IMG/VR virus record: IMGVR_UViG_3300028666_000067 | Span: 1 to 38,282 of that record | Length of the DNA stretch: 38,282 nt | Origin: a virus | Direction: 5' to 3' (one strand) | Shown: positions 1 to 38,282 of the stretch, piece by piece | How positions within the stretch are numbered: position 1 is the first letter of the stretch | Layout of the letters: every line of letters begins with the position of its first letter | Program-made: the position numbers and the translations under genes | Notes under the pieces: model-generated | What the model was told of the DNA's origin: nothing | Seen by the model: only the letters and a program-made list of their open reading frames with translations | The model's database searches: none

Positions 1-24
1 GGTGTCACACCTGCTAACACGGTC

Positions 25-1383
25 ATGAAGCTCTACCACTATGTTCTTGGTAAGCTGAGAGAGACAAGCATAAACATTTGGGAGAGTTCTTTCTATGGCA
101 AAAATGTTTATGATGGTCTTCTAGCTAACAACATAGTTGTTGAAGATGAAGATCTGCGGAATGAGTACCTTGAAGAAAAGAAGTTGTTCATGGAAACATT
201 TGAGAAGATCGGTCGCCAATACTTGGCAGAGGGTTCGGCGACTGACGATGTAGATGGCAATGATGATACCAACGATGAAGAAGACAGCTGGTGGAGAGGG
301 TACAATGAGCACACTATCTTTCTTTCTAAGGATGGTGAACCAGCTCATGTTGTCATTGATGTCTTCAATGAGAAGGACAGCGTCAAAACGAAATCGAAGT
401 CTGATGATGAAGACGACGATATCGATTGGTCATTTTGGGGTGACATGAACGAGAAAGGTGAAGCGAATGATGGTCCAGAATATGAAGATGAAGAAGAACG
501 TGATGATGATGTGAAACGTCGTAAGAAGAAGAACGCCGCTGATCGAACTGAAGTTGTCAAGATCGGTGAAGTGCCGATTCACCCTTACGTGGTTTGTTTT
601 GATCTTCGTCGTCAGATGCGATTGAAGATCCATGTCAATCAACTCACTAAGTATTCTTACGACACAACGCTTGGTGAAAGCTTAGAGCTGCCAAAGAATC
701 AGAAAGATCTTATCGATGCTCTTCTATCAGCGAAGAGCGGTTTCAAAGATGTGATCAAAGGCAAAGGTGGTGGAGCTATCATCTTAGGTGTTGGTGGCCC
801 TGGTCTTGGCAAGACTTTGACAGCTGAAGTCTACGCTGAAGTTGCAAAGCGTCCTCTCTACTCAGTTCAATGCTCACAATTAGGAACTGAGCCAGAAGAG
901 CTTGAAAAGAACCTTCTGAAGACGTTTGCTAGAGCAATACGATGGAGAGCAATTCTGCTTCTTGATGAAGCTGATGTATACATTCACAAACGTGGCAATG
1001 ATCTCAAGCAGAATGCTGTCGTTGGTGTATTCCTCAGAACGTTGGAGTACTATCGCGGCGTCATGTTCATGACCTCTAATCGTAAGGCATTGATCGATGA
1101 TGCGATCGCTTCACGATGCGTGGCGCTCATTGAATACAAGATCCCTGACAGGGATGGTCAACTTCGTCTTTGGGAGAAAATCTCTAAGAAAGCGGAGATT
1201 GAGTTAAGTGCTAAAGATATCGCCAAGATAGTTGATAAGTATCCATCACTCTCCGGTCGAGATGTGAAGAACCTTCTCAAACTAGCTTTGATGGTGTCTA
1301 GCTCTAAAGACGAGAAGATCACTCTCGCTACTATAGATGCAGTGAAACAGTTCAAACCGACTGCTGATCTGAAGGAGGACTGA
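25..1383 (+). CDS. AAA+ ATPase with acidic linker
   Basis: 452 aa. The C-terminal half is an AAA+ module: Walker A GGPGLGKT at residues 257-264, Walker B LLLDEAD at 311-317, a sensor-1 type TSN at 350-352 and an Arg in the SRC motif near 364, followed by a small helical lid (about 380-440). Residues 70-170 are low complexity, very acidic, then a basic run (KRRKKK). This linker contains KSKSDDEDDD, the same tract found in two other proteins of the window. AAA+ proteins of this type remodel or unfold protein complexes; the substrate is unknown. The start is the first ATG in the window frame and lies only 24 bases from the window edge, so upstream context is missing. The stop overlaps the next tiny gene (TGATG). 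ATPase call is firm; role is not known. Confidence 0.85.
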   Translation: MKLYHYVLGKLRETSINIWESSFYGKNVYDGLLANNIVVEDEDLRNEYLEEKKLFMETFEKIGRQYLAEGSATDDVDGNDDTNDEEDSWWRGYNEHTIFLSKDGEPAHVVIDVFNEKDSVKTKSKSDDEDDDIDWSFWGDMNEKGEANDGPEYEDEEERDDDVKRRKKKNAADRTEVVKIGEVPIHPYVVCFDLRRQMRLKIHVNQLTKYSYDTTLGESLELPKNQKDLIDALLSAKSGFKDVIKGKGGGAIILGVGGPGLGKTLTAEVYAEVAKRPLYSVQCSQLGTEPEELEKNLLKTFARAIRWRAILLLDEADVYIHKRGNDLKQNAVVGVFLRTLEYYRGVMFMTSNRKALIDDAIASRCVALIEYKIPDRDGQLRLWEKISKKAEIELSAKDIAKIVDKYPSLSGRDVKNLLKLALMVSSSKDEKITLATIDAVKQFKPTADLKED

Positions 1384-1469
1384 TGGGAGTTCCTGAAGGT
1401 TTCTTCCTCGTAGGGTTCGTGGTTGGATTGCTCGTTGGAATTGGGATCTGCATTGTATGGAGGCCATGA
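1383..1469 (+). CDS. 28-aa single-membrane-span microprotein
   Basis: Tiny gene: ATG at 1383 overlaps the upstream TGA (TGATG) and sits 5-6 bases after an AAGGAGG ribosome site at about 1373-1379. The product starts MGVPEGFF, has about 20 hydrophobic residues in a row (a single membrane helix rich in Gly, Val and Leu) and ends VWRP. Its own stop overlaps the next ATG at 1469. The strong ribosome site, both coupled junctions and the clean helix suggest a real membrane microprotein. Function unknown; a role at the cell membrane (host takeover or superinfection control) is only a guess. Confidence 0.6.
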   Translation: MGVPEGFFLVGFVVGLLVGIGICIVWRP

Positions 1470-1687
1470 TGAAGTTGTTCTTCGAGAAAACAGAGTACAA
1501 AGGCGAAGATGAAGTCAGGGTTTGTTTGGTCGCTGACAATGGCTGTGGTGTTGCTGAAGGTTATGGCACCACTAAGCAAGAGGCGAAGGACAACATGATC
1601 AAACAGATGAATGATGAACTCAACACTGAAATAAGGAGAGTGACACGAAGGATTCATACGGCTCTTAAATTGACGGTGCCGAAATGA
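1469..1687 (+). CDS. hypothetical protein, 72 aa
   Basis: Small alpha/beta protein beginning MKLFFEKTEYKG. The ATG at 1469 is preferred over the in-frame ATG at 1457 because a GGAGG (1459-1463) lies 5 bases before it and it overlaps the upstream TGA. A stretch GYGTTKQEAKDNMIKQM resembles the Gly-x-Gly-x-(S/T)-K-x-E-A-K turn seen before the last helix of double-stranded RNA-binding folds, but the protein is short and this is a weak resemblance. Function unknown. Confidence 0.65.
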   Translation: MKLFFEKTEYKGEDEVRVCLVADNGCGVAEGYGTTKQEAKDNMIKQMNDELNTEIRRVTRRIHTALKLTVPK

Positions 1688-1875
1688 TGGGCGGTAGACC
1701 AGCAGGGCGTTCTGATCAAGAGGTTAGAGCCATCGCAGCAATGAGACGACAAGCGAAGGCATTGAAGAAAGCTGGTTTAATGCCTGACAAGGATGCTTTG
1801 AAGCTCATCAACGAATTGGCAAAAGAAAAGCTGTTCGATCGGAAAGACGAAAGAGAAATGGCGTTGTTCGGATAA
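1684..1875 (+). CDS. hypothetical basic helical protein, 63 aa
   Basis: Begins MMGGRPAGRSDQ and is dominated by Lys, Arg, Ala and Glu helices (RQAKALKKAGL, LINELAKEKLF). The ATG at 1684 overlaps the upstream TGA; the second ATG at 1687 is an equally possible start. No family is recognised. The high charge suggests a small nucleic-acid or protein-binding adaptor, but nothing decides it. Confidence 0.6.
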   Translation: MMGGRPAGRSDQEVRAIAAMRRQAKALKKAGLMPDKDALKLINELAKEKLFDRKDEREMALFG

Positions 1876-1888
1876 CTCACTCAAGGAG
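1875..1888 (+). promoter_or_regulatory. ACTCACTCA-GGAG translation-start module, copy 1
   Basis: ACTCACTCAAGGAG lies just before the ATG at 1894. The same 14-mer, with T for A at one position, occurs at 4521-4534 and 5610-5623. It combines a conserved CT/CA repeat with the ribosome binding site, so it looks like a reused leader rather than a chance match. Confidence 0.5.
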
Positions 1889-1893
1889 ATCAG

Positions 1894-2061
1894 ATGGCTG
1901 CATTCACTCTGCAAGTCGATATTAGCATCGACATCGATGCCAAGAACAAGACGGAAGCTAAGAAGAAATTGGCTGCCTTCAATAAGTTCTTGAAAGCTCA
2001 AGCATTTGAGGGTTCTCGCATTGAGACCTTCTCTCCTCAAGTCTTCAAAGAGGAGAACTGA
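1894..2061 (+). CDS. hypothetical protein, 55 aa
   Basis: Begins MAAFTLQVDISIDIDAK and ends VFKEEN. An alternating strand (TLQVDISIDID) is followed by a Lys/Ala helix (EAKKKLAAFNKFLKAQA). An AAGGAG ribosome site lies 6 bases upstream, and the TGA overlaps the ATG of the DHH gene (TGATG), indicating translational coupling. Too short for family recognition; function unknown. Confidence 0.65.
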   Translation: MAAFTLQVDISIDIDAKNKTEAKKKLAAFNKFLKAQAFEGSRIETFSPQVFKEEN

Positions 2062-2897
2062 TGAGACCACTTTGCATCTATCACAGCAGCTGCACTGATG
2101 GTTTTGGAAGCGCGTTGATCGTCCACAATCACTTCAAAGGTGATGTGGACATTTGGCGTGGTCGGTACCAAAGTGAGAAGCTGCCAAGCACCAAGGATCG
2201 CGATGTCTACATCGTCGACTTCTCGTACAAGCCGAGCGACATGTACAAGTTGCAGATGATGTCGAAGAAGATCATCTGGCTGGATCACCACGTCAGTGCC
2301 ATCGAAGCGATGAATGACTTCCAATGGCGAGGTCAGGATGTGAATGGCTCTAGTCTCGATCCGATGAAGAGCGGTGTTGGACTGACGTGGAATCACTTCT
2401 ACCCTGAAGATCCGATGCCAGCTCTTTACGAGAACATCCAGGATTGGGACACTTGGCAGTTCAAACTGCACAATACTCGCAAAGTGCATTATGCTCTGCA
2501 CTCTCATGAGCAAGACTTTACGATCTGGAATAAGTTCTTGGACGATGAAGGCTATCGTCAGCTCGTTGTTGATGGCGTTGCTCTTGAGCGCAATCACAAT
2601 CTTAAAGTCGTTGCATTGGTGAGACAAGCCTTCATGATGAGCATCGCTGGCTATCAAGTGCCAGTGGTGAATGCTTCTCCCGATATGGCTTCTGATGTTG
2701 GGAACGAGCTGAGCAAAGGTCAGCCTTTCGCCGGGATCTGGTTCGAAACGGAGAAAAGCATGAGCTTCAGCCTCCGCTCTCAAGAGGATGGTCAAGATGT
2801 TTCCAAGATCGCTGCCATGTTCGGTGGTGGTGGTCACAAACGCTCTGCTGGATTCCAGATCTTAAAAGGCAGAGCTCCTATCGAGGTGAGGAAATGA
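2061..2897 (+). CDS. DHH-family phosphoesterase
   Basis: 278 aa. DHH superfamily layout: an N-terminal metal motif HSSCTDGFGSA (Asp13), VDFS (Asp53), the signature LDHH (Asp75-His76-His77), and a C-terminal DHHA1-type motif GGGGHKRSAGF near residues 253-263 that binds substrate phosphate. Family members include RecJ exonucleases and NrnA-like nano-RNase/pAp phosphatases. At this length, with a single DHH-DHHA1 unit, an NrnA-like activity on short oligonucleotides or a cyclic-nucleotide phosphodiesterase is more likely than RecJ. Substrate is not determined by the sequence. Downstream gene overlaps by ATGA. Confidence 0.85.
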   Translation: MRPLCIYHSSCTDGFGSALIVHNHFKGDVDIWRGRYQSEKLPSTKDRDVYIVDFSYKPSDMYKLQMMSKKIIWLDHHVSAIEAMNDFQWRGQDVNGSSLDPMKSGVGLTWNHFYPEDPMPALYENIQDWDTWQFKLHNTRKVHYALHSHEQDFTIWNKFLDDEGYRQLVVDGVALERNHNLKVVALVRQAFMMSIAGYQVPVVNASPDMASDVGNELSKGQPFAGIWFETEKSMSFSLRSQEDGQDVSKIAAMFGGGGHKRSAGFQILKGRAPIEVRK

Positions 2898-3289
2898 ACA
2901 ACGCATTACCTGAAGGACCTGGTACCATCATCACTCACGAAGTAGAGTTAACAAAGCTTCATTACGAAAGGCTTGTTGGAATGTATGCCATTCGAGCCAC
3001 TGTATTCTTGAATCAGTCGGTCGAAGCCAATAAGAAATTGAAAGAGTCAGAAGACGTCAAGATGAAGGCGTTGATCGCTTTGAATGCTGAACAGCTCTAT
3101 TCTAGCAGAATGGCATCGGCAGTTGAAGAACTGCTTAAAGACATCCATCACAAACTTGAGCATAACGGAATTCCGAATGAGGAATGGCTCAAAGATCTCT
3201 ATTACAGATTTGGCAGTAAGATCAATATGGTCAACACACTCAAGCCGAATCGCAAGGACTTTACAGAAGAGGTACAACTAGCAAACTGA
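2894..3289 (+). CDS. hypothetical helical protein, 131 aa
   Basis: Starts MNNALPEGPG, with ATG overlapping the TGA of the DHH gene. Mostly long amphipathic helices (residues 20-95) without Cys or recognisable motifs. The tight coupling to the phosphoesterase suggests coexpression only. Function unknown. Confidence 0.7.
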   Translation: MNNALPEGPGTIITHEVELTKLHYERLVGMYAIRATVFLNQSVEANKKLKESEDVKMKALIALNAEQLYSSRMASAVEELLKDIHHKLEHNGIPNEEWLKDLYYRFGSKINMVNTLKPNRKDFTEEVQLAN

Positions 3290-3315
3290 ACACTACTCAC
3301 TCACTAGAGGATCGC

Positions 3316-3576
3316 ATGGTAATGACGTTGAGGGGCAATGCGAAAGGAGTCGGCTTGAGCCGTGGCGCTTCATTTGTGAGCGACTGGCTAGACATGCGTG
3401 ATCCAGAGAACAAGAAACACTTCGGTCATGGTGAAGTCAAACGAATCACGTCACCAAAGGATTTGAAGAAGGAAGAAAAGCGCATCCAAGAGATGGAAGC
3501 TGCTCTTAGAGAAGAGCGACTCAAACTCGAGGGTAAAAATGCAGATCTTCGTTCCGTTCGCAAATCCAAAGTTTAA
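3316..3576 (+). CDS. hypothetical coiled-coil protein, 86 aa
   Basis: Begins MVMTLRGNAKG; residues 50-80 form a Lys/Glu coiled coil (EEKRIQEMEAALREERLKLEG). It is preceded by ACTCACTCACTAGAGG (3295-3310), a degenerate copy of the repeated leader. The 3' end overlaps the next gene by 38 bases in another frame, so translational coupling is likely. Function unknown. Confidence 0.6.
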   Translation: MVMTLRGNAKGVGLSRGASFVSDWLDMRDPENKKHFGHGEVKRITSPKDLKKEEKRIQEMEAALREERLKLEGKNADLRSVRKSKV

Positions 3577-4078
3577 TGCTCTCTGTCTTGACGACAAGCG
3601 AGTTGTCAAGATGTGCACTGAAACAGCGCAGATCCTGTCGACCGTCATGTACTTAAACGAGATGAGCAATCTCAAGGCTCCATATAAGCCAACACACATT
3701 TTTCATCCATGTGTCAAATGGGCCGCTGCATCAGTTGAGAATTATGCATGGCTCTGCGACTACTTCGTTGCACTTCACAATGTGTACACAGAACGATATC
3801 ACAAGATCCATGCTTGTGCACAACATGCAAAAGTCTTTTACGACTACTGCATGTTCATGAGAAGTAGGAACCATCCGGTTCCTTTGACACCGTTCGCTAA
3901 TGTGACAAAGGACTTTAAACACATCGAAGATGTACATGAAGCCTACCGTCGTCAGTTAGTTAGAAAGTGGAGAAATGATAAGCGAACTCCACGGTGGAGA
4001 AAGCATTCGCTTCGAACTAAACTAGCGACTGGTGATCGTATCAAATCGTTCACGGCTTGGCTCGAGGTATTCAAATGA
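3539..4078 (+). CDS. pyrimidine-dimer DNA glycosylase-like protein
   Basis: 179 aa. The pattern MQIFVPFANPKFNA..LDDKRVVKMCTETAQIL, then HPCVKWAAASVENYAWLCDYF, then TERYHKIHAC, matches the layout of a widespread phage/bacterial family usually annotated as pyrimidine-dimer DNA glycosylase-like (Pyr_excise type). In that family the DK-VVKM-E-AQ helix and HP-W-NY-W motifs are the most conserved parts. T4 endonuclease V itself uses an N-terminal Thr, which is not present at residue 2 here, so the catalytic mechanism cannot be assumed. Likely role: DNA damage or modified-base handling. The gene begins inside the upstream gene and ends with an ATGA overlap. Confidence 0.55.
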   Translation: MQIFVPFANPKFNALCLDDKRVVKMCTETAQILSTVMYLNEMSNLKAPYKPTHIFHPCVKWAAASVENYAWLCDYFVALHNVYTERYHKIHACAQHAKVFYDYCMFMRSRNHPVPLTPFANVTKDFKHIEDVHEAYRRQLVRKWRNDKRTPRWRKHSLRTKLATGDRIKSFTAWLEVFK

Positions 4079-4569
4079 GTGAAGACAAAGAAGAGCTGTG
4101 GATGATCCCAGTCATGGTGATCATTAAGAAGAAGGATGCCATCAATGCTTTTGAAGCCTTTCAAGATGGCTTCATCGAGCCAATGGTTGAGGTGTTAGAA
4201 GGCAATGATGATCTGCTGTTCATGTTCAATCACGGTGACATGGTCAAGCATGTTCACGACGACAGTGGTTGCATCAAAACGCCTATCAGCAAAGAAGATA
4301 CGACACTCATTGAGAAGCTCACGCTGCCTCTTGAGGTACTGCAGAAGATCGATGCAGTGCGCAATAGATTCAATGAAGTGAAAGGCAAAATCGTTGCTCA
4401 GAAGATCCTTCACAAAGACGATTGTGTGAGATGTGAAGGGAAAGGAAAGGTGAAAGAAGGAATGCCTCCAATCGTTGAGATCAGAAAGTGCCCAGACTGT
4501 GATGGGACTGGAAAGAAAAAACTCACTCATGGAGAAGCTGATGGCTCCCAGAAAGATCAAAGCAGCTGA
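4075..4569 (+). CDS. hypothetical protein with DnaJ-type zinc motif
   Basis: 164 aa from ATG 4075, chosen because it overlaps the upstream TGA and has GAGG 7 bases before it; a TTG at 4057 also exists in frame. The N-terminal 100 residues are unrecognised. The C-terminus has two CxxCxGxG repeats (CVRCEGKGKV and CPDCDGTGKK) separated by 16 residues, which together make one DnaJ-type zinc centre. Such modules bind zinc and often unfolded protein. There is no J domain here. Function unknown. Confidence 0.7.
   Translation: MSEDKEELWMIPVMVIIKKKDAINAFEAFQDGFIEPMVEVLEGNDDLLFMFNHGDMVKHVHDDSGCIKTPISKEDTTLIEKLTLPLEVLQKIDAVRNRFNEVKGKIVAQKILHKDDCVRCEGKGKVKEGMPPIVEIRKCPDCDGTGKKKLTHGEADGSQKDQSS
4521..4534 (+). 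promoter_or_regulatory. ACTCACTCA-GGAG translation-start module, copy 2
   Basis: ACTCACTCATGGAG, identical to the copy at 5610-5623. Here it lies inside the 3' end of the preceding gene, yet keeps the exact sequence. Its GGAG is placed 6 bases before the ATG at 4541, which supports that start. Confidence 0.5.
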
Positions 4570-4942
4570 GCAGATAGACAACGCATTGGTGAGGCTTCGA
4601 GTTGCAAAGCTCGATGCGATGAAATTCCCACAGACTCCGCCAATGGCAGATGAACGCATGAAGCAGATGCAAGAGGAAAGTGAGAAGAACAATCGGCTCA
4701 TAAGTTGGATGGCTGCTCACGATCTTCACATCACAATGAAGACACACGTCATTCGCATGAGAAAAGAGGATGGTGGTCTCTTCGTTGGCTACTCATCTGT
4801 TGTTGATGAGTTAGCCGATAAGACGATCATCGGCATTGGTCTTTCACCAATGAGATCATTGATAGCCCTCTGCGAGATCTTGAACCAAAAGATCGTAGTC
4901 ACTGCCTACTTCAATGGCAAATCTGCTCGAGTCAAGTTCTGA
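4541..4942 (+). CDS. hypothetical protein, 133 aa
   Basis: Starts MAPRKIKAAEQ. ATG 4541 is chosen over ATG 4475 and 4529 because of the well-placed GGAG at 4531-4534. An N-terminal helical half precedes a C-terminal alpha/beta half (HDLHITMKTHVIRM, GLFVGYSSVVDEL, KIVVTAYFNG). No family recognised. Its TGA overlaps the next ATG (TGATG). Confidence 0.65.
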   Translation: MAPRKIKAAEQIDNALVRLRVAKLDAMKFPQTPPMADERMKQMQEESEKNNRLISWMAAHDLHITMKTHVIRMRKEDGGLFVGYSSVVDELADKTIIGIGLSPMRSLIALCEILNQKIVVTAYFNGKSARVKF

Positions 4943-5301
4943 TGCTCACCAAAGTGCCGAAGTGCAATCGCATAGCAGAGTGCATGGAAAACAAGCGATG
5001 CGTTTGGCAAGGAAATCCGGCGAACAAGGATCTCAAATGCGCTTTCTTTGAGAACAAACTGAAGAAAATGCAGGAAGAGCAGTTGAGACAGAAACACAAT
5101 CCGGAGTTCAAGACTCTCACTCGAGTCACTGAACGCATTACAAAGCTCACTGAAGAAAAGAATAAGCAAGTGAACGCGCTCAATTCGAAAGTCGAGAAGG
5201 TGAAGATCGAGTACAACACCAAGATCGAACGGCTGAAGGGACAGCAAGAGAAGTTGAAGCTGTCCATCTATGGAAGTGAGAAACAAGGAGGAACACTGTG
5301 A
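4942..5301 (+). CDS. hypothetical Cys-cluster plus coiled-coil protein
   Basis: 119 aa. Four cysteines in the first 33 residues (KVPKCNRIAECMENKRCVWQ and DLKC) could hold a metal or disulfides. Residues 40-112 are a Lys/Glu/Gln coiled coil. ATG overlaps the upstream TGA; the end carries an AAGGAGG for the next gene. Function unknown; a small oligomeric metal-binding protein is the most that can be said. Confidence 0.65.
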   Translation: MLTKVPKCNRIAECMENKRCVWQGNPANKDLKCAFFENKLKKMQEEQLRQKHNPEFKTLTRVTERITKLTEEKNKQVNALNSKVEKVKIEYNTKIERLKGQQEKLKLSIYGSEKQGGTL

Positions 5302-5609
5302 GCACACCGCAAGCTCCCAGACACGACATCGTTGTTGGTCAAGTCCTTGAGTCAGACACAAAGGGCAAGCCAATTGCGTTGTTCAAGGGACAGAAGAAGG
5401 ATTCGTTCGCTAAGGCATATAAGCGAGACGAAGTTTGGGTGTTAGTCTCGGATGAGACATACACTGGTGGTGGACTGATCATCTTCATCAATGATAAAGA
5501 GGATGTTGGAATAGTCAAGAAAGCAATTGACGCCATCACTCACAAACGACCAACGCGTTTGAAGATCCAGAAGACGCTTCCTCACGTTGCTTTTGGAGAA
5601 GTGCTCTGA
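5298..5609 (+). CDS. hypothetical beta-rich protein, 103 aa (GTG start)
   Basis: The GTG start at 5298 (GTGA overlap with the upstream stop) is supported by AAGGAGG 6 bases before. The product begins MSTPQAPRHD and alternates strands (IVVGQVLESD, PIALFKGQ, EVWVLVSDE, GLIIFIND) with one helix (DVGIVKKAIDAI). No catalytic motif or family recognised. Confidence 0.65.
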   Translation: MSTPQAPRHDIVVGQVLESDTKGKPIALFKGQKKDSFAKAYKRDEVWVLVSDETYTGGGLIIFINDKEDVGIVKKAIDAITHKRPTRLKIQKTLPHVAFGEVL

Positions 5610-5623
5610 ACTCACTCATGGAG
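5610..5623 (+). promoter_or_regulatory. ACTCACTCA-GGAG translation-start module, copy 3
   Basis: ACTCACTCATGGAG (followed by another G) between the stop at 5609 and the ATG at 5631. It is an exact repeat of 4521-4534 and differs by one base from 1875-1888. A shorter relative, AACTCATGGAGG, is at 18962-18973. Confidence 0.5.
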
Positions 5624-5630
5624 GGCATGA

Positions 5631-6014
5631 ATGTTTCGACTGCCTGAATCAGAAAGGAAAAAGCTCGAAGGATTGAGAACAGTGCTCGACCCATTGCTCA
5701 AAGTCAAGTTCCTGATGAAAGACTCATCCTTCATCTACAACTTGTACTTGAGCGTTGCAACAGGAAAGTACGGCTATGAAGCAGTAGACTTTGAGAAGGT
5801 GGTCAACGATCCTCTCGCTTATCCTTCACCAAGCGAAAAAGATCGCATCATCAAGCTCATCACACAACGAGGCAAAGCAGAAGCGAATGACCTTCTCAAT
5901 TTGCTGTTCAAAGTCGAGAAAGGCAAATGGGTTGCAAACGGATGGGAGATCGATAAGAATTATCTCAGCATCAAGAAGAGGATGTGGTTCAAGTTCCATA
6001 ACACTAAAGCTTAG
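5631..6014 (+). CDS. hypothetical protein, 127 aa
   Basis: Begins MFRLPESERKKLEGLR, with GGAGG 6 bases or so upstream inside the repeated leader. Helical, with several aromatics toward the C-terminus (KKRMWFKFHN). No family recognised. It is followed after 8 bases by an unusually strong ribosome site for the next gene. Confidence 0.7.
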   Translation: MFRLPESERKKLEGLRTVLDPLLKVKFLMKDSSFIYNLYLSVATGKYGYEAVDFEKVVNDPLAYPSPSEKDRIIKLITQRGKAEANDLLNLLFKVEKGKWVANGWEIDKNYLSIKKRMWFKFHNTKA

Positions 6015-6022
6015 GAGGAGGC

Positions 6023-6880
6023 GTGGCTAAGTTCCCTGGTAAAACAAAGGACAAGCCAATAGTCCTCCAGATCTTCTTCTTCAAAGCATACTTCAAATCC
6101 AAGAAGAACCCAGACAAATTGAAAAACAGGGTCTTCAAGGTGTACGCAACGAAGTTTGCTAGAGCTAAGTTGAGAGTGGAGAACTACTGCGAACGAGAAA
6201 AGATCAAGGTCATCAACGTGGCTGGCATTGAACCACGTCAAGCGCAAGATCGTGAGTGGATTGAGTTGGGACTTCCGAAAGACAAGAAAATCCGACTCGA
6301 CAAACTCGAACTCAAGCGACTCATTAAACTCAAGCATAACACTTTTGGATTCATTTGGATCGCTGATCCATTATTGCCAGTGACGAAGAGGTTGGTTGGT
6401 AATCCAGTCGCCTTCTTTGTACCGCAGGGCAAGGATCATGTGATGGTGAAGACGATCAAGTTTGAGCCTCAGTATTTTGATCTCAAAATTGACGTCAAAG
6501 AAAAGTTGAACATCGGTGCTCAACAAGAACGCAAGTCGAAGATCAATACCATTCGACAGCACTTGGCGATCCTTGAGCTCAACTGTGAACGAGCTACCGA
6601 TGTGGATCTCGACGTGATCAATGACGTCATCTGTGATCAAGTGAAGTTCACAGCTAAGCAAAATAAGAAGTACTCAACTGAAGTCGCTAAACGGATCGTT
6701 GAAGACTTCCATCGTCTTCGCAAGATCAAGCAACAAGGGAATGTGAAGTACTCAGTTCCCTACGCTCTTCGTAAAGCCTTCAGAAAAGACATCGACAACA
6801 CGATCCAAGATCTTGAAGTTGCCTGTGAACTACTGAGGAAGGAAGGCTACAAGATCATGGATCCACAATCCATCTTCTGA
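6023..6880 (+). CDS. hypothetical protein, 285 aa (GTG start)
   Basis: GTG at 6023 follows TAGGAGGAG, one of the best ribosome sites in the window. The product begins MAKFPGKTKDKP. It is strongly basic and alpha/beta in the first 160 residues, then helical (LAILELNCERATDVDLDVIN, ALRKAFRKDIDNTIQDLEVACELL). No Cys cluster, P-loop or nuclease motif was recognised. The charge and placement among replication genes fit a DNA- or protein-binding role, but no function is assigned. Confidence 0.7.
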   Translation: MAKFPGKTKDKPIVLQIFFFKAYFKSKKNPDKLKNRVFKVYATKFARAKLRVENYCEREKIKVINVAGIEPRQAQDREWIELGLPKDKKIRLDKLELKRLIKLKHNTFGFIWIADPLLPVTKRLVGNPVAFFVPQGKDHVMVKTIKFEPQYFDLKIDVKEKLNIGAQQERKSKINTIRQHLAILELNCERATDVDLDVINDVICDQVKFTAKQNKKYSTEVAKRIVEDFHRLRKIKQQGNVKYSVPYALRKAFRKDIDNTIQDLEVACELLRKEGYKIMDPQSIF

Positions 6881-6887
6881 GGCGCTG

Positions 6888-7241
6888 ATGAAAGGTGGAA
6901 AAAGAAAAAATAGCAACTCAGCGCAGAAGTCATGGAAGAAAAACTTCCACATCATTCCGTGTTGCAACTGTCAGAACCCAACAAAGGCTTCTGCAGAAGC
7001 GGATAAGATCTTGTGTGGAGACTGCGTTGTAAATGATCCTTTGAATGGCTTTGCGAGATACTACAACAAACCGTTCAAAACATTCAAGATGGCCTCCAGG
7101 TATTTGGAAGCCACGACAGAAGTGGAATATCAACCTTCCAAGAAGGTTGTCCCTAAAGCCAAATCGAGTGGTCCTGCACCGCTGAATAAGATGCAGCTGT
7201 GGTACAGAGCCCACAAGAATCTGAGTGGAGATAGGTTATGA
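6888..7241 (+). CDS. zinc-ribbon protein, 117 aa
   Basis: Basic N-terminus, then a zinc-ribbon-like pair: PCCNC near residues 24-28 and LCGDC near 42-46. The C-terminal half is Lys/Pro-rich (PSKKVVPKAK) with an aromatic tail (MQLWYRAHK). Likely a small nucleic-acid-binding zinc protein. ATGA overlap couples it to the next gene. One of about ten small CxxC proteins in this window. Confidence 0.65.
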   Translation: MKGGKRKNSNSAQKSWKKNFHIIPCCNCQNPTKASAEADKILCGDCVVNDPLNGFARYYNKPFKTFKMASRYLEATTEVEYQPSKKVVPKAKSSGPAPLNKMQLWYRAHKNLSGDRL

Positions 7242-7567
7242 ACGAGAAAAAAAGCTTTGAACAGCAAGTCGAGGACGCTGTCAAGTCGTCAGCATTGAAA
7301 AGCCATTTGGCTGAGGTGATCCAAAAGGTTGTGAAGGAACAAGCTCGTGAGACGATCGAAGACATGATCAAGTCCCGAGTGAAGAAGGAATTCGAATTGA
7401 TCATCGCCAGTGATCAATTCAAGAAGGCATTCAACAAGCATGTTGAAGAGGAAATGTGGGAGTACATTCGCAATGCAGATATCATGGAACTGATCCCGAA
7501 AAAGACGTGGGATAAGATGTTGAACCACATGATCAAGTCGGTGCTGAACCCCCGAGTTGTTCAGTAG
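7238..7567 (+). CDS. hypothetical helical protein, 109 aa
   Basis: ATG at 7238 overlaps the upstream TGA. Almost entirely charged helix (SFEQQVEDAVKSSALKSHL, ETIEDMIKSRVKKEFEL), with no recognised motif. It ends in TAG near the poorly defined start of the next gene. Function unknown. Confidence 0.65.
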   Translation: MNEKKSFEQQVEDAVKSSALKSHLAEVIQKVVKEQARETIEDMIKSRVKKEFELIIASDQFKKAFNKHVEEEMWEYIRNADIMELIPKKTWDKMLNHMIKSVLNPRVVQ

Positions 7568-7910
7568 CGTGTGGGTGCTTTCTGCCTATCTTCATTGGAT
7601 GAAAGAAAAGAAAGTCGGCTTCACTCTCCAATGGGATCATCAGCAACAGTACTTCAGCGGGATGGTCGAAGGGATTGACTTTCCAAAGATCAACAGCGAG
7701 AATCCGTACGAGATCATGATGCTCACCTTTCGTACTCTCAAAGGGCGAGTACTTCATATCAAACGTGAGTTTGGTACTGAAGCAATTCGCATTCCAGATC
7801 TTTTTGAGGCCTCAGATGCCGACCATCTCAGAACAAGCGCTAAGAGAATTAACAGCAGCAAGGTTGCTGACGATACTCAAGGAGATCCAAACAAAGCGAC
7901 CGTTCACTGA
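7557..7910 (+). CDS. hypothetical protein, about 103-117 aa, start uncertain
   Basis: The frame is open from a TTG at 7557, a GTG at 7569 or an ATG at 7599; none has a clear ribosome site. The part after ATG 7599 (MKEKKVGFTLQWDHQQQYF) looks protein-like, with strands and an aromatic core, then a helical C-terminus. The last 95 bases overlap the next gene in another frame, which is unusual even for this compact region. Function unknown. Confidence 0.5.
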   Translation: MFSSVWVLSAYLHWMKEKKVGFTLQWDHQQQYFSGMVEGIDFPKINSENPYEIMMLTFRTLKGRVLHIKREFGTEAIRIPDLFEASDADHLRTSAKRINSSKVADDTQGDPNKATVH

Positions 7911-8046
7911 GATCCAAGTTCGAACGGTTCAGAATGTGAACATTGGAAAGTTCGATGGTGAAGAAGTGATCGATGTAAAGACAGAGAAAGGACGATTGAC
8001 CATCACAACTCCTGTATTCGTGGAGAAGGAGAAAGCCAATGGCTAA
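7816..8046 (+). CDS. hypothetical protein, 76 aa
   Basis: Begins MPTISEQALRELTAARLL. ATG 7816 is chosen over an in-frame GTG at 7765 because GAGG at 7806-7809 lies 6 bases before it. The C-terminus is beta-like (EIQVRTVQNVNIG, RLTITTPVFV). It overlaps both the upstream gene (95 bases) and the PC4-like gene (8 bases). Function unknown. Confidence 0.55.
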   Translation: MPTISEQALRELTAARLLTILKEIQTKRPFTEIQVRTVQNVNIGKFDGEEVIDVKTEKGRLTITTPVFVEKEKANG

Positions 8047-8380
8047 AGACAAAGTGGTGGATACGAAAGGTGATCGCAAACCGATCGAATACAAGTTGCT
8101 TCACGAGTTCGAAACGCTTTCAGACGGTGAGAACAGGAAACGGATGGTGACAATCGGACAATGGGGTTCCAATCCTCCGAAGGTTGACATCCGAGTCTGG
8201 AAGCGAGATCGTGAAAGTGGAGCTTGGTCGCCTGGTAAGGGCGTCTCATTGTCCTATGAGGAATGGACAATGATGATGAGCAACAACATGATGGAGAAGG
8301 TCGAAGAGAAGATCGCAGAAGAAGAGCAAGCCTTCGAAAAGAAGCAGAAGAAGGGTGACAAAGATAAGAAAGCGAAATAG
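8039..8380 (+). CDS. PC4/YdbC-like ssDNA-binding protein
   Basis: 113 aa. Residues about 40-80 (MVTIGQWGSNPPKVDIRVW, then SPGKGVSLSYEEWTMM) match the PC4/YdbC core: a beta strand ending in K-x-DIR-x-W, a turn with PGKkG, then 'hSLs-EEW' leading into the final helix. Members bind single-stranded DNA or melted promoters as dimers. The C-terminal third is a highly charged Glu/Lys tail. It sits directly before a sigma-like gene, which fits a role in phage transcription or replication. The fold call is fairly good; the role is inference. Confidence 0.65.
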   Translation: MAKDKVVDTKGDRKPIEYKLLHEFETLSDGENRKRMVTIGQWGSNPPKVDIRVWKRDRESGAWSPGKGVSLSYEEWTMMMSNNMMEKVEEKIAEEEQAFEKKQKKGDKDKKAK

Positions 8381-8382
8381 CT

Positions 8383-8988
8383 ATGTTCTCAAAATACCAC
8401 GGACCAAATAGGATCGGACCGAACCTCGTCAGAAGAGCAAGGCGCAGTGATGATGCATTCGAAGATCTGTTGAAGATCGCAGATCGACTCATCATTGCCT
8501 TTGCTCTCCGCAGTGGAGTTCGTGGTGAGAGCATCGATGATCTATTGCAAGATGGACGCATCGTTGCTTGGAACTGCGTTCAGAACTTCGATCCAAAGGC
8601 TGGAGCAAAGTTCACAACATTCTTGGGTACGTCACTCAAGAACAGGTTCAATCAACATCACTACAGTCAATACACCTACAAACGAAAAGTTCGATCGTCT
8701 AGCGTGTCACTGGACGATATGAGGGAAGACAAGCCACAGATGATCAATGGCATTAGTGATCATAAGAGCGATGATCAATTCAATCTTAAGAACACTGAGA
8801 TCTTCCTCTCAGAGTTGATGGACATCCTTCCAGAAGAAGGAAGGAAGGTCTGCCAACTGATGATGAAAGGCCTGACACAAGAGCAGATCGCAAAGAAGAT
8901 GCATCTCACGAAAGCAAAGGTCAGATCCATCTTTGACCGTAAAGTTCGTGATCGCATCATCGATGCACAACAGAACAATTTCCTTTGA
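8383..8988 (+). CDS. sigma-70 family RNA polymerase sigma factor
   Basis: 201 aa. Region 2 is visible at residues about 35-90: SIDDLLQDGRIVAWNCVQNF followed by DPKAGAKFTTFLGTSLKNRF, the usual 'DL.Q.G...a...fD...g..F.tya...i.n' pattern. Residues about 140-200 hold a region-4-like helix-turn-helix (LPEEGRKVCQLMMKGLTQEQ, IAKKMHLTKAKVRSIFDRKV). It would bind host RNA polymerase and redirect it to phage promoters. A CCGGATA promoter-like motif lies just downstream (9012-9027) and again before the 30921 gene, making those candidate targets. Confidence 0.8.
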   Translation: MFSKYHGPNRIGPNLVRRARRSDDAFEDLLKIADRLIIAFALRSGVRGESIDDLLQDGRIVAWNCVQNFDPKAGAKFTTFLGTSLKNRFNQHHYSQYTYKRKVRSSSVSLDDMREDKPQMINGISDHKSDDQFNLKNTEIFLSELMDILPEEGRKVCQLMMKGLTQEQIAKKMHLTKAKVRSIFDRKVRDRIIDAQQNNFL

Positions 8989-9011
8989 AGTGCAGCATTG
9001 GATCAGGCTTT

Positions 9012-9027
9012 CCGGATACTATATCTT
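9012..9027 (+). promoter_or_regulatory. candidate promoter motif CCGGATACTATATCTT
   Basis: In the 165-base gap between the sigma gene and the Lys/Asp/Glu repeat gene. TACTAT/TATATC resembles a -10 box; TTGGAT at 8998-9003 could be a poor -35 with a short spacer. CCGGATA and ATCTT are shared with the only similar site, at 30844-30860. No transcription start is known. Confidence 0.4.
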
Positions 9028-9153
9028 CGAGTTTGATTCACTCACTTCACAGGTCTACTGACGGAGGTGGACTATCGGTTTATGACGGCGAGCAGAAACG
9101 AGGCTGATCTACGTCAACTTTCACTTTTCAATCATCACACAGAAGGAGCCACC

Positions 9154-10119
9154 ATGGCCAAGGATAAGAAGAAGGACGAGGAACTGGAAGAGGACGAGAA
9201 GGACATCAAGAAGAAGGGCAAGAAGAAGGAAGATGAAGAGGACGAGGACGACGAGAAGCCGAAGAAGAAGGGCAAGGCAAAGGACGACGACGAAGATGAG
9301 GACGAAGACGAGGAGGAAGACGAGAAGCCTTCCAAGAAGAAGTCCAAGTCTGACGACGAAGACGAAGATGATGATGACGATGACGACGAGAAGCCTTCAA
9401 AGAAGAAGTCCAAGTCCGATGACGAAGACGAGGATGAAGACGAGGATGAGGATGACGACGACGATGAGGACGACAAGAAGTCCAAGTCGAAGAAGAAGTC
9501 CAAGTCTGACGACGAAGACGAAGATGAAGACGAGGATGACGACGACGAGGAAGATGAAAAGCCTTCCAAGAAGAAGAAGTCCAAGTCCGATGAGGACGAT
9601 GAAGACGACGACGAGGATGAGGACGAAAAGCCCAAGTCCAAGAAGAAGTCGAAGAAGTCCGATGACGAAGACGAAGATGAGGAAGACGAGAAGCCTTCCA
9701 AGAAGAAGTCCAAGAAGTCCTCTGATGACGATGAGGATGACGAGGATGAGGACGAGGAGAAGTCCTCCAAGTCCAAAAAGAAGTCCAAGTCCAAAGATGA
9801 CGAAGAGGACGAGGACGACGAGGAAGACACCCCCAAAGGAAAGAAGGAGAAAACCATGGCTAAGAAAGAGAAGGACGTGAAGAAGAGCAAGAAGGAGAAA
9901 GAGGAGAAGAAGGAGAAGAAGAGCAAGCGAGGCAGCGGTGGTGAGCGACTGGTGAAGCATTGGTCGGGAGTCGCTGAGCGGCTGGCCAAGCGCTTGGCCA
10001 AGAACGCCAAGAAGCTGACCAGCGAGCTGAAGAAGGTGAAGGACGACAAGGAGTCCAGCAAGGCGCTGAGCTCTTTGGGAGAGTCCTTCGAGAAGGCTGC
10101 CAAGGTCTTGGCGGACTAA
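9154..10119 (+). CDS. Lys/Asp/Glu repeat protein with basic C-terminal domain
   Basis: 321 aa from ATG 9154, which follows AGAAGGAG by about 5 bases; the frame is open back to GTG 9067 and ATG 9082, but these are less well placed. Residues 25-230 are tandem blocks of acidic runs (DDEDEDEDED) joined by EKPSKKKSKS-type linkers. Residues 235-321 are very basic and helical (VAERLAKRLAKNAKKL), reminiscent of histone-H1-like DNA-binding tails. The polyacidic part may mimic DNA or act as a flexible shield; the basic part may bind DNA. A second start lies inside at 9856. The gene ends in a strong terminator, suggesting high expression. Function not established. Confidence 0.75.
   Translation: MAKDKKKDEELEEDEKDIKKKGKKKEDEEDEDDEKPKKKGKAKDDDEDEDEDEEEDEKPSKKKSKSDDEDEDDDDDDDEKPSKKKSKSDDEDEDEDEDEDDDDDEDDKKSKSKKKSKSDDEDEDEDEDDDDEEDEKPSKKKKSKSDEDDEDDDEDEDEKPKSKKKSKKSDDEDEDEEDEKPSKKKSKKSSDDDEDDEDEDEEKSSKSKKKSKSKDDEEDEDDEEDTPKGKKEKTMAKKEKDVKKSKKEKEEKKEKKSKRGSGGERLVKHWSGVAERLAKRLAKNAKKLTSELKKVKDDKESSKALSSLGESFEKAAKVLAD
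9233..9840 (+). repeat. in-frame acidic/Lys coding repeat
   Basis: Imperfect tandem repeat of roughly 60-75 bases: GAC/GAT/GAG/GAA runs separated by AAGCC-TCC-AAGAAGAAG units, encoding acidic runs and KPSKKKSK linkers. It is similar in base sequence to 20626-21080 in the SSB gene. Such tracts can change length by slippage or recombination. Confidence 0.75.
9846..9858 (+). promoter_or_regulatory. internal ribosome binding site and start codon
   Basis: GGAG at 9846-9849 lies 6 bases before an in-frame ATG at 9856 (AAGGAGAAAACCATGGCTAAG). This closely copies the arrangement at the gene's main start (AAGGAGCCACCATGGCCAAG at about 9143). It would give an 87-aa product containing only the basic domain. 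Confidence 0.45.
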
Positions 10120-10137
10120 GCAACGAGTAAGACTTGA

Positions 10138-10167
10138 GGAGAGGCGCCGAGAGGCGCCTCTCCTTTT
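10138..10167 (+). terminator. intrinsic terminator
   Basis: GGAGAGGCGCC, loop GAGA, GGCGCCTCTCC: a perfect 11-bp GC-rich stem (10138-10148 with 10153-10163) capped by a GNRA tetraloop and followed by TTTT. It ends the Lys/Asp/Glu repeat gene's transcript and separates it from the modification block. Confidence 0.92.
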
Positions 10168-10169
10168 AT

Positions 10170-10202
10170 GGTCGAGCGCAGGTGAAACTCCGAGCGTCGA
10201 CC
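10170..10202 (+). other. stem-loop between terminator and the TS-like gene
   Basis: GGTCGA (10170-10175) pairs with TCGACC (10197-10202), with a one-base bulge and an extra CGC/GCG, around a 14-base loop. It lies in the 5' leader of the 10226 gene, directly after the terminator. No T-tract follows, so it may be a leader structure rather than a second terminator. Role unknown. Confidence 0.4.
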
Positions 10203-10225
10203 TACACCTTTCAGAAAGGATTCAC

Positions 10226-10966
10226 ATGTTCTTCTACGAAGCCTTCAGCACTTTCGATGGAGCCTATCGATCTGTGTTGAGAGACATCCTAACGAAGGCA
10301 AAGTACAGTCCTTCGTCTAGAGGCCGAAAGTTCTTTGAGATCCCACAGTACACATTCGTACTGGAGAATCCAATGAACAACGAAGTCTCAGCGACACCGC
10401 GAGGCTTCAAGAGAGAATTCGCTCAGAAGTTCTTTGAGTGGATCTGGAATGGTGAGTCAGACATCACCAAGCTCTTTGGTGTGAATGACAACGCCAAGAA
10501 GTTCAGCGACGAAGATATGAAGGGACGCAACACAGCATATGGACCTCGCTTTGTCGAACAGAGAGAGCGAATCATTGCTGAGCTGAAGAGAGATCCAGAC
10601 ACCAGACGAGCTGTGATCAATATCCTCTATCCAATAGACTCAGAAATGCTGGAAGACTCGTTCAATGGGCTCACAAAGGTCGAGTACCCATGCACGATCG
10701 CACTGCAGTTCATGATCAGAGACAAGCAACTCAATCTTCATGTTCTGATGCGTTCGAACAACGCAGTCACAACGCTCTGCTATGATGTGTACAACTTCAC
10801 ACACATCCAAATGGCAGTACTGCAGAGACTTCAGAACGAAGGAATGGAGATCGATCTCGGACATTACTATCACTCCGCAGTTTCGATGCACATCTTCGAA
10901 GATGAGATGAGCTTAGCGAAGAAGATCTTGAACTGGTACGTTCAAAGACAAGGCATCAAAATCTGA
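10226..10966 (+). CDS. thymidylate-synthase-fold enzyme, probable dCMP hydroxymethylase
   Basis: 246 aa with the thymidylate synthase core: phosphate-binding Arg pair in DTRR (127-128), catalytic Cys156 in EYPCTIALQF, RS at 176-177, and the folate/nucleotide end GHYYHSAVSMHIF. In E. coli ThyA, Arg166 is followed 11 residues later by Asn177, which selects dUMP. Here Arg176 is followed 11 residues later by Asp187 (LCYD). Asp at this position is the hallmark of dCMP hydroxymethylases such as T4 gp42. The expected reaction is dCMP plus methylene-tetrahydrofolate to 5-hydroxymethyl-dCMP. First gene after a terminator; a GAGGAGG links it to the next gene. Fold certain; substrate inferred. Confidence 0.8.
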   Translation: MFFYEAFSTFDGAYRSVLRDILTKAKYSPSSRGRKFFEIPQYTFVLENPMNNEVSATPRGFKREFAQKFFEWIWNGESDITKLFGVNDNAKKFSDEDMKGRNTAYGPRFVEQRERIIAELKRDPDTRRAVINILYPIDSEMLEDSFNGLTKVEYPCTIALQFMIRDKQLNLHVLMRSNNAVTTLCYDVYNFTHIQMAVLQRLQNEGMEIDLGHYYHSAVSMHIFEDEMSLAKKILNWYVQRQGIKI

Positions 10967-10975
10967 GGAGGAAGC

Positions 10976-12046
10976 GTGCTCAAACTAATGGTTGGCAGCA
11001 ACTACGACCCAGCGTTGCCTGAGGCTTTCAGAGCTCTCAACGAGAAGTATGCTGGTAATGGCATACAGATCCATGAGATCTATGGTTCAGTGCAAAGCGT
11101 TAAGGTGTTTGGTTCAGCGCGTCCTGACTTCCGTGTTCCTAAAACGGATGTTGAGACGTTCGGCAAGACGGTGAAGCAATTTGTTGATGCAGGAATCTTG
11201 GTGAACTACACCGAGAATATTCCGATCGTCAAGAAGAGCGACATCGACAAGGTGTTGATCAAAGAGAAACTCGACATGCTGAAGAGCTTTGGCGTTGGGC
11301 GATTAACGATCAGCCATCCTCTTGCGATGGAGTTGGTTCAAGAGCTGTGCGACATTCCGATCGAGATCAGCACCATCTATCGAGCGAATACAGCGTACCA
11401 GCTGCGTGAGTTAAAGCGACGGGCACCCAACATTAACAAGATGTGCTTGGATGTTGCTCAGAACCGGAACTTCAAACTCATCTTCAAGCTTCTCGAGGAA
11501 GCAAAGAAGCTCGGTATCGACATCGAACTTCTGGCCAATGAGCTTTGCATTGCTGACTGCGCTGATCGAGTGCAGTGCTACAACGATCATGCTCAAGTGG
11601 CTGATGAGAAAGAAGCAGCTCAACAGAAGAGTTATCCGATGGGACGGTGCACTTATCTTCGCAATGCGATGAGTCCAGTTGAATGGACTCGTGCTCGCTT
11701 CATCTTGCCTCAGACGATGAAGTTCTACGAGTCAGTCACTGGCATCGATCATTTCAAGATCACTGGTCGTACTCACCCAACCAAGTACATCCTTTGGATC
11801 GTTGAGGAGTACTTGAAGCAAGACTTCCACGGTAATCTGCTTGGTCTTTGGGCTGATGTGAAGAACATTCAGCGCATTGCAAGAGGAGCAGAGGACTTCT
11901 TAGAACCTAACTTCTACATTGACTCAGAACCATATGGCAGCGAGTTCATTCGCAGATATTTGAATGACCCGATGCTCATCGACTTGGATCTTGATCATGA
12001 GTATGACATACTCAACAAGATCTTGGAGACGTCCCTACAGAAGTAG
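10976..12046 (+). CDS. peptidase U32-like protein (Fe-S TIM barrel)
   Basis: 356 aa, GTG start after GAGGAGG. U32-like features: alternating strands and helices of a TIM barrel (residues 1-185), the block IELLANELCIADC, and a C-terminal TGIDHFKITGRTHP with YLKQDFHGNLLGLW. Four cysteines (191, 195, 201, 225) could hold an iron-sulfur cluster. Despite the family name, the best studied members (UbiU/UbiV, TrhP, RlhA) take part in oxygen-independent hydroxylation of ubiquinone precursors, tRNA uridine or rRNA cytidine; others are linked to proteolysis. Lying between a dCMP-hydroxymethylase-like gene and dCMP deaminase/glycosyltransferase genes, it may hydroxylate a base or nucleotide. Family call good; activity inferred. 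Confidence 0.7.
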   Translation: MLKLMVGSNYDPALPEAFRALNEKYAGNGIQIHEIYGSVQSVKVFGSARPDFRVPKTDVETFGKTVKQFVDAGILVNYTENIPIVKKSDIDKVLIKEKLDMLKSFGVGRLTISHPLAMELVQELCDIPIEISTIYRANTAYQLRELKRRAPNINKMCLDVAQNRNFKLIFKLLEEAKKLGIDIELLANELCIADCADRVQCYNDHAQVADEKEAAQQKSYPMGRCTYLRNAMSPVEWTRARFILPQTMKFYESVTGIDHFKITGRTHPTKYILWIVEEYLKQDFHGNLLGLWADVKNIQRIARGAEDFLEPNFYIDSEPYGSEFIRRYLNDPMLIDLDLDHEYDILNKILETSLQK

Positions 12047-12070
12047 GGCACACACTGACGGAGGTATGTA

Positions 12071-12409
12071 ATGAGCAAGAAAACCAAGAATGGCTTCAAG
12101 AAGCTTGAGAGCGGTGATCTGTCGTTCCGCTTCGAGCACTTTGAAGGTGGAGTGATCAAAGGTGGAGATGAGGTCAATGGTGACACGTTCACAGCTAGGA
12201 TCTCGATGAGTGGAGCTGGTGAGGCTCCCGGTGTTTACAAGTCGGAGAAGAAAGCAAAGCAGCACATCATCGACTTCGTGAAGAAGCAGTTGAAGAGGAC
12301 CTTGAAGGAATTCGAGAAGCGGTTGAAGGAAACCAAAGCTGATTTGAAGAGCGATGAGAAGGAAGTCGAGTTCCAGCAGAAGCTCCTCAAGAAACTGAAG
12401 AAGGTGTAG
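12071..12409 (+). CDS. hypothetical protein, 112 aa
   Basis: Starts MSKKTKNGFKKLE after GGAGG. The N-terminal half looks like a small beta domain with Gly turns (FEHFEGGVIKGGDEVNG); residues 55-112 form a long Lys/Glu coiled coil. It lies inside the nucleotide-modification block but shows no catalytic motif. Possibly an accessory or DNA-binding subunit; function unknown. Confidence 0.65.
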   Translation: MSKKTKNGFKKLESGDLSFRFEHFEGGVIKGGDEVNGDTFTARISMSGAGEAPGVYKSEKKAKQHIIDFVKKQLKRTLKEFEKRLKETKADLKSDEKEVEFQQKLLKKLKKV

Positions 12410-12413
12410 AGAC

Positions 12414-12875
12414 ATGAAGGACAAGAATGCTCTTTGGACTGATCTGCTGCTTCGCTTTGCAGCACAATCAGAATGCAAGTCGAGGCAGATCGGAGCAATC
12501 ATCCTTGTAGAAAACCGTCTGGTCTCACAAGGGTGGAACAGTCCGCCACCTCATGTGAGCACAGACGACTGTTTGCGGTGTCAGTGTAAAGACAAGCCGC
12601 ATGAGTCAGGAAAGAACCTTGACAATGCGATCTGCATTCATGCAGAACAAAACGCTATCATGAATGCTGTATACAACGGCATAGCATTGAACGGCGCTGA
12701 GATGTGGTGCACCAATAAGCCTTGCGATATCTGTGCTGCAATGATCTGCCGGTCTGGGATCAAGACAGTCATATACCTCAATGACTACCCATCTCAATAC
12801 GCAGACATGTTCTTTGCTAAGTCGAACATCCGGGCGTTCTCAATCGAACAATACTCCAAATGGAGCAGTCAATGA
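12414..12875 (+). CDS. deoxycytidylate (dCMP) deaminase family protein
   Basis: 153 aa. Cytidine/dCMP deaminase zinc site: IHAEQNAI (His76-Ala77-Glu78, Glu as proton shuttle) and NKPCDIC (Cys104, Cys107). An extra Cys cluster CLRCQC (53-58) before it is typical of dCMP deaminases with a second zinc. It converts dCMP (or its hydroxymethyl or other derivative) to dUMP. In this block it would supply dUMP or tune the dCMP pool competing with the hydroxymethylase-like enzyme. Overlaps the glycosyltransferase start by ATGA. Confidence 0.88.
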   Translation: MKDKNALWTDLLLRFAAQSECKSRQIGAIILVENRLVSQGWNSPPPHVSTDDCLRCQCKDKPHESGKNLDNAICIHAEQNAIMNAVYNGIALNGAEMWCTNKPCDICAAMICRSGIKTVIYLNDYPSQYADMFFAKSNIRAFSIEQYSKWSSQ

Positions 12876-14167
12876 AGATCCTTTACGCAGTGCAAGTGTC
12901 CAACACAACGAAGATGCCAGACGGTTCTATGAAATGGTTGCTTCGCAATGATGCATGTGTCAACATCATGCGTGGCATCTTGATCGCTGTGTTGAAGAAG
13001 AAGCCTCAATGGCAGTTCGTCGTGAAGTTGCCAAGGTTGAAGGACATCGCAGACATGAAGTCGTATGCTGAGCTCTTCCCTGAAGAGATTCGCGACAACA
13101 TCATGATCTATGAGGACGACATCCCGATCTCACCTGTGACCAGTCGCTTCCACTTCGACTTCTTGCGTAGAAGGAAAGAGTTCCTCATCAATCCATTCCT
13201 TCATGGCATTGATGTCATGATCAATGATGAGAACACTCACACAATGAGCTGGAAGGTCGTGTTCCACGATCTCGGCTTGAGCATTCCGATGATCAGTACC
13301 AATTACTTCTTCGACAATCCTATTGGGAAGAAGACACCGAAAGGTGTTTGGTACTTCGATCGTCAAGTGGAGAGCTTCATTCACTCTGAGATCACAGCTT
13401 TCCAATGTGAAGCTACGAAAGATGAGACGATCAGAGTCCTTGATCAGCATCTCACAAGAAAAGGCGATTACACAATGCATTGGAAGCCTTCGATCTGGGG
13501 CATTGGATGCAGCGCCACTGAAGTGCTTGACAAGAGGATCCAAGCTTTTGAATTTCATTCTCTTAGCTTGAGACCAATCATCTATTTTGGCAATCGAATC
13601 ACAGAGACCGCTGGTCGATATACCAACTGGGATGATTTTGCTTATGGCATTGGAAAGTTGCTAGCGATCAAAGATCACACTCAATTCTCTGCTTACATGC
13701 TTGATCCAACTCGTAAAGTGACACGAGAACAACAAAACGTCATTGATGACGGTTCAGATCATCGGATCACTTTGCTTCATCTCAACAGAGAGCAGTATCT
13801 TGGTTTCATTCGCGGTCAGCACATCAGCTGCAACCTCTTCGTCAATGAGGTACATGGTGGCGTGACTCACGCAGAAGCCATGTTGGCTGGCAACTTGATC
13901 ATCTGCCCTCGAGTCAACAACTACAAGATCAAGATCGAGAAATATGCGAAGAACTATCCGCTCTTCGTGAAGCACAAAGGCTTCAAGATAGATACCACTG
14001 ACCTTGCGAAGAAGATGCATTTGGCTCTCACCATGCCGAAGGCTGAGCAATTGAAGTGGAGGAAAATGCTTGTCAAAGCTGCAATGGAGAACGAGACGTA
14101 TGAGTCAGCGGCTCCACGCATCATCGCTGATATCACAACTGCCAGCAAGATGGAGCTGATGCCATGA
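12872..14167 (+). CDS. GT-B type glycosyltransferase
   Basis: 431 aa from ATG 12872, supported by GGAG at 12862-12865 and the ATGA overlap; an in-frame ATG at 12860 is less well placed. The C-terminal Rossmann half carries NEVHGGVTHAEAMLAG (325-340) followed by NLIICP, the donor-binding E-x7-E-type loop of retaining GT-B enzymes; residues 232-240 form the strand opening that half (LRPIIYFGN). The N-terminal half begins MKILYAVQVS, a normal GT-B first strand. No membrane helix, so the acceptor is likely soluble. Given the neighbours, sugar transfer to hydroxymethyl-cytosine in DNA is the leading idea; protein or surface glycan acceptors remain possible. Confidence 0.72.
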   Translation: MKILYAVQVSNTTKMPDGSMKWLLRNDACVNIMRGILIAVLKKKPQWQFVVKLPRLKDIADMKSYAELFPEEIRDNIMIYEDDIPISPVTSRFHFDFLRRRKEFLINPFLHGIDVMINDENTHTMSWKVVFHDLGLSIPMISTNYFFDNPIGKKTPKGVWYFDRQVESFIHSEITAFQCEATKDETIRVLDQHLTRKGDYTMHWKPSIWGIGCSATEVLDKRIQAFEFHSLSLRPIIYFGNRITETAGRYTNWDDFAYGIGKLLAIKDHTQFSAYMLDPTRKVTREQQNVIDDGSDHRITLLHLNREQYLGFIRGQHISCNLFVNEVHGGVTHAEAMLAGNLIICPRVNNYKIKIEKYAKNYPLFVKHKGFKIDTTDLAKKMHLALTMPKAEQLKWRKMLVKAAMENETYESAAPRIIADITTASKMELMP

Positions 14168-14343
14168 GCTTCACAGTGACGACGATCAAAGGAACTGACA
14201 TCGTCAAAGCTGATATGGTGGATGTGAAAGATGGTATTCTTGAGTTTCAAAAAGAGACCAAGAGTAGCAGTCTTCGTTTTGGAAATTACAAAGTAGTTGC
14301 ATCGTACAATATGAAGCACGTCATCAAATGGGTGGAGAGATGA
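14164..14343 (+). CDS. hypothetical protein, 59 aa
   Basis: ATG at 14164 overlaps the glycosyltransferase stop (ATGA). The product begins MSFTVTTIKGTDIVKAD and ends HVIKWVER. It looks like a compact beta sheet: TTIKGTDIVKADMVDVKDG, ILEFQKE, YKVVASYN. No motif recognised. Coupled at both ends, so likely translated with its neighbours. Function unknown. Confidence 0.65.
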   Translation: MSFTVTTIKGTDIVKADMVDVKDGILEFQKETKSSSLRFGNYKVVASYNMKHVIKWVER

Positions 14344-14615
14344 TAAACTCAATTCGTATTTCACTTCACAATCTTTTAGTTCGATTGGCGATGTGGATTC
14401 ATCCAAGTAAACAGACGGCGCAAGAAATGATATTGGATCTTCGAAGAGAGCGATTGATCTTTGGTGAATCGTTTTATACGATCGTAAAGATCGATCCATA
14501 CAAAGTGTTCATCAAAGCTTCAATCAACAATGACAAGGTACCTACTACTGCTGAGATCGCCGATATCTTTAGTGGCGCTGGGACACGACACATTTATGAG
14601 AGGGTAGAACAATGA
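14340..14615 (+). CDS. hypothetical protein, about 91 aa
   Basis: The start is ambiguous: ATG 14340 overlaps the upstream TGA, while ATG 14328 lies in the same frame without a ribosome site. Product from 14340 begins MINSIRISLHNLLVRL. Its N-terminus is an amphipathic/hydrophobic helix (ISLHNLLVRLAMWI), then an alpha/beta domain with FYTIVKIDPYKVFIKASI. More AT-rich than neighbouring genes. Function unknown. Confidence 0.6.
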   Translation: MINSIRISLHNLLVRLAMWIHPSKQTAQEMILDLRRERLIFGESFYTIVKIDPYKVFIKASINNDKVPTTAEIADIFSGAGTRHIYERVEQ

Positions 14616-15184
14616 AGATCATATTTGAAGGTGCAGACAAAACAGGCAAGACGACATTGGCCAATCTTCTCTCGAAGAAACTTGGCATGAAGATGTTCTA
14701 TCCTCCGAGAGCAACTGACAACGTGAGCTTCCCGGAAGGTGGAAAGATAGAGCACTACTTCTTAGGCATCAACAAAACAATGCTTGAGATGTTCAAGATG
14801 TTCGACAACTTCATCTGCGATCGTTTCTTCATATCGGACGCAGTGTACTCTAAGATCTACGGAAGAACACAGAACATCAGCACGCCAATGATCACAAGCA
14901 TCGAAGGCGATGTCTTAGTCGTTGTCACAACGTGCTCTTCTGCAACGAGAATGGAACGATTGATCGCAGAAAGTCCAGACGACACTGGACCAGAGTTTGA
15001 TGAACATCTTCATGGTGTGATGTTCACCGAGTACGTGAAGTTCTATGCTCCAAAGTTTCCAGCCAACTTCAGGTTCTTGATCGTTGACACTGGTCGTCAC
15101 AATGAGAAGCAATGCATTGAGATGATAGAGGCAAAGATCAAGTTCATAAGGGCAATGCGCCTTAACAAGAAAAAGAAGTCGTGA
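14612..15184 (+). CDS. deoxynucleoside monophosphate kinase-like P-loop protein
   Basis: 190 aa. Begins MKIIFEGADKTGKTTLA: P-loop GADKTGKTT (7-15) in the form used by thymidylate kinases and dNMP kinases. The DRF motif in NFICDRFFISDAVYSKIYGR is the usual nucleotide-binding Asp-Arg. The C-terminal half matches kinase lid and core length. In the block it could phosphorylate hydroxymethyl-dCMP, or dTMP, to diphosphates for DNA synthesis. Exact substrate not determined; a deoxynucleoside kinase is the alternative. Confidence 0.75.
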   Translation: MKIIFEGADKTGKTTLANLLSKKLGMKMFYPPRATDNVSFPEGGKIEHYFLGINKTMLEMFKMFDNFICDRFFISDAVYSKIYGRTQNISTPMITSIEGDVLVVVTTCSSATRMERLIAESPDDTGPEFDEHLHGVMFTEYVKFYAPKFPANFRFLIVDTGRHNEKQCIEMIEAKIKFIRAMRLNKKKKS

Positions 15185-15744
15185 ACTTAAAGCTGATCAA
15201 CGCAAAAGTCGAACTGTGTAATAAATGTAAGCTGTCACCAAACAGAGGTCTTGGTTATGGTGATGGAAAATCAAAGATCATGTTCATCGCTCAAAACGCT
15301 GGATGGCAACCGAAGTCTCGCACAGCAGACATCATCCCATTCGGTTTAGATGATGGTGGCAACAACAGTGGTAGAACACTCGTCAAGTTGTTCAAAGATG
15401 TAGAGATGAATGCACCATACTACATCACCAACGTGATGAAGTGCCCGACACCAGACAATAGGCCTCCTACAGATGATGAGATCTTTCGATGCATAGACTT
15501 TCTTCGCTTAGAACTAGAGAGTCAGAAGCCGAAGTTGATCTTCGTCATGGGCAACGTGGCTAAGCACTCCTACAACTTCTACATGAAGCGGTTGTTGAAG
15601 AAATTGTTGGATGATGGTCACTGCTGGTTTGTGCATTACATGTGGCATCCACGAGCAGTGATGAGGAATCCAAAGCTTTACGCACAATGGAAAACTGAGT
15701 TCGATGCGTTCTGGACTCAGTACAAACATCTGGTGAAACAATGA
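15181..15744 (+). CDS. uracil-DNA glycosylase superfamily, family-4-like
   Basis: 187 aa, GTG start overlapping the upstream TGA. Four cysteines suited to a 4Fe-4S cluster: CNKC (13, 16), KCPTP (88) and Cys104 in FRCIDFL. TNVMKC matches family 4, as does the C-terminal catalytic loop MWHPRAV (His156). The first active-site motif is usually GEAPG with an acidic residue after it; here it is AQNAGWQPKSR (37-47), so the catalytic pocket is altered. It may excise uracil or another damaged or modified base, or may have lost base excision. Located between a dNMP kinase and the polymerase. Confidence 0.78.
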   Translation: MNLKLINAKVELCNKCKLSPNRGLGYGDGKSKIMFIAQNAGWQPKSRTADIIPFGLDDGGNNSGRTLVKLFKDVEMNAPYYITNVMKCPTPDNRPPTDDEIFRCIDFLRLELESQKPKLIFVMGNVAKHSYNFYMKRLLKKLLDDGHCWFVHYMWHPRAVMRNPKLYAQWKTEFDAFWTQYKHLVKQ

Positions 15745-18700
15745 GCTTTGTCAACTTGCATATACACAGCGAGAACTCCTTACTCGATGGAGTTGGAACG
15801 ATCAAAGAGATCGTGAAGAAAGCCAAAGAGCAAGGTTCACCTGCCATTGCTGTTACTGATCACGGTAATGTCAATGGTGCTGTGCAGCTCTATCAAGAAT
15901 GCAAGGAAAACGGCATCAAACCGATCTTTGGATCAGAGTTCTATTTCGGTTATGATGCTGAGAAGAAAGAGAAGAATACCGGCAACATGCACCTCATCGT
16001 GCTGGCTAAGAACAAGCAAGGCTTTGAGAATCTTCTGCGTCTCAACGGATGGGCCCACAAACACGGGTTCTATCGCAAGCCTCGCATAGACTTCGCTCAT
16101 TTGAAAGAGTTGAAGGAAGGATTGATCGTTCTCTCTGGTTGTACTTCTGGTGTCATCGCCAAGAAGCTGATTGCCAAAGATTACGATGGAGCTTTAGAAT
16201 GGGCAGAGAAATTCAAGAAGGTCTTTGGTGAAGACTACTATCTTGAGATGCAAGTGCACGACTACAAAGAACAAAGGGTCGTGAACAAAGGCATCATCAA
16301 ACTCAGCGCAGAGTTGAAGATCAAAACAGTCATCACCAATGATGCTCACTATGTCAACGAGGATGATGGTCTCCTCCAAGATGTGATGGCACTCATCAAG
16401 CAGAAGAAGACGTGGAAGGATCGAAAGGAGGCTCTGGAAAGAATCAAACGTGGTGAGCCATCCAAAATGCCTTGGGAGCTTGGCTGCAAGCAACTGTGGA
16501 TGAAGAGCGAAGACGAGATGTTAGCGAGTTGGAAGGAATGGCATAAGGACTACATGGATCGTAAGATCTTTGAACGTTCTGTCGCTGAGACTGCGAAACT
16601 CTCGGAGAAGATAGACAATGTCGCTATCGATTCATCTTACAAGTTTCCAAACATCGACTCTAAAAAGAGCGTTGAGGATACCTTTCAAGAAATGCTTGAT
16701 GAAGGCTTTAAGAAACGAGGCTTCAAAGATTCAAGCAAAGATGAGAAAGCAAGAATCAAGTATGAACAGAAGATCCTTCAGGATTTAGGACTCCTGCCAT
16801 ACTTCGTGATCTTGGCCGATGCAATCAAAGAAGCAAGGAAGCGTGGGATCATGGTTGGCATTGGTCGTGGTTCAGCCGCTGGTTCTCTCATCTGCTACTG
16901 CCTCGGCATCACAGGTGTCAATCCTCTGATCCACGGTCTGATGTTCGAAAGGTTCATCAGTCCAGCCAGAAAAGACATGCCTGATATTGACGTGGACTTC
17001 GAATCTGAACGCAAAGGCGAGATCGAAGAATACCTCATCAGCAAGTATGGTGAGGATAAGGTTGGACACGTTGCAACATATGGCATGATGCAGTTGAAGT
17101 CCTCCATCAAAGACGTTTCACGTGTGATGGGTGGAGATCCAAAAGCTACCAACGATTTCACGGCTGTCTTCCCGAAAGACATTGACAAAGAAGTGAAGAC
17201 GAAGTATCCGAAGCTTTCTGATTTTAAGGAAGCCTTCGCTGAGCACGTCGACAAGTTCTTGTCAGCACACGAGAAACATGAGAAGATCCTCAAAACAGCT
17301 TGGAAGCTCAAGGGTAGGATTCGGCACATCAGTCAACATCCAGCTGGGATCGTCATCACTCCTAAGCCATTGGATCACTTGGTTGCGGTACAGCGACACG
17401 GTGGTAAGCTGTTGATTGGCTGGACAGAAGGTCAGAGGAAGGAACTGACTCCTTTCGGCTTTGTGAAGTATGACGTGTTGGGCATCAAAACGCTCGACAT
17501 CTTGAAGAGAGCTTTGCAGCTTATCAAGAAGCGTCATGATAAAGACATCGACATTGAGACCATTCCGCTGACAGACAAGAAAGTCTACAAGAAAATGAGC
17601 AAGGGACTTTCACTCGGTTCCTTCCAGTTTGAAACTGACATCATGGCGATGATGCTCAGAGAACTTAAACCGGATTGCTTCGATGATCTTGCAGCTCTCA
17701 ATGCTCTCGATCGACCTGGTCCGTTGCGAATGAAGATGGACAAGGTCTTCTATGATCTCAAGCATGGTGTTGAGAACAAGAATACGAAGAAGATGGTGAA
17801 ACAGATCATGCGTAAGATGTTCCCTGAAACATACGGCGTTGTGCTGTATCAGGAACAAGTGATGATGGCTGCAATGCAGCTGTCAGGATTCTCAGTCATT
17901 GAAGCTGATGATATGAGAAGGACGATCACGAAGAATGTCGGTAAGTTCGACAAGCCAGAAGTCAAGAAACTGCTTGATGAAGTGAAGCATAAGTTCATCA
18001 GTCGTGCAACAAAGAAGATCGGCGAGTCAGATGCTAAGTTCGTTTGGGAGATCATCTTCAAGTTCACTGAGTACGGCTTCAACAAGGCTCACTCAGTTTG
18101 CTATGCGATGATTGGCTATCAATGCATGTATTTGAAAGTCAACTACCCAATCGAGTTCTACACAGCGATCCTTCAATGGTCCAGTGGCACTGACACTGAG
18201 GTCTACATTGAAGACGCTTTGAAGAACGGCATCAAGATCTTGCCAGTGGATATCAACAAGTCGAAGCTTCGCTTCAAGCCAGAAGGCGATGGCATCAGAT
18301 ATCCATTGGGTCACATCCGTGATGTGAAGAAAGCAGCCGTGAGGATCGTTGAAGAGAAATACAAAAGCTTCGACGACTTCCTCAAGAAGATAACAGGAAA
18401 GCGAGTCAACAAGAAGTCGATCATGTCACTCATCAAGGCTGGTGCATTTGACTCGATGGATCCAAAGATCAAGCGTGACAAGCTTGCCTATCTCTACACT
18501 AAGATGAAAGCCAAACCAAAAGAGAGAGAGGCTATTGAACGAGAGAGGTGGGATGTTTCAAAGCTCCTGAAGATGGAGAAAGAAGCTTATGGCTTTGAAT
18601 TCTCTGTCCATCTGTTCGATGATATGCTCGTCAAGCTTGGAAAAGATCACGGCCTAGAACATTTAGAAAAGGTTTTCGAGAATGACGCCGGTTACCAAGC

Positions 18701-18956
18701 TCACGTTGGTGGTATCATTCGTTCAGTGAGAGAACATCGAGCCAGAAATGGTGTGATGGCCTTCGTTGACTTTCAATTCGGAAAGAAGAAGGCTTCACTT
18801 ACGATCTTTGGTGATCGATGGCAGACGTACAAACACTTCGTCAAGCCAGGTGCATTGTTCTATGGAGATCTCACAGTTTCAGAATATCGTGAGAAGAAGA
18901 ACTTCGTGCTTTCTGGGCGTGGTGGAGCAGATAACTACATGAAAGTTGTAGATTGA
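15741..18956 (+). CDS. dnaE: DNA polymerase III alpha subunit (DnaE-type)
   Basis: 1071 aa, complete. The N-terminal PHP domain starts NLHIHSENSLLDG and keeps the metal ligands His7, His9, Asp40-His41, Glu66, His84, Cys134 and Asp201/His203. The polymerase palm has MPDIDVDF with catalytic Asp415 and Asp417, and KYDVLGIKTLD with Asp578. GFNKAHSVCYAMIGYQCMYL and the helix-hairpin-helix KSIMSLIKAGAFDSM follow, then a C-terminal OB-like region. Slightly shorter than E. coli DnaE (about 1160). It would be the phage replicase; the intact PHP metal site could supply proofreading, since no DnaQ-like exonuclease is seen in the window. Starts with an ATGA overlap. Confidence 0.97.
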   Translation: MSFVNLHIHSENSLLDGVGTIKEIVKKAKEQGSPAIAVTDHGNVNGAVQLYQECKENGIKPIFGSEFYFGYDAEKKEKNTGNMHLIVLAKNKQGFENLLRLNGWAHKHGFYRKPRIDFAHLKELKEGLIVLSGCTSGVIAKKLIAKDYDGALEWAEKFKKVFGEDYYLEMQVHDYKEQRVVNKGIIKLSAELKIKTVITNDAHYVNEDDGLLQDVMALIKQKKTWKDRKEALERIKRGEPSKMPWELGCKQLWMKSEDEMLASWKEWHKDYMDRKIFERSVAETAKLSEKIDNVAIDSSYKFPNIDSKKSVEDTFQEMLDEGFKKRGFKDSSKDEKARIKYEQKILQDLGLLPYFVILADAIKEARKRGIMVGIGRGSAAGSLICYCLGITGVNPLIHGLMFERFISPARKDMPDIDVDFESERKGEIEEYLISKYGEDKVGHVATYGMMQLKSSIKDVSRVMGGDPKATNDFTAVFPKDIDKEVKTKYPKLSDFKEAFAEHVDKFLSAHEKHEKILKTAWKLKGRIRHISQHPAGIVITPKPLDHLVAVQRHGGKLLIGWTEGQRKELTPFGFVKYDVLGIKTLDILKRALQLIKKRHDKDIDIETIPLTDKKVYKKMSKGLSLGSFQFETDIMAMMLRELKPDCFDDLAALNALDRPGPLRMKMDKVFYDLKHGVENKNTKKMVKQIMRKMFPETYGVVLYQEQVMMAAMQLSGFSVIEADDMRRTITKNVGKFDKPEVKKLLDEVKHKFISRATKKIGESDAKFVWEIIFKFTEYGFNKAHSVCYAMIGYQCMYLKVNYPIEFYTAILQWSSGTDTEVYIEDALKNGIKILPVDINKSKLRFKPEGDGIRYPLGHIRDVKKAAVRIVEEKYKSFDDFLKKITGKRVNKKSIMSLIKAGAFDSMDPKIKRDKLAYLYTKMKAKPKEREAIERERWDVSKLLKMEKEAYGFEFSVHLFDDMLVKLGKDHGLEHLEKVFENDAGYQAHVGGIIRSVREHRARNGVMAFVDFQFGKKKASLTIFGDRWQTYKHFVKPGALFYGDLTVSEYREKKNFVLSGRGGADNYMKVVD

Positions 18957-18977
18957 GATCTAACTCATGGAGGTGGA

Positions 18978-19457
18978 ATGCTAAAGCCAGTGTTCGATAT
19001 GACCGTGATCAAAAAGCTCTTGAGAGTCGTGGTGTTCAACATGCCTTTCAAGAACAAGTTCGTTCACGTGATCGTTGGTGACGCTGAGTCTGGTTTTACA
19101 CCGGACACAAGTGACATCACAAACGCTCTTCACGAGATGGCGACAAAGGATCAGAAGAACTTCGGTGACACAGTCTTCCTCACTACAAACGCTGGTATCA
19201 AGTTCAGACCAATGAGGATCGAGAGCTTGAAGAAGAAGATCACCTTCGTGATCGTTGGTGATGAGAACACAAAGTATGACGATGTGGAGTTCAAGAAGAT
19301 CGAGTTAGAAGTGAAAGCCGCTTTTGAATCTGCGAAGCTCAGCACGACAAGGGTCGTTGTGTTGAGGTATCCAGTGCAGATGGTAAGCGGTGACGATGTC
19401 GAGGAGGCTCCACATGTCGAAGTTCGGAAACCAGGAGTTGATACAAAAGCTTCGTGA
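18978..19457 (+). CDS. hypothetical protein with internal VIVGD duplication
   Basis: 159 aa, preceded by AACTCATGGAGG (18962-18973), a short form of the repeated leader. The segment KFVHVIVGDAE (28-37) recurs as ITFVIVGDEN (88-97), and the coding DNA repeats CGTGATCGTTGGTGA exactly, pointing to an internal duplication of a strand-turn unit. Alpha/beta, no known catalytic motif. Lies between the polymerase and the recombination/SSB genes. Function unknown. Confidence 0.65.
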   Translation: MLKPVFDMTVIKKLLRVVVFNMPFKNKFVHVIVGDAESGFTPDTSDITNALHEMATKDQKNFGDTVFLTTNAGIKFRPMRIESLKKKITFVIVGDENTKYDDVEFKKIELEVKAAFESAKLSTTRVVVLRYPVQMVSGDDVEEAPHVEVRKPGVDTKAS

Positions 19458-19974
19458 CAAGATAGGCGGTGAGGAGTTCAGCATCAGCATCAATGCATTG
19501 CAGTACAAAGGCAATGTGCTTGAGATGCTGATCTCCTACGATCCAGACGACTACGATTCTCTTCAACGTGAGTTCCTCCTTCAACCAACGCGTTTTGCAA
19601 AGTTTGGTATCTTCTTAGCTAAAGCAAAAGACATGCTGAGTGATACTGAACGGCAATTCAAGAAGTGGAAGCGAAGCAAGCGACGCGTAGCTATTGAACG
19701 GTTGCATCGTCGATTCAAAGAGGATGGCATCAAACGTGGTATCACAAACGACGACATTGATGCCTACATCGAGGAGAAGTTCGCTGATGAACATGAAGAA
19801 TTCGAGAGAAAGCTTCAGCGTTGGAGGAAGAATGTCGACATTCTGGAGGTAATCAAAGACTCGTTCAAGCAGAAGAAGGACATGCTAGTTAGCGCTGGTA
19901 TGCTCTTCAATAAGGCCATCGACCTCGGCTTCATTGAGGTCAAGAAGCGCAAACTCATCAATCATTCAAACTAA
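19414..19974 (+). CDS. UvsY-like recombination mediator candidate
   Basis: 186 aa from ATG 19414, chosen because GAGGAGG precedes it by about 6 bases. After an N-terminal alpha/beta part, residues 60-175 form long helices: KFGIFLAKAKDMLSDTERQF, then TNDDIDAYIEEKFADEHEEF, then DSFKQKKDMLVSAGMLFNKA. A basic helix pair, a 'T-x-x-x-I-x-A-x-I' segment and a final 'K-x-x-ML' helix are typical of the UvsY-like phage proteins often encoded beside SSB. These load RecA/UvsX recombinases onto SSB-coated DNA. RecA and SSB follow here, which supports the idea. Similarity is by pattern only. Confidence 0.5.
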   Translation: MSKFGNQELIQKLRDKIGGEEFSISINALQYKGNVLEMLISYDPDDYDSLQREFLLQPTRFAKFGIFLAKAKDMLSDTERQFKKWKRSKRRVAIERLHRRFKEDGIKRGITNDDIDAYIEEKFADEHEEFERKLQRWRKNVDILEVIKDSFKQKKDMLVSAGMLFNKAIDLGFIEVKKRKLINHSN

Positions 19975-19983
19975 GAGGTAACC

Positions 19984-21084
19984 GTGGGTAACAAGTGGCA
20001 AGACGCAATCGCAAACAGCGGTGGTGACGATATCCGCCGTTTGAAGGTCAACGCTCCAGCCAAGGGTGAGAAAACGAAGCTCAGGATTCGCATCATCGAC
20101 AACAACTTCGAAGATGCGTGGGTTCACTTCTTCCCTGGCTTCAAAGAGAACGGTGAGAAGGGAGTTCGCTTTGCCGTGTGTCATGGCAAGGGCAAGTGCC
20201 CTATCTGCGCCAAGTTCGAGGAGAGCGGAGACGAGGACTTCAAGGCGAAGCGTCAGTTCTACATGAACGTGATCGATCGCAAGGCTGAGAAGCCTCAGGT
20301 CATGGTCTACCAATGCGGTTTCGGTACGTTCAAAGACATCGCTGCTCTCACTGATGAGGATTCCGGTCTCACGGATCCCAGCGAGTTCGATGTGATCATC
20401 ACTCGTGTCGGTAGCAAGAAGACCGACACACGCTACACGATCAAGCCGTTCATGAAGGATGGCGTGGTCGTGAAGAAGAAGTTGCCTTCCGACCTGCGTG
20501 AACTGATCGCTGCCAAGACGGAGGACGGTGGTCCTTATGATCTCTCCAAGTTCGTCGAGAAGGTTTCGATCGACGACATCGAAGAGATGCTGACTGGCAA
20601 CTTCTCGTCCAAGGCCAAGGGCAAGAAGAAGGACGATGACGAGGATGACGAAGACGAGAAGCCGAAGAAGAAAGGAAAGAAGTACGCCGCTGATGACGAT
20701 GAGGACGAGGACGACAAGCCGAAAAAGAAGAAGAAGTCGTCTGATGACGATGAGGATGATGAGGACGAGGACGAGAAGCCGAAAAAGAAGTCCAAGAAAG
20801 ACGAAGATGAGGATGACGATGAGGACGAGGACGAGAAGCCCAAGAAAAAGGGCAAGAAGAAAGATGATGAGGACGAGGACGAAGATGAGAAGCCTCGGAA
20901 AAAGTCGAAGAAGAAGGATGATGACGACGAAGACGAGGATGAGGACGAAGATGAGAAGCCCAAGAAAAAGGGCAAGTCCAAGTCTGACGATGACGACGAG
21001 GACGAAGATGAAGACGAGGATGAGAAGCCTCGCAAGAAGTCGAAGTCCAAGAAGGACGACGACGATGATGAGGATGAAGACTGA
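19984..21084 (+). CDS. single-stranded DNA-binding protein, gp32-like, with acidic tail
   Basis: 366 aa, GTG start after AGAGG. Residues 1-205 form the DNA-binding core. It holds a zinc site (VCHGKGKCPIC, Cys66/His67/Cys72/Cys75), FYMNVIDRK, CGFGTFKDIAAL and FDVIITRVG, the layout of T4 gp32-like phage SSBs. Residues 210-366 are an unusually long tail of DE-rich runs and KPKKKGK linkers ending DDDDDEDED. Short acidic SSB tails recruit replication partners and compete with DNA; a 155-residue tail broken by Lys blocks is odd. The tail resembles the repeat of the 9154 gene. Sits before recA and after polymerase. Confidence 0.85.
   Translation: MGNKWQDAIANSGGDDIRRLKVNAPAKGEKTKLRIRIIDNNFEDAWVHFFPGFKENGEKGVRFAVCHGKGKCPICAKFEESGDEDFKAKRQFYMNVIDRKAEKPQVMVYQCGFGTFKDIAALTDEDSGLTDPSEFDVIITRVGSKKTDTRYTIKPFMKDGVVVKKKLPSDLRELIAAKTEDGGPYDLSKFVEKVSIDDIEEMLTGNFSSKAKGKKKDDDEDDEDEKPKKKGKKYAADDDEDEDDKPKKKKKSSDDDEDDEDEDEKPKKKSKKDEDEDDDEDEDEKPKKKGKKKDDEDEDEDEKPRKKSKKKDDDDEDEDEDEDEKPKKKGKSKSDDDDEDEDEDEDEKPRKKSKSKKDDDDDEDED
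20626..21080 (+). repeat. in-frame acidic/Lys coding repeat in the SSB tail
   Basis: Imperfect tandem units of roughly 50-65 bases: GAT/GAC/GAG runs, then GAGAAGCC(G/C/T)-AAGAAAAAG-type linkers. Similar at base level to 9233-9840, which makes the pair a potential recombination substrate. Confidence 0.75.
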
Positions 21085-21088
21085 TCTT

Positions 21089-21120
21089 GTTCGGCTGAGG
21101 TACCCCCACTTCAGCTGAAC
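21089..21120 (+). other. strong hairpin after the SSB gene
   Basis: GTTCGGCTGAGGT, loop ACCCCC, ACTTCAGCTGAAC: 13 bp including two G-T wobbles, 4 bases after the SSB stop. No T-run follows, so it is not a standard intrinsic terminator. It may stabilise the SSB mRNA, be a processing site, or begin a structured RNA. Confidence 0.6.
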
Positions 21121-21319
21121 GAGTGCAATGATGAGTCGAAAGACAGGTTGGACAAGCAGAGTTGAGTTGTCGGGACGATGTTGCCATCCGCTCAACTTCT
21201 CCTTCTGTCGTGGAAAGGTCAGGTCAGAGAGAAACTGATCCCGGGAATCGACTACTGGTTACGTGCCATCCTACACAATGGGCCACGCAGATCATCATTG
21301 TTTTCTTTTCGGAGCTACA
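21121..21319 (+). other. non-coding region with further stem-loops
   Basis: No convincing gene in these 199 bases. AGTTGAG (21160-21166) pairs with CTCAACT (21191-21197), enclosing an inner GATG-TTGC-CATC hairpin. A weaker hairpin (GGTCAG/CTGATCC) lies near 21220-21242. With the hairpin at 21089-21120 it may form a structured leader or a small RNA. Confidence 0.4.
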
Positions 21320-21688
21320 ATGCAGGCTGGATTCAATGAATTCGGAAAGCTCTATATCAAGTTCGCTATGAACTTCGCGATCCCGTTAGCAAAGGGAAGC
21401 CAAGACTTCATCTCACCAACAGTTGGTGGAATGAAGAACATGGCTGAAAAGTTCATTGGCAAAAAGTTCGTGTTGCATGGTGGTGGACCAGAGATCGGAA
21501 CGTGCACTGATGTTGAGAACCCTGTGTTCGGTCACTACATCTTTGTGGTGACTGTCGACGACAGGTACAAAGACATCGTGCTCAAGATCCTGCAGCTCAA
21601 TCATCCATCCATCAGTTCAAAGCTACACGATGCTAAAGGTGAACTGACCTTAGAGCAAAAAGAAGTCTCAGTTACAAAGCCCACCTAG
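21320..21688 (+). CDS. hypothetical protein, 122 aa
   Basis: ATG 21320 follows GGAG (21311-21314) by 5 bases; a GTG at 21263 in frame lacks a ribosome site. Begins MQAGFNEFGKLYIKF. An N-terminal hydrophobic/amphipathic helix (FAMNFAIPLAKG) is followed by a beta-rich region (FVLHGGGPEIG, HYIFVVTVDDRY). No family recognised. Stands as a single gene between two non-coding gaps. Function unknown. Confidence 0.6.
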   Translation: MQAGFNEFGKLYIKFAMNFAIPLAKGSQDFISPTVGGMKNMAEKFIGKKFVLHGGGPEIGTCTDVENPVFGHYIFVVTVDDRYKDIVLKILQLNHPSISSKLHDAKGELTLEQKEVSVTKPT

Positions 21689-21786
21689 GGCAGTACCGTT
21701 TATCCTTACGTATCTGCAAGGATCGACGAGCCTAGGCCAACCTGTGTGGTTCCGGAAATGCCGTAGGGATCAACTTGAGGCACTAA
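21689..21786 (+). promoter_or_regulatory. recA leader with hairpin and palindromes
   Basis: 98 bases before recA. ATCCTT (21702-21707) pairs with AAGGAT (21718-21723). CCTAGG lies at 21731-21736 with another copy at the end of the upstream gene, and the palindrome TTCCGGAA lies near 21750. TTGAGG before the ATG is the ribosome site. No clear -35/-10 pair; regulatory role is a guess. Confidence 0.35.
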
Positions 21787-22839
21787 ATGCCCATCGAAAA
21801 GACGTCCAAAGAGAAGAAGCACGCAGAGAAGGTAGATAAGGACTTCGACAAGATCATAGCTGATTTGAACAAGGACTACGGTCAAGGCTCTGTGATGCGA
21901 TTGAGAGCAGATAAGATCGCTGAACAGAAAGCTGGTCGTATCGTCATACCAACTGCTTCACTTGAACTTGATCGAGCGACTGGCGTTGGTGGTCTCATGA
22001 CTGGAACGGTCGTTGAGATCTACGGCGGAGAGTCCAGTGGTAAGACCACAACGGTTTTACAAACACTGGCCAATGCACAACGCATTGCAAAGAAGAGAGA
22101 ACTGGCTTGTGCTTTCATCGATGCTGAGCAGTCATATGACTTCGAATATGCTGACGCACTTGGTGTCGTTCAAGAAGACTTGTTCTTCTCTCAGCCAGAC
22201 AACGGTGAACAAGCAATCAATATTGCTAGGACGATGATCCGCAGTGGAAAGTTTTTGTTCATTGCCATCGACTCCGTTGCTATGCTGGTGCCAAAGGCTG
22301 AACTAGAAAACCCGATGGACAAGGAAACAATGGGTGGTCTAGCTCGGTTGATGGGCAAGACAGTGCGTAAGCTAAGACGCATGGCTCGCAAGTACAATGT
22401 TTGCTTGGTGTTCATCAATCAAACACGCACCAAGTTCAACGTCATGTTTGGAGATCCCGAAGACACGCCTGGTGGTAAGGCACTTCGCTTCGCCGCCGAC
22501 ATGCGCATTCAATTGAAGATGATGGGTGCCATCAAGAAGGGCGATGACAAGATCGCGAACAAGACTCAAGCATACTTGAAGAAAAACAAGTGCGCTAAGC
22601 CTCACCGCAAAGCATTGTTTAACATTCACTATGGCAAAGGTGTTGATAAGGTTCTAGACCTTTGGAACTGCCTCGACTCAACTGGCATGGGTGAATGGAT
22701 CAAGAAGAAGAACAAAGCGAAAAAGTTTTATGTTGGCGACTATGCCTTCAACGACTACGATGAATTCAAAGATCGCATGGAGATGGATCCAAAGGTCAAG
22801 AAGATCTTCATCAAGATGCTACGTACATCTTGGCAATAG
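21787..22839 (+). CDS. recA: RecA-like recombinase
   Basis: 350 aa. Typical RecA start YGQGSVMRLR (31-40), Walker A GGESSGKTT (80-88), Walker B FLFIAIDSVAML with KAELENPMDK after it, and the L2-side segment VFINQTRTKF followed by DTPGGKALRFAADMRI. Length matches bacterial RecA (about 350). It forms filaments on single-stranded DNA and drives strand exchange; here it would serve phage replication by recombination together with SSB, the UvsY-like protein, SbcCD and the RecU-like resolvase. A bacterial-type RecA rather than UvsX is worth noting. Confidence 0.96.
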   Translation: MPIEKTSKEKKHAEKVDKDFDKIIADLNKDYGQGSVMRLRADKIAEQKAGRIVIPTASLELDRATGVGGLMTGTVVEIYGGESSGKTTTVLQTLANAQRIAKKRELACAFIDAEQSYDFEYADALGVVQEDLFFSQPDNGEQAINIARTMIRSGKFLFIAIDSVAMLVPKAELENPMDKETMGGLARLMGKTVRKLRRMARKYNVCLVFINQTRTKFNVMFGDPEDTPGGKALRFAADMRIQLKMMGAIKKGDDKIANKTQAYLKKNKCAKPHRKALFNIHYGKGVDKVLDLWNCLDSTGMGEWIKKKNKAKKFYVGDYAFNDYDEFKDRMEMDPKVKKIFIKMLRTSWQ

Positions 22840-22852
22840 GAGAAAGATAACA

Positions 22853-23212
22853 ATGCCCATCGATGATGCATTGATCGCTGACACGGTTCAAAGCTTAAGA
22901 GTGCATGGGCTTCATTGTGTCAAGCCTGATTCGAGACTTGCTTGCTACGTCTCTTGCAAGGTAAGAACACCTCTTGGCTTTGTGTTCCTCAACAGCATAG
23001 CACTTGTTCAAGGCGACAACGGCTTCTACATCTCGTTCCCTTCGAGAGAGAAGAACAGCGTTGAACAAAAGAAGAAGGATTTTTTCTTCATTGAGTCAGG
23101 CTTCAAAGAGATCCTGACCAAGCTCGCTGTGCAGGCATACAAGGACTATGTTGCCACCATCACAAGTGCAGCATCAGCTCATAACGCAAGACTTGAGCAT
23201 CAACCACAGTAA
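22853..23212 (+). CDS. SpoVG-like protein
   Basis: 119 aa from ATG 22853, with AGGAGA about 9 bases upstream. The core (LGFVFLNSIALVQGDNGFYI, then SFPSREKN, then a C-terminal helix IESGFKEILTKLAVQAYKDY) matches SpoVG: strands ending in 'G.nG.fi..Ps', a loop, then the helix with I..av...Y. SpoVG-family proteins bind DNA or RNA and act as regulators. It sits right after recA, and its stop overlaps the next start (TAATG). Moderately supported by pattern. Confidence 0.5.
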   Translation: MPIDDALIADTVQSLRVHGLHCVKPDSRLACYVSCKVRTPLGFVFLNSIALVQGDNGFYISFPSREKNSVEQKKKDFFFIESGFKEILTKLAVQAYKDYVATITSAASAHNARLEHQPQ

Positions 23213-23523
23213 TGCCACGCTCACCACTCAAACAAGGTGGTGACGAGAACTATGTGATGGAGCAGATGTTGTTGATCTCACAGACAACATCTGCTCCCAC
23301 ATTTTTCGACGTTGCACAGAAGCTCAATGAGTCAGTAAGACGTAAGGCACTCAACGGTTTAATAAAGAAAGGCTTGGTTGGAAGGATAAATGGAATGGAT
23401 GAACACGTTGTCTTTGGCAAAACGCCAGTGACAACAACATTCGAACAATTCTACATCACTGAATATGGCTACAAAATCATAGGAGAAACGCCATGGATCA
23501 AAAACAAGATACTCAAGCAGTAG
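23212..23523 (+). CDS. hypothetical protein, winged-helix-like
   Basis: 103 aa. The N-terminal region has helix-turn-helix character: FFDVAQKLNE, then VRRKALNGLIKKGLVGRING, then a beta wing (HVVFGKTPVTTTF). That is the order of a small winged-helix DNA-binding domain. No specific family recognised. Starts in a TAATG overlap and ends inside the next gene. Could be a phage transcription regulator. Confidence 0.5.
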   Translation: MPRSPLKQGGDENYVMEQMLLISQTTSAPTFFDVAQKLNESVRRKALNGLIKKGLVGRINGMDEHVVFGKTPVTTTFEQFYITEYGYKIIGETPWIKNKILKQ

Positions 23524-23900
23524 AGCCGATCGATGCTCCTGCAGAGGCTCAGAAACAAGAGGAACAGAAAGGCATGACGTTGGAGCAATCAACAGCCATC
23601 GCTGAGATGATCAAAAGCGTGATGACTGCTGTGTCCATGCACTTCTTCAATGTCACAAAGGACGAGTTGGTCTTAGCTCGGCAGACGATGGTCGATCGTC
23701 GCAGCAAAGCTGAGGCACTTGGTCCAATGTTCAATCCGCATTCTTGGCAAAGCAAAGTCGAGTTCTTCGATCAAGGGATCAAGAAGCTCGATGCTTTGAT
23801 CATGCTCTACGAGGCTGAAGAAGCCTACCAGAAAATGCAGCAGACGAAGATCAAAGAAGAACAAGGGGCTGCTGTGATGCGCTCCATTCTTGGGATCTGA
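23493..23900 (+). CDS. hypothetical helical protein, 135 aa
   Basis: Begins MDQKQDTQAVEPIDAPA, an acidic, disordered N-terminus, followed by helices rich in Glu, Met and Ala. AGGAG lies upstream inside the preceding gene, with 31 bases of overlap. No motif recognised. Function unknown. Confidence 0.65.
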   Translation: MDQKQDTQAVEPIDAPAEAQKQEEQKGMTLEQSTAIAEMIKSVMTAVSMHFFNVTKDELVLARQTMVDRRSKAEALGPMFNPHSWQSKVEFFDQGIKKLDALIMLYEAEEAYQKMQQTKIKEEQGAAVMRSILGI

Positions 23901-23901
23901 C

Positions 23902-24144
23902 ATGTATTATGATAGCTACGTCTATCCAAATGGTGACGTAAAAGGATTCACTCAATCACAAATAACCGGTCTCCCGCTTCGCAATGCAAACAGACATCCA
24001 TCAAATATAACGGATGCTCTTCTACTGCTGTGTTACACAGATTGGTTTGGCGAAAAATACGCTGGAGAAAAGAATAATCTGTTGTCTTATATCACTACAA
24101 AAAATTTTTATAAGAGAACAACTGGAAGCTATGAATTTCAATAG
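23902..24144 (+). CDS. hypothetical Tyr-rich protein, 80 aa
   Basis: Begins MYYDSYVYPNGDV. ATG 23902 is two bases after the upstream stop; a TTG at 23890 is in frame but no ribosome site is strong. Ten or more Tyr/Phe/Trp in 80 residues and an AT-rich sequence set it apart from neighbours. Function unknown; possibly acquired separately. Confidence 0.55.
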   Translation: MYYDSYVYPNGDVKGFTQSQITGLPLRNANRHPSNITDALLLLCYTDWFGEKYAGEKNNLLSYITTKNFYKRTTGSYEFQ

Positions 24145-24152
24145 GAGTTCTA

Positions 24153-24350
24153 ATGGCTAGAAGTCTTCGCTTGAATTTGATGATTGCTGCTGGTCTCTTT
24201 GGTGATTTAGCCAGAGAACAAGAAGAACAACGATTGAAGCTTCAGGAATTTTATCCAAAGGCAGATAAAGACCAGCGTGATGATGAGAATAGAGCTGAAG
24301 CAATGAAACACTTGGCAAAGGGTCACCAGCGAAAATCTAAGAGGCGATGA
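24153..24350 (+). CDS. hypothetical charged protein, 65 aa
   Basis: Follows AGGAG by about 5 bases. Begins MARSLRLNLMIAAGLFGD: a short hydrophobic stretch, then a long charged helix and a basic tail (KGHQRKSKRR). Too short to classify; a membrane-associated or nucleic-acid-binding peptide are both possible. Confidence 0.6.
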   Translation: MARSLRLNLMIAAGLFGDLAREQEEQRLKLQEFYPKADKDQRDDENRAEAMKHLAKGHQRKSKRR

Positions 24351-24670
24351 TGCGAAACTTGACTCGTGAAGAATTTTTAAAAATGCCAGAAGGTACATTG
24401 TTCTGGACATATCATCAACTTAGTTTTTCTGAACTGGGAATCAAAGGTAAAACATATACAATGGAAAAAAGCCCTAGAGGACCATTTGAAGATTTTTATT
24501 ATGTTCCATTAATACCACACATGTATAGTGATGGTGAACATCCGGAATTCATTGGTGAATGTGAGATGCAATTTCATGGGTGGACAGATGAAGATACTCT
24601 GTTCACTGTCTTTGATTACAAAGACTTCAATCACTTCATCGAGCTGCTATCACGTGGAGTCAGTATATGA
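24347..24670 (+). CDS. hypothetical protein, 107 aa
   Basis: Begins MMRNLTREEFLKMPEG, with ATG overlapping the upstream TGA. Aromatic-rich alpha/beta protein (FWTYHQLSF, FYYVPLIPHMY, FHGWTDEDTLFTVFDY). Distinctly AT-rich in its first half. Overlaps the SbcD-like start by ATGA. No family recognised. Confidence 0.65.
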   Translation: MMRNLTREEFLKMPEGTLFWTYHQLSFSELGIKGKTYTMEKSPRGPFEDFYYVPLIPHMYSDGEHPEFIGECEMQFHGWTDEDTLFTVFDYKDFNHFIELLSRGVSI

Positions 24671-25788
24671 TCTCAGCAGTTGCGACTGGCGACATTCACA
24701 TTGGCAAGCACAAATATGGCGTCACCAATCCTAAAAGCGGATTGGACACCTCTGTTGAAAGCGTGTTGAGATGCTTTGACCATTTGGTCTACTACTGCAT
24801 TCAACACAAAGTGACGTTGGTCACCATCAACGGCGACTTGAGCAAAGGCAAGACACTGAGCGAAGAAGAGCGAGCTGAGTTCTATCGCCGTGTGAAGAAG
24901 CTTAATGACAATGGAATCACGGTGGTCATCCTCAAAGGGAACCACGATGGCTCATTTGCCAAGCAGAACTCATTCAATATCCGGAGCTTGAAGGTGTTGA
25001 ATCTCAAAAACACGCATGTTGTTGATGAGCCAACACTGATAAAGAAGGACAACTACTACATCATTGCGATGCCGTACATAGAATCGGTTGATGACTGGGT
25101 CGAGCAGTACAAAGCAATTCGCAAGAAAGTTTGGGGCACAAAGAAGAAGATCATTGTCTGTCTCCACGGGAATGTTGAAGGCATCAAGCATCACTACTCA
25201 GAATTGTTGGAGTCTGACGAGCCAAAAGACATTCCACTGTCAATCTTTAAAAACGATGACGGAGTGATCGCTGTCTGTTGTGCTCATCAGCATGAGCATC
25301 AAGTTATCCTTGAAAAGCCTTTCGTGTTTTACTCTGGCTCTTTGGATCGAGTGTCGTTCGCTGAACGAGACCAACCAAAGGGCTTTGTGCATTTCAAGTA
25401 CTCAGATTCTAAACTCACCAAGAAGTTCGTTGAAGTCGATGCCAAACGCTTCATTCAGATCGAAGTGAAAGGCAAGGCGATTCCAAAATTGGACTACAAA
25501 AACGCCATTGTCAAAGTGGTCGTTGAATCCAATGGTGAGAAGGTCGATGTGTTTGACGTCGACTATGTTGAGTCGAAACTTCGTGAACTCGGTGCTCAAT
25601 TCGTCACTGTCTCACGTCGAACACTTGAGATGGATGGAAAGAAAGTCTTCAACACGATCAAGAGCGCTGGGCTGTCGTTCAAGAAACGAGTTAGCGCTTG
25701 GACAGAGCGATTCATTGAACCGCGCAGTAGAGACAATGTGAAACGCTTGGGCATTGAGCTCATTGAAGAGGCTCAAGAGGAGAGGTGA
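24667..25788 (+). CDS. sbcD: SbcD/Mre11-like DNA repair nuclease subunit
   Basis: 373 aa. Calcineurin-type metallophosphoesterase motifs in order: GDIHIG (Asp9, His11), NGDLSKG (Asp57), LKGNHDGS (Asn92-His93-Asp94), CLHGNVEG, and AHQHEHQ. This matches the Mre11/SbcD/T4 gp47 family, a Mn-dependent DNA exo/endonuclease that works with an SbcC/Rad50 ATPase. The partner is two genes downstream (26158). It would process DNA ends during phage recombination. Starts in an ATGA overlap. Confidence 0.93.
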   Translation: MISAVATGDIHIGKHKYGVTNPKSGLDTSVESVLRCFDHLVYYCIQHKVTLVTINGDLSKGKTLSEEERAEFYRRVKKLNDNGITVVILKGNHDGSFAKQNSFNIRSLKVLNLKNTHVVDEPTLIKKDNYYIIAMPYIESVDDWVEQYKAIRKKVWGTKKKIIVCLHGNVEGIKHHYSELLESDEPKDIPLSIFKNDDGVIAVCCAHQHEHQVILEKPFVFYSGSLDRVSFAERDQPKGFVHFKYSDSKLTKKFVEVDAKRFIQIEVKGKAIPKLDYKNAIVKVVVESNGEKVDVFDVDYVESKLRELGAQFVTVSRRTLEMDGKKVFNTIKSAGLSFKKRVSAWTERFIEPRSRDNVKRLGIELIEEAQEER

Positions 25789-26171
25789 TGCCATACAACA
25801 AAACAGACAAGTCTGAATGGCCTTGCACTTGTGGCAAGGTGTACAAATCTTCCCTTGCCAAAGAGATCTGCGCAGCCAGAAAACATGTCGAGTTGGTTGT
25901 ATATGTTCCTCCGGTTGAGATCGTAGTTGTCAAGAAAAAAGAGAAGGTTCAAAAGAGTATTAAACTGTACGAAAGGACGAGTAACGAAATAGAGAAGATC
26001 CTATGCGTTGATTGTGGCAGGGAATTGTTCAGGACTGGGAGAAAAGGACCACCTCCATCGAGATGTGAAAGCTGTAAGAAAGGTCATGTCAAGCTCCAGC
26101 TACTACATCGCAGAAATCAAGTGGCCTTAGAAAAATTCTCAAACCAAGAGAAACCAGATGGAACTGCTTAG
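25788..26171 (+). CDS. zinc-finger protein between sbcD and sbcC
   Basis: 127 aa from ATG 25788 (overlap with upstream TGA; AAGAGG 7 bases before); GTG 25785 is an alternative. N-terminal CTCGK with C29, and a C-terminal zinc ribbon LCVDCGRELF and RCESCKKGH. The first part (SEWPCTCGKVYKSSLAKEIC) looks like a C2HC finger. Its place inside the sbcDC pair, overlapping both genes, suggests an accessory to the nuclease, but that is inference. Confidence 0.65.
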   Translation: MPYNKTDKSEWPCTCGKVYKSSLAKEICAARKHVELVVYVPPVEIVVVKKKEKVQKSIKLYERTSNEIEKILCVDCGRELFRTGRKGPPPSRCESCKKGHVKLQLLHRRNQVALEKFSNQEKPDGTA

Positions 26172-28215
26172 CGCTGTCTATCATAACTATGGCCCACACT
26201 CGCATTCAGTGATAGACTTCACTGAATTCCGTGTTGCTGCTATTCTCGGTAGGAAGAAAAAAGACTACCGCAGATCGAACGGCACCGGCAAGAGCCATAT
26301 CTTTGATGGTATCAGCTGGTGCTTCTTTGAGACTCCGCGTGATGAAGAAGAAAAGAACAACGATCTTCTGAAATGGGGAGAGAACAAAGGGTTCGTGAAG
26401 ATCAAGTTCTTAGAACGTGGTGAGAAGTACTTGGTCAAACGAACTCTCGTTCGTCGTGGTGAGCGCATTCATAGCGCTCTCTTCTTGAAGCATTGGAAGA
26501 ATGGCGAATGGCAGAACATCAGTGAGACAGGCATTGGTGGCAAAGCTGCAACTCAAAAGAAGATAGAAGACATCATCAAAGCAAACGAAGAAATATTCCT
26601 TCACACATGCTACATCAGACAAGACGAGATCAGTGCGCTGATGAAGATGCGTCAAGGTGAGAGGCGTGAGGTATTCAGTAGACCTGAAGGCTTGCTGATG
26701 TACCAAAAGGCTTTGAAACTCGGTAGAAAGCGGATGACCAATGTGAAGACTGAGTTGCAAGTCGCTATCTCAAGGGTGAAAGATCTCAAACTTGAGTTCA
26801 AAGAACTGTTTGGTGACTCAGCCAACATCAAAGATCTGCAGGAAGAACTGCGCTCCAAGCAAGATCGCCGTGATGAGATCAAAGACACCATCACGACTTT
26901 GGAGAAAGAAAAAGAGAAGAACGCACAAAGTGAGAATGCGAAGGAGAAGATGAAGATCCTTCGCAAATCGATCGATGATGCGAAAGCCGCAGTCAGAGCG
27001 ATTGAAGATCCTAACGCCGACATCCTTGAAGGTGGGAAGCGAGCAGAAGAACGCATCGCTGAGATCGATAAAAAGCTGAGGAAGCTTGACAGCGACAAGC
27101 TACACGCAGACAAAGTTCAGCTCACAAGTGCTTTGGATAAGGCGACTGACTCCATCGCCAATTTCAAGCAGTTGATGAGCAAAAGCCAAGGGCGTTTAGA
27201 CAAGGTCAAGCGTGTTTGCGACTCATGCGGAAATGAATTGACGGAGGATCAGTTCTTCGAGAAGAAGCGTCAGTTGAAAGCTGATGTACGTTCTTACGAC
27301 AAACAACTCGAAGATCTATACCAAGACAAAGCGAAGCTGGACGAAGAACTTGAAGGTGTCAACACTGGCCTAGCTCAGGTGAAGACGCTAGACAAAGAGA
27401 AGACGAAGTTCAAAGATCAGCTTGCCAGCTACAATGCGATTTGGAACAAACTCGATCAAGCACGTATCAATCATCGAAAGGTTCGTGATGACAACGAGCC
27501 TAAGATCAGAGATCTGGAAAAGAAGGTTGTCAACACTGATGGCGTTGATGAGCAGATTGCTGATCAAAAGGAACGCTATGATCGCATCACACAGAAAATT
27601 GGAACGCTGACAGAGCGAATTGCAAATGCGAAAGAAAACGACACGGCGAAGCAGGACAAGCTGAAAGATCTACGCAAAGCCATTCGCTCAAAGCTCAAGA
27701 TCAAGCGATCATATGTCGAACTTGCTAAAGTGCTGGAGATGCTGAAGCTACTTCCGAATGAGATCGTGAAAGAAGCGGTTCCAGAGATTCAGCAGTACAG
27801 CAACGAGATCTTGGCTCGCTTCGATCAGAGTGACATCACACTCGAGATCTTGACAGAAGACGAGAAGGGCAATGAGATCTTCGACTTCCGTGTGACAGTG
27901 GATGGAGAGAAGACCGGGTTCAAATCGATCAGTGGTGGTGAGAAGATGAGAGTGAGTTTCGCATTCCGCATTGGCAATGCTATTCGACTCTCTCATGCTC
28001 GTGGATGTCAATTCGATTTCCTACTCATCGATGAAGTGAATGCACTCGATGACGCTGGAATTGAAGAGTTCACTGACATGATCGACAAATTGAGCACAAT
28101 GTTCAAGCACATCATCGTGGTCTCGCATGAAGAGAACATCAAGCAATACTTCACCAACCACTTGGTAGTAACCAAGAAAGGTCGAGATGCCGACGTCCAA
28201 CTCATCAAAGGCTAA
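26158..28215 (+). CDS. sbcC: SbcC/Rad50-like SMC ATPase
   Basis: 685 aa. N-terminal Walker A SNGTGKS (40-46), a long coiled coil from about 185 to 500 interrupted by a zinc-hook CDSC (Cys354, Cys357), and a C-terminal ABC signature ISGGEKMR (591-597) with Walker B DFLLIDEV (Asp625, Glu626) and the His switch VVSHEE. This matches T4 gp46/SbcC, which pairs with SbcD/gp47 to process DNA ends. A basic insertion (GRKKKDYRRS) lies between the first strand and the P-loop. Short coiled coil compared with bacterial SbcC (about 1000 aa), as usual for phage versions. Confidence 0.93.
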   Translation: MELLSAVYHNYGPHSHSVIDFTEFRVAAILGRKKKDYRRSNGTGKSHIFDGISWCFFETPRDEEEKNNDLLKWGENKGFVKIKFLERGEKYLVKRTLVRRGERIHSALFLKHWKNGEWQNISETGIGGKAATQKKIEDIIKANEEIFLHTCYIRQDEISALMKMRQGERREVFSRPEGLLMYQKALKLGRKRMTNVKTELQVAISRVKDLKLEFKELFGDSANIKDLQEELRSKQDRRDEIKDTITTLEKEKEKNAQSENAKEKMKILRKSIDDAKAAVRAIEDPNADILEGGKRAEERIAEIDKKLRKLDSDKLHADKVQLTSALDKATDSIANFKQLMSKSQGRLDKVKRVCDSCGNELTEDQFFEKKRQLKADVRSYDKQLEDLYQDKAKLDEELEGVNTGLAQVKTLDKEKTKFKDQLASYNAIWNKLDQARINHRKVRDDNEPKIRDLEKKVVNTDGVDEQIADQKERYDRITQKIGTLTERIANAKENDTAKQDKLKDLRKAIRSKLKIKRSYVELAKVLEMLKLLPNEIVKEAVPEIQQYSNEILARFDQSDITLEILTEDEKGNEIFDFRVTVDGEKTGFKSISGGEKMRVSFAFRIGNAIRLSHARGCQFDFLLIDEVNALDDAGIEEFTDMIDKLSTMFKHIIVVSHEENIKQYFTNHLVVTKKGRDADVQLIKG

Positions 28216-28333
28216 GTGTCCATACTGTGACAAGGGTAAAGTGAAGGTGAAGACAAAAGGCATCAAACCATTCACTGAGCCATGTCTCATTTGCCTTGGA
28301 CCAGAGCCAAAAACCAAAGAGAAGAAGCGATGA
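28187..28333 (+). CDS. 48-aa zinc-motif microprotein
   Basis: ATG 28187 lies inside the 3' end of sbcC; the stop overlaps the next ATG (ATGA). It starts MPTSNSSKAKCPYCDKGKVK and carries CPYC (11-14) and CLIC (33-36), a classic zinc-ribbon pair, within a Lys-rich frame. The paired CxxC motifs and the coupling argue for a real gene although it is short. Likely nucleic-acid or protein binding; function unknown. Confidence 0.62.
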   Translation: MPTSNSSKAKCPYCDKGKVKVKTKGIKPFTEPCLICLGPEPKTKEKKR

Positions 28334-28524
28334 AGGTCACAACAGTCAAACACCTTTGCGATCGATGCAATGCAGAAATGGGTGAAAACTACTACAGCCA
28401 AGTTTCAAGACGCATTGGCTATTGGTGCATTGGTTGGATGGTGACAAAGGATATATGTCGAAAATGCAGAGACGAATTCGACGACTGGTGGAGAGCCAAA
28501 ACGCCACCCAAGGCACCAACCTGA
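28330..28524 (+). CDS. zinc-motif protein, 64 aa
   Basis: ATG 28330 overlaps the upstream TGA. Starts MKVTTVKHLCDRCNAEMG; CDRC (about 10-13) and ICRKC (about 41-45) form a zinc ribbon around YYSQVSRRIGYWCIGWM. The C-terminus has DDWWRAKTPPK. An upstream in-frame ATG at 28282 would give a longer N-terminus but lacks a ribosome site. Function unknown. Confidence 0.6.
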   Translation: MKVTTVKHLCDRCNAEMGENYYSQVSRRIGYWCIGWMVTKDICRKCRDEFDDWWRAKTPPKAPT

Positions 28525-28538
28525 TTATCCTAACGGAT

Positions 28539-28604
28539 ATGCCAGGAACCATCAAGCACGACCCACCTGTGTGGAACTGGGAACGACGTAGAGGTGTGAT
28601 TTGA
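28539..28604 (+). CDS. possible 21-aa microprotein
   Basis: Short frame starting MPGTIKHDPPVWNWERR and ending in TGA at 28602-28604, overlapping the TTG start of the next gene. No good ribosome site; an earlier in-frame start at 28458 would overlap the previous gene. Kept because the stop/start overlap is the window's usual coupling, but support is weak. Confidence 0.25.
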   Translation: MPGTIKHDPPVWNWERRRGVI

Positions 28605-28804
28605 ATGACCTGACGCAGTTTGAATTCGCATTTGAACAGCTTTGCCAACAGCACGGACAACACAAAGTCGTTTTGGTCTGTGAAGATCAAGCGACAAAGT
28701 ACAAAGCATTGGTCACCACACCGCAATGTGGAAGCCAATGGTTGATCGATGCTGCAACAGAGGTGATCAGCAAAGCGGATGAGCGCAGAAAGAGAGGCTT
28801 ATGA
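28601..28804 (+). CDS. hypothetical protein, 67 aa (TTG start)
   Basis: TTG at 28601 is preceded by GAGG (28591-28594) with a 6-base gap; the nearby ATG at 28605 is out of frame and stops at once, so TTG is the likely start. Begins MNDLTQFEFAFEQLC and ends DERRKRGL. Small alpha/beta protein (HKVVLVCED, YKALVTTPQCG, LIDAATEVI). Function unknown. Confidence 0.55.
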   Translation: MNDLTQFEFAFEQLCQQHGQHKVVLVCEDQATKYKALVTTPQCGSQWLIDAATEVISKADERRKRGL

Positions 28805-28943
28805 TGGTAAACCAGCAACGCCGCCGCACGACGCTCAGCGCTTAGATCCGTCCCAGACGCCTGTTAACAGTTAAGGTTTCTGATAAACAGAAGCATAGTA
28901 GAAGCAATAAGGCGAGCGACACACAATTACACTGGAGATGAAT
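28805..28943 (+). other. non-coding gap with a small hairpin
   Basis: 139 bases with stops in all forward frames. GTTTCTG (28876-28882) and CAGAAGC (28888-28894) form a 7-bp stem with an ATAAA loop, just after the palindrome CTGTTAACAG. No T-run for termination and no clear promoter. May be a leader for the 28944 gene. Confidence 0.4.
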
Positions 28944-29312
28944 ATGACGACTGGAACGATTTGCACTGAGATCGCAAAGACCAGCGGCTTCAGCCTCATC
29001 ACCGTGGCTGAAGCGAAACTGGAATCGGACACAACAAAGTTCTGGTGCGAGTTTTGTGCCAAACAGTTCGACTTCATAAAAGACGGAATGGAACAGGTTG
29101 TTGTGGAGCCGTTGATCGATGAGCACTATCACAATCGCCATCCATCCTCCGCTATGCGATGCAAGAAGTGCAAGGCCAGGAATCGGCAAAAAACGTTCAA
29201 CGGTCGTAAACTCATCGATCCAGAGAAATACGGTCAAATGGATGAGACGGATTTGAAAGTCAACGTGATGCCTAAGAGAAAGGTGGTTGGACTCCATGGC
29301 TGGCATGACTGA
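28944..29312 (+). CDS. zinc-motif protein, 122 aa
   Basis: ATG 28944 is preferred to ATG 28938 because GGAG (28934-28937) then has a 6-base gap. Begins MTTGTICTEIAKTSG. FWCEFCAKQF and MRCKKCKARN form a C2C2 zinc finger separated by about 33 residues containing HYHNRH. The C-terminus is basic (VMPKRKVVGLHGWHD). Probable nucleic-acid-binding protein; function unknown. Confidence 0.62.
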   Translation: MTTGTICTEIAKTSGFSLITVAEAKLESDTTKFWCEFCAKQFDFIKDGMEQVVVEPLIDEHYHNRHPSSAMRCKKCKARNRQKTFNGRKLIDPEKYGQMDETDLKVNVMPKRKVVGLHGWHD

Positions 29313-29541
29313 GAAGATGAAGCAAGTGCAGATCAATCTGCGAATGGCAGACACGCATCACATTGATGTCGATGGTGTGAACTACCTCGCAACGATGTAT
29401 CAGATCCAGCGACTGTGCAGCGGTATCACAGTAGAGCTTTGCAAGTCTTCAATCGCCAAACAAGAAGAGATGGTGAACGGTGAAGCATTCAAACGCATAT
29501 GTTTCGACACTGGCACTGGCAAGTTCCATGTTGCCAAATAA
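29296..29541 (+). CDS. hypothetical protein, 81 aa
   Basis: Starts MAGMTEKMKQVQINL; AGGTGG lies 9 bases before ATG 29296, and ATG 29305 is another possible start. Small alpha/beta protein (TVELCKSSIAKQEEMVNGEA). Overlaps the upstream gene by 17 bases. No motif recognised. Confidence 0.55.
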   Translation: MAGMTEKMKQVQINLRMADTHHIDVDGVNYLATMYQIQRLCSGITVELCKSSIAKQEEMVNGEAFKRICFDTGTGKFHVAK

Positions 29542-29573
29542 CTTCGGTCCTCACTGTTTCTTCTCGGTGTTCA

Positions 29574-30131
29574 ATGTCTAAAGGCGCTGGCAAGCAATTC
29601 GAGTTTGAGATCAAGAACTTCCTTAAGTCGGCTGAAGACCAGCGCCTTCTGACTTTTGGTAAGAACGAAGCGCTTGGTGGACGCTTCAAACGCATCCCAC
29701 AACTCCACCCGGACTTCTATGTTTTTATTCATGAGACTGGTCAATTCTTTTACCTAGAAGCGAAGTCCACGCAAAACAAGAATTCCTTCCCATTCAAGAA
29801 TATCAAGAAGCACCAGATCAGAGACCTACGTCGAACTGACAAGTCACCAAATGGCCACGGGTGGTTCATCATCAACTTCAGAAGTTCATGGCGAGTTCCA
29901 CGTCGTGATAGGGTGAATGACACGTTCATCATTCCGGTCAAGCGGTTTGTTGAGTACCGTGAAACGACTGGACGAAGTTCGATGACGAAGAATTATTGCG
30001 AACAGTTCGGCATCAAGATCAAAATGGCGAAGATCAAGAAGTACAATGCCAAAACAGACAAGTGGTACACAGTCGATGGATGGGACCTTTCACCTCTGAT
30101 GGAGAGCAAATGGACGACCAAAAAGAAGTAG
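29574..30131 (+). CDS. RecU-like Holliday junction resolvase
   Basis: 185 aa from ATG 29574. Nuclease-superfamily pattern: GKQFEFEIKNFL (N-terminal Glu), HPDFYVF (Asp47), FYLEAKST (Glu62, Lys64), then FPFKNIKKHQIRDLRR (Gln81) and GWFIINF. These are the conserved blocks of RecU (D-x-E-K catalytic core followed by the 'FP-N-HQ' segment). RecU resolves four-way junctions made by RecA. It fits the RecA/SbcCD set in this window. The 32-base gap upstream has only a weak ribosome site; an open frame back to ATG 29499 is possible. Confidence 0.8.
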   Translation: MSKGAGKQFEFEIKNFLKSAEDQRLLTFGKNEALGGRFKRIPQLHPDFYVFIHETGQFFYLEAKSTQNKNSFPFKNIKKHQIRDLRRTDKSPNGHGWFIINFRSSWRVPRRDRVNDTFIIPVKRFVEYRETTGRSSMTKNYCEQFGIKIKMAKIKKYNAKTDKWYTVDGWDLSPLMESKWTTKKK

Positions 30132-30520
30132 CAGTGGAAGAAACGAAAAAGCAGGAATTGGAGATCGATCCTGCAGTGAAGGCCGTGAAGGAAATGACGG
30201 ATTCTCGCTATTTGAAGGATCCATTCAAGGATCGTGTGTGCCCATTGATCAATGGGGCGTGTCTAAAGGAAGGTTGCATGGCCTACACTTCGTCAGTCGT
30301 TGAGTGGGACGATACGAAGTTGGAAGATGCTGAAGGTGACGTTGATGGCGTGATGGTAACCAAAGCAACTGAGACGATCACTGGCGTGAGATACAAAGGT
30401 ACAGTGCATCAATGCACGGCTGGGATCTTCGATCGTAAGGTCACTGACGTTGAGATCATCAAGGAAGAATCACATGAGATCACAGCTCCTTCTTCTATCA
30501 TACTCACATCTCAAGGATAG
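30110..30520 (+). CDS. hypothetical four-Cys protein, 136 aa
   Basis: ATG 30110 follows GGAG (30101-30104) by 5 bases and lies inside the RecU-like gene's 3' end. Begins MDDQKEVAVEETKKQ. After an acidic N-terminus, DRVCPLINGACLKEGCMAY and a later HQCTAGIF give a C-x6-C-x4-C...C pattern seen in small phage/bacterial metal-binding proteins of unknown role. Function unknown. Confidence 0.6.
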   Translation: MDDQKEVAVEETKKQELEIDPAVKAVKEMTDSRYLKDPFKDRVCPLINGACLKEGCMAYTSSVVEWDDTKLEDAEGDVDGVMVTKATETITGVRYKGTVHQCTAGIFDRKVTDVEIIKEESHEITAPSSIILTSQG

Positions 30521-30523
30521 ACC

Positions 30524-30724
30524 ATGGGTGAGATCAGTGACTTCCTTCACAATGAGAAAGTCGCTAAGCTAGAGCCTAAGCTCAAGACGTTATGTGAGCG
30601 CATTGGCAGAGTGGATCACATGCATCATCAAAGACTGGTGACCATCAATGCCAAATTTAAGGCTGGCGAGCACTTGACCGACAAGGACGTAGATTTCATA
30701 ACAAGGTTGTACGACACCATTTGA
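30524..30724 (+). CDS. hypothetical helical protein, 66 aa
   Basis: Begins MGEISDFLHNEKVAK. Helical, with a His-rich stretch (DHMHHQRL). It is the last gene before a 196-base non-coding gap and so probably ends the upstream transcript. Function unknown. Confidence 0.6.
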   Translation: MGEISDFLHNEKVAKLEPKLKTLCERIGRVDHMHHQRLVTINAKFKAGEHLTDKDVDFITRLYDTI

Positions 30725-30801
30725 AAATGCGGAATCATTAAATCTTTTTTACCTTCATAGAGTAACCACCCCTGTAATGAAAATGAGCTGACTCTTGCAG
30801 A

Positions 30802-30832
30802 CCAGGCGGGAAGTGCCTGAGCCTCCGCCTGG
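30802..30832 (+). other. stem-loop in the gap before the late-region genes
   Basis: CCAGGCGG (30802-30809) pairs perfectly with CCGCCTGG (30825-30832) around a 15-base loop. No T-run follows, so it is not a clear terminator; a T6 run lies before it at about 30740. It stands 11 bases before the CCGGATATAAT promoter-like site and could be an operator or attenuator. Confidence 0.5.
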
Positions 30833-30843
30833 CGTAGGAAAAA

Positions 30844-30860
30844 CCGGATATAATCATCTT
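30844..30860 (+). promoter_or_regulatory. candidate promoter, CCGGATATAATCATCTT
   Basis: Contains a perfect TATAAT (30849-30854). The usual -35 position reads CGCCTG, so recognition would need an extended -10 or a phage sigma factor. Shares CCGGATA and ATCTT with 9012-9027. It sits in the largest gap before the packaging genes, and the first gene starts 61 bases later. Confidence 0.5.
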
Positions 30861-30920
30861 ATCAGGAACAACAAAGGCCGCACTCAAACGCTTCACTAAC
30901 AAACTTCAAGGAGGTCTCTC

Positions 30921-31598
30921 ATGCTGCAGCGCCATGCTGAAGCGACGCTAATGGAGTTGACTCACGGCTTGATGGACGCAAAGCCGATTCAGAGATCAGC
31001 TCAAAAGAAACGCATCATGAAGTCCGCTGCCAAGAGAGCTGGTTTCATCGAGGCAGGATCAGGGCTAATGATGAGTGTCGCCAATGAGAACCTCGGAACT
31101 AAGGATGGACAGTTCTGGGAAGTCAAAGGTGATGTTGATGGTCAGCCATATCTCGAGAGAATGAGCTACGACACTGACCTGAACGATGGTGACAAAGGTG
31201 AGGCCTTCGAGAAGAAGCAAGCCTCAGCTGCACCAGAGTCCTTCTCAACAAGTGCTGAGCTCTACGAGTGGTTCGAAGATCACGGTGGTCGTGTCAGTGG
31301 CATTGGTGAGAACCTCTATCGAGCCGTTGATGATACTGGCAACGTGACTCAATACGAGGATCGTGATGGTGCCATGATGCGTGTTGGTGGCGACCAAGAG
31401 GAAGACATGCAACGTCGAGCCGACAGCGGTGAAGAGCCTCCGATGAAGACCCTTCCAGAGAGTGTTGAGCTCGATGTGAGCAACAAGTACAAGGAGCAAG
31501 GCAAGACTCGTGAGCTCTCATTGTCAGAGCAAAGCGACGAGAACCTGGTCGATGAGAGCCTTGAGCGGAAAGGCTTGACTGGGCTGGAATTCGACTGA
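30921..31598 (+). CDS. hypothetical protein, 225 aa, first gene of the packaging region
   Basis: Strong AAGGAGG before the ATG. Begins MLQRHAEATLMELTHGLM: a helical basic N-terminus, then a beta domain (GQFWEVKGDVDGQPYLE) and an acidic C-terminus (DEENLVDESLERK-like). No family recognised. As first gene after the promoter-like site it likely belongs to the late or virion set. Confidence 0.68.
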   Translation: MLQRHAEATLMELTHGLMDAKPIQRSAQKKRIMKSAAKRAGFIEAGSGLMMSVANENLGTKDGQFWEVKGDVDGQPYLERMSYDTDLNDGDKGEAFEKKQASAAPESFSTSAELYEWFEDHGGRVSGIGENLYRAVDDTGNVTQYEDRDGAMMRVGGDQEEDMQRRADSGEEPPMKTLPESVELDVSNKYKEQGKTRELSLSEQSDENLVDESLERKGLTGLEFD

Positions 31599-31605
31599 GG
31601 AAGTC

Positions 31606-32466
31606 ATGCCATCTTTCGACAGAGCCAAGCAACGTCTCAAGGAAGAAGAAAACGGTCCCAAACAATTAGATCTTCAAGATGATAAACTGAAAACGGTTGA
31701 ACATCAACTGAAGAATCTTTTTGCTAGTGTCAAGAACCCTGGTAAACTTCGTGATTGGACAAAGGGTGACAACGGGATCGTTGGTACCAAATATGAGAAG
31801 ATGCTTCAGGATCTGATCGCAAGAGGCTATCCATTGTACACGATCATCCGTGAGATGAAACGTGTCTATGGCAACAAAGATCTGTTCAGAGCTAGGAACA
31901 TCCTCGGCTACATCAAATCCCAAGTTCTTAACAAAGCCGACAACTTGAAACTCATCGCACAGATGAGCAAGCACTACAAACTTGGTAGGACGGATGCTCA
32001 CGAGCTCATTGAGAAAGAGGCTCTGTCCATTCGAAAGGAATTGACGGACGAAGAAGATCAGATCAAAAAAGACATCAACGAATTGTATGTGAGAAACGAG
32101 ATCATCAAGAATGAGAACAAGGATTTCTTCTCACCTACAAATGAAGGACAGATCTCACGGAACCTCGAGATCATTGATGGCCTTCGCCAAAAGCTTCGTC
32201 TAATTCAAGCTCAGAAGCAAGGCTTCCTTGTTGATGCAGAAGAAATGCGATCAGAAATGCTTGAAAGGGTTGTTGGTATCTGCATCAAAGTGATGTTGCC
32301 AAAGATCAGCAAAGAGGATCGAGAAGGAGTGAAGATCTCATTGAGGCAGGAATTGCAGCAGTGGGTGAACACGGAAACACGACTCAACAAACTTGAGCAA
32401 TTCAAGAAGGACTTATCTTTACCTGGAAAACAATCGACGAAAGTCCTTGACGCAAGGAGGAAGTAA
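31606..32466 (+). CDS. hypothetical helical protein, 286 aa (possible packaging protein)
   Basis: GAGGAAG precedes the ATG. Starts MPSFDRAKQRLKEEENG. Mostly helical: KYEKMLQDLIARGYPLYTII and MKRVYGNKDLFRARNILGYI in the middle, then a long coiled coil. Two genes before the large terminase and containing a possible helix-turn-helix, it could act as a small terminase subunit, but it is longer than most and no signature confirms this. TAATG overlap with the next gene. Confidence 0.6.
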   Translation: MPSFDRAKQRLKEEENGPKQLDLQDDKLKTVEHQLKNLFASVKNPGKLRDWTKGDNGIVGTKYEKMLQDLIARGYPLYTIIREMKRVYGNKDLFRARNILGYIKSQVLNKADNLKLIAQMSKHYKLGRTDAHELIEKEALSIRKELTDEEDQIKKDINELYVRNEIIKNENKDFFSPTNEGQISRNLEIIDGLRQKLRLIQAQKQGFLVDAEEMRSEMLERVVGICIKVMLPKISKEDREGVKISLRQELQQWVNTETRLNKLEQFKKDLSLPGKQSTKVLDARRK

Positions 32467-32699
32467 TGGACAACGAGAAGAAATTGCGTGACATCAAAAC
32501 CGAAGTGGAAGTTGTTGATGGATCAGTTTCCGTCAAAGGCTCCACCTTCCAGCAAGGTAAGAAGATGCAGGACGAAGGTGTTGAACCTCATGAAGTCTCC
32601 AAAAGTGTGATGACCACTTGTCGCAATGGCGCTTGTGGGATGGAGTTCATGAATGGCGTTGACCGCTGCCCGTATTGCGGGACCCGACACAAGAAATAG
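32466..32699 (+). CDS. zinc-ribbon protein, 77 aa
   Basis: ATG overlaps the upstream TAA. C-terminal TTCRNGACGMEF followed by DRCPYCGTRH: a CxxxxC...CxxC zinc ribbon at residues 52-73. The N-terminal part is charged (KKLRDIKTEVEVVDG). Just before the terminase; possibly a packaging accessory. Function unknown. Confidence 0.62.
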   Translation: MDNEKKLRDIKTEVEVVDGSVSVKGSTFQQGKKMQDEGVEPHEVSKSVMTTCRNGACGMEFMNGVDRCPYCGTRHKK

Positions 32700-32705
32700 G
32701 AGTTG

Positions 32706-34793
32706 ATGGTGAGCAAGCCATTCTTCGACGTCGGAGAAATGATCGACAGACAAGAGAAACAAGTTGATGACCCATACCACGGCATTTGGGTAGACATTCC
32801 ACTTTCCTTTGGCAAGTTCTGCAAGAGTTCCCGTCACATGAATTTCCCTCCATTATCAGAGAAGCAGTTGGATGCTGCTTATGTACTCTGCTATGGAGTG
32901 AAGTACAAGAAGTTCATGACATGGCCTACTGACAAGCGTCGTCGTAGGATCTCACGGATGTGGAATAAAGACTACAACAAAGTCAGCTGTGCAGTTCTTG
33001 AATGGGGCAAAGGCAGTGGTAAGGATACGCTTGCTTCGATCATCATTTGTTACTTGGTCTACACATTGCTTATGTTGAGAGACCCACAAAGCTATTTCGA
33101 GATGCCGGCTGGTGAAGCTCTTGACATTATCAATGTGGCCTACTCTTCAGATCAAGCTCAGAAAGTGTTCTTTGAGAAGTTCAAGCAAAGAATTCTTCAC
33201 TGGGAATGGTTGAGAGAACTCTACTCAATTAAGCAATCTGGTAAGGTGGTCAGCGCTGTTGATGAGCCTGATGGAAACACAGTGAACATCGGTCTCAATG
33301 GCATCACCTTCCCAAAGTACATTCGCACTTTCTCAAGACACTCAGAACAGGAATCTTCTGAAGGTCTCAATCTCATCGCTTGGGTCGCTGATGAGATTGC
33401 TGCTTTTTCTGATAAGACGAAAAAGCAGAATGGAAAGAAAATGTACAAAATGCTCCGCACCTCTGCTCATTCTCGTTTCCCAGGTGTATGGCGAGGCATG
33501 GCTATCAGTTATCCTCGTCATGAGAATGATTGCATTGAATGGCTCTACAATTTGGGCCAAGGTAAGCAGAGCTTTTACTGCGACAAAGCTTCGACCTTTG
33601 AAGTCAATCCTACCAAGTTTGAAAAGGACTTTGAGGAGGAGAAGGAACTCGATCCAGAAGATTTCCTTCAGAAATACTACTGCATCCCGCCAAAGACGCT
33701 GGATGCCTTCTTCAAGTTCCCAGCAAGAATTCTTGAGTGCATTGATAAGGATCTCAAATCGATCGCAATGATCGAAGAGATCCTAATTGAGCATCAGGTA
33801 GTCGATGCTGCCACAAAGCAGCCTACCGGTGAGGTCAAACACTTCGTTGGCAATCAGATCGAGCGCTTCTTGCTAAAAGGCGACGATCTAAAGGTTCCAC
33901 GAGTAGCTCACTTGGATGCTGGTCTTGTGCGAGATAGAGGCGCTTTGGTCGTTGCACATGGCGTTCCAGTCATATTGAAGATGTACGATGCTGAATCAAA
34001 CGAAGTGAAGGATGTGGTTGTCAACCAGGTGGTTGAGGATCTCATCGTTACTTGGCAACCAGATAAAAAGCGAGATCTCCAAGTTTCAGTGAACAACATG
34101 GAGACGATGCTGACTGATCTGATCAAGCTTGGTCTTCGCATTAGACATGTCACATATGATCAGTGGAACAGTGCTTCAGCTATTGAATCGCTTGCAAAGA
34201 GCGGTGTCAAGGCTTCTCAACACACGATCAACACTGATGATTACAAGCTACTTCGCAATCTTGTTTATGCTGGTGGTGTTAGATTACTCAACCATCCAGT
34301 ACAACGCAAAGAGCTTGAGCAGTTGCAGTTGAAGAATGGAAAGAAGGTTGATCACCCTCCAGAAGAGGACGGTGGTTCAAAGGATATCTCTGACTGTTTA
34401 GCTGGTGTAACTCGCTTGCTGAATGACCCAGAGATCAGGCATGAGATCAGTAAGAAGATGCCAAGATCAACAATTGGTTCTTCTTTGATGGGATCTAAGC
34501 CAAGACCATTTGGACCAGAAATGGTTCCAGAACTTGGTGGCTCACATCCTTTGGCTGGTCATCCAGGTGTTGGTGTCAACACACGCATCACACCAACAAG
34601 AGAGATCGAATGGGAAGGAAAGAAAGTCGTCAGAGTCCTTGAAGATAGCTATGGACAAGGCATGAGGAAACGAATGCCTAGATCTTCAACTACTTCTGGG
34701 ACTGGTTCTCTCACTGGTCACGGTGGTAATCTAGGAAACAGAGCTCCATCGCCAGTAGAACTTGCTCAACGAATTCGAAGCTTTGACTCTTAG
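32706..34793 (+). CDS. terminase large subunit
   Basis: About 695 aa. ATPase: Walker A WGKGSGKDT (100-108) and Walker B IAWVADE (Asp229, Glu230). Nuclease (RNase H fold): VAHLDAGLVRDRGALVV, VTYDQWNSASA, and GGSKDISDCLAGV supply the acidic residues. It packages DNA into the prohead and cuts it. Start uncertain: TAGGAG (32697-32702) is 3 bases before ATG 32706 and 6 before GTG 32709; TTG 32703 also exists. Long C-terminal extension (about 600-695) rich in Pro, Gly and Arg. Confidence 0.9.
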   Translation: MVSKPFFDVGEMIDRQEKQVDDPYHGIWVDIPLSFGKFCKSSRHMNFPPLSEKQLDAAYVLCYGVKYKKFMTWPTDKRRRRISRMWNKDYNKVSCAVLEWGKGSGKDTLASIIICYLVYTLLMLRDPQSYFEMPAGEALDIINVAYSSDQAQKVFFEKFKQRILHWEWLRELYSIKQSGKVVSAVDEPDGNTVNIGLNGITFPKYIRTFSRHSEQESSEGLNLIAWVADEIAAFSDKTKKQNGKKMYKMLRTSAHSRFPGVWRGMAISYPRHENDCIEWLYNLGQGKQSFYCDKASTFEVNPTKFEKDFEEEKELDPEDFLQKYYCIPPKTLDAFFKFPARILECIDKDLKSIAMIEEILIEHQVVDAATKQPTGEVKHFVGNQIERFLLKGDDLKVPRVAHLDAGLVRDRGALVVAHGVPVILKMYDAESNEVKDVVVNQVVEDLIVTWQPDKKRDLQVSVNNMETMLTDLIKLGLRIRHVTYDQWNSASAIESLAKSGVKASQHTINTDDYKLLRNLVYAGGVRLLNHPVQRKELEQLQLKNGKKVDHPPEEDGGSKDISDCLAGVTRLLNDPEIRHEISKKMPRSTIGSSLMGSKPRPFGPEMVPELGGSHPLAGHPGVGVNTRITPTREIEWEGKKVVRVLEDSYGQGMRKRMPRSSTTSGTGSLTGHGGNLGNRAPSPVELAQRIRSFDS

Positions 34794-34802
34794 GAGAAGC
34801 CA

Positions 34803-35081
34803 ATGCCATTGGACACTGAACCGGTATTGCAAAGTGAGAACATCACCAAAGATGAAGATCTGAACATGCACATCATCACACGGCCAACGGATCCAGAGAA
34901 GCTTGACAGTCAGCAAGCCTTGAACAATAAGGCCGCTCAATTGTCAGTTCTCGGTTTTCATACATCGTGGATCTATGATCCTGGTTTCTCTTCTGGGGTG
35001 AAAGGCTTAGTTGCCGAAAAGGTGATGGGTCCAGATCTCATGAAGCGATTGACCTTCTCTACAGAAAACAAAAAGGGGTAA
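34803..35081 (+). CDS. hypothetical protein, 92 aa
   Basis: AGGAG precedes the ATG. Begins MPLDTEPVLQSENIT; disordered acidic start, then LSVLGFHTSWIYDPGFSSG. Placed right after the large terminase. No motif recognised; a virion or packaging role is inferred only from position. Confidence 0.6.
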   Translation: MPLDTEPVLQSENITKDEDLNMHIITRPTDPEKLDSQQALNNKAAQLSVLGFHTSWIYDPGFSSGVKGLVAEKVMGPDLMKRLTFSTENKKG

Positions 35082-35084
35082 TCG

Positions 35085-35411
35085 ATGGCTGCTGCAAAGA
35101 AGATCTATGGTGCTGATGATCGTCTTTTGTGTGTTGTGTGCAATGAAAACAACGCAACATCAGAGGACATTCCATACTGCATTCTCTGCAGCAGCAAATG
35201 CGATGGCTTGCTTTTTGCTCAAAACAAAGTCAGCAACATCGAAAATGGTGTTGCTGACTTGATTATGGGCTTCCAACAGAGAGGCTTGAACGAAATTGCT
35301 TTAGATTTCCAAAGAGCTTTAGAGTCCCTCGACATAGCAAAAAAGAAACTCGACAAGAATCCTTTACTTCGCCTCGAACAATTGAAGCGAGGAATGACTA
35401 CGGAGCTTTGA
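35085..35411 (+). CDS. zinc-motif and coiled-coil protein, 108 aa
   Basis: Begins MAAAKKIYGADDRLL. CVVC (16-19) and CILC (about 32-35), then SSKCDG, form a zinc-ribbon-like head, followed by a helical tail (residues 50-100). Another of the small CxxC proteins. Function unknown. Confidence 0.6.
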   Translation: MAAAKKIYGADDRLLCVVCNENNATSEDIPYCILCSSKCDGLLFAQNKVSNIENGVADLIMGFQQRGLNEIALDFQRALESLDIAKKKLDKNPLLRLEQLKRGMTTEL

Positions 35412-35412
35412 C

Positions 35413-35952
35413 ATGATCTTCGCACAACGTAAGGGAGCTGACTATAAAGCTGAAGAGATCTTTCGTAAGATCAGGCTTGAAGAGAATATTGGAGCTCGAG
35501 ACAAGAACGTTCGAAAGAGTGGCTTGATCTACAATGAAGATCCTTGGGGTAAGAAGAAGATCGTTACTCCAGACGACATTCGCAAACAAAAGATGAATCT
35601 GAATGGTCACCTCCTTAAAGATGGAGATTTCAGGCTTCGTTGTTCTGAATACCTAGCTGAAGTGTACGAGGAGTTTCTTCGCATGTATCAGTTAGCTTCT
35701 GAAATGGCGAAGTCAGGGAAGGTGATGAGAACAGCAACTGGTCGAGCTGTTACTGGCATCTCCTTCAACGATTGGATCTTTGAGAATAAGCTCACTTTGA
35801 TGAGCAGAAAGAAAGAATTGAAGCGAGCATTTCAACACGGGAAGATCAGCAAAGAGATGTATGACTTCCATGAAGAGATCCGTAGAAAGAGCATTGAATA
35901 CTGCGATAAATACATTTCTGCTGGCAAAGCCACGCAGATAACGATGGTTTGA
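35413..35952 (+). CDS. hypothetical protein, 179 aa
   Basis: GGAG lies before the ATG. Begins MIFAQRKGADYKAEE. Helical and basic (FRLRCSEYLAEVYEEFLRMY, KKELKRAFQHGKISKEMYDF). No recognised family. Position after the terminase suggests packaging or virion assembly. Confidence 0.65.
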   Translation: MIFAQRKGADYKAEEIFRKIRLEENIGARDKNVRKSGLIYNEDPWGKKKIVTPDDIRKQKMNLNGHLLKDGDFRLRCSEYLAEVYEEFLRMYQLASEMAKSGKVMRTATGRAVTGISFNDWIFENKLTLMSRKKELKRAFQHGKISKEMYDFHEEIRRKSIEYCDKYISAGKATQITMV

Positions 35953-35962
35953 GGAGAACATC

Positions 35963-36718
35963 ATGGCATCCGCGATTCCGAGAGATAGGCTTCGTAAAGA
36001 AGCGATGAATTTCATCCCGGCAACAAGCGTTGGTAAGATCAATCGCTATGCTGGTGGTGGACATGGTGGTGGAGCCAATGTTCATGCGGAAGAGATTCCG
36101 ATGATGGATGCTGCACAATTAGCGAGGATGGAAGAAGATCAGATCCTCGAAGGCATCGAGGAATTCGCGGATGGTGATCCAAGGCATGGCTCTACGCACT
36201 TCAAAGCTTATTTCCAGAAGAGCGCTAGAGAGAATCAGATGCCTACTGACATGATGGAAGCTCTTGCTGAGGAGCAAGAACCTACACTCACACAGCAAGA
36301 TCGTGGTGAAGATCAAGAGAGAGATGGATATGGTGATCTCGACACGACTCAGCAAGGTGAGAGCCCAGCGTCAGGTCATCGACCAGTTGCTGCTGGAAAG
36401 CTGAACTTCAAACAGCGAGTGTACATCGCTTCACTTGATGTCCTTGGTTCTGTGTACGAGGACAATGGGAACACTGTGACTGTGAAGACAGTTCACGGCA
36501 AGTGGATCGATGTAAGCAAGAAAGATGTTGAAGTGATCAATGCTGGTATCAACGATGGTGGAACTGGCACACCCACATTATCTCCTCGTAAAGTCAATCA
36601 AGAGGATGGCGATGGGGAAGTGCGAGATGAAGACAATGGTCAAGATTCAATGTCGGCTTTCAGTGAGCGACGCGTAGAAAGCGGGACCTATGCGGACAGG
36701 CGAAGAGCACGCCGCTAA
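35963..36718 (+). CDS. hypothetical protein, 251 aa
   Basis: GAGGAG before ATG. Starts MASAIPRDRLRKEAMN; a Gly/His patch (AGGGHGGGANVHAEE) follows, then a long acidic disordered middle and a beta segment SVYEDNGNTVTVKTVHGKWI. The C-terminus overlaps the next gene by 29 bases. No family recognised; probably a virion-region protein. Confidence 0.65.
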   Translation: MASAIPRDRLRKEAMNFIPATSVGKINRYAGGGHGGGANVHAEEIPMMDAAQLARMEEDQILEGIEEFADGDPRHGSTHFKAYFQKSARENQMPTDMMEALAEEQEPTLTQQDRGEDQERDGYGDLDTTQQGESPASGHRPVAAGKLNFKQRVYIASLDVLGSVYEDNGNTVTVKTVHGKWIDVSKKDVEVINAGINDGGTGTPTLSPRKVNQEDGDGEVRDEDNGQDSMSAFSERRVESGTYADRRRARR

Positions 36719-37580
36719 ACGTCGCCTAGCGTACATTGAGAATGAGTCATTAGCTCCAGACAATGATGATAGCTTTCTCTTTGAGCGCGATGTCGACAAA
36801 GTCGGACCAGAGAACATCGAGTTCGAAACACAATCGCAAGTTCCAGGCATCGACCAAGCACCCATCGAGAGAAAAGACAATCCCTTCAGGGAGCCTATTA
36901 TGGGCAGTGAGAGAAACGCGTCAGAAGATGACGGTAGCTACAATGTCGGGGAGAAGCTCCTTGATGAAAAGACAGGTGAGATTTGGACTGTCAAAGAAGT
37001 GAATGGTGAGGATGAATGGCTTGATGCGACCTGTGGTGAGACAAAAGGTCAACCAAGAACACAGACATTCACCTTTGATCAGGCAGACAACATGCAGAGA
37101 ACAGCATCAACAAGAGAAGCAAAGAAGGATTCGCTGGATCTTCTGAACGTGAAGAACAGAAAGGTGAAGCAACCTTTCGACACAGAAGAGAATCGTACCA
37201 TGGTGGATCGCTCACCTGGTGATTCTCTTTTTGGCGATGATAAACAGACGCAAGGTCGCCACATCACGAACATGAAAGGTCCCGGTGGTCTCAAAACAGG
37301 AATGGTGAAGAAAGCTGAATTGAACATTGGTGATGATGTACTCGTTGGTTCATCGACCTATAAGGTCGCTGAGATCAAGAGCAATGGCATCATCGCTCGT
37401 CATGCTTTCACTTCATCTGATCATTTCTTCGACGCTCCTCAATTCAACAGAATTGCGGTGGCAGCTTTTGTACCGGGCGATGGCACGGTGCAAGAAGCCG
37501 AAGCACCGAAGTTGTTCTTTGAAGGCAGTGCTGAAGCTGGTCTATTTCCAATCGGTGGTGACGACACCATCCCAGAATGA
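36690..37580 (+). CDS. hypothetical protein, 296 aa
   Basis: Begins MRTGEEHAAKRRLAY. Acidic, largely disordered, with two beta blocks: GEKLLDEKTGEIWTVKEVNG and LNIGDDVLVGSSTYKVAEIK, the second resembling a KOW/SH3-like barrel strand pair. The first block is loosely like the VYEDNGNTVTVKTVHGKW part of the preceding protein, so the two may share a domain. Function unknown. Confidence 0.62.
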   Translation: MRTGEEHAAKRRLAYIENESLAPDNDDSFLFERDVDKVGPENIEFETQSQVPGIDQAPIERKDNPFREPIMGSERNASEDDGSYNVGEKLLDEKTGEIWTVKEVNGEDEWLDATCGETKGQPRTQTFTFDQADNMQRTASTREAKKDSLDLLNVKNRKVKQPFDTEENRTMVDRSPGDSLFGDDKQTQGRHITNMKGPGGLKTGMVKKAELNIGDDVLVGSSTYKVAEIKSNGIIARHAFTSSDHFFDAPQFNRIAVAAFVPGDGTVQEAEAPKLFFEGSAEAGLFPIGGDDTIPE

Positions 37581-37589
37581 GGTGTCGTC

Positions 37590-38102
37590 ATGTCGAAAGA
37601 AGAAGATCTGATCGCTGAAGCATTTTCTGGAGACATGGAATTCGTAGGACACAGCGAACCAAGACTTGTGCAATCTGAAAACGAAAAGCGAGTACGACTG
37701 ATGACGGGGAAGAGCGAGCTAATTGATCTGGCCGCTCAGATGATTCAGACAAAAATGGCATCTCTTGCTGATGTCGTTTATGTCTATCAATATGTTCTGA
37801 CGAGGATCTCGTCAAAGCATGTTGCAGACAACGGAGCTATCCTTGACGGTGCTGTAGACTTCAGTATGACGCTTGGATCTTTCCGTTCACGGAGAAAGAT
37901 GAGCATTTCGGTTTCTTTCCCTGTGATAGACGGTAAGCTAAGAGATACGAACCAGTTTTCGACATCAACTGGCGCCGCCCATCTCTTGACGAAAGAGGCA
38001 GTCAAGAAGTTTTTGGGCGTTAAAGAGTCAGACACTCAGATCATGAAAGCACGTGAAGGCTTCATGAGAACCATGCAGTGGTCTGCTAACTTTAACAACT
38101 GA
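37590..38102 (+). CDS. hypothetical protein, 170 aa
   Basis: Starts MSKEEDLIAEAFSGDM; GAGG precedes the ATG. Helical N-terminal half (LIDLAAQMIQTKMASLADVV) and a beta-containing C-terminal half (MSISVSFPVIDGK). No family recognised; placement suggests virion assembly. Confidence 0.62.
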   Translation: MSKEEDLIAEAFSGDMEFVGHSEPRLVQSENEKRVRLMTGKSELIDLAAQMIQTKMASLADVVYVYQYVLTRISSKHVADNGAILDGAVDFSMTLGSFRSRRKMSISVSFPVIDGKLRDTNQFSTSTGAAHLLTKEAVKKFLGVKESDTQIMKAREGFMRTMQWSANFNN

Positions 38103-38131
38103 GCCTCTCATCCTCGTACTTTGGTGAGATC

Positions 38132-38282
38132 ATGTCGTATCCTCCGTATAGCGGCACTACCAGCAAGCAGTTCAATGATGCGCCAATCAAGGCTTCCAAC
38201 AACGGTGCCAACCAGTTGGCTTACCAGAAGTCGTTGATCTACTCAACGCCTGGTCTCGTCACCAATGTGACTGGCGTCGTGT
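38132..38282 (+). CDS. hypothetical protein, N-terminal part, cut by the window end
   Basis: ATG 38132 follows GGTGAG and the frame is open to the last base. Starts MSYPPYSGTTSKQFND, then a Gln/Asn/Ser-rich region (NNGANQLAYQKSLIYS). Likely a virion-region protein; too little to classify. Confidence 0.55.
   Translation, partial: MSYPPYSGTTSKQFNDAPIKASNNGANQLAYQKSLIYSTPGLVTNVTGVV

Follow-up and report, generated by a model that had tools for sequence, protein, structure and literature searches.

The window, the whole 38,282-nucleotide stretch of viral DNA analyzed here, carries a putative cytosine hypermodification block at positions 10226‒15744, in which all genes named in the earlier note were found. 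The block is set off by an intrinsic terminator on the plus strand (10138‒10167), in which an 11-bp GC stem (GGAGAGGCGCC) encloses a GAGA loop and is followed by TTTT; this confirms the strong terminator noted earlier ahead of the block, and a generic terminator scan picks up only part of it. All genes lie on the plus strand and begin with those for a thymidylate synthase (TS)-fold enzyme (10226‒10966) and a U32-family protein (10976‒12046), which are separated by 10 bases. These are followed by a small lysine/glutamate-rich ORF (12071‒12409), known from the ORF call and with no relative in the compared loci, a dCMP deaminase with HAE and PCxxC zinc motifs (12414‒12875; Pfam 1.1e-18), and a putative GT-B glycosyltransferase of a phage family hereafter termed GT3 (12860‒14167). 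After a second small called ORF (14328‒14615), a P-loop dNMP kinase with the motif GADKTGKT (14612‒15184; Pfam thymidylate kinase 2.6e-7) and a family-4-like uracil-DNA glycosylase (UDG) with Cys13, Cys16, Cys88, and Cys104 (15181‒15744; Pfam UDG 4.1e-16) complete the block, which runs straight into a DnaE-type DNA polymerase III alpha gene (15741‒18956; Pfam pol III alpha). The genes are linked by short gaps and overlaps as described earlier, except for a gap of 160 bases at 14168‒14327 that interrupts the otherwise tight packing.

The TS-like protein (Pfam TS 2.1e-12) belongs to the cytosine-specific branch of the TS superfamily, with the TS fold, the catalytic nucleophile Cys156, the paired Arg127 and Arg128 of the phosphate site, and Asp187 in place of ThyA Asn177. 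Asp187 and Cys156 align with T4 gp42 and with 43 TS-like proteins, and Asp187 points to cytosine rather than uracil as the predicted substrate. The earlier note took this Asp as the mark of a dCMP hydroxymethylase. However, the same Asp is invariant in the TS-like enzymes of RB69-type phages, which are reported 5-hydroxy-dCMP synthases (PMC13390438), and therefore it cannot distinguish hydroxylation from hydroxymethylation. The window protein shares ~30% identity with the RB69-type enzymes (best PDB match 9iqu, 1.8e-26) versus 22% with T4 gp42 (1.5e-6), and the solved structures of CMP 5-hydroxymethylases (5jnh and 5b6d) are also among its best PDB matches. In a tree with long branches, it forms a deep branch with the protein of locus L078, outside the RB69-type clade yet nearer to it than to T4 gp42. 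Since this deep branch is only ~30% identical to everything informative, the product cannot be read from the sequence.

The U32 protein matches the Pfam U32 profile barely above the cut-off (5e-5; 23.1 bits versus 22.4) and the PHROG U32 family clearly (3e-51). While a sequence search of the PDB was unproductive, its best structural match in Foldseek is a solved U32 protein (5d88, E 3.8e-7). Glu184, Cys191, and Cys201 align with Glu161, Cys169, and Cys176 of RlhA and with Glu162, Cys170, and Cys177 of TrhP, in which the Glu/Cys/Cys residues were shown to be essential for hydroxylation. RlhA makes 5-hydroxycytidine in 23S rRNA (ho5C2501), TrhP makes ho5U34 in tRNA, and both need prephenate. The three residues are invariant across 15 phage U32 proteins, and Cys195 and Cys225 are also invariant in the phage homologues. 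Unlike RlhA and TrhP, to which its identity is 18‒19%, the window protein has a phage-specific Cys spacing, and it is proposed to act on a DNA precursor rather than on RNA. In the phage collection, 218 records encode U32 homologues, among them RB69, the Serratia phage LC53, and the Shewanella phage Thanatos. According to PMC12838424 and PMC13390438, these phages or their relatives carry a pentose or arabinose O-linked directly to cytosine C5. In six such genomes, the U32 gene lies beside or near the TS-like gene. We see the most telling sign of direct oxygenation at C5 in this neighbor, for which the earlier note offered no function.

The genes that accompany phage U32 may also point to prephenate. 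Of 25 records with U32, 16 also carry prephenate-supply genes, which encode chorismate mutase (CM), DAHP synthase (DAHPS), or a fusion of the two, and in several of these records such a gene directly adjoins U32. A CM gene sits between the U32 and TS-like genes in some genomes; elsewhere, a DAHPS-CM fusion (locus L019) or DAHPS (L035) adjoins U32, or CM lies near it with DAHPS on the same contig (L075). In whole-record searches, DAHPS was found in 12 of 25 records with U32 and in none of 22 records without it (Fisher test 1e-4, kinship ignored). The 209 DAHPS records in the phage collection are near-identical in host make-up to the U32 records. Neither DAHPS nor CM was found in RB69 or in G001, the 122-kb genome of the window phage. 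A hidden CM or DAHPS was rejected for the window phage, as none is present in G001 and the ORFs at 12071‒12409 and 14328‒14615 match neither. The window phage would therefore depend on host prephenate.

The glycosyltransferase has no family match, and a sequence search of the PDB gave no match to any solved structure. A partial AF2 model matches retaining GT-B (GT4/GT5/GT20-like) enzymes, in line with the proposed GT-B type. The N-terminal half has low confidence, whereas the C-domain is well modeled and matches OtsA, PimA, MshA, WaaG, and glycogen synthase; the E-x7-E motif of GT4 is absent. GT3 relatives adjoin an SDR epimerase gene and never occur with the arabinose genes of RB69, and the window phage has an SDR epimerase homologue elsewhere in its genome (G001:111680‒112756). 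Since the relatives travel with this epimerase, a sugar other than plain glucose is probable, and the glucosylation proposed earlier is unsupported. Arabinose was also rejected because its pathway genes are absent from G001; no match to the arabinose-5-phosphate isomerase-like and NTP-transferase genes was found in G001 or near the block (locus L077). Homology of the window enzyme to the transferase downstream of TS in RB69-type phages was rejected as well: the two are colinear, but the profile comparison was not significant (probability 1.9%). The window glycosyltransferase defines a second branch of the chemistry, distinct from the arabinose genes of RB69. In most relatives, TS or U32 comes with a kinase of the window's type, and the GT3 gene of L035 likewise has a UDG-like gene as its neighbor.

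The closest known system is the arabinosyl-5-hydroxycytosine pathway of Mosigvirus (RB69, NP) and LC53, to which the pentose modification of Thanatos is related, as described in PMC13390438 and PMC12838424, which cite Mahler 2025 and Lee 2025. As in RB69, LC53, and Thanatos, the TS-like, U32, P-loop kinase, and glycosyltransferase genes form one block near the polymerase, and ThyA is encoded separately. Unlike the RB69-type phages, the window lacks the arabinose genes (the KdsD-like isomerase and the NTP-transferase fusion) and is instead associated with another glycosyltransferase family, an SDR epimerase, a DnaE polymerase, and a non-T4-like genome; identity is only 30‒35%. The cytosine-type Asp in a TS fold, as well as modification of a mononucleotide followed by glycosylation, recalls the gp42/β-glucosyltransferase system of T4. 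However, T4 has no U32 homologue, which the window block has, and, like the window phage, neither CM nor DAHPS.

We consider that the block makes glycosylated 5-hydroxycytosine, with the oxygen directly on C5, at a probability of roughly 0.6. A C5-linked glycosylated cytosine of some kind is very probable, and within that class, a 5-hydroxy group is favored over a 5-hydroxymethyl group. The cytosine hypermodification and glycosylation claimed previously are well supported, but the specific product named there, 5-hydroxymethylcytosine as in T4, is probably wrong. In the proposed mechanism, dCMP would become 5-hydroxy-dCMP through the joint action of the TS-like and U32 proteins, with Cys156 adding to C6, Asp187 accepting cytosine, and the U32 protein using prephenate as RlhA and TrhP do. 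The P-loop kinase and then host kinases would yield 5-hydroxy-dCTP, which the DnaE polymerase would insert in place of dC. The dCMP deaminase and a MazG-like pyrophosphohydrolase encoded elsewhere in the genome may drain unmodified dC nucleotides, and the deaminase probably supplies dUMP to the phage ThyA. The GT-B enzyme would place an SDR-derived sugar on the 5-OH and so protect the DNA from nucleases, and the UDG-like protein possibly repairs deaminated (modified) cytosine.

The distribution of the two central genes bears on their joint action. TS-like genes very similar to that of RB69 occur without U32 in JS98, Stupor, and 17 other TS-bearing records, and no active-site residue separates the TS proteins of U32-bearing phages from those of phages lacking U32; therefore, U32 is not needed everywhere. 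Conversely, L019, L035, L036, and L075 have U32 without a TS-like gene in the contig sequence examined, and thus joint action is not established. The TS-like enzyme and U32 could also be alternative ways to 5-hydroxy-dCMP, either of which may be lost, a less likely reading with a precedent in tRNA, where TrhO is oxygen-dependent and TrhP is prephenate-dependent. The kinase/glycosyltransferase module persists where either gene is missing, and U32 is patchy across the TS tree. However, several of the U32-only contigs are fragments, and where both genes occur they are usually neighbors, as expected for a single step.

It is somewhat less likely still that the earlier note is right in taking the TS-like enzyme for a dCMP hydroxymethylase, which would depend on folate; the glycosyltransferase would then decorate 5-hydroxymethylcytosine as in T4, and U32 would do something else, such as RNA hydroxylation. 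The alignment of Asp187 with the gp42 Asp, the 5jnh/5b6d matches, and the TS-like/GT3/kinase cassettes that occur without U32 are consistent with this model, but the much closer similarity to the RB69-type enzymes, reported to be 5-hydroxy-dCMP synthases, and the adjacency to a gene whose relatives mark 5-hydroxycytosine phages argue against it. It seems improbable that U32 acts on tRNA, rRNA, or some host metabolite in the infected cell and lies beside the TS-like gene through operon economy only: while the functionally characterized U32 targets in the RlhA/TrhP paper are RNAs, U32 has TS-like, kinase, or glycosyltransferase genes close by not only in the window but also in several unrelated phage genomes, and only two contigs with the phage subfamily turned up in a motif-seeded scan across 84,980 species of bacteria and archaea. 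Despite its Pfam TS match, we reject the reading that the TS-like enzyme is merely a second thymidylate synthase in a phage without hypermodification, since a canonical ThyA (393 bits) is encoded at G001:110507‒111304, Asp replaces the dUMP-specific Asn, and glycosyltransferase and kinase co-occur in relatives.

The general chemistry of such cytosine hypermodification is already published. In the literature covered, no explanation was found for the C5 oxygen on cytosine or for DAHP synthase in T4-like phages. Returning to prephenate-fed hydroxylation, we regard as evenly balanced the proposal that U32 serves phages of several lineages as a C5-hydroxylase that acts on a DNA precursor with the help of prephenate, and that they carry DAHPS and CM genes to feed it, the window representing a new branch that has a glycosyltransferase of its own and a sugar other than arabinose. 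If true, the link between U32 and prephenate would answer both questions and would reveal a DNA base hydroxylation that need not use molecular oxygen. The window would extend the chemistry to phages that are not T4-like and add another sugar branch to it, and the set of GT3 and epimerase serves as a marker to find more such viruses. The phage would disguise its DNA from bacterial defenses in a way that seems to tap the aromatic amino-acid pathway of its host.

The genes at 10226‒15744 form the block described in the earlier note, encoding a TS-like enzyme (10226‒10966), a U32-like protein (10976‒12046), a small ORF, dCMP deaminase, a GT-like protein (12860‒14167), another small ORF, a P-loop kinase, and a UDG-like protein. 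The terminator claimed ahead of the block is an 11-bp GC-rich hairpin with a GAGA loop and a TTTT tail, and the block indeed runs into a polymerase gene, which is of the DnaE type. Two genes upstream of the block, a sigma-70-like factor (8383‒8988; Pfam region 2, 2.5e-10) may drive its expression. A 350-aa ORF just upstream (9067‒10119) consists nearly entirely of Lys/Glu/Asp/Ser repeats, and its C-terminal tail is basic and helix-like. The viral contig IMGVR_UViG_3300029957_000007 (122,758 bases; hereafter G001) contains a stretch with 99.9% identity to the window. Since the contig ends overlap by ~296 bases (1‒296 and 122463‒122758), the G001 genome appears nearly complete or circularly closed, and the window covers 38 kb of this 122-kb genome. 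The G001 polymerase is not of the T4-like kind.

Asp187 of the TS-like enzyme aligns with the Asp of T4 gp42, and Cys156, Arg127/128, and Asp187 are invariant across 43 TS-like phage proteins. Since G001 has a separate canonical ThyA (110507‒111304, 393 bits), the block enzyme is a specialized paralogue. A MazG/PRA-PH-like pyrophosphohydrolase, a candidate dCTPase, adjoins ThyA in G001. The TS-like enzyme shares ~30% identity with the RB69-type enzymes, PAU, and Atu_ph04, and 22% with T4 gp42. Its best PDB matches, 9iqu and 9iqc, have RB69-like sequences, as judged from alignments with the RB69 protein. In the TS tree, it forms with the protein from locus L078 a deep branch outside the RB69-type clade, with long branches.

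T4 DNA carries 5-hydroxymethylcytosine, and no U32 gene was found in T4. Phage U32 relatives occur in 218 of 50,697 records, each with <60% identity to the window protein, and include RB69, LC53 (reportedly the principal phage of Mahler 2025), Thanatos, Proteus PM2, Marfa, and PEi20. The best structural match of the U32 AF2 model (pLDDT 84.8) is the solved U32 protein 5d88. The essential residues of the RNA hydroxylases TrhP (E162, C170, and C177) and RlhA (E161, C169, and C176) (PMC6599085) align with E184, C191, and C201, which are unchanged, together with Cys195 and Cys225, in 15 phage U32 proteins. In the RB69-type phage NP, arabinose is attached directly at C5 and derives from 5-hydroxy-dC, and the TS-superfamily enzyme is termed 5-hydroxy-dCMP synthase (PMC13390438). 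Thanatos carries a deoxypentose directly on cytosine via an O-glycosidic bond (PMC12838424).

RlhA requires prephenate and produces 5-hydroxycytidine in rRNA (PMC6599085). A chorismate mutase gene sits between U32 and TS in LC53, PM2, and PEi20, and follows U32 in Thanatos. U32 adjoins a gene for a DAHP synthase-chorismate mutase fusion in locus L019 (U32 identity 61%) and one for a DAHP synthase in L035; L075 has chorismate mutase close to U32 and DAHP synthase ~29 kb away on the same contig. DAHP synthase was present in 12 of 25 U32-bearing records versus 0 of 22 records lacking U32, and DAHP synthase or chorismate mutase in 16 of the 25 (Fisher values 1e-4 and 1e-6, ignoring shared ancestry and the fragmentation of some contigs); in the records lacking U32, the chorismate mutase search covered the whole sequence for T4 alone and the vicinity of the TS gene for the others. 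In the phage collection, DAHP synthase (209 records) and U32 (218) have nearly the same host genera, and at least 22 of the 60 DAHP synthase records listed recur among the 103 U32 records listed, where 28 are expected for identical sets and 0.3 for unrelated ones. The AroFG-type DAHP synthase (e.g. L059; 209 phage records) is common in U32-bearing T4-like phages, and its role appears unexplained in the literature searched. No shikimate genes were found in the window phage. The U32-prephenate-shikimate link is undescribed in the literature searched; the Lee/Weigele 2025 preprint, outside that search, may contain it.

U32 adjoins the TS-like gene or lies within ~1.5 kb of it in six genomes. U32 was absent from JS98 and Stupor and from 17 further records with a TS-like gene, its presence is patchy across the TS tree, and no active-site difference was found between the TS sequences of records with and without U32. 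Conversely, no TS-like gene was found in the available sequence of the U32-bearing L019, L035, L036, and L075, several of which are fragments. Since each gene occurs without the other, the two proteins may act jointly or, in a second model, provide alternative routes to 5-hydroxy-dCMP, as TrhO and TrhP do in tRNA hydroxylation. L075, an Erysipelotrichales MAG contig (JAFLUY010000008) that is likely phage, carries U32, chorismate mutase, a kinase, a transferase-like gene, and an RmlC-type epimerase.

The window glycosyltransferase matched nothing in Pfam, PHROG, PDB sequences, or the phage collection. The C-domain of its AF2 model resembles retaining GT-B enzymes, and the N-terminal half is unreliably modelled. 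All relatives found, in loci L035 (49%), L074 (44%), L079, L080/81, L088/90, and L108, have an SDR epimerase close by, whose G001 homologue lies at 111680‒112756, and the TS-like gene precedes the glycosyltransferase in each of them except L035. All of these relatives lack the arabinose genes found alongside the other transferase family. Beside TS and the glycosyltransferase, L074 (10284‒15285) encodes two SDR epimerases, a GDP-mannose 4,6-dehydratase, and a possible second glycosyltransferase, a gene set that suggests a deoxyhexose or longer glycan.

Glycosylated 5-hydroxycytosine is the best reading of the block product. U32 and the TS-like enzyme would yield 5-hydroxy-dCMP, and a separate glycosyltransferase branch would add an SDR-derived sugar. 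Modification of this class is already known, and the window is a new variant of it beyond the T4-like phages.

Follow-up and report, generated by a model that had tools for sequence, protein, structure and literature searches.

The DNA analysed here, called the window throughout, is the whole of a 38,282-base virus record from IMG/VR (IMGVR_UViG_3300028666_000067). A near-identical longer record, IMGVR_UViG_3300029957_000007 (122,758 bases), encodes an identical copy of the U32-family protein that is the subject of this analysis. The gene lies in a compact run of + strand genes that extends from a thymidylate synthase (TS) homologue to a family-4 uracil-DNA glycosylase (UDG), followed by a polymerase gene:

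10226..10966, + strand: TS homologue, 246 aa (PF00303, E 2e-12; residue comparison with E. coli ThyA)
10976..12046, + strand: U32-family protein, 356 aa, predicted [4Fe-4S] hydroxylase (PF01136, phrog_5757, model against 5d88, cysteine conservation)
12071..12409, + strand: lysine-rich ORF, 112 aa (weak DUF5659 match, below cut-off)
12414..12875, + strand: dCMP-deaminase-like protein, 153 aa (PF00383, E 1e-18; phrog_174 dCMP deaminase, E 5e-34)
12860..14167, + strand: 435-aa protein, possible GT-B-type glycosyltransferase (by eye)
14328..14615, + strand: 95-aa ORF with no Pfam or PHROG match
14612..15184, + strand: thymidylate-kinase-like P-loop kinase (PF02223, E 3e-7; phrog_761, E 4e-19)
15181..15744, + strand: family-4 UDG-like protein (PF03167, E 4e-16; NF040953/TIGR00758 below cut-off)
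15741-18956, following the UDG: long ORF read as a gene for the alpha subunit of DNA polymerase III, similar to the pol III gene of contig L033

The U32 gene starts with GTG, 9 nt after the TS homologue and a few bases downstream of an AGGAGG-like ribosome-binding site, and the 112-aa ORF separates it from the deaminase gene. Several neighbouring genes in the run overlap, by 4 to 16 bases, as would fit a single transcript. Just 5' of the TS homologue, positions 9067-10119 encode a 350-aa protein that consists mainly of Asp/Glu and Lys/Ser repeats.

A preliminary description of this DNA had placed the ORF in the U32 family on the strength of two C-terminal motifs, TGIDHFKITGRTHP and HGNLLGLW, both of which are present. 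In the profile search that it proposed, the protein narrowly passes the curated score of PF01136 (Peptidase_U32; 23.1 bits, with 22.4 required), a relative on the metagenomic contig L042 reaches 31.1 bits, and the match to PHROG 5757, labelled 'peptidase', is strong (E 3e-51). An AlphaFold model built from 20 related proteins (pLDDT 85, pTM 0.87) has the U32 protein Mk0906 (5d88) as its first-ranked match in a Foldseek search of the PDB (E 9e-8). VIA gave 5d88 a Z of 17.3 over 224 residues at 3.1 A; the runner-up, from another barrel family, had a Z of 12.3. By these matches, the ORF is a member of the Peptidase_U32 family with a predicted U32 barrel fold. Searches of the PDB with the protein or its profile yielded no usable relative (one chance match, E 1.4), no solved structure from this phage U32 group was found there, and a plasmid search with the protein had no match.

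The four cysteines singled out earlier (191, 195, 201, and 225) are kept in all 20 aligned proteins, and E184 is kept in 19 of them. Their spacing in the window protein, C-x3-C-x5-C-x23-C, is indeed tighter than that of UbiU, CX6CX16CX38C, and the general U32 pattern is given as CX6CX15CX3/4C (PMC6747719, accessible part); most of the aligned relatives have C-x10..15-C-x5-C-x22..23-C. Alignment by hhalign with a profile of E. coli UbiU, UbiV, TrhP, and RlhA (probability 96.5%) places E184, C195, and C201 on the Glu, C169, and C176 of UbiU. C225 seems to fall near UbiU C193, and C191 seems to replace C232. Residues reported as essential are E162, C170, and C177 in TrhP and E161, C169, and C176 in RlhA (PMC6599085, accessible part). 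The four cysteines of the window protein are expected to be [4Fe-4S] ligands. The reading of the protein as a peptidase was dropped, because it retains the Glu/Cys set and the U32 members studied so far act as hydroxylases.

The preliminary description had further set the gene between dCMP hydroxymethylase-like and dCMP deaminase genes. The deaminase-like gene downstream stands; the upstream gene is of another kind. In this TS homologue the catalytic Cys (C146, E. coli ThyA numbering), R126, R127, R166, S167, and H207 are retained, the phosphate-binding Arg/Ser set among them, and the N177 position is occupied by Asp, the dCMP-type residue. At folate-site positions, E58 is replaced by F, D169 by N, and G173 by T. 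T4 gp42 shares with it the TS superfamily, the dCMP-type Asp, and the catalytic Cys; however, both gp42 and SPO1 gp29, which use folate, retain E58 and D169. Because F and N stand at these two positions, a standard folate-dependent dCMP hydroxymethylase of the gp42 type was rejected. The same folate-site losses are common to the RB69-type enzyme and the TS homologue of L042, and they are shared by that of L058, another contig with U32, in which the D169 and N177 positions were read by eye. The RB69-type homologue is named as a 5-hodCMP synthase in the accessible part of PMC13390438, and by its residue signature the window protein is better read as 5-hydroxy-dCMP-synthase-like. Its closest solved sequence is RB69-type (9iqu/9iqc). 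The PDB entries 9iqc, 9ir2, and 9iqu are near-identical to the TS homologue of phage JS09 and are labelled just 'Thymidylate synthase'. The longer record of the window virus also encodes a normal thymidylate synthase, so the homologue is not needed for dTMP.

Two further genes of the run may belong to the same pathway. The thymidylate-kinase (TMK)-like protein is a candidate kinase for a modified dNMP, and a similar dNMP kinase occurs near U32 in several other loci. The 435-aa protein has no match in Pfam, PHROG, the PDB, or the phage records, and its predicted structure has a pLDDT of 38.7; from inspection it is possibly a GT-B-type glycosyltransferase. Just one other IMG/VR virus has a relative of it, also beside U32 (L032/L056).

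A tblastn search of 50,697 phage records matched the U32 protein in 218. These copies all share 80-100% identity with that of JS09, so the named phages form a single tight group, Mosigvirus and other RB69-like Straboviridae, in which the U32 gene is standard. The preliminary description had missed this occurrence in phages with published DNA modification, as well as the link to prephenate described below. To that group the window protein is distantly related (33-37% identity). Scans of IMG/VR recovered 23 contigs with U32 relatives, and a scan of GTDB recovered two contigs of metagenome-assembled genomes (MAGs); the nearest relative is on L016 (60% identity). The MAG contig L061 is read as phage because it carries a head-closure protein and a match to anaerobic ribonucleotide reductase. 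In L023 (6590-8004), a TMK-like gene, a SAM-methyltransferase, and a dCMP deaminase precede U32, and in L062 (7810-9141) a kinase-methyltransferase fusion lies two genes before it. As a variant of the pathway, hydroxylation in these two might be followed by O-methylation to a 5-methoxy pyrimidine.

The DNA of some phages that carry this gene has been characterized. Mosigvirus DNA has arabinose joined via oxygen directly to cytosine C5 (PMC13390438, accessible part), in Thanatos-1 DNA the sugar O-linked to C5 is a deoxypentose, and the accessible text of the Thanatos study states that its authors had no valid hypothesis for the origin of the hydroxyl (PMC12838424). Both Mosigvirus and Thanatos-1 carry U32. 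Published work already covers the modified base, the sugar genes, and the role of the TS homologue. The module around the RB69ORF050c-type U32 (PHROG 5757), associated with glycosyl-5-hydroxycytosine, resembles the window in the U32 subfamily, the cysteine columns, and a nearby folate-less TS homologue and dNMP kinase. It differs in the 33-37% U32 identity and in its putative transferase, and the window has a deaminase and a UDG in the run. None of the pentose genes of that module (A5P isomerase, ORF52, ORF51, and NTase) was found in the 38-kb window by BLASTP.

That U32 works in the synthesis of the activated sugar is suggested by its position beside the pentose genes of RB69-like phages and by the annotation in phage AlbertHofmann, 'putative enzyme involved in UDP-arabinose biosynthesis'. 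However, the U32 genes of the window, L016, L023, and L032 have no RB69-like pentose isomerase or kinase genes near them, phages with the pentose module can be without U32, and the U32 precedents hydroxylate rings. We regard a sugar role as very improbable.

RlhA and TrhP of E. coli, which act on rRNA C2501 and tRNA U34, share with the window protein the U32 domain and the matching Glu and two Cys, and similarity in C5 hydroxylation of a pyrimidine and in use of prephenate would be expected. The window protein differs from them in its own cysteine spacing, its length of 356 aa, and its place among DNA-nucleotide genes, and its expected substrate is dCMP whereas theirs is RNA. UbiU and UbiV, which act in ubiquinone synthesis, share the U32 fold, and four Cys with a [4Fe-4S] cluster and O2-independent hydroxylation would be expected in common; the difference in cysteine spacing was given above, and no second U32 gene was seen in the window cluster.

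The preliminary description had also allowed for host tRNA or rRNA as the substrate, that is, for a viral hydroxylase of the RlhA/TrhP type. The described U32 enzymes that act on nucleic acids do target RNA (PMC6599085, accessible part), and the profile of the window protein is similar to those of RlhA and TrhP. Beyond these family precedents nothing was found in favour of such a substrate: the 38,282-base window contains no tRNA gene, and the neighbours are dNTP and DNA-modification genes, none of them for RNA. An RNA substrate therefore seems improbable to us.

The survey of U32 genes beside TS-like genes suggested earlier revealed a recurrent linkage. A TS scan returned 57 loci, 28 of them folate-less and dCMP-type and 29 D169-retaining, and U32 is near 13 of the 28 folate-less loci vs none of the 29 others; the Fisher p of 1.5e-5 is no true probability because many of the loci are close kin, a phylogenetic non-independence that inflates every p-value in these comparisons. 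The two genes adjoin in the window and are near neighbours in 11/11 Straboviridae loci. None of the three features on which the initial reading could have failed, namely the match to the U32/TIM barrel, cysteine conservation, and a recurrent neighbourhood of modification genes, came out against it.

The linkage is incomplete in both directions. U32 is absent from the stretch read at 15 of the 28 folate-less loci, and a profile search of the complete records of IME341, IME523, Berthold, and PAU found no U32; this search did not include a positive control, but the same profile matched 6/7 records in another search. U32 is therefore not obligatory where a folate-less TS homologue is present, unless a host U32 or another oxidant substitutes; at such loci either a host U32 helps, or another oxidant acts, or the product is a different one. 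L066, L065, L009, and L011 are genomes with folate-less TS homologues and without any U32. Conversely, 11 of 14 metagenomic U32 loci have no folate-less TS homologue in the records searched, so joint action is not general on present evidence.

These two sets of loci keep alive a two-route alternative, in which the folate-less TS homologue alone makes 5-hydroxy-dCMP, perhaps with O2 or a host oxidant, and U32 provides a parallel route for low O2. Acinetobacter and Sphingomonas are strict aerobes, and such hosts would fit a route that uses O2; IME341 and IME523 infect facultative hosts instead. Most restriction enzymes fail to cut the DNA of DLP1 and DLP2, two T4-like phages of Acinetobacter (PMC10051250, accessible part). 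The published name of the RB69-type homologue assigns the synthase activity to the TS homologue itself, and dual pathways have a precedent in tRNA, where TrhO uses O2 and TrhP uses prephenate (PMC6599085, accessible part). The 85.7-kb contig L057, with RB69-like sugar genes, U32, and a DAHP synthase-chorismate mutase and no TS homologue, also speaks for this alternative, but it may be a fragment. No O2-using partner was seen, and the proximity of TS and U32 genes in the window and the Straboviridae loci fits joint action equally well. We consider synthesis by the TS homologue alone unlikely.

A second line of evidence links U32 to the supply of prephenate. Prephenate is the product of chorismate mutase. 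TrhP, which forms 5-hydroxyuridine, and RlhA, which forms 5-hydroxycytidine, both require it (PMC6599085, accessible part). In Proteus phage Pm5461 the interval from U32 to TS holds a gene annotated as chorismate mutase, profiles place one there in 9/11 Straboviridae loci from IMG/VR, and a CM_2 domain (Pfam) adjoins U32 in Thanatos-1 and PSTCR6. Twenty-five T4-like records, 14 with U32 and 11 without, were searched whole. Chorismate mutase (CM_2) is present in 12/14 records with U32 vs 0/11 without, DAHP synthase in 10/14 vs 0/11, and one or both in 14/14 vs 0/11. The 11 records lacking U32 represent 10 distinct genomes, since L066 and L107, equal in length, appear to be one phage; absence of U32 was established by profile in six, via the TS loci in four, and for L010 just from tblastn, whose matches are all at least 80% identical to JS09. 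The pattern also holds inside one genus: U32, chorismate mutase, and DAHP synthase all occur in the Kanagawavirus phages CIP9 and KLB31, and none of the three occurs in IME523. In KLB31 (L145), DAHP synthase lies at 137252-138235 and U32 and chorismate mutase stand in a row. Neither chorismate mutase nor DAHP synthase was found near 44 TS loci without U32.

Of the 14 U32 loci from metagenomes and MAGs, four carry a gene for chorismate mutase or DAHP synthase near U32, and the other ten, several of them short fragments, have no such gene near U32. L016 and L057 carry a fusion of DAHP synthase and chorismate mutase near U32, and L032 carries DAHP synthase. The L061 contig has chorismate mutase near U32 and shikimate dehydrogenase 8-9 kb away. 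That gene (19432-20154) is the only shikimate dehydrogenase match in the 1.7-Mb MAG and lies on the phage-like U32 contig; otherwise this enzyme was found just in the second MAG, on a contig other than that of U32. EPSP synthase was absent from the ten virus records searched, and two MAGs have it on other contigs. The 122,758-base record of the window virus contains neither chorismate mutase nor DAHP synthase, and chorismate mutase was found neither in RB69ORF049c (53 aa in JS09) nor in Marfa.

A JS09-type DAHP synthase is present in 209 of the 50,697 phage records; its counts per host resemble those of U32. Among the matches listed, 29 of 60 DAHP synthase records are also among 131 of the 218 U32 records, and some of the remaining ones are short and look like host DNA. 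MT837090, a DAHP synthase match filed among phages, reads as a bacterial chromosome and was rejected. In IMG/VR the search for DAHP synthase returned four contigs, three being the seeds and the fourth L071, a 74.6-kb contig with a DAHP-synthase/chorismate-mutase fusion at 1282-2274 and no U32 in the whole record. DAHP synthase thus does not imply U32.

Phage DAHP synthase and chorismate mutase might only boost aromatic amino acids, with the link to U32 incidental, and this is how the KLB31 DAHP synthase is read in the accessible part of PMC11845039. On the other hand, their presence tracks U32 in the T4-like records (14/14 vs 0/11), also inside one genus, and chorismate mutase either sits between the U32 and TS genes or, near U32, forms a fusion with DAHP synthase. 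We think it improbable that amino acid supply is their whole purpose.

Together with the folate-less TS homologue and the dNMP-kinase-like gene, the linkage to chorismate mutase and DAHP synthase gives good comparative support to the initial suggestion that a pyrimidine nucleotide or the phage DNA is hydroxylated. We consider it probable that the window U32 protein is a prephenate-dependent, O2-independent hydroxylase that helps make 5-hydroxy-dCMP, with or alongside the folate-less TS homologue. The TS homologue would bind dCMP and activate C5 by TS chemistry, with its Cys on C6. The U32 enzyme, with its predicted [4Fe-4S] cluster, would supply the oxidizing hydroxylation without O2 by moving a hydroxyl from prephenate onto C5 of dCMP. 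The TMK-like kinase would then phosphorylate 5-hydroxy-dCMP, which would be put into DNA, and the new oxygen would be glycosylated there, as in RB69-like phages; this order of kinase, polymerase, and transferase is taken from the published RB69-type scheme. By draining dCMP to dTMP, the deaminase and the normal TS could favour the modified base.

More broadly, phages may hydroxylate a DNA base independently of O2 by combining U32 with a viral prephenate supply (DAHP synthase, shikimate dehydrogenase, and chorismate mutase, partly fused), making 5-hydroxy-dCMP beside or in place of the folate-less TS route, with related phages mixing both routes. This wider proposal is tentative, and our opinion on it is nearly evenly balanced. 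No role for U32 or for phage prephenate genes in DNA modification was found in the open-text literature, among the matches listed; Lee et al. 2025 (on biosynthesis) or Mahler et al. 2025 may already assign one.

The route by which the hydroxyl reaches C5 in O-glycosylated cytosine DNA is stated to be open by the Thanatos authors (PMC12838424, accessible part). If U32 acts with prephenate as proposed, a base hydroxylated without O2 would enter DNA. For a family known to act on RNA and quinones, a DNA nucleotide would be an added substrate, and viral shikimate genes, which have been read as amino acid helpers, would also feed a hydroxylase. The U32 mechanism and phage DNA modification would become testable together in phages of E. 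coli. Whether a phage can be cut by restriction and CRISPR systems depends in part on such DNA modifications.
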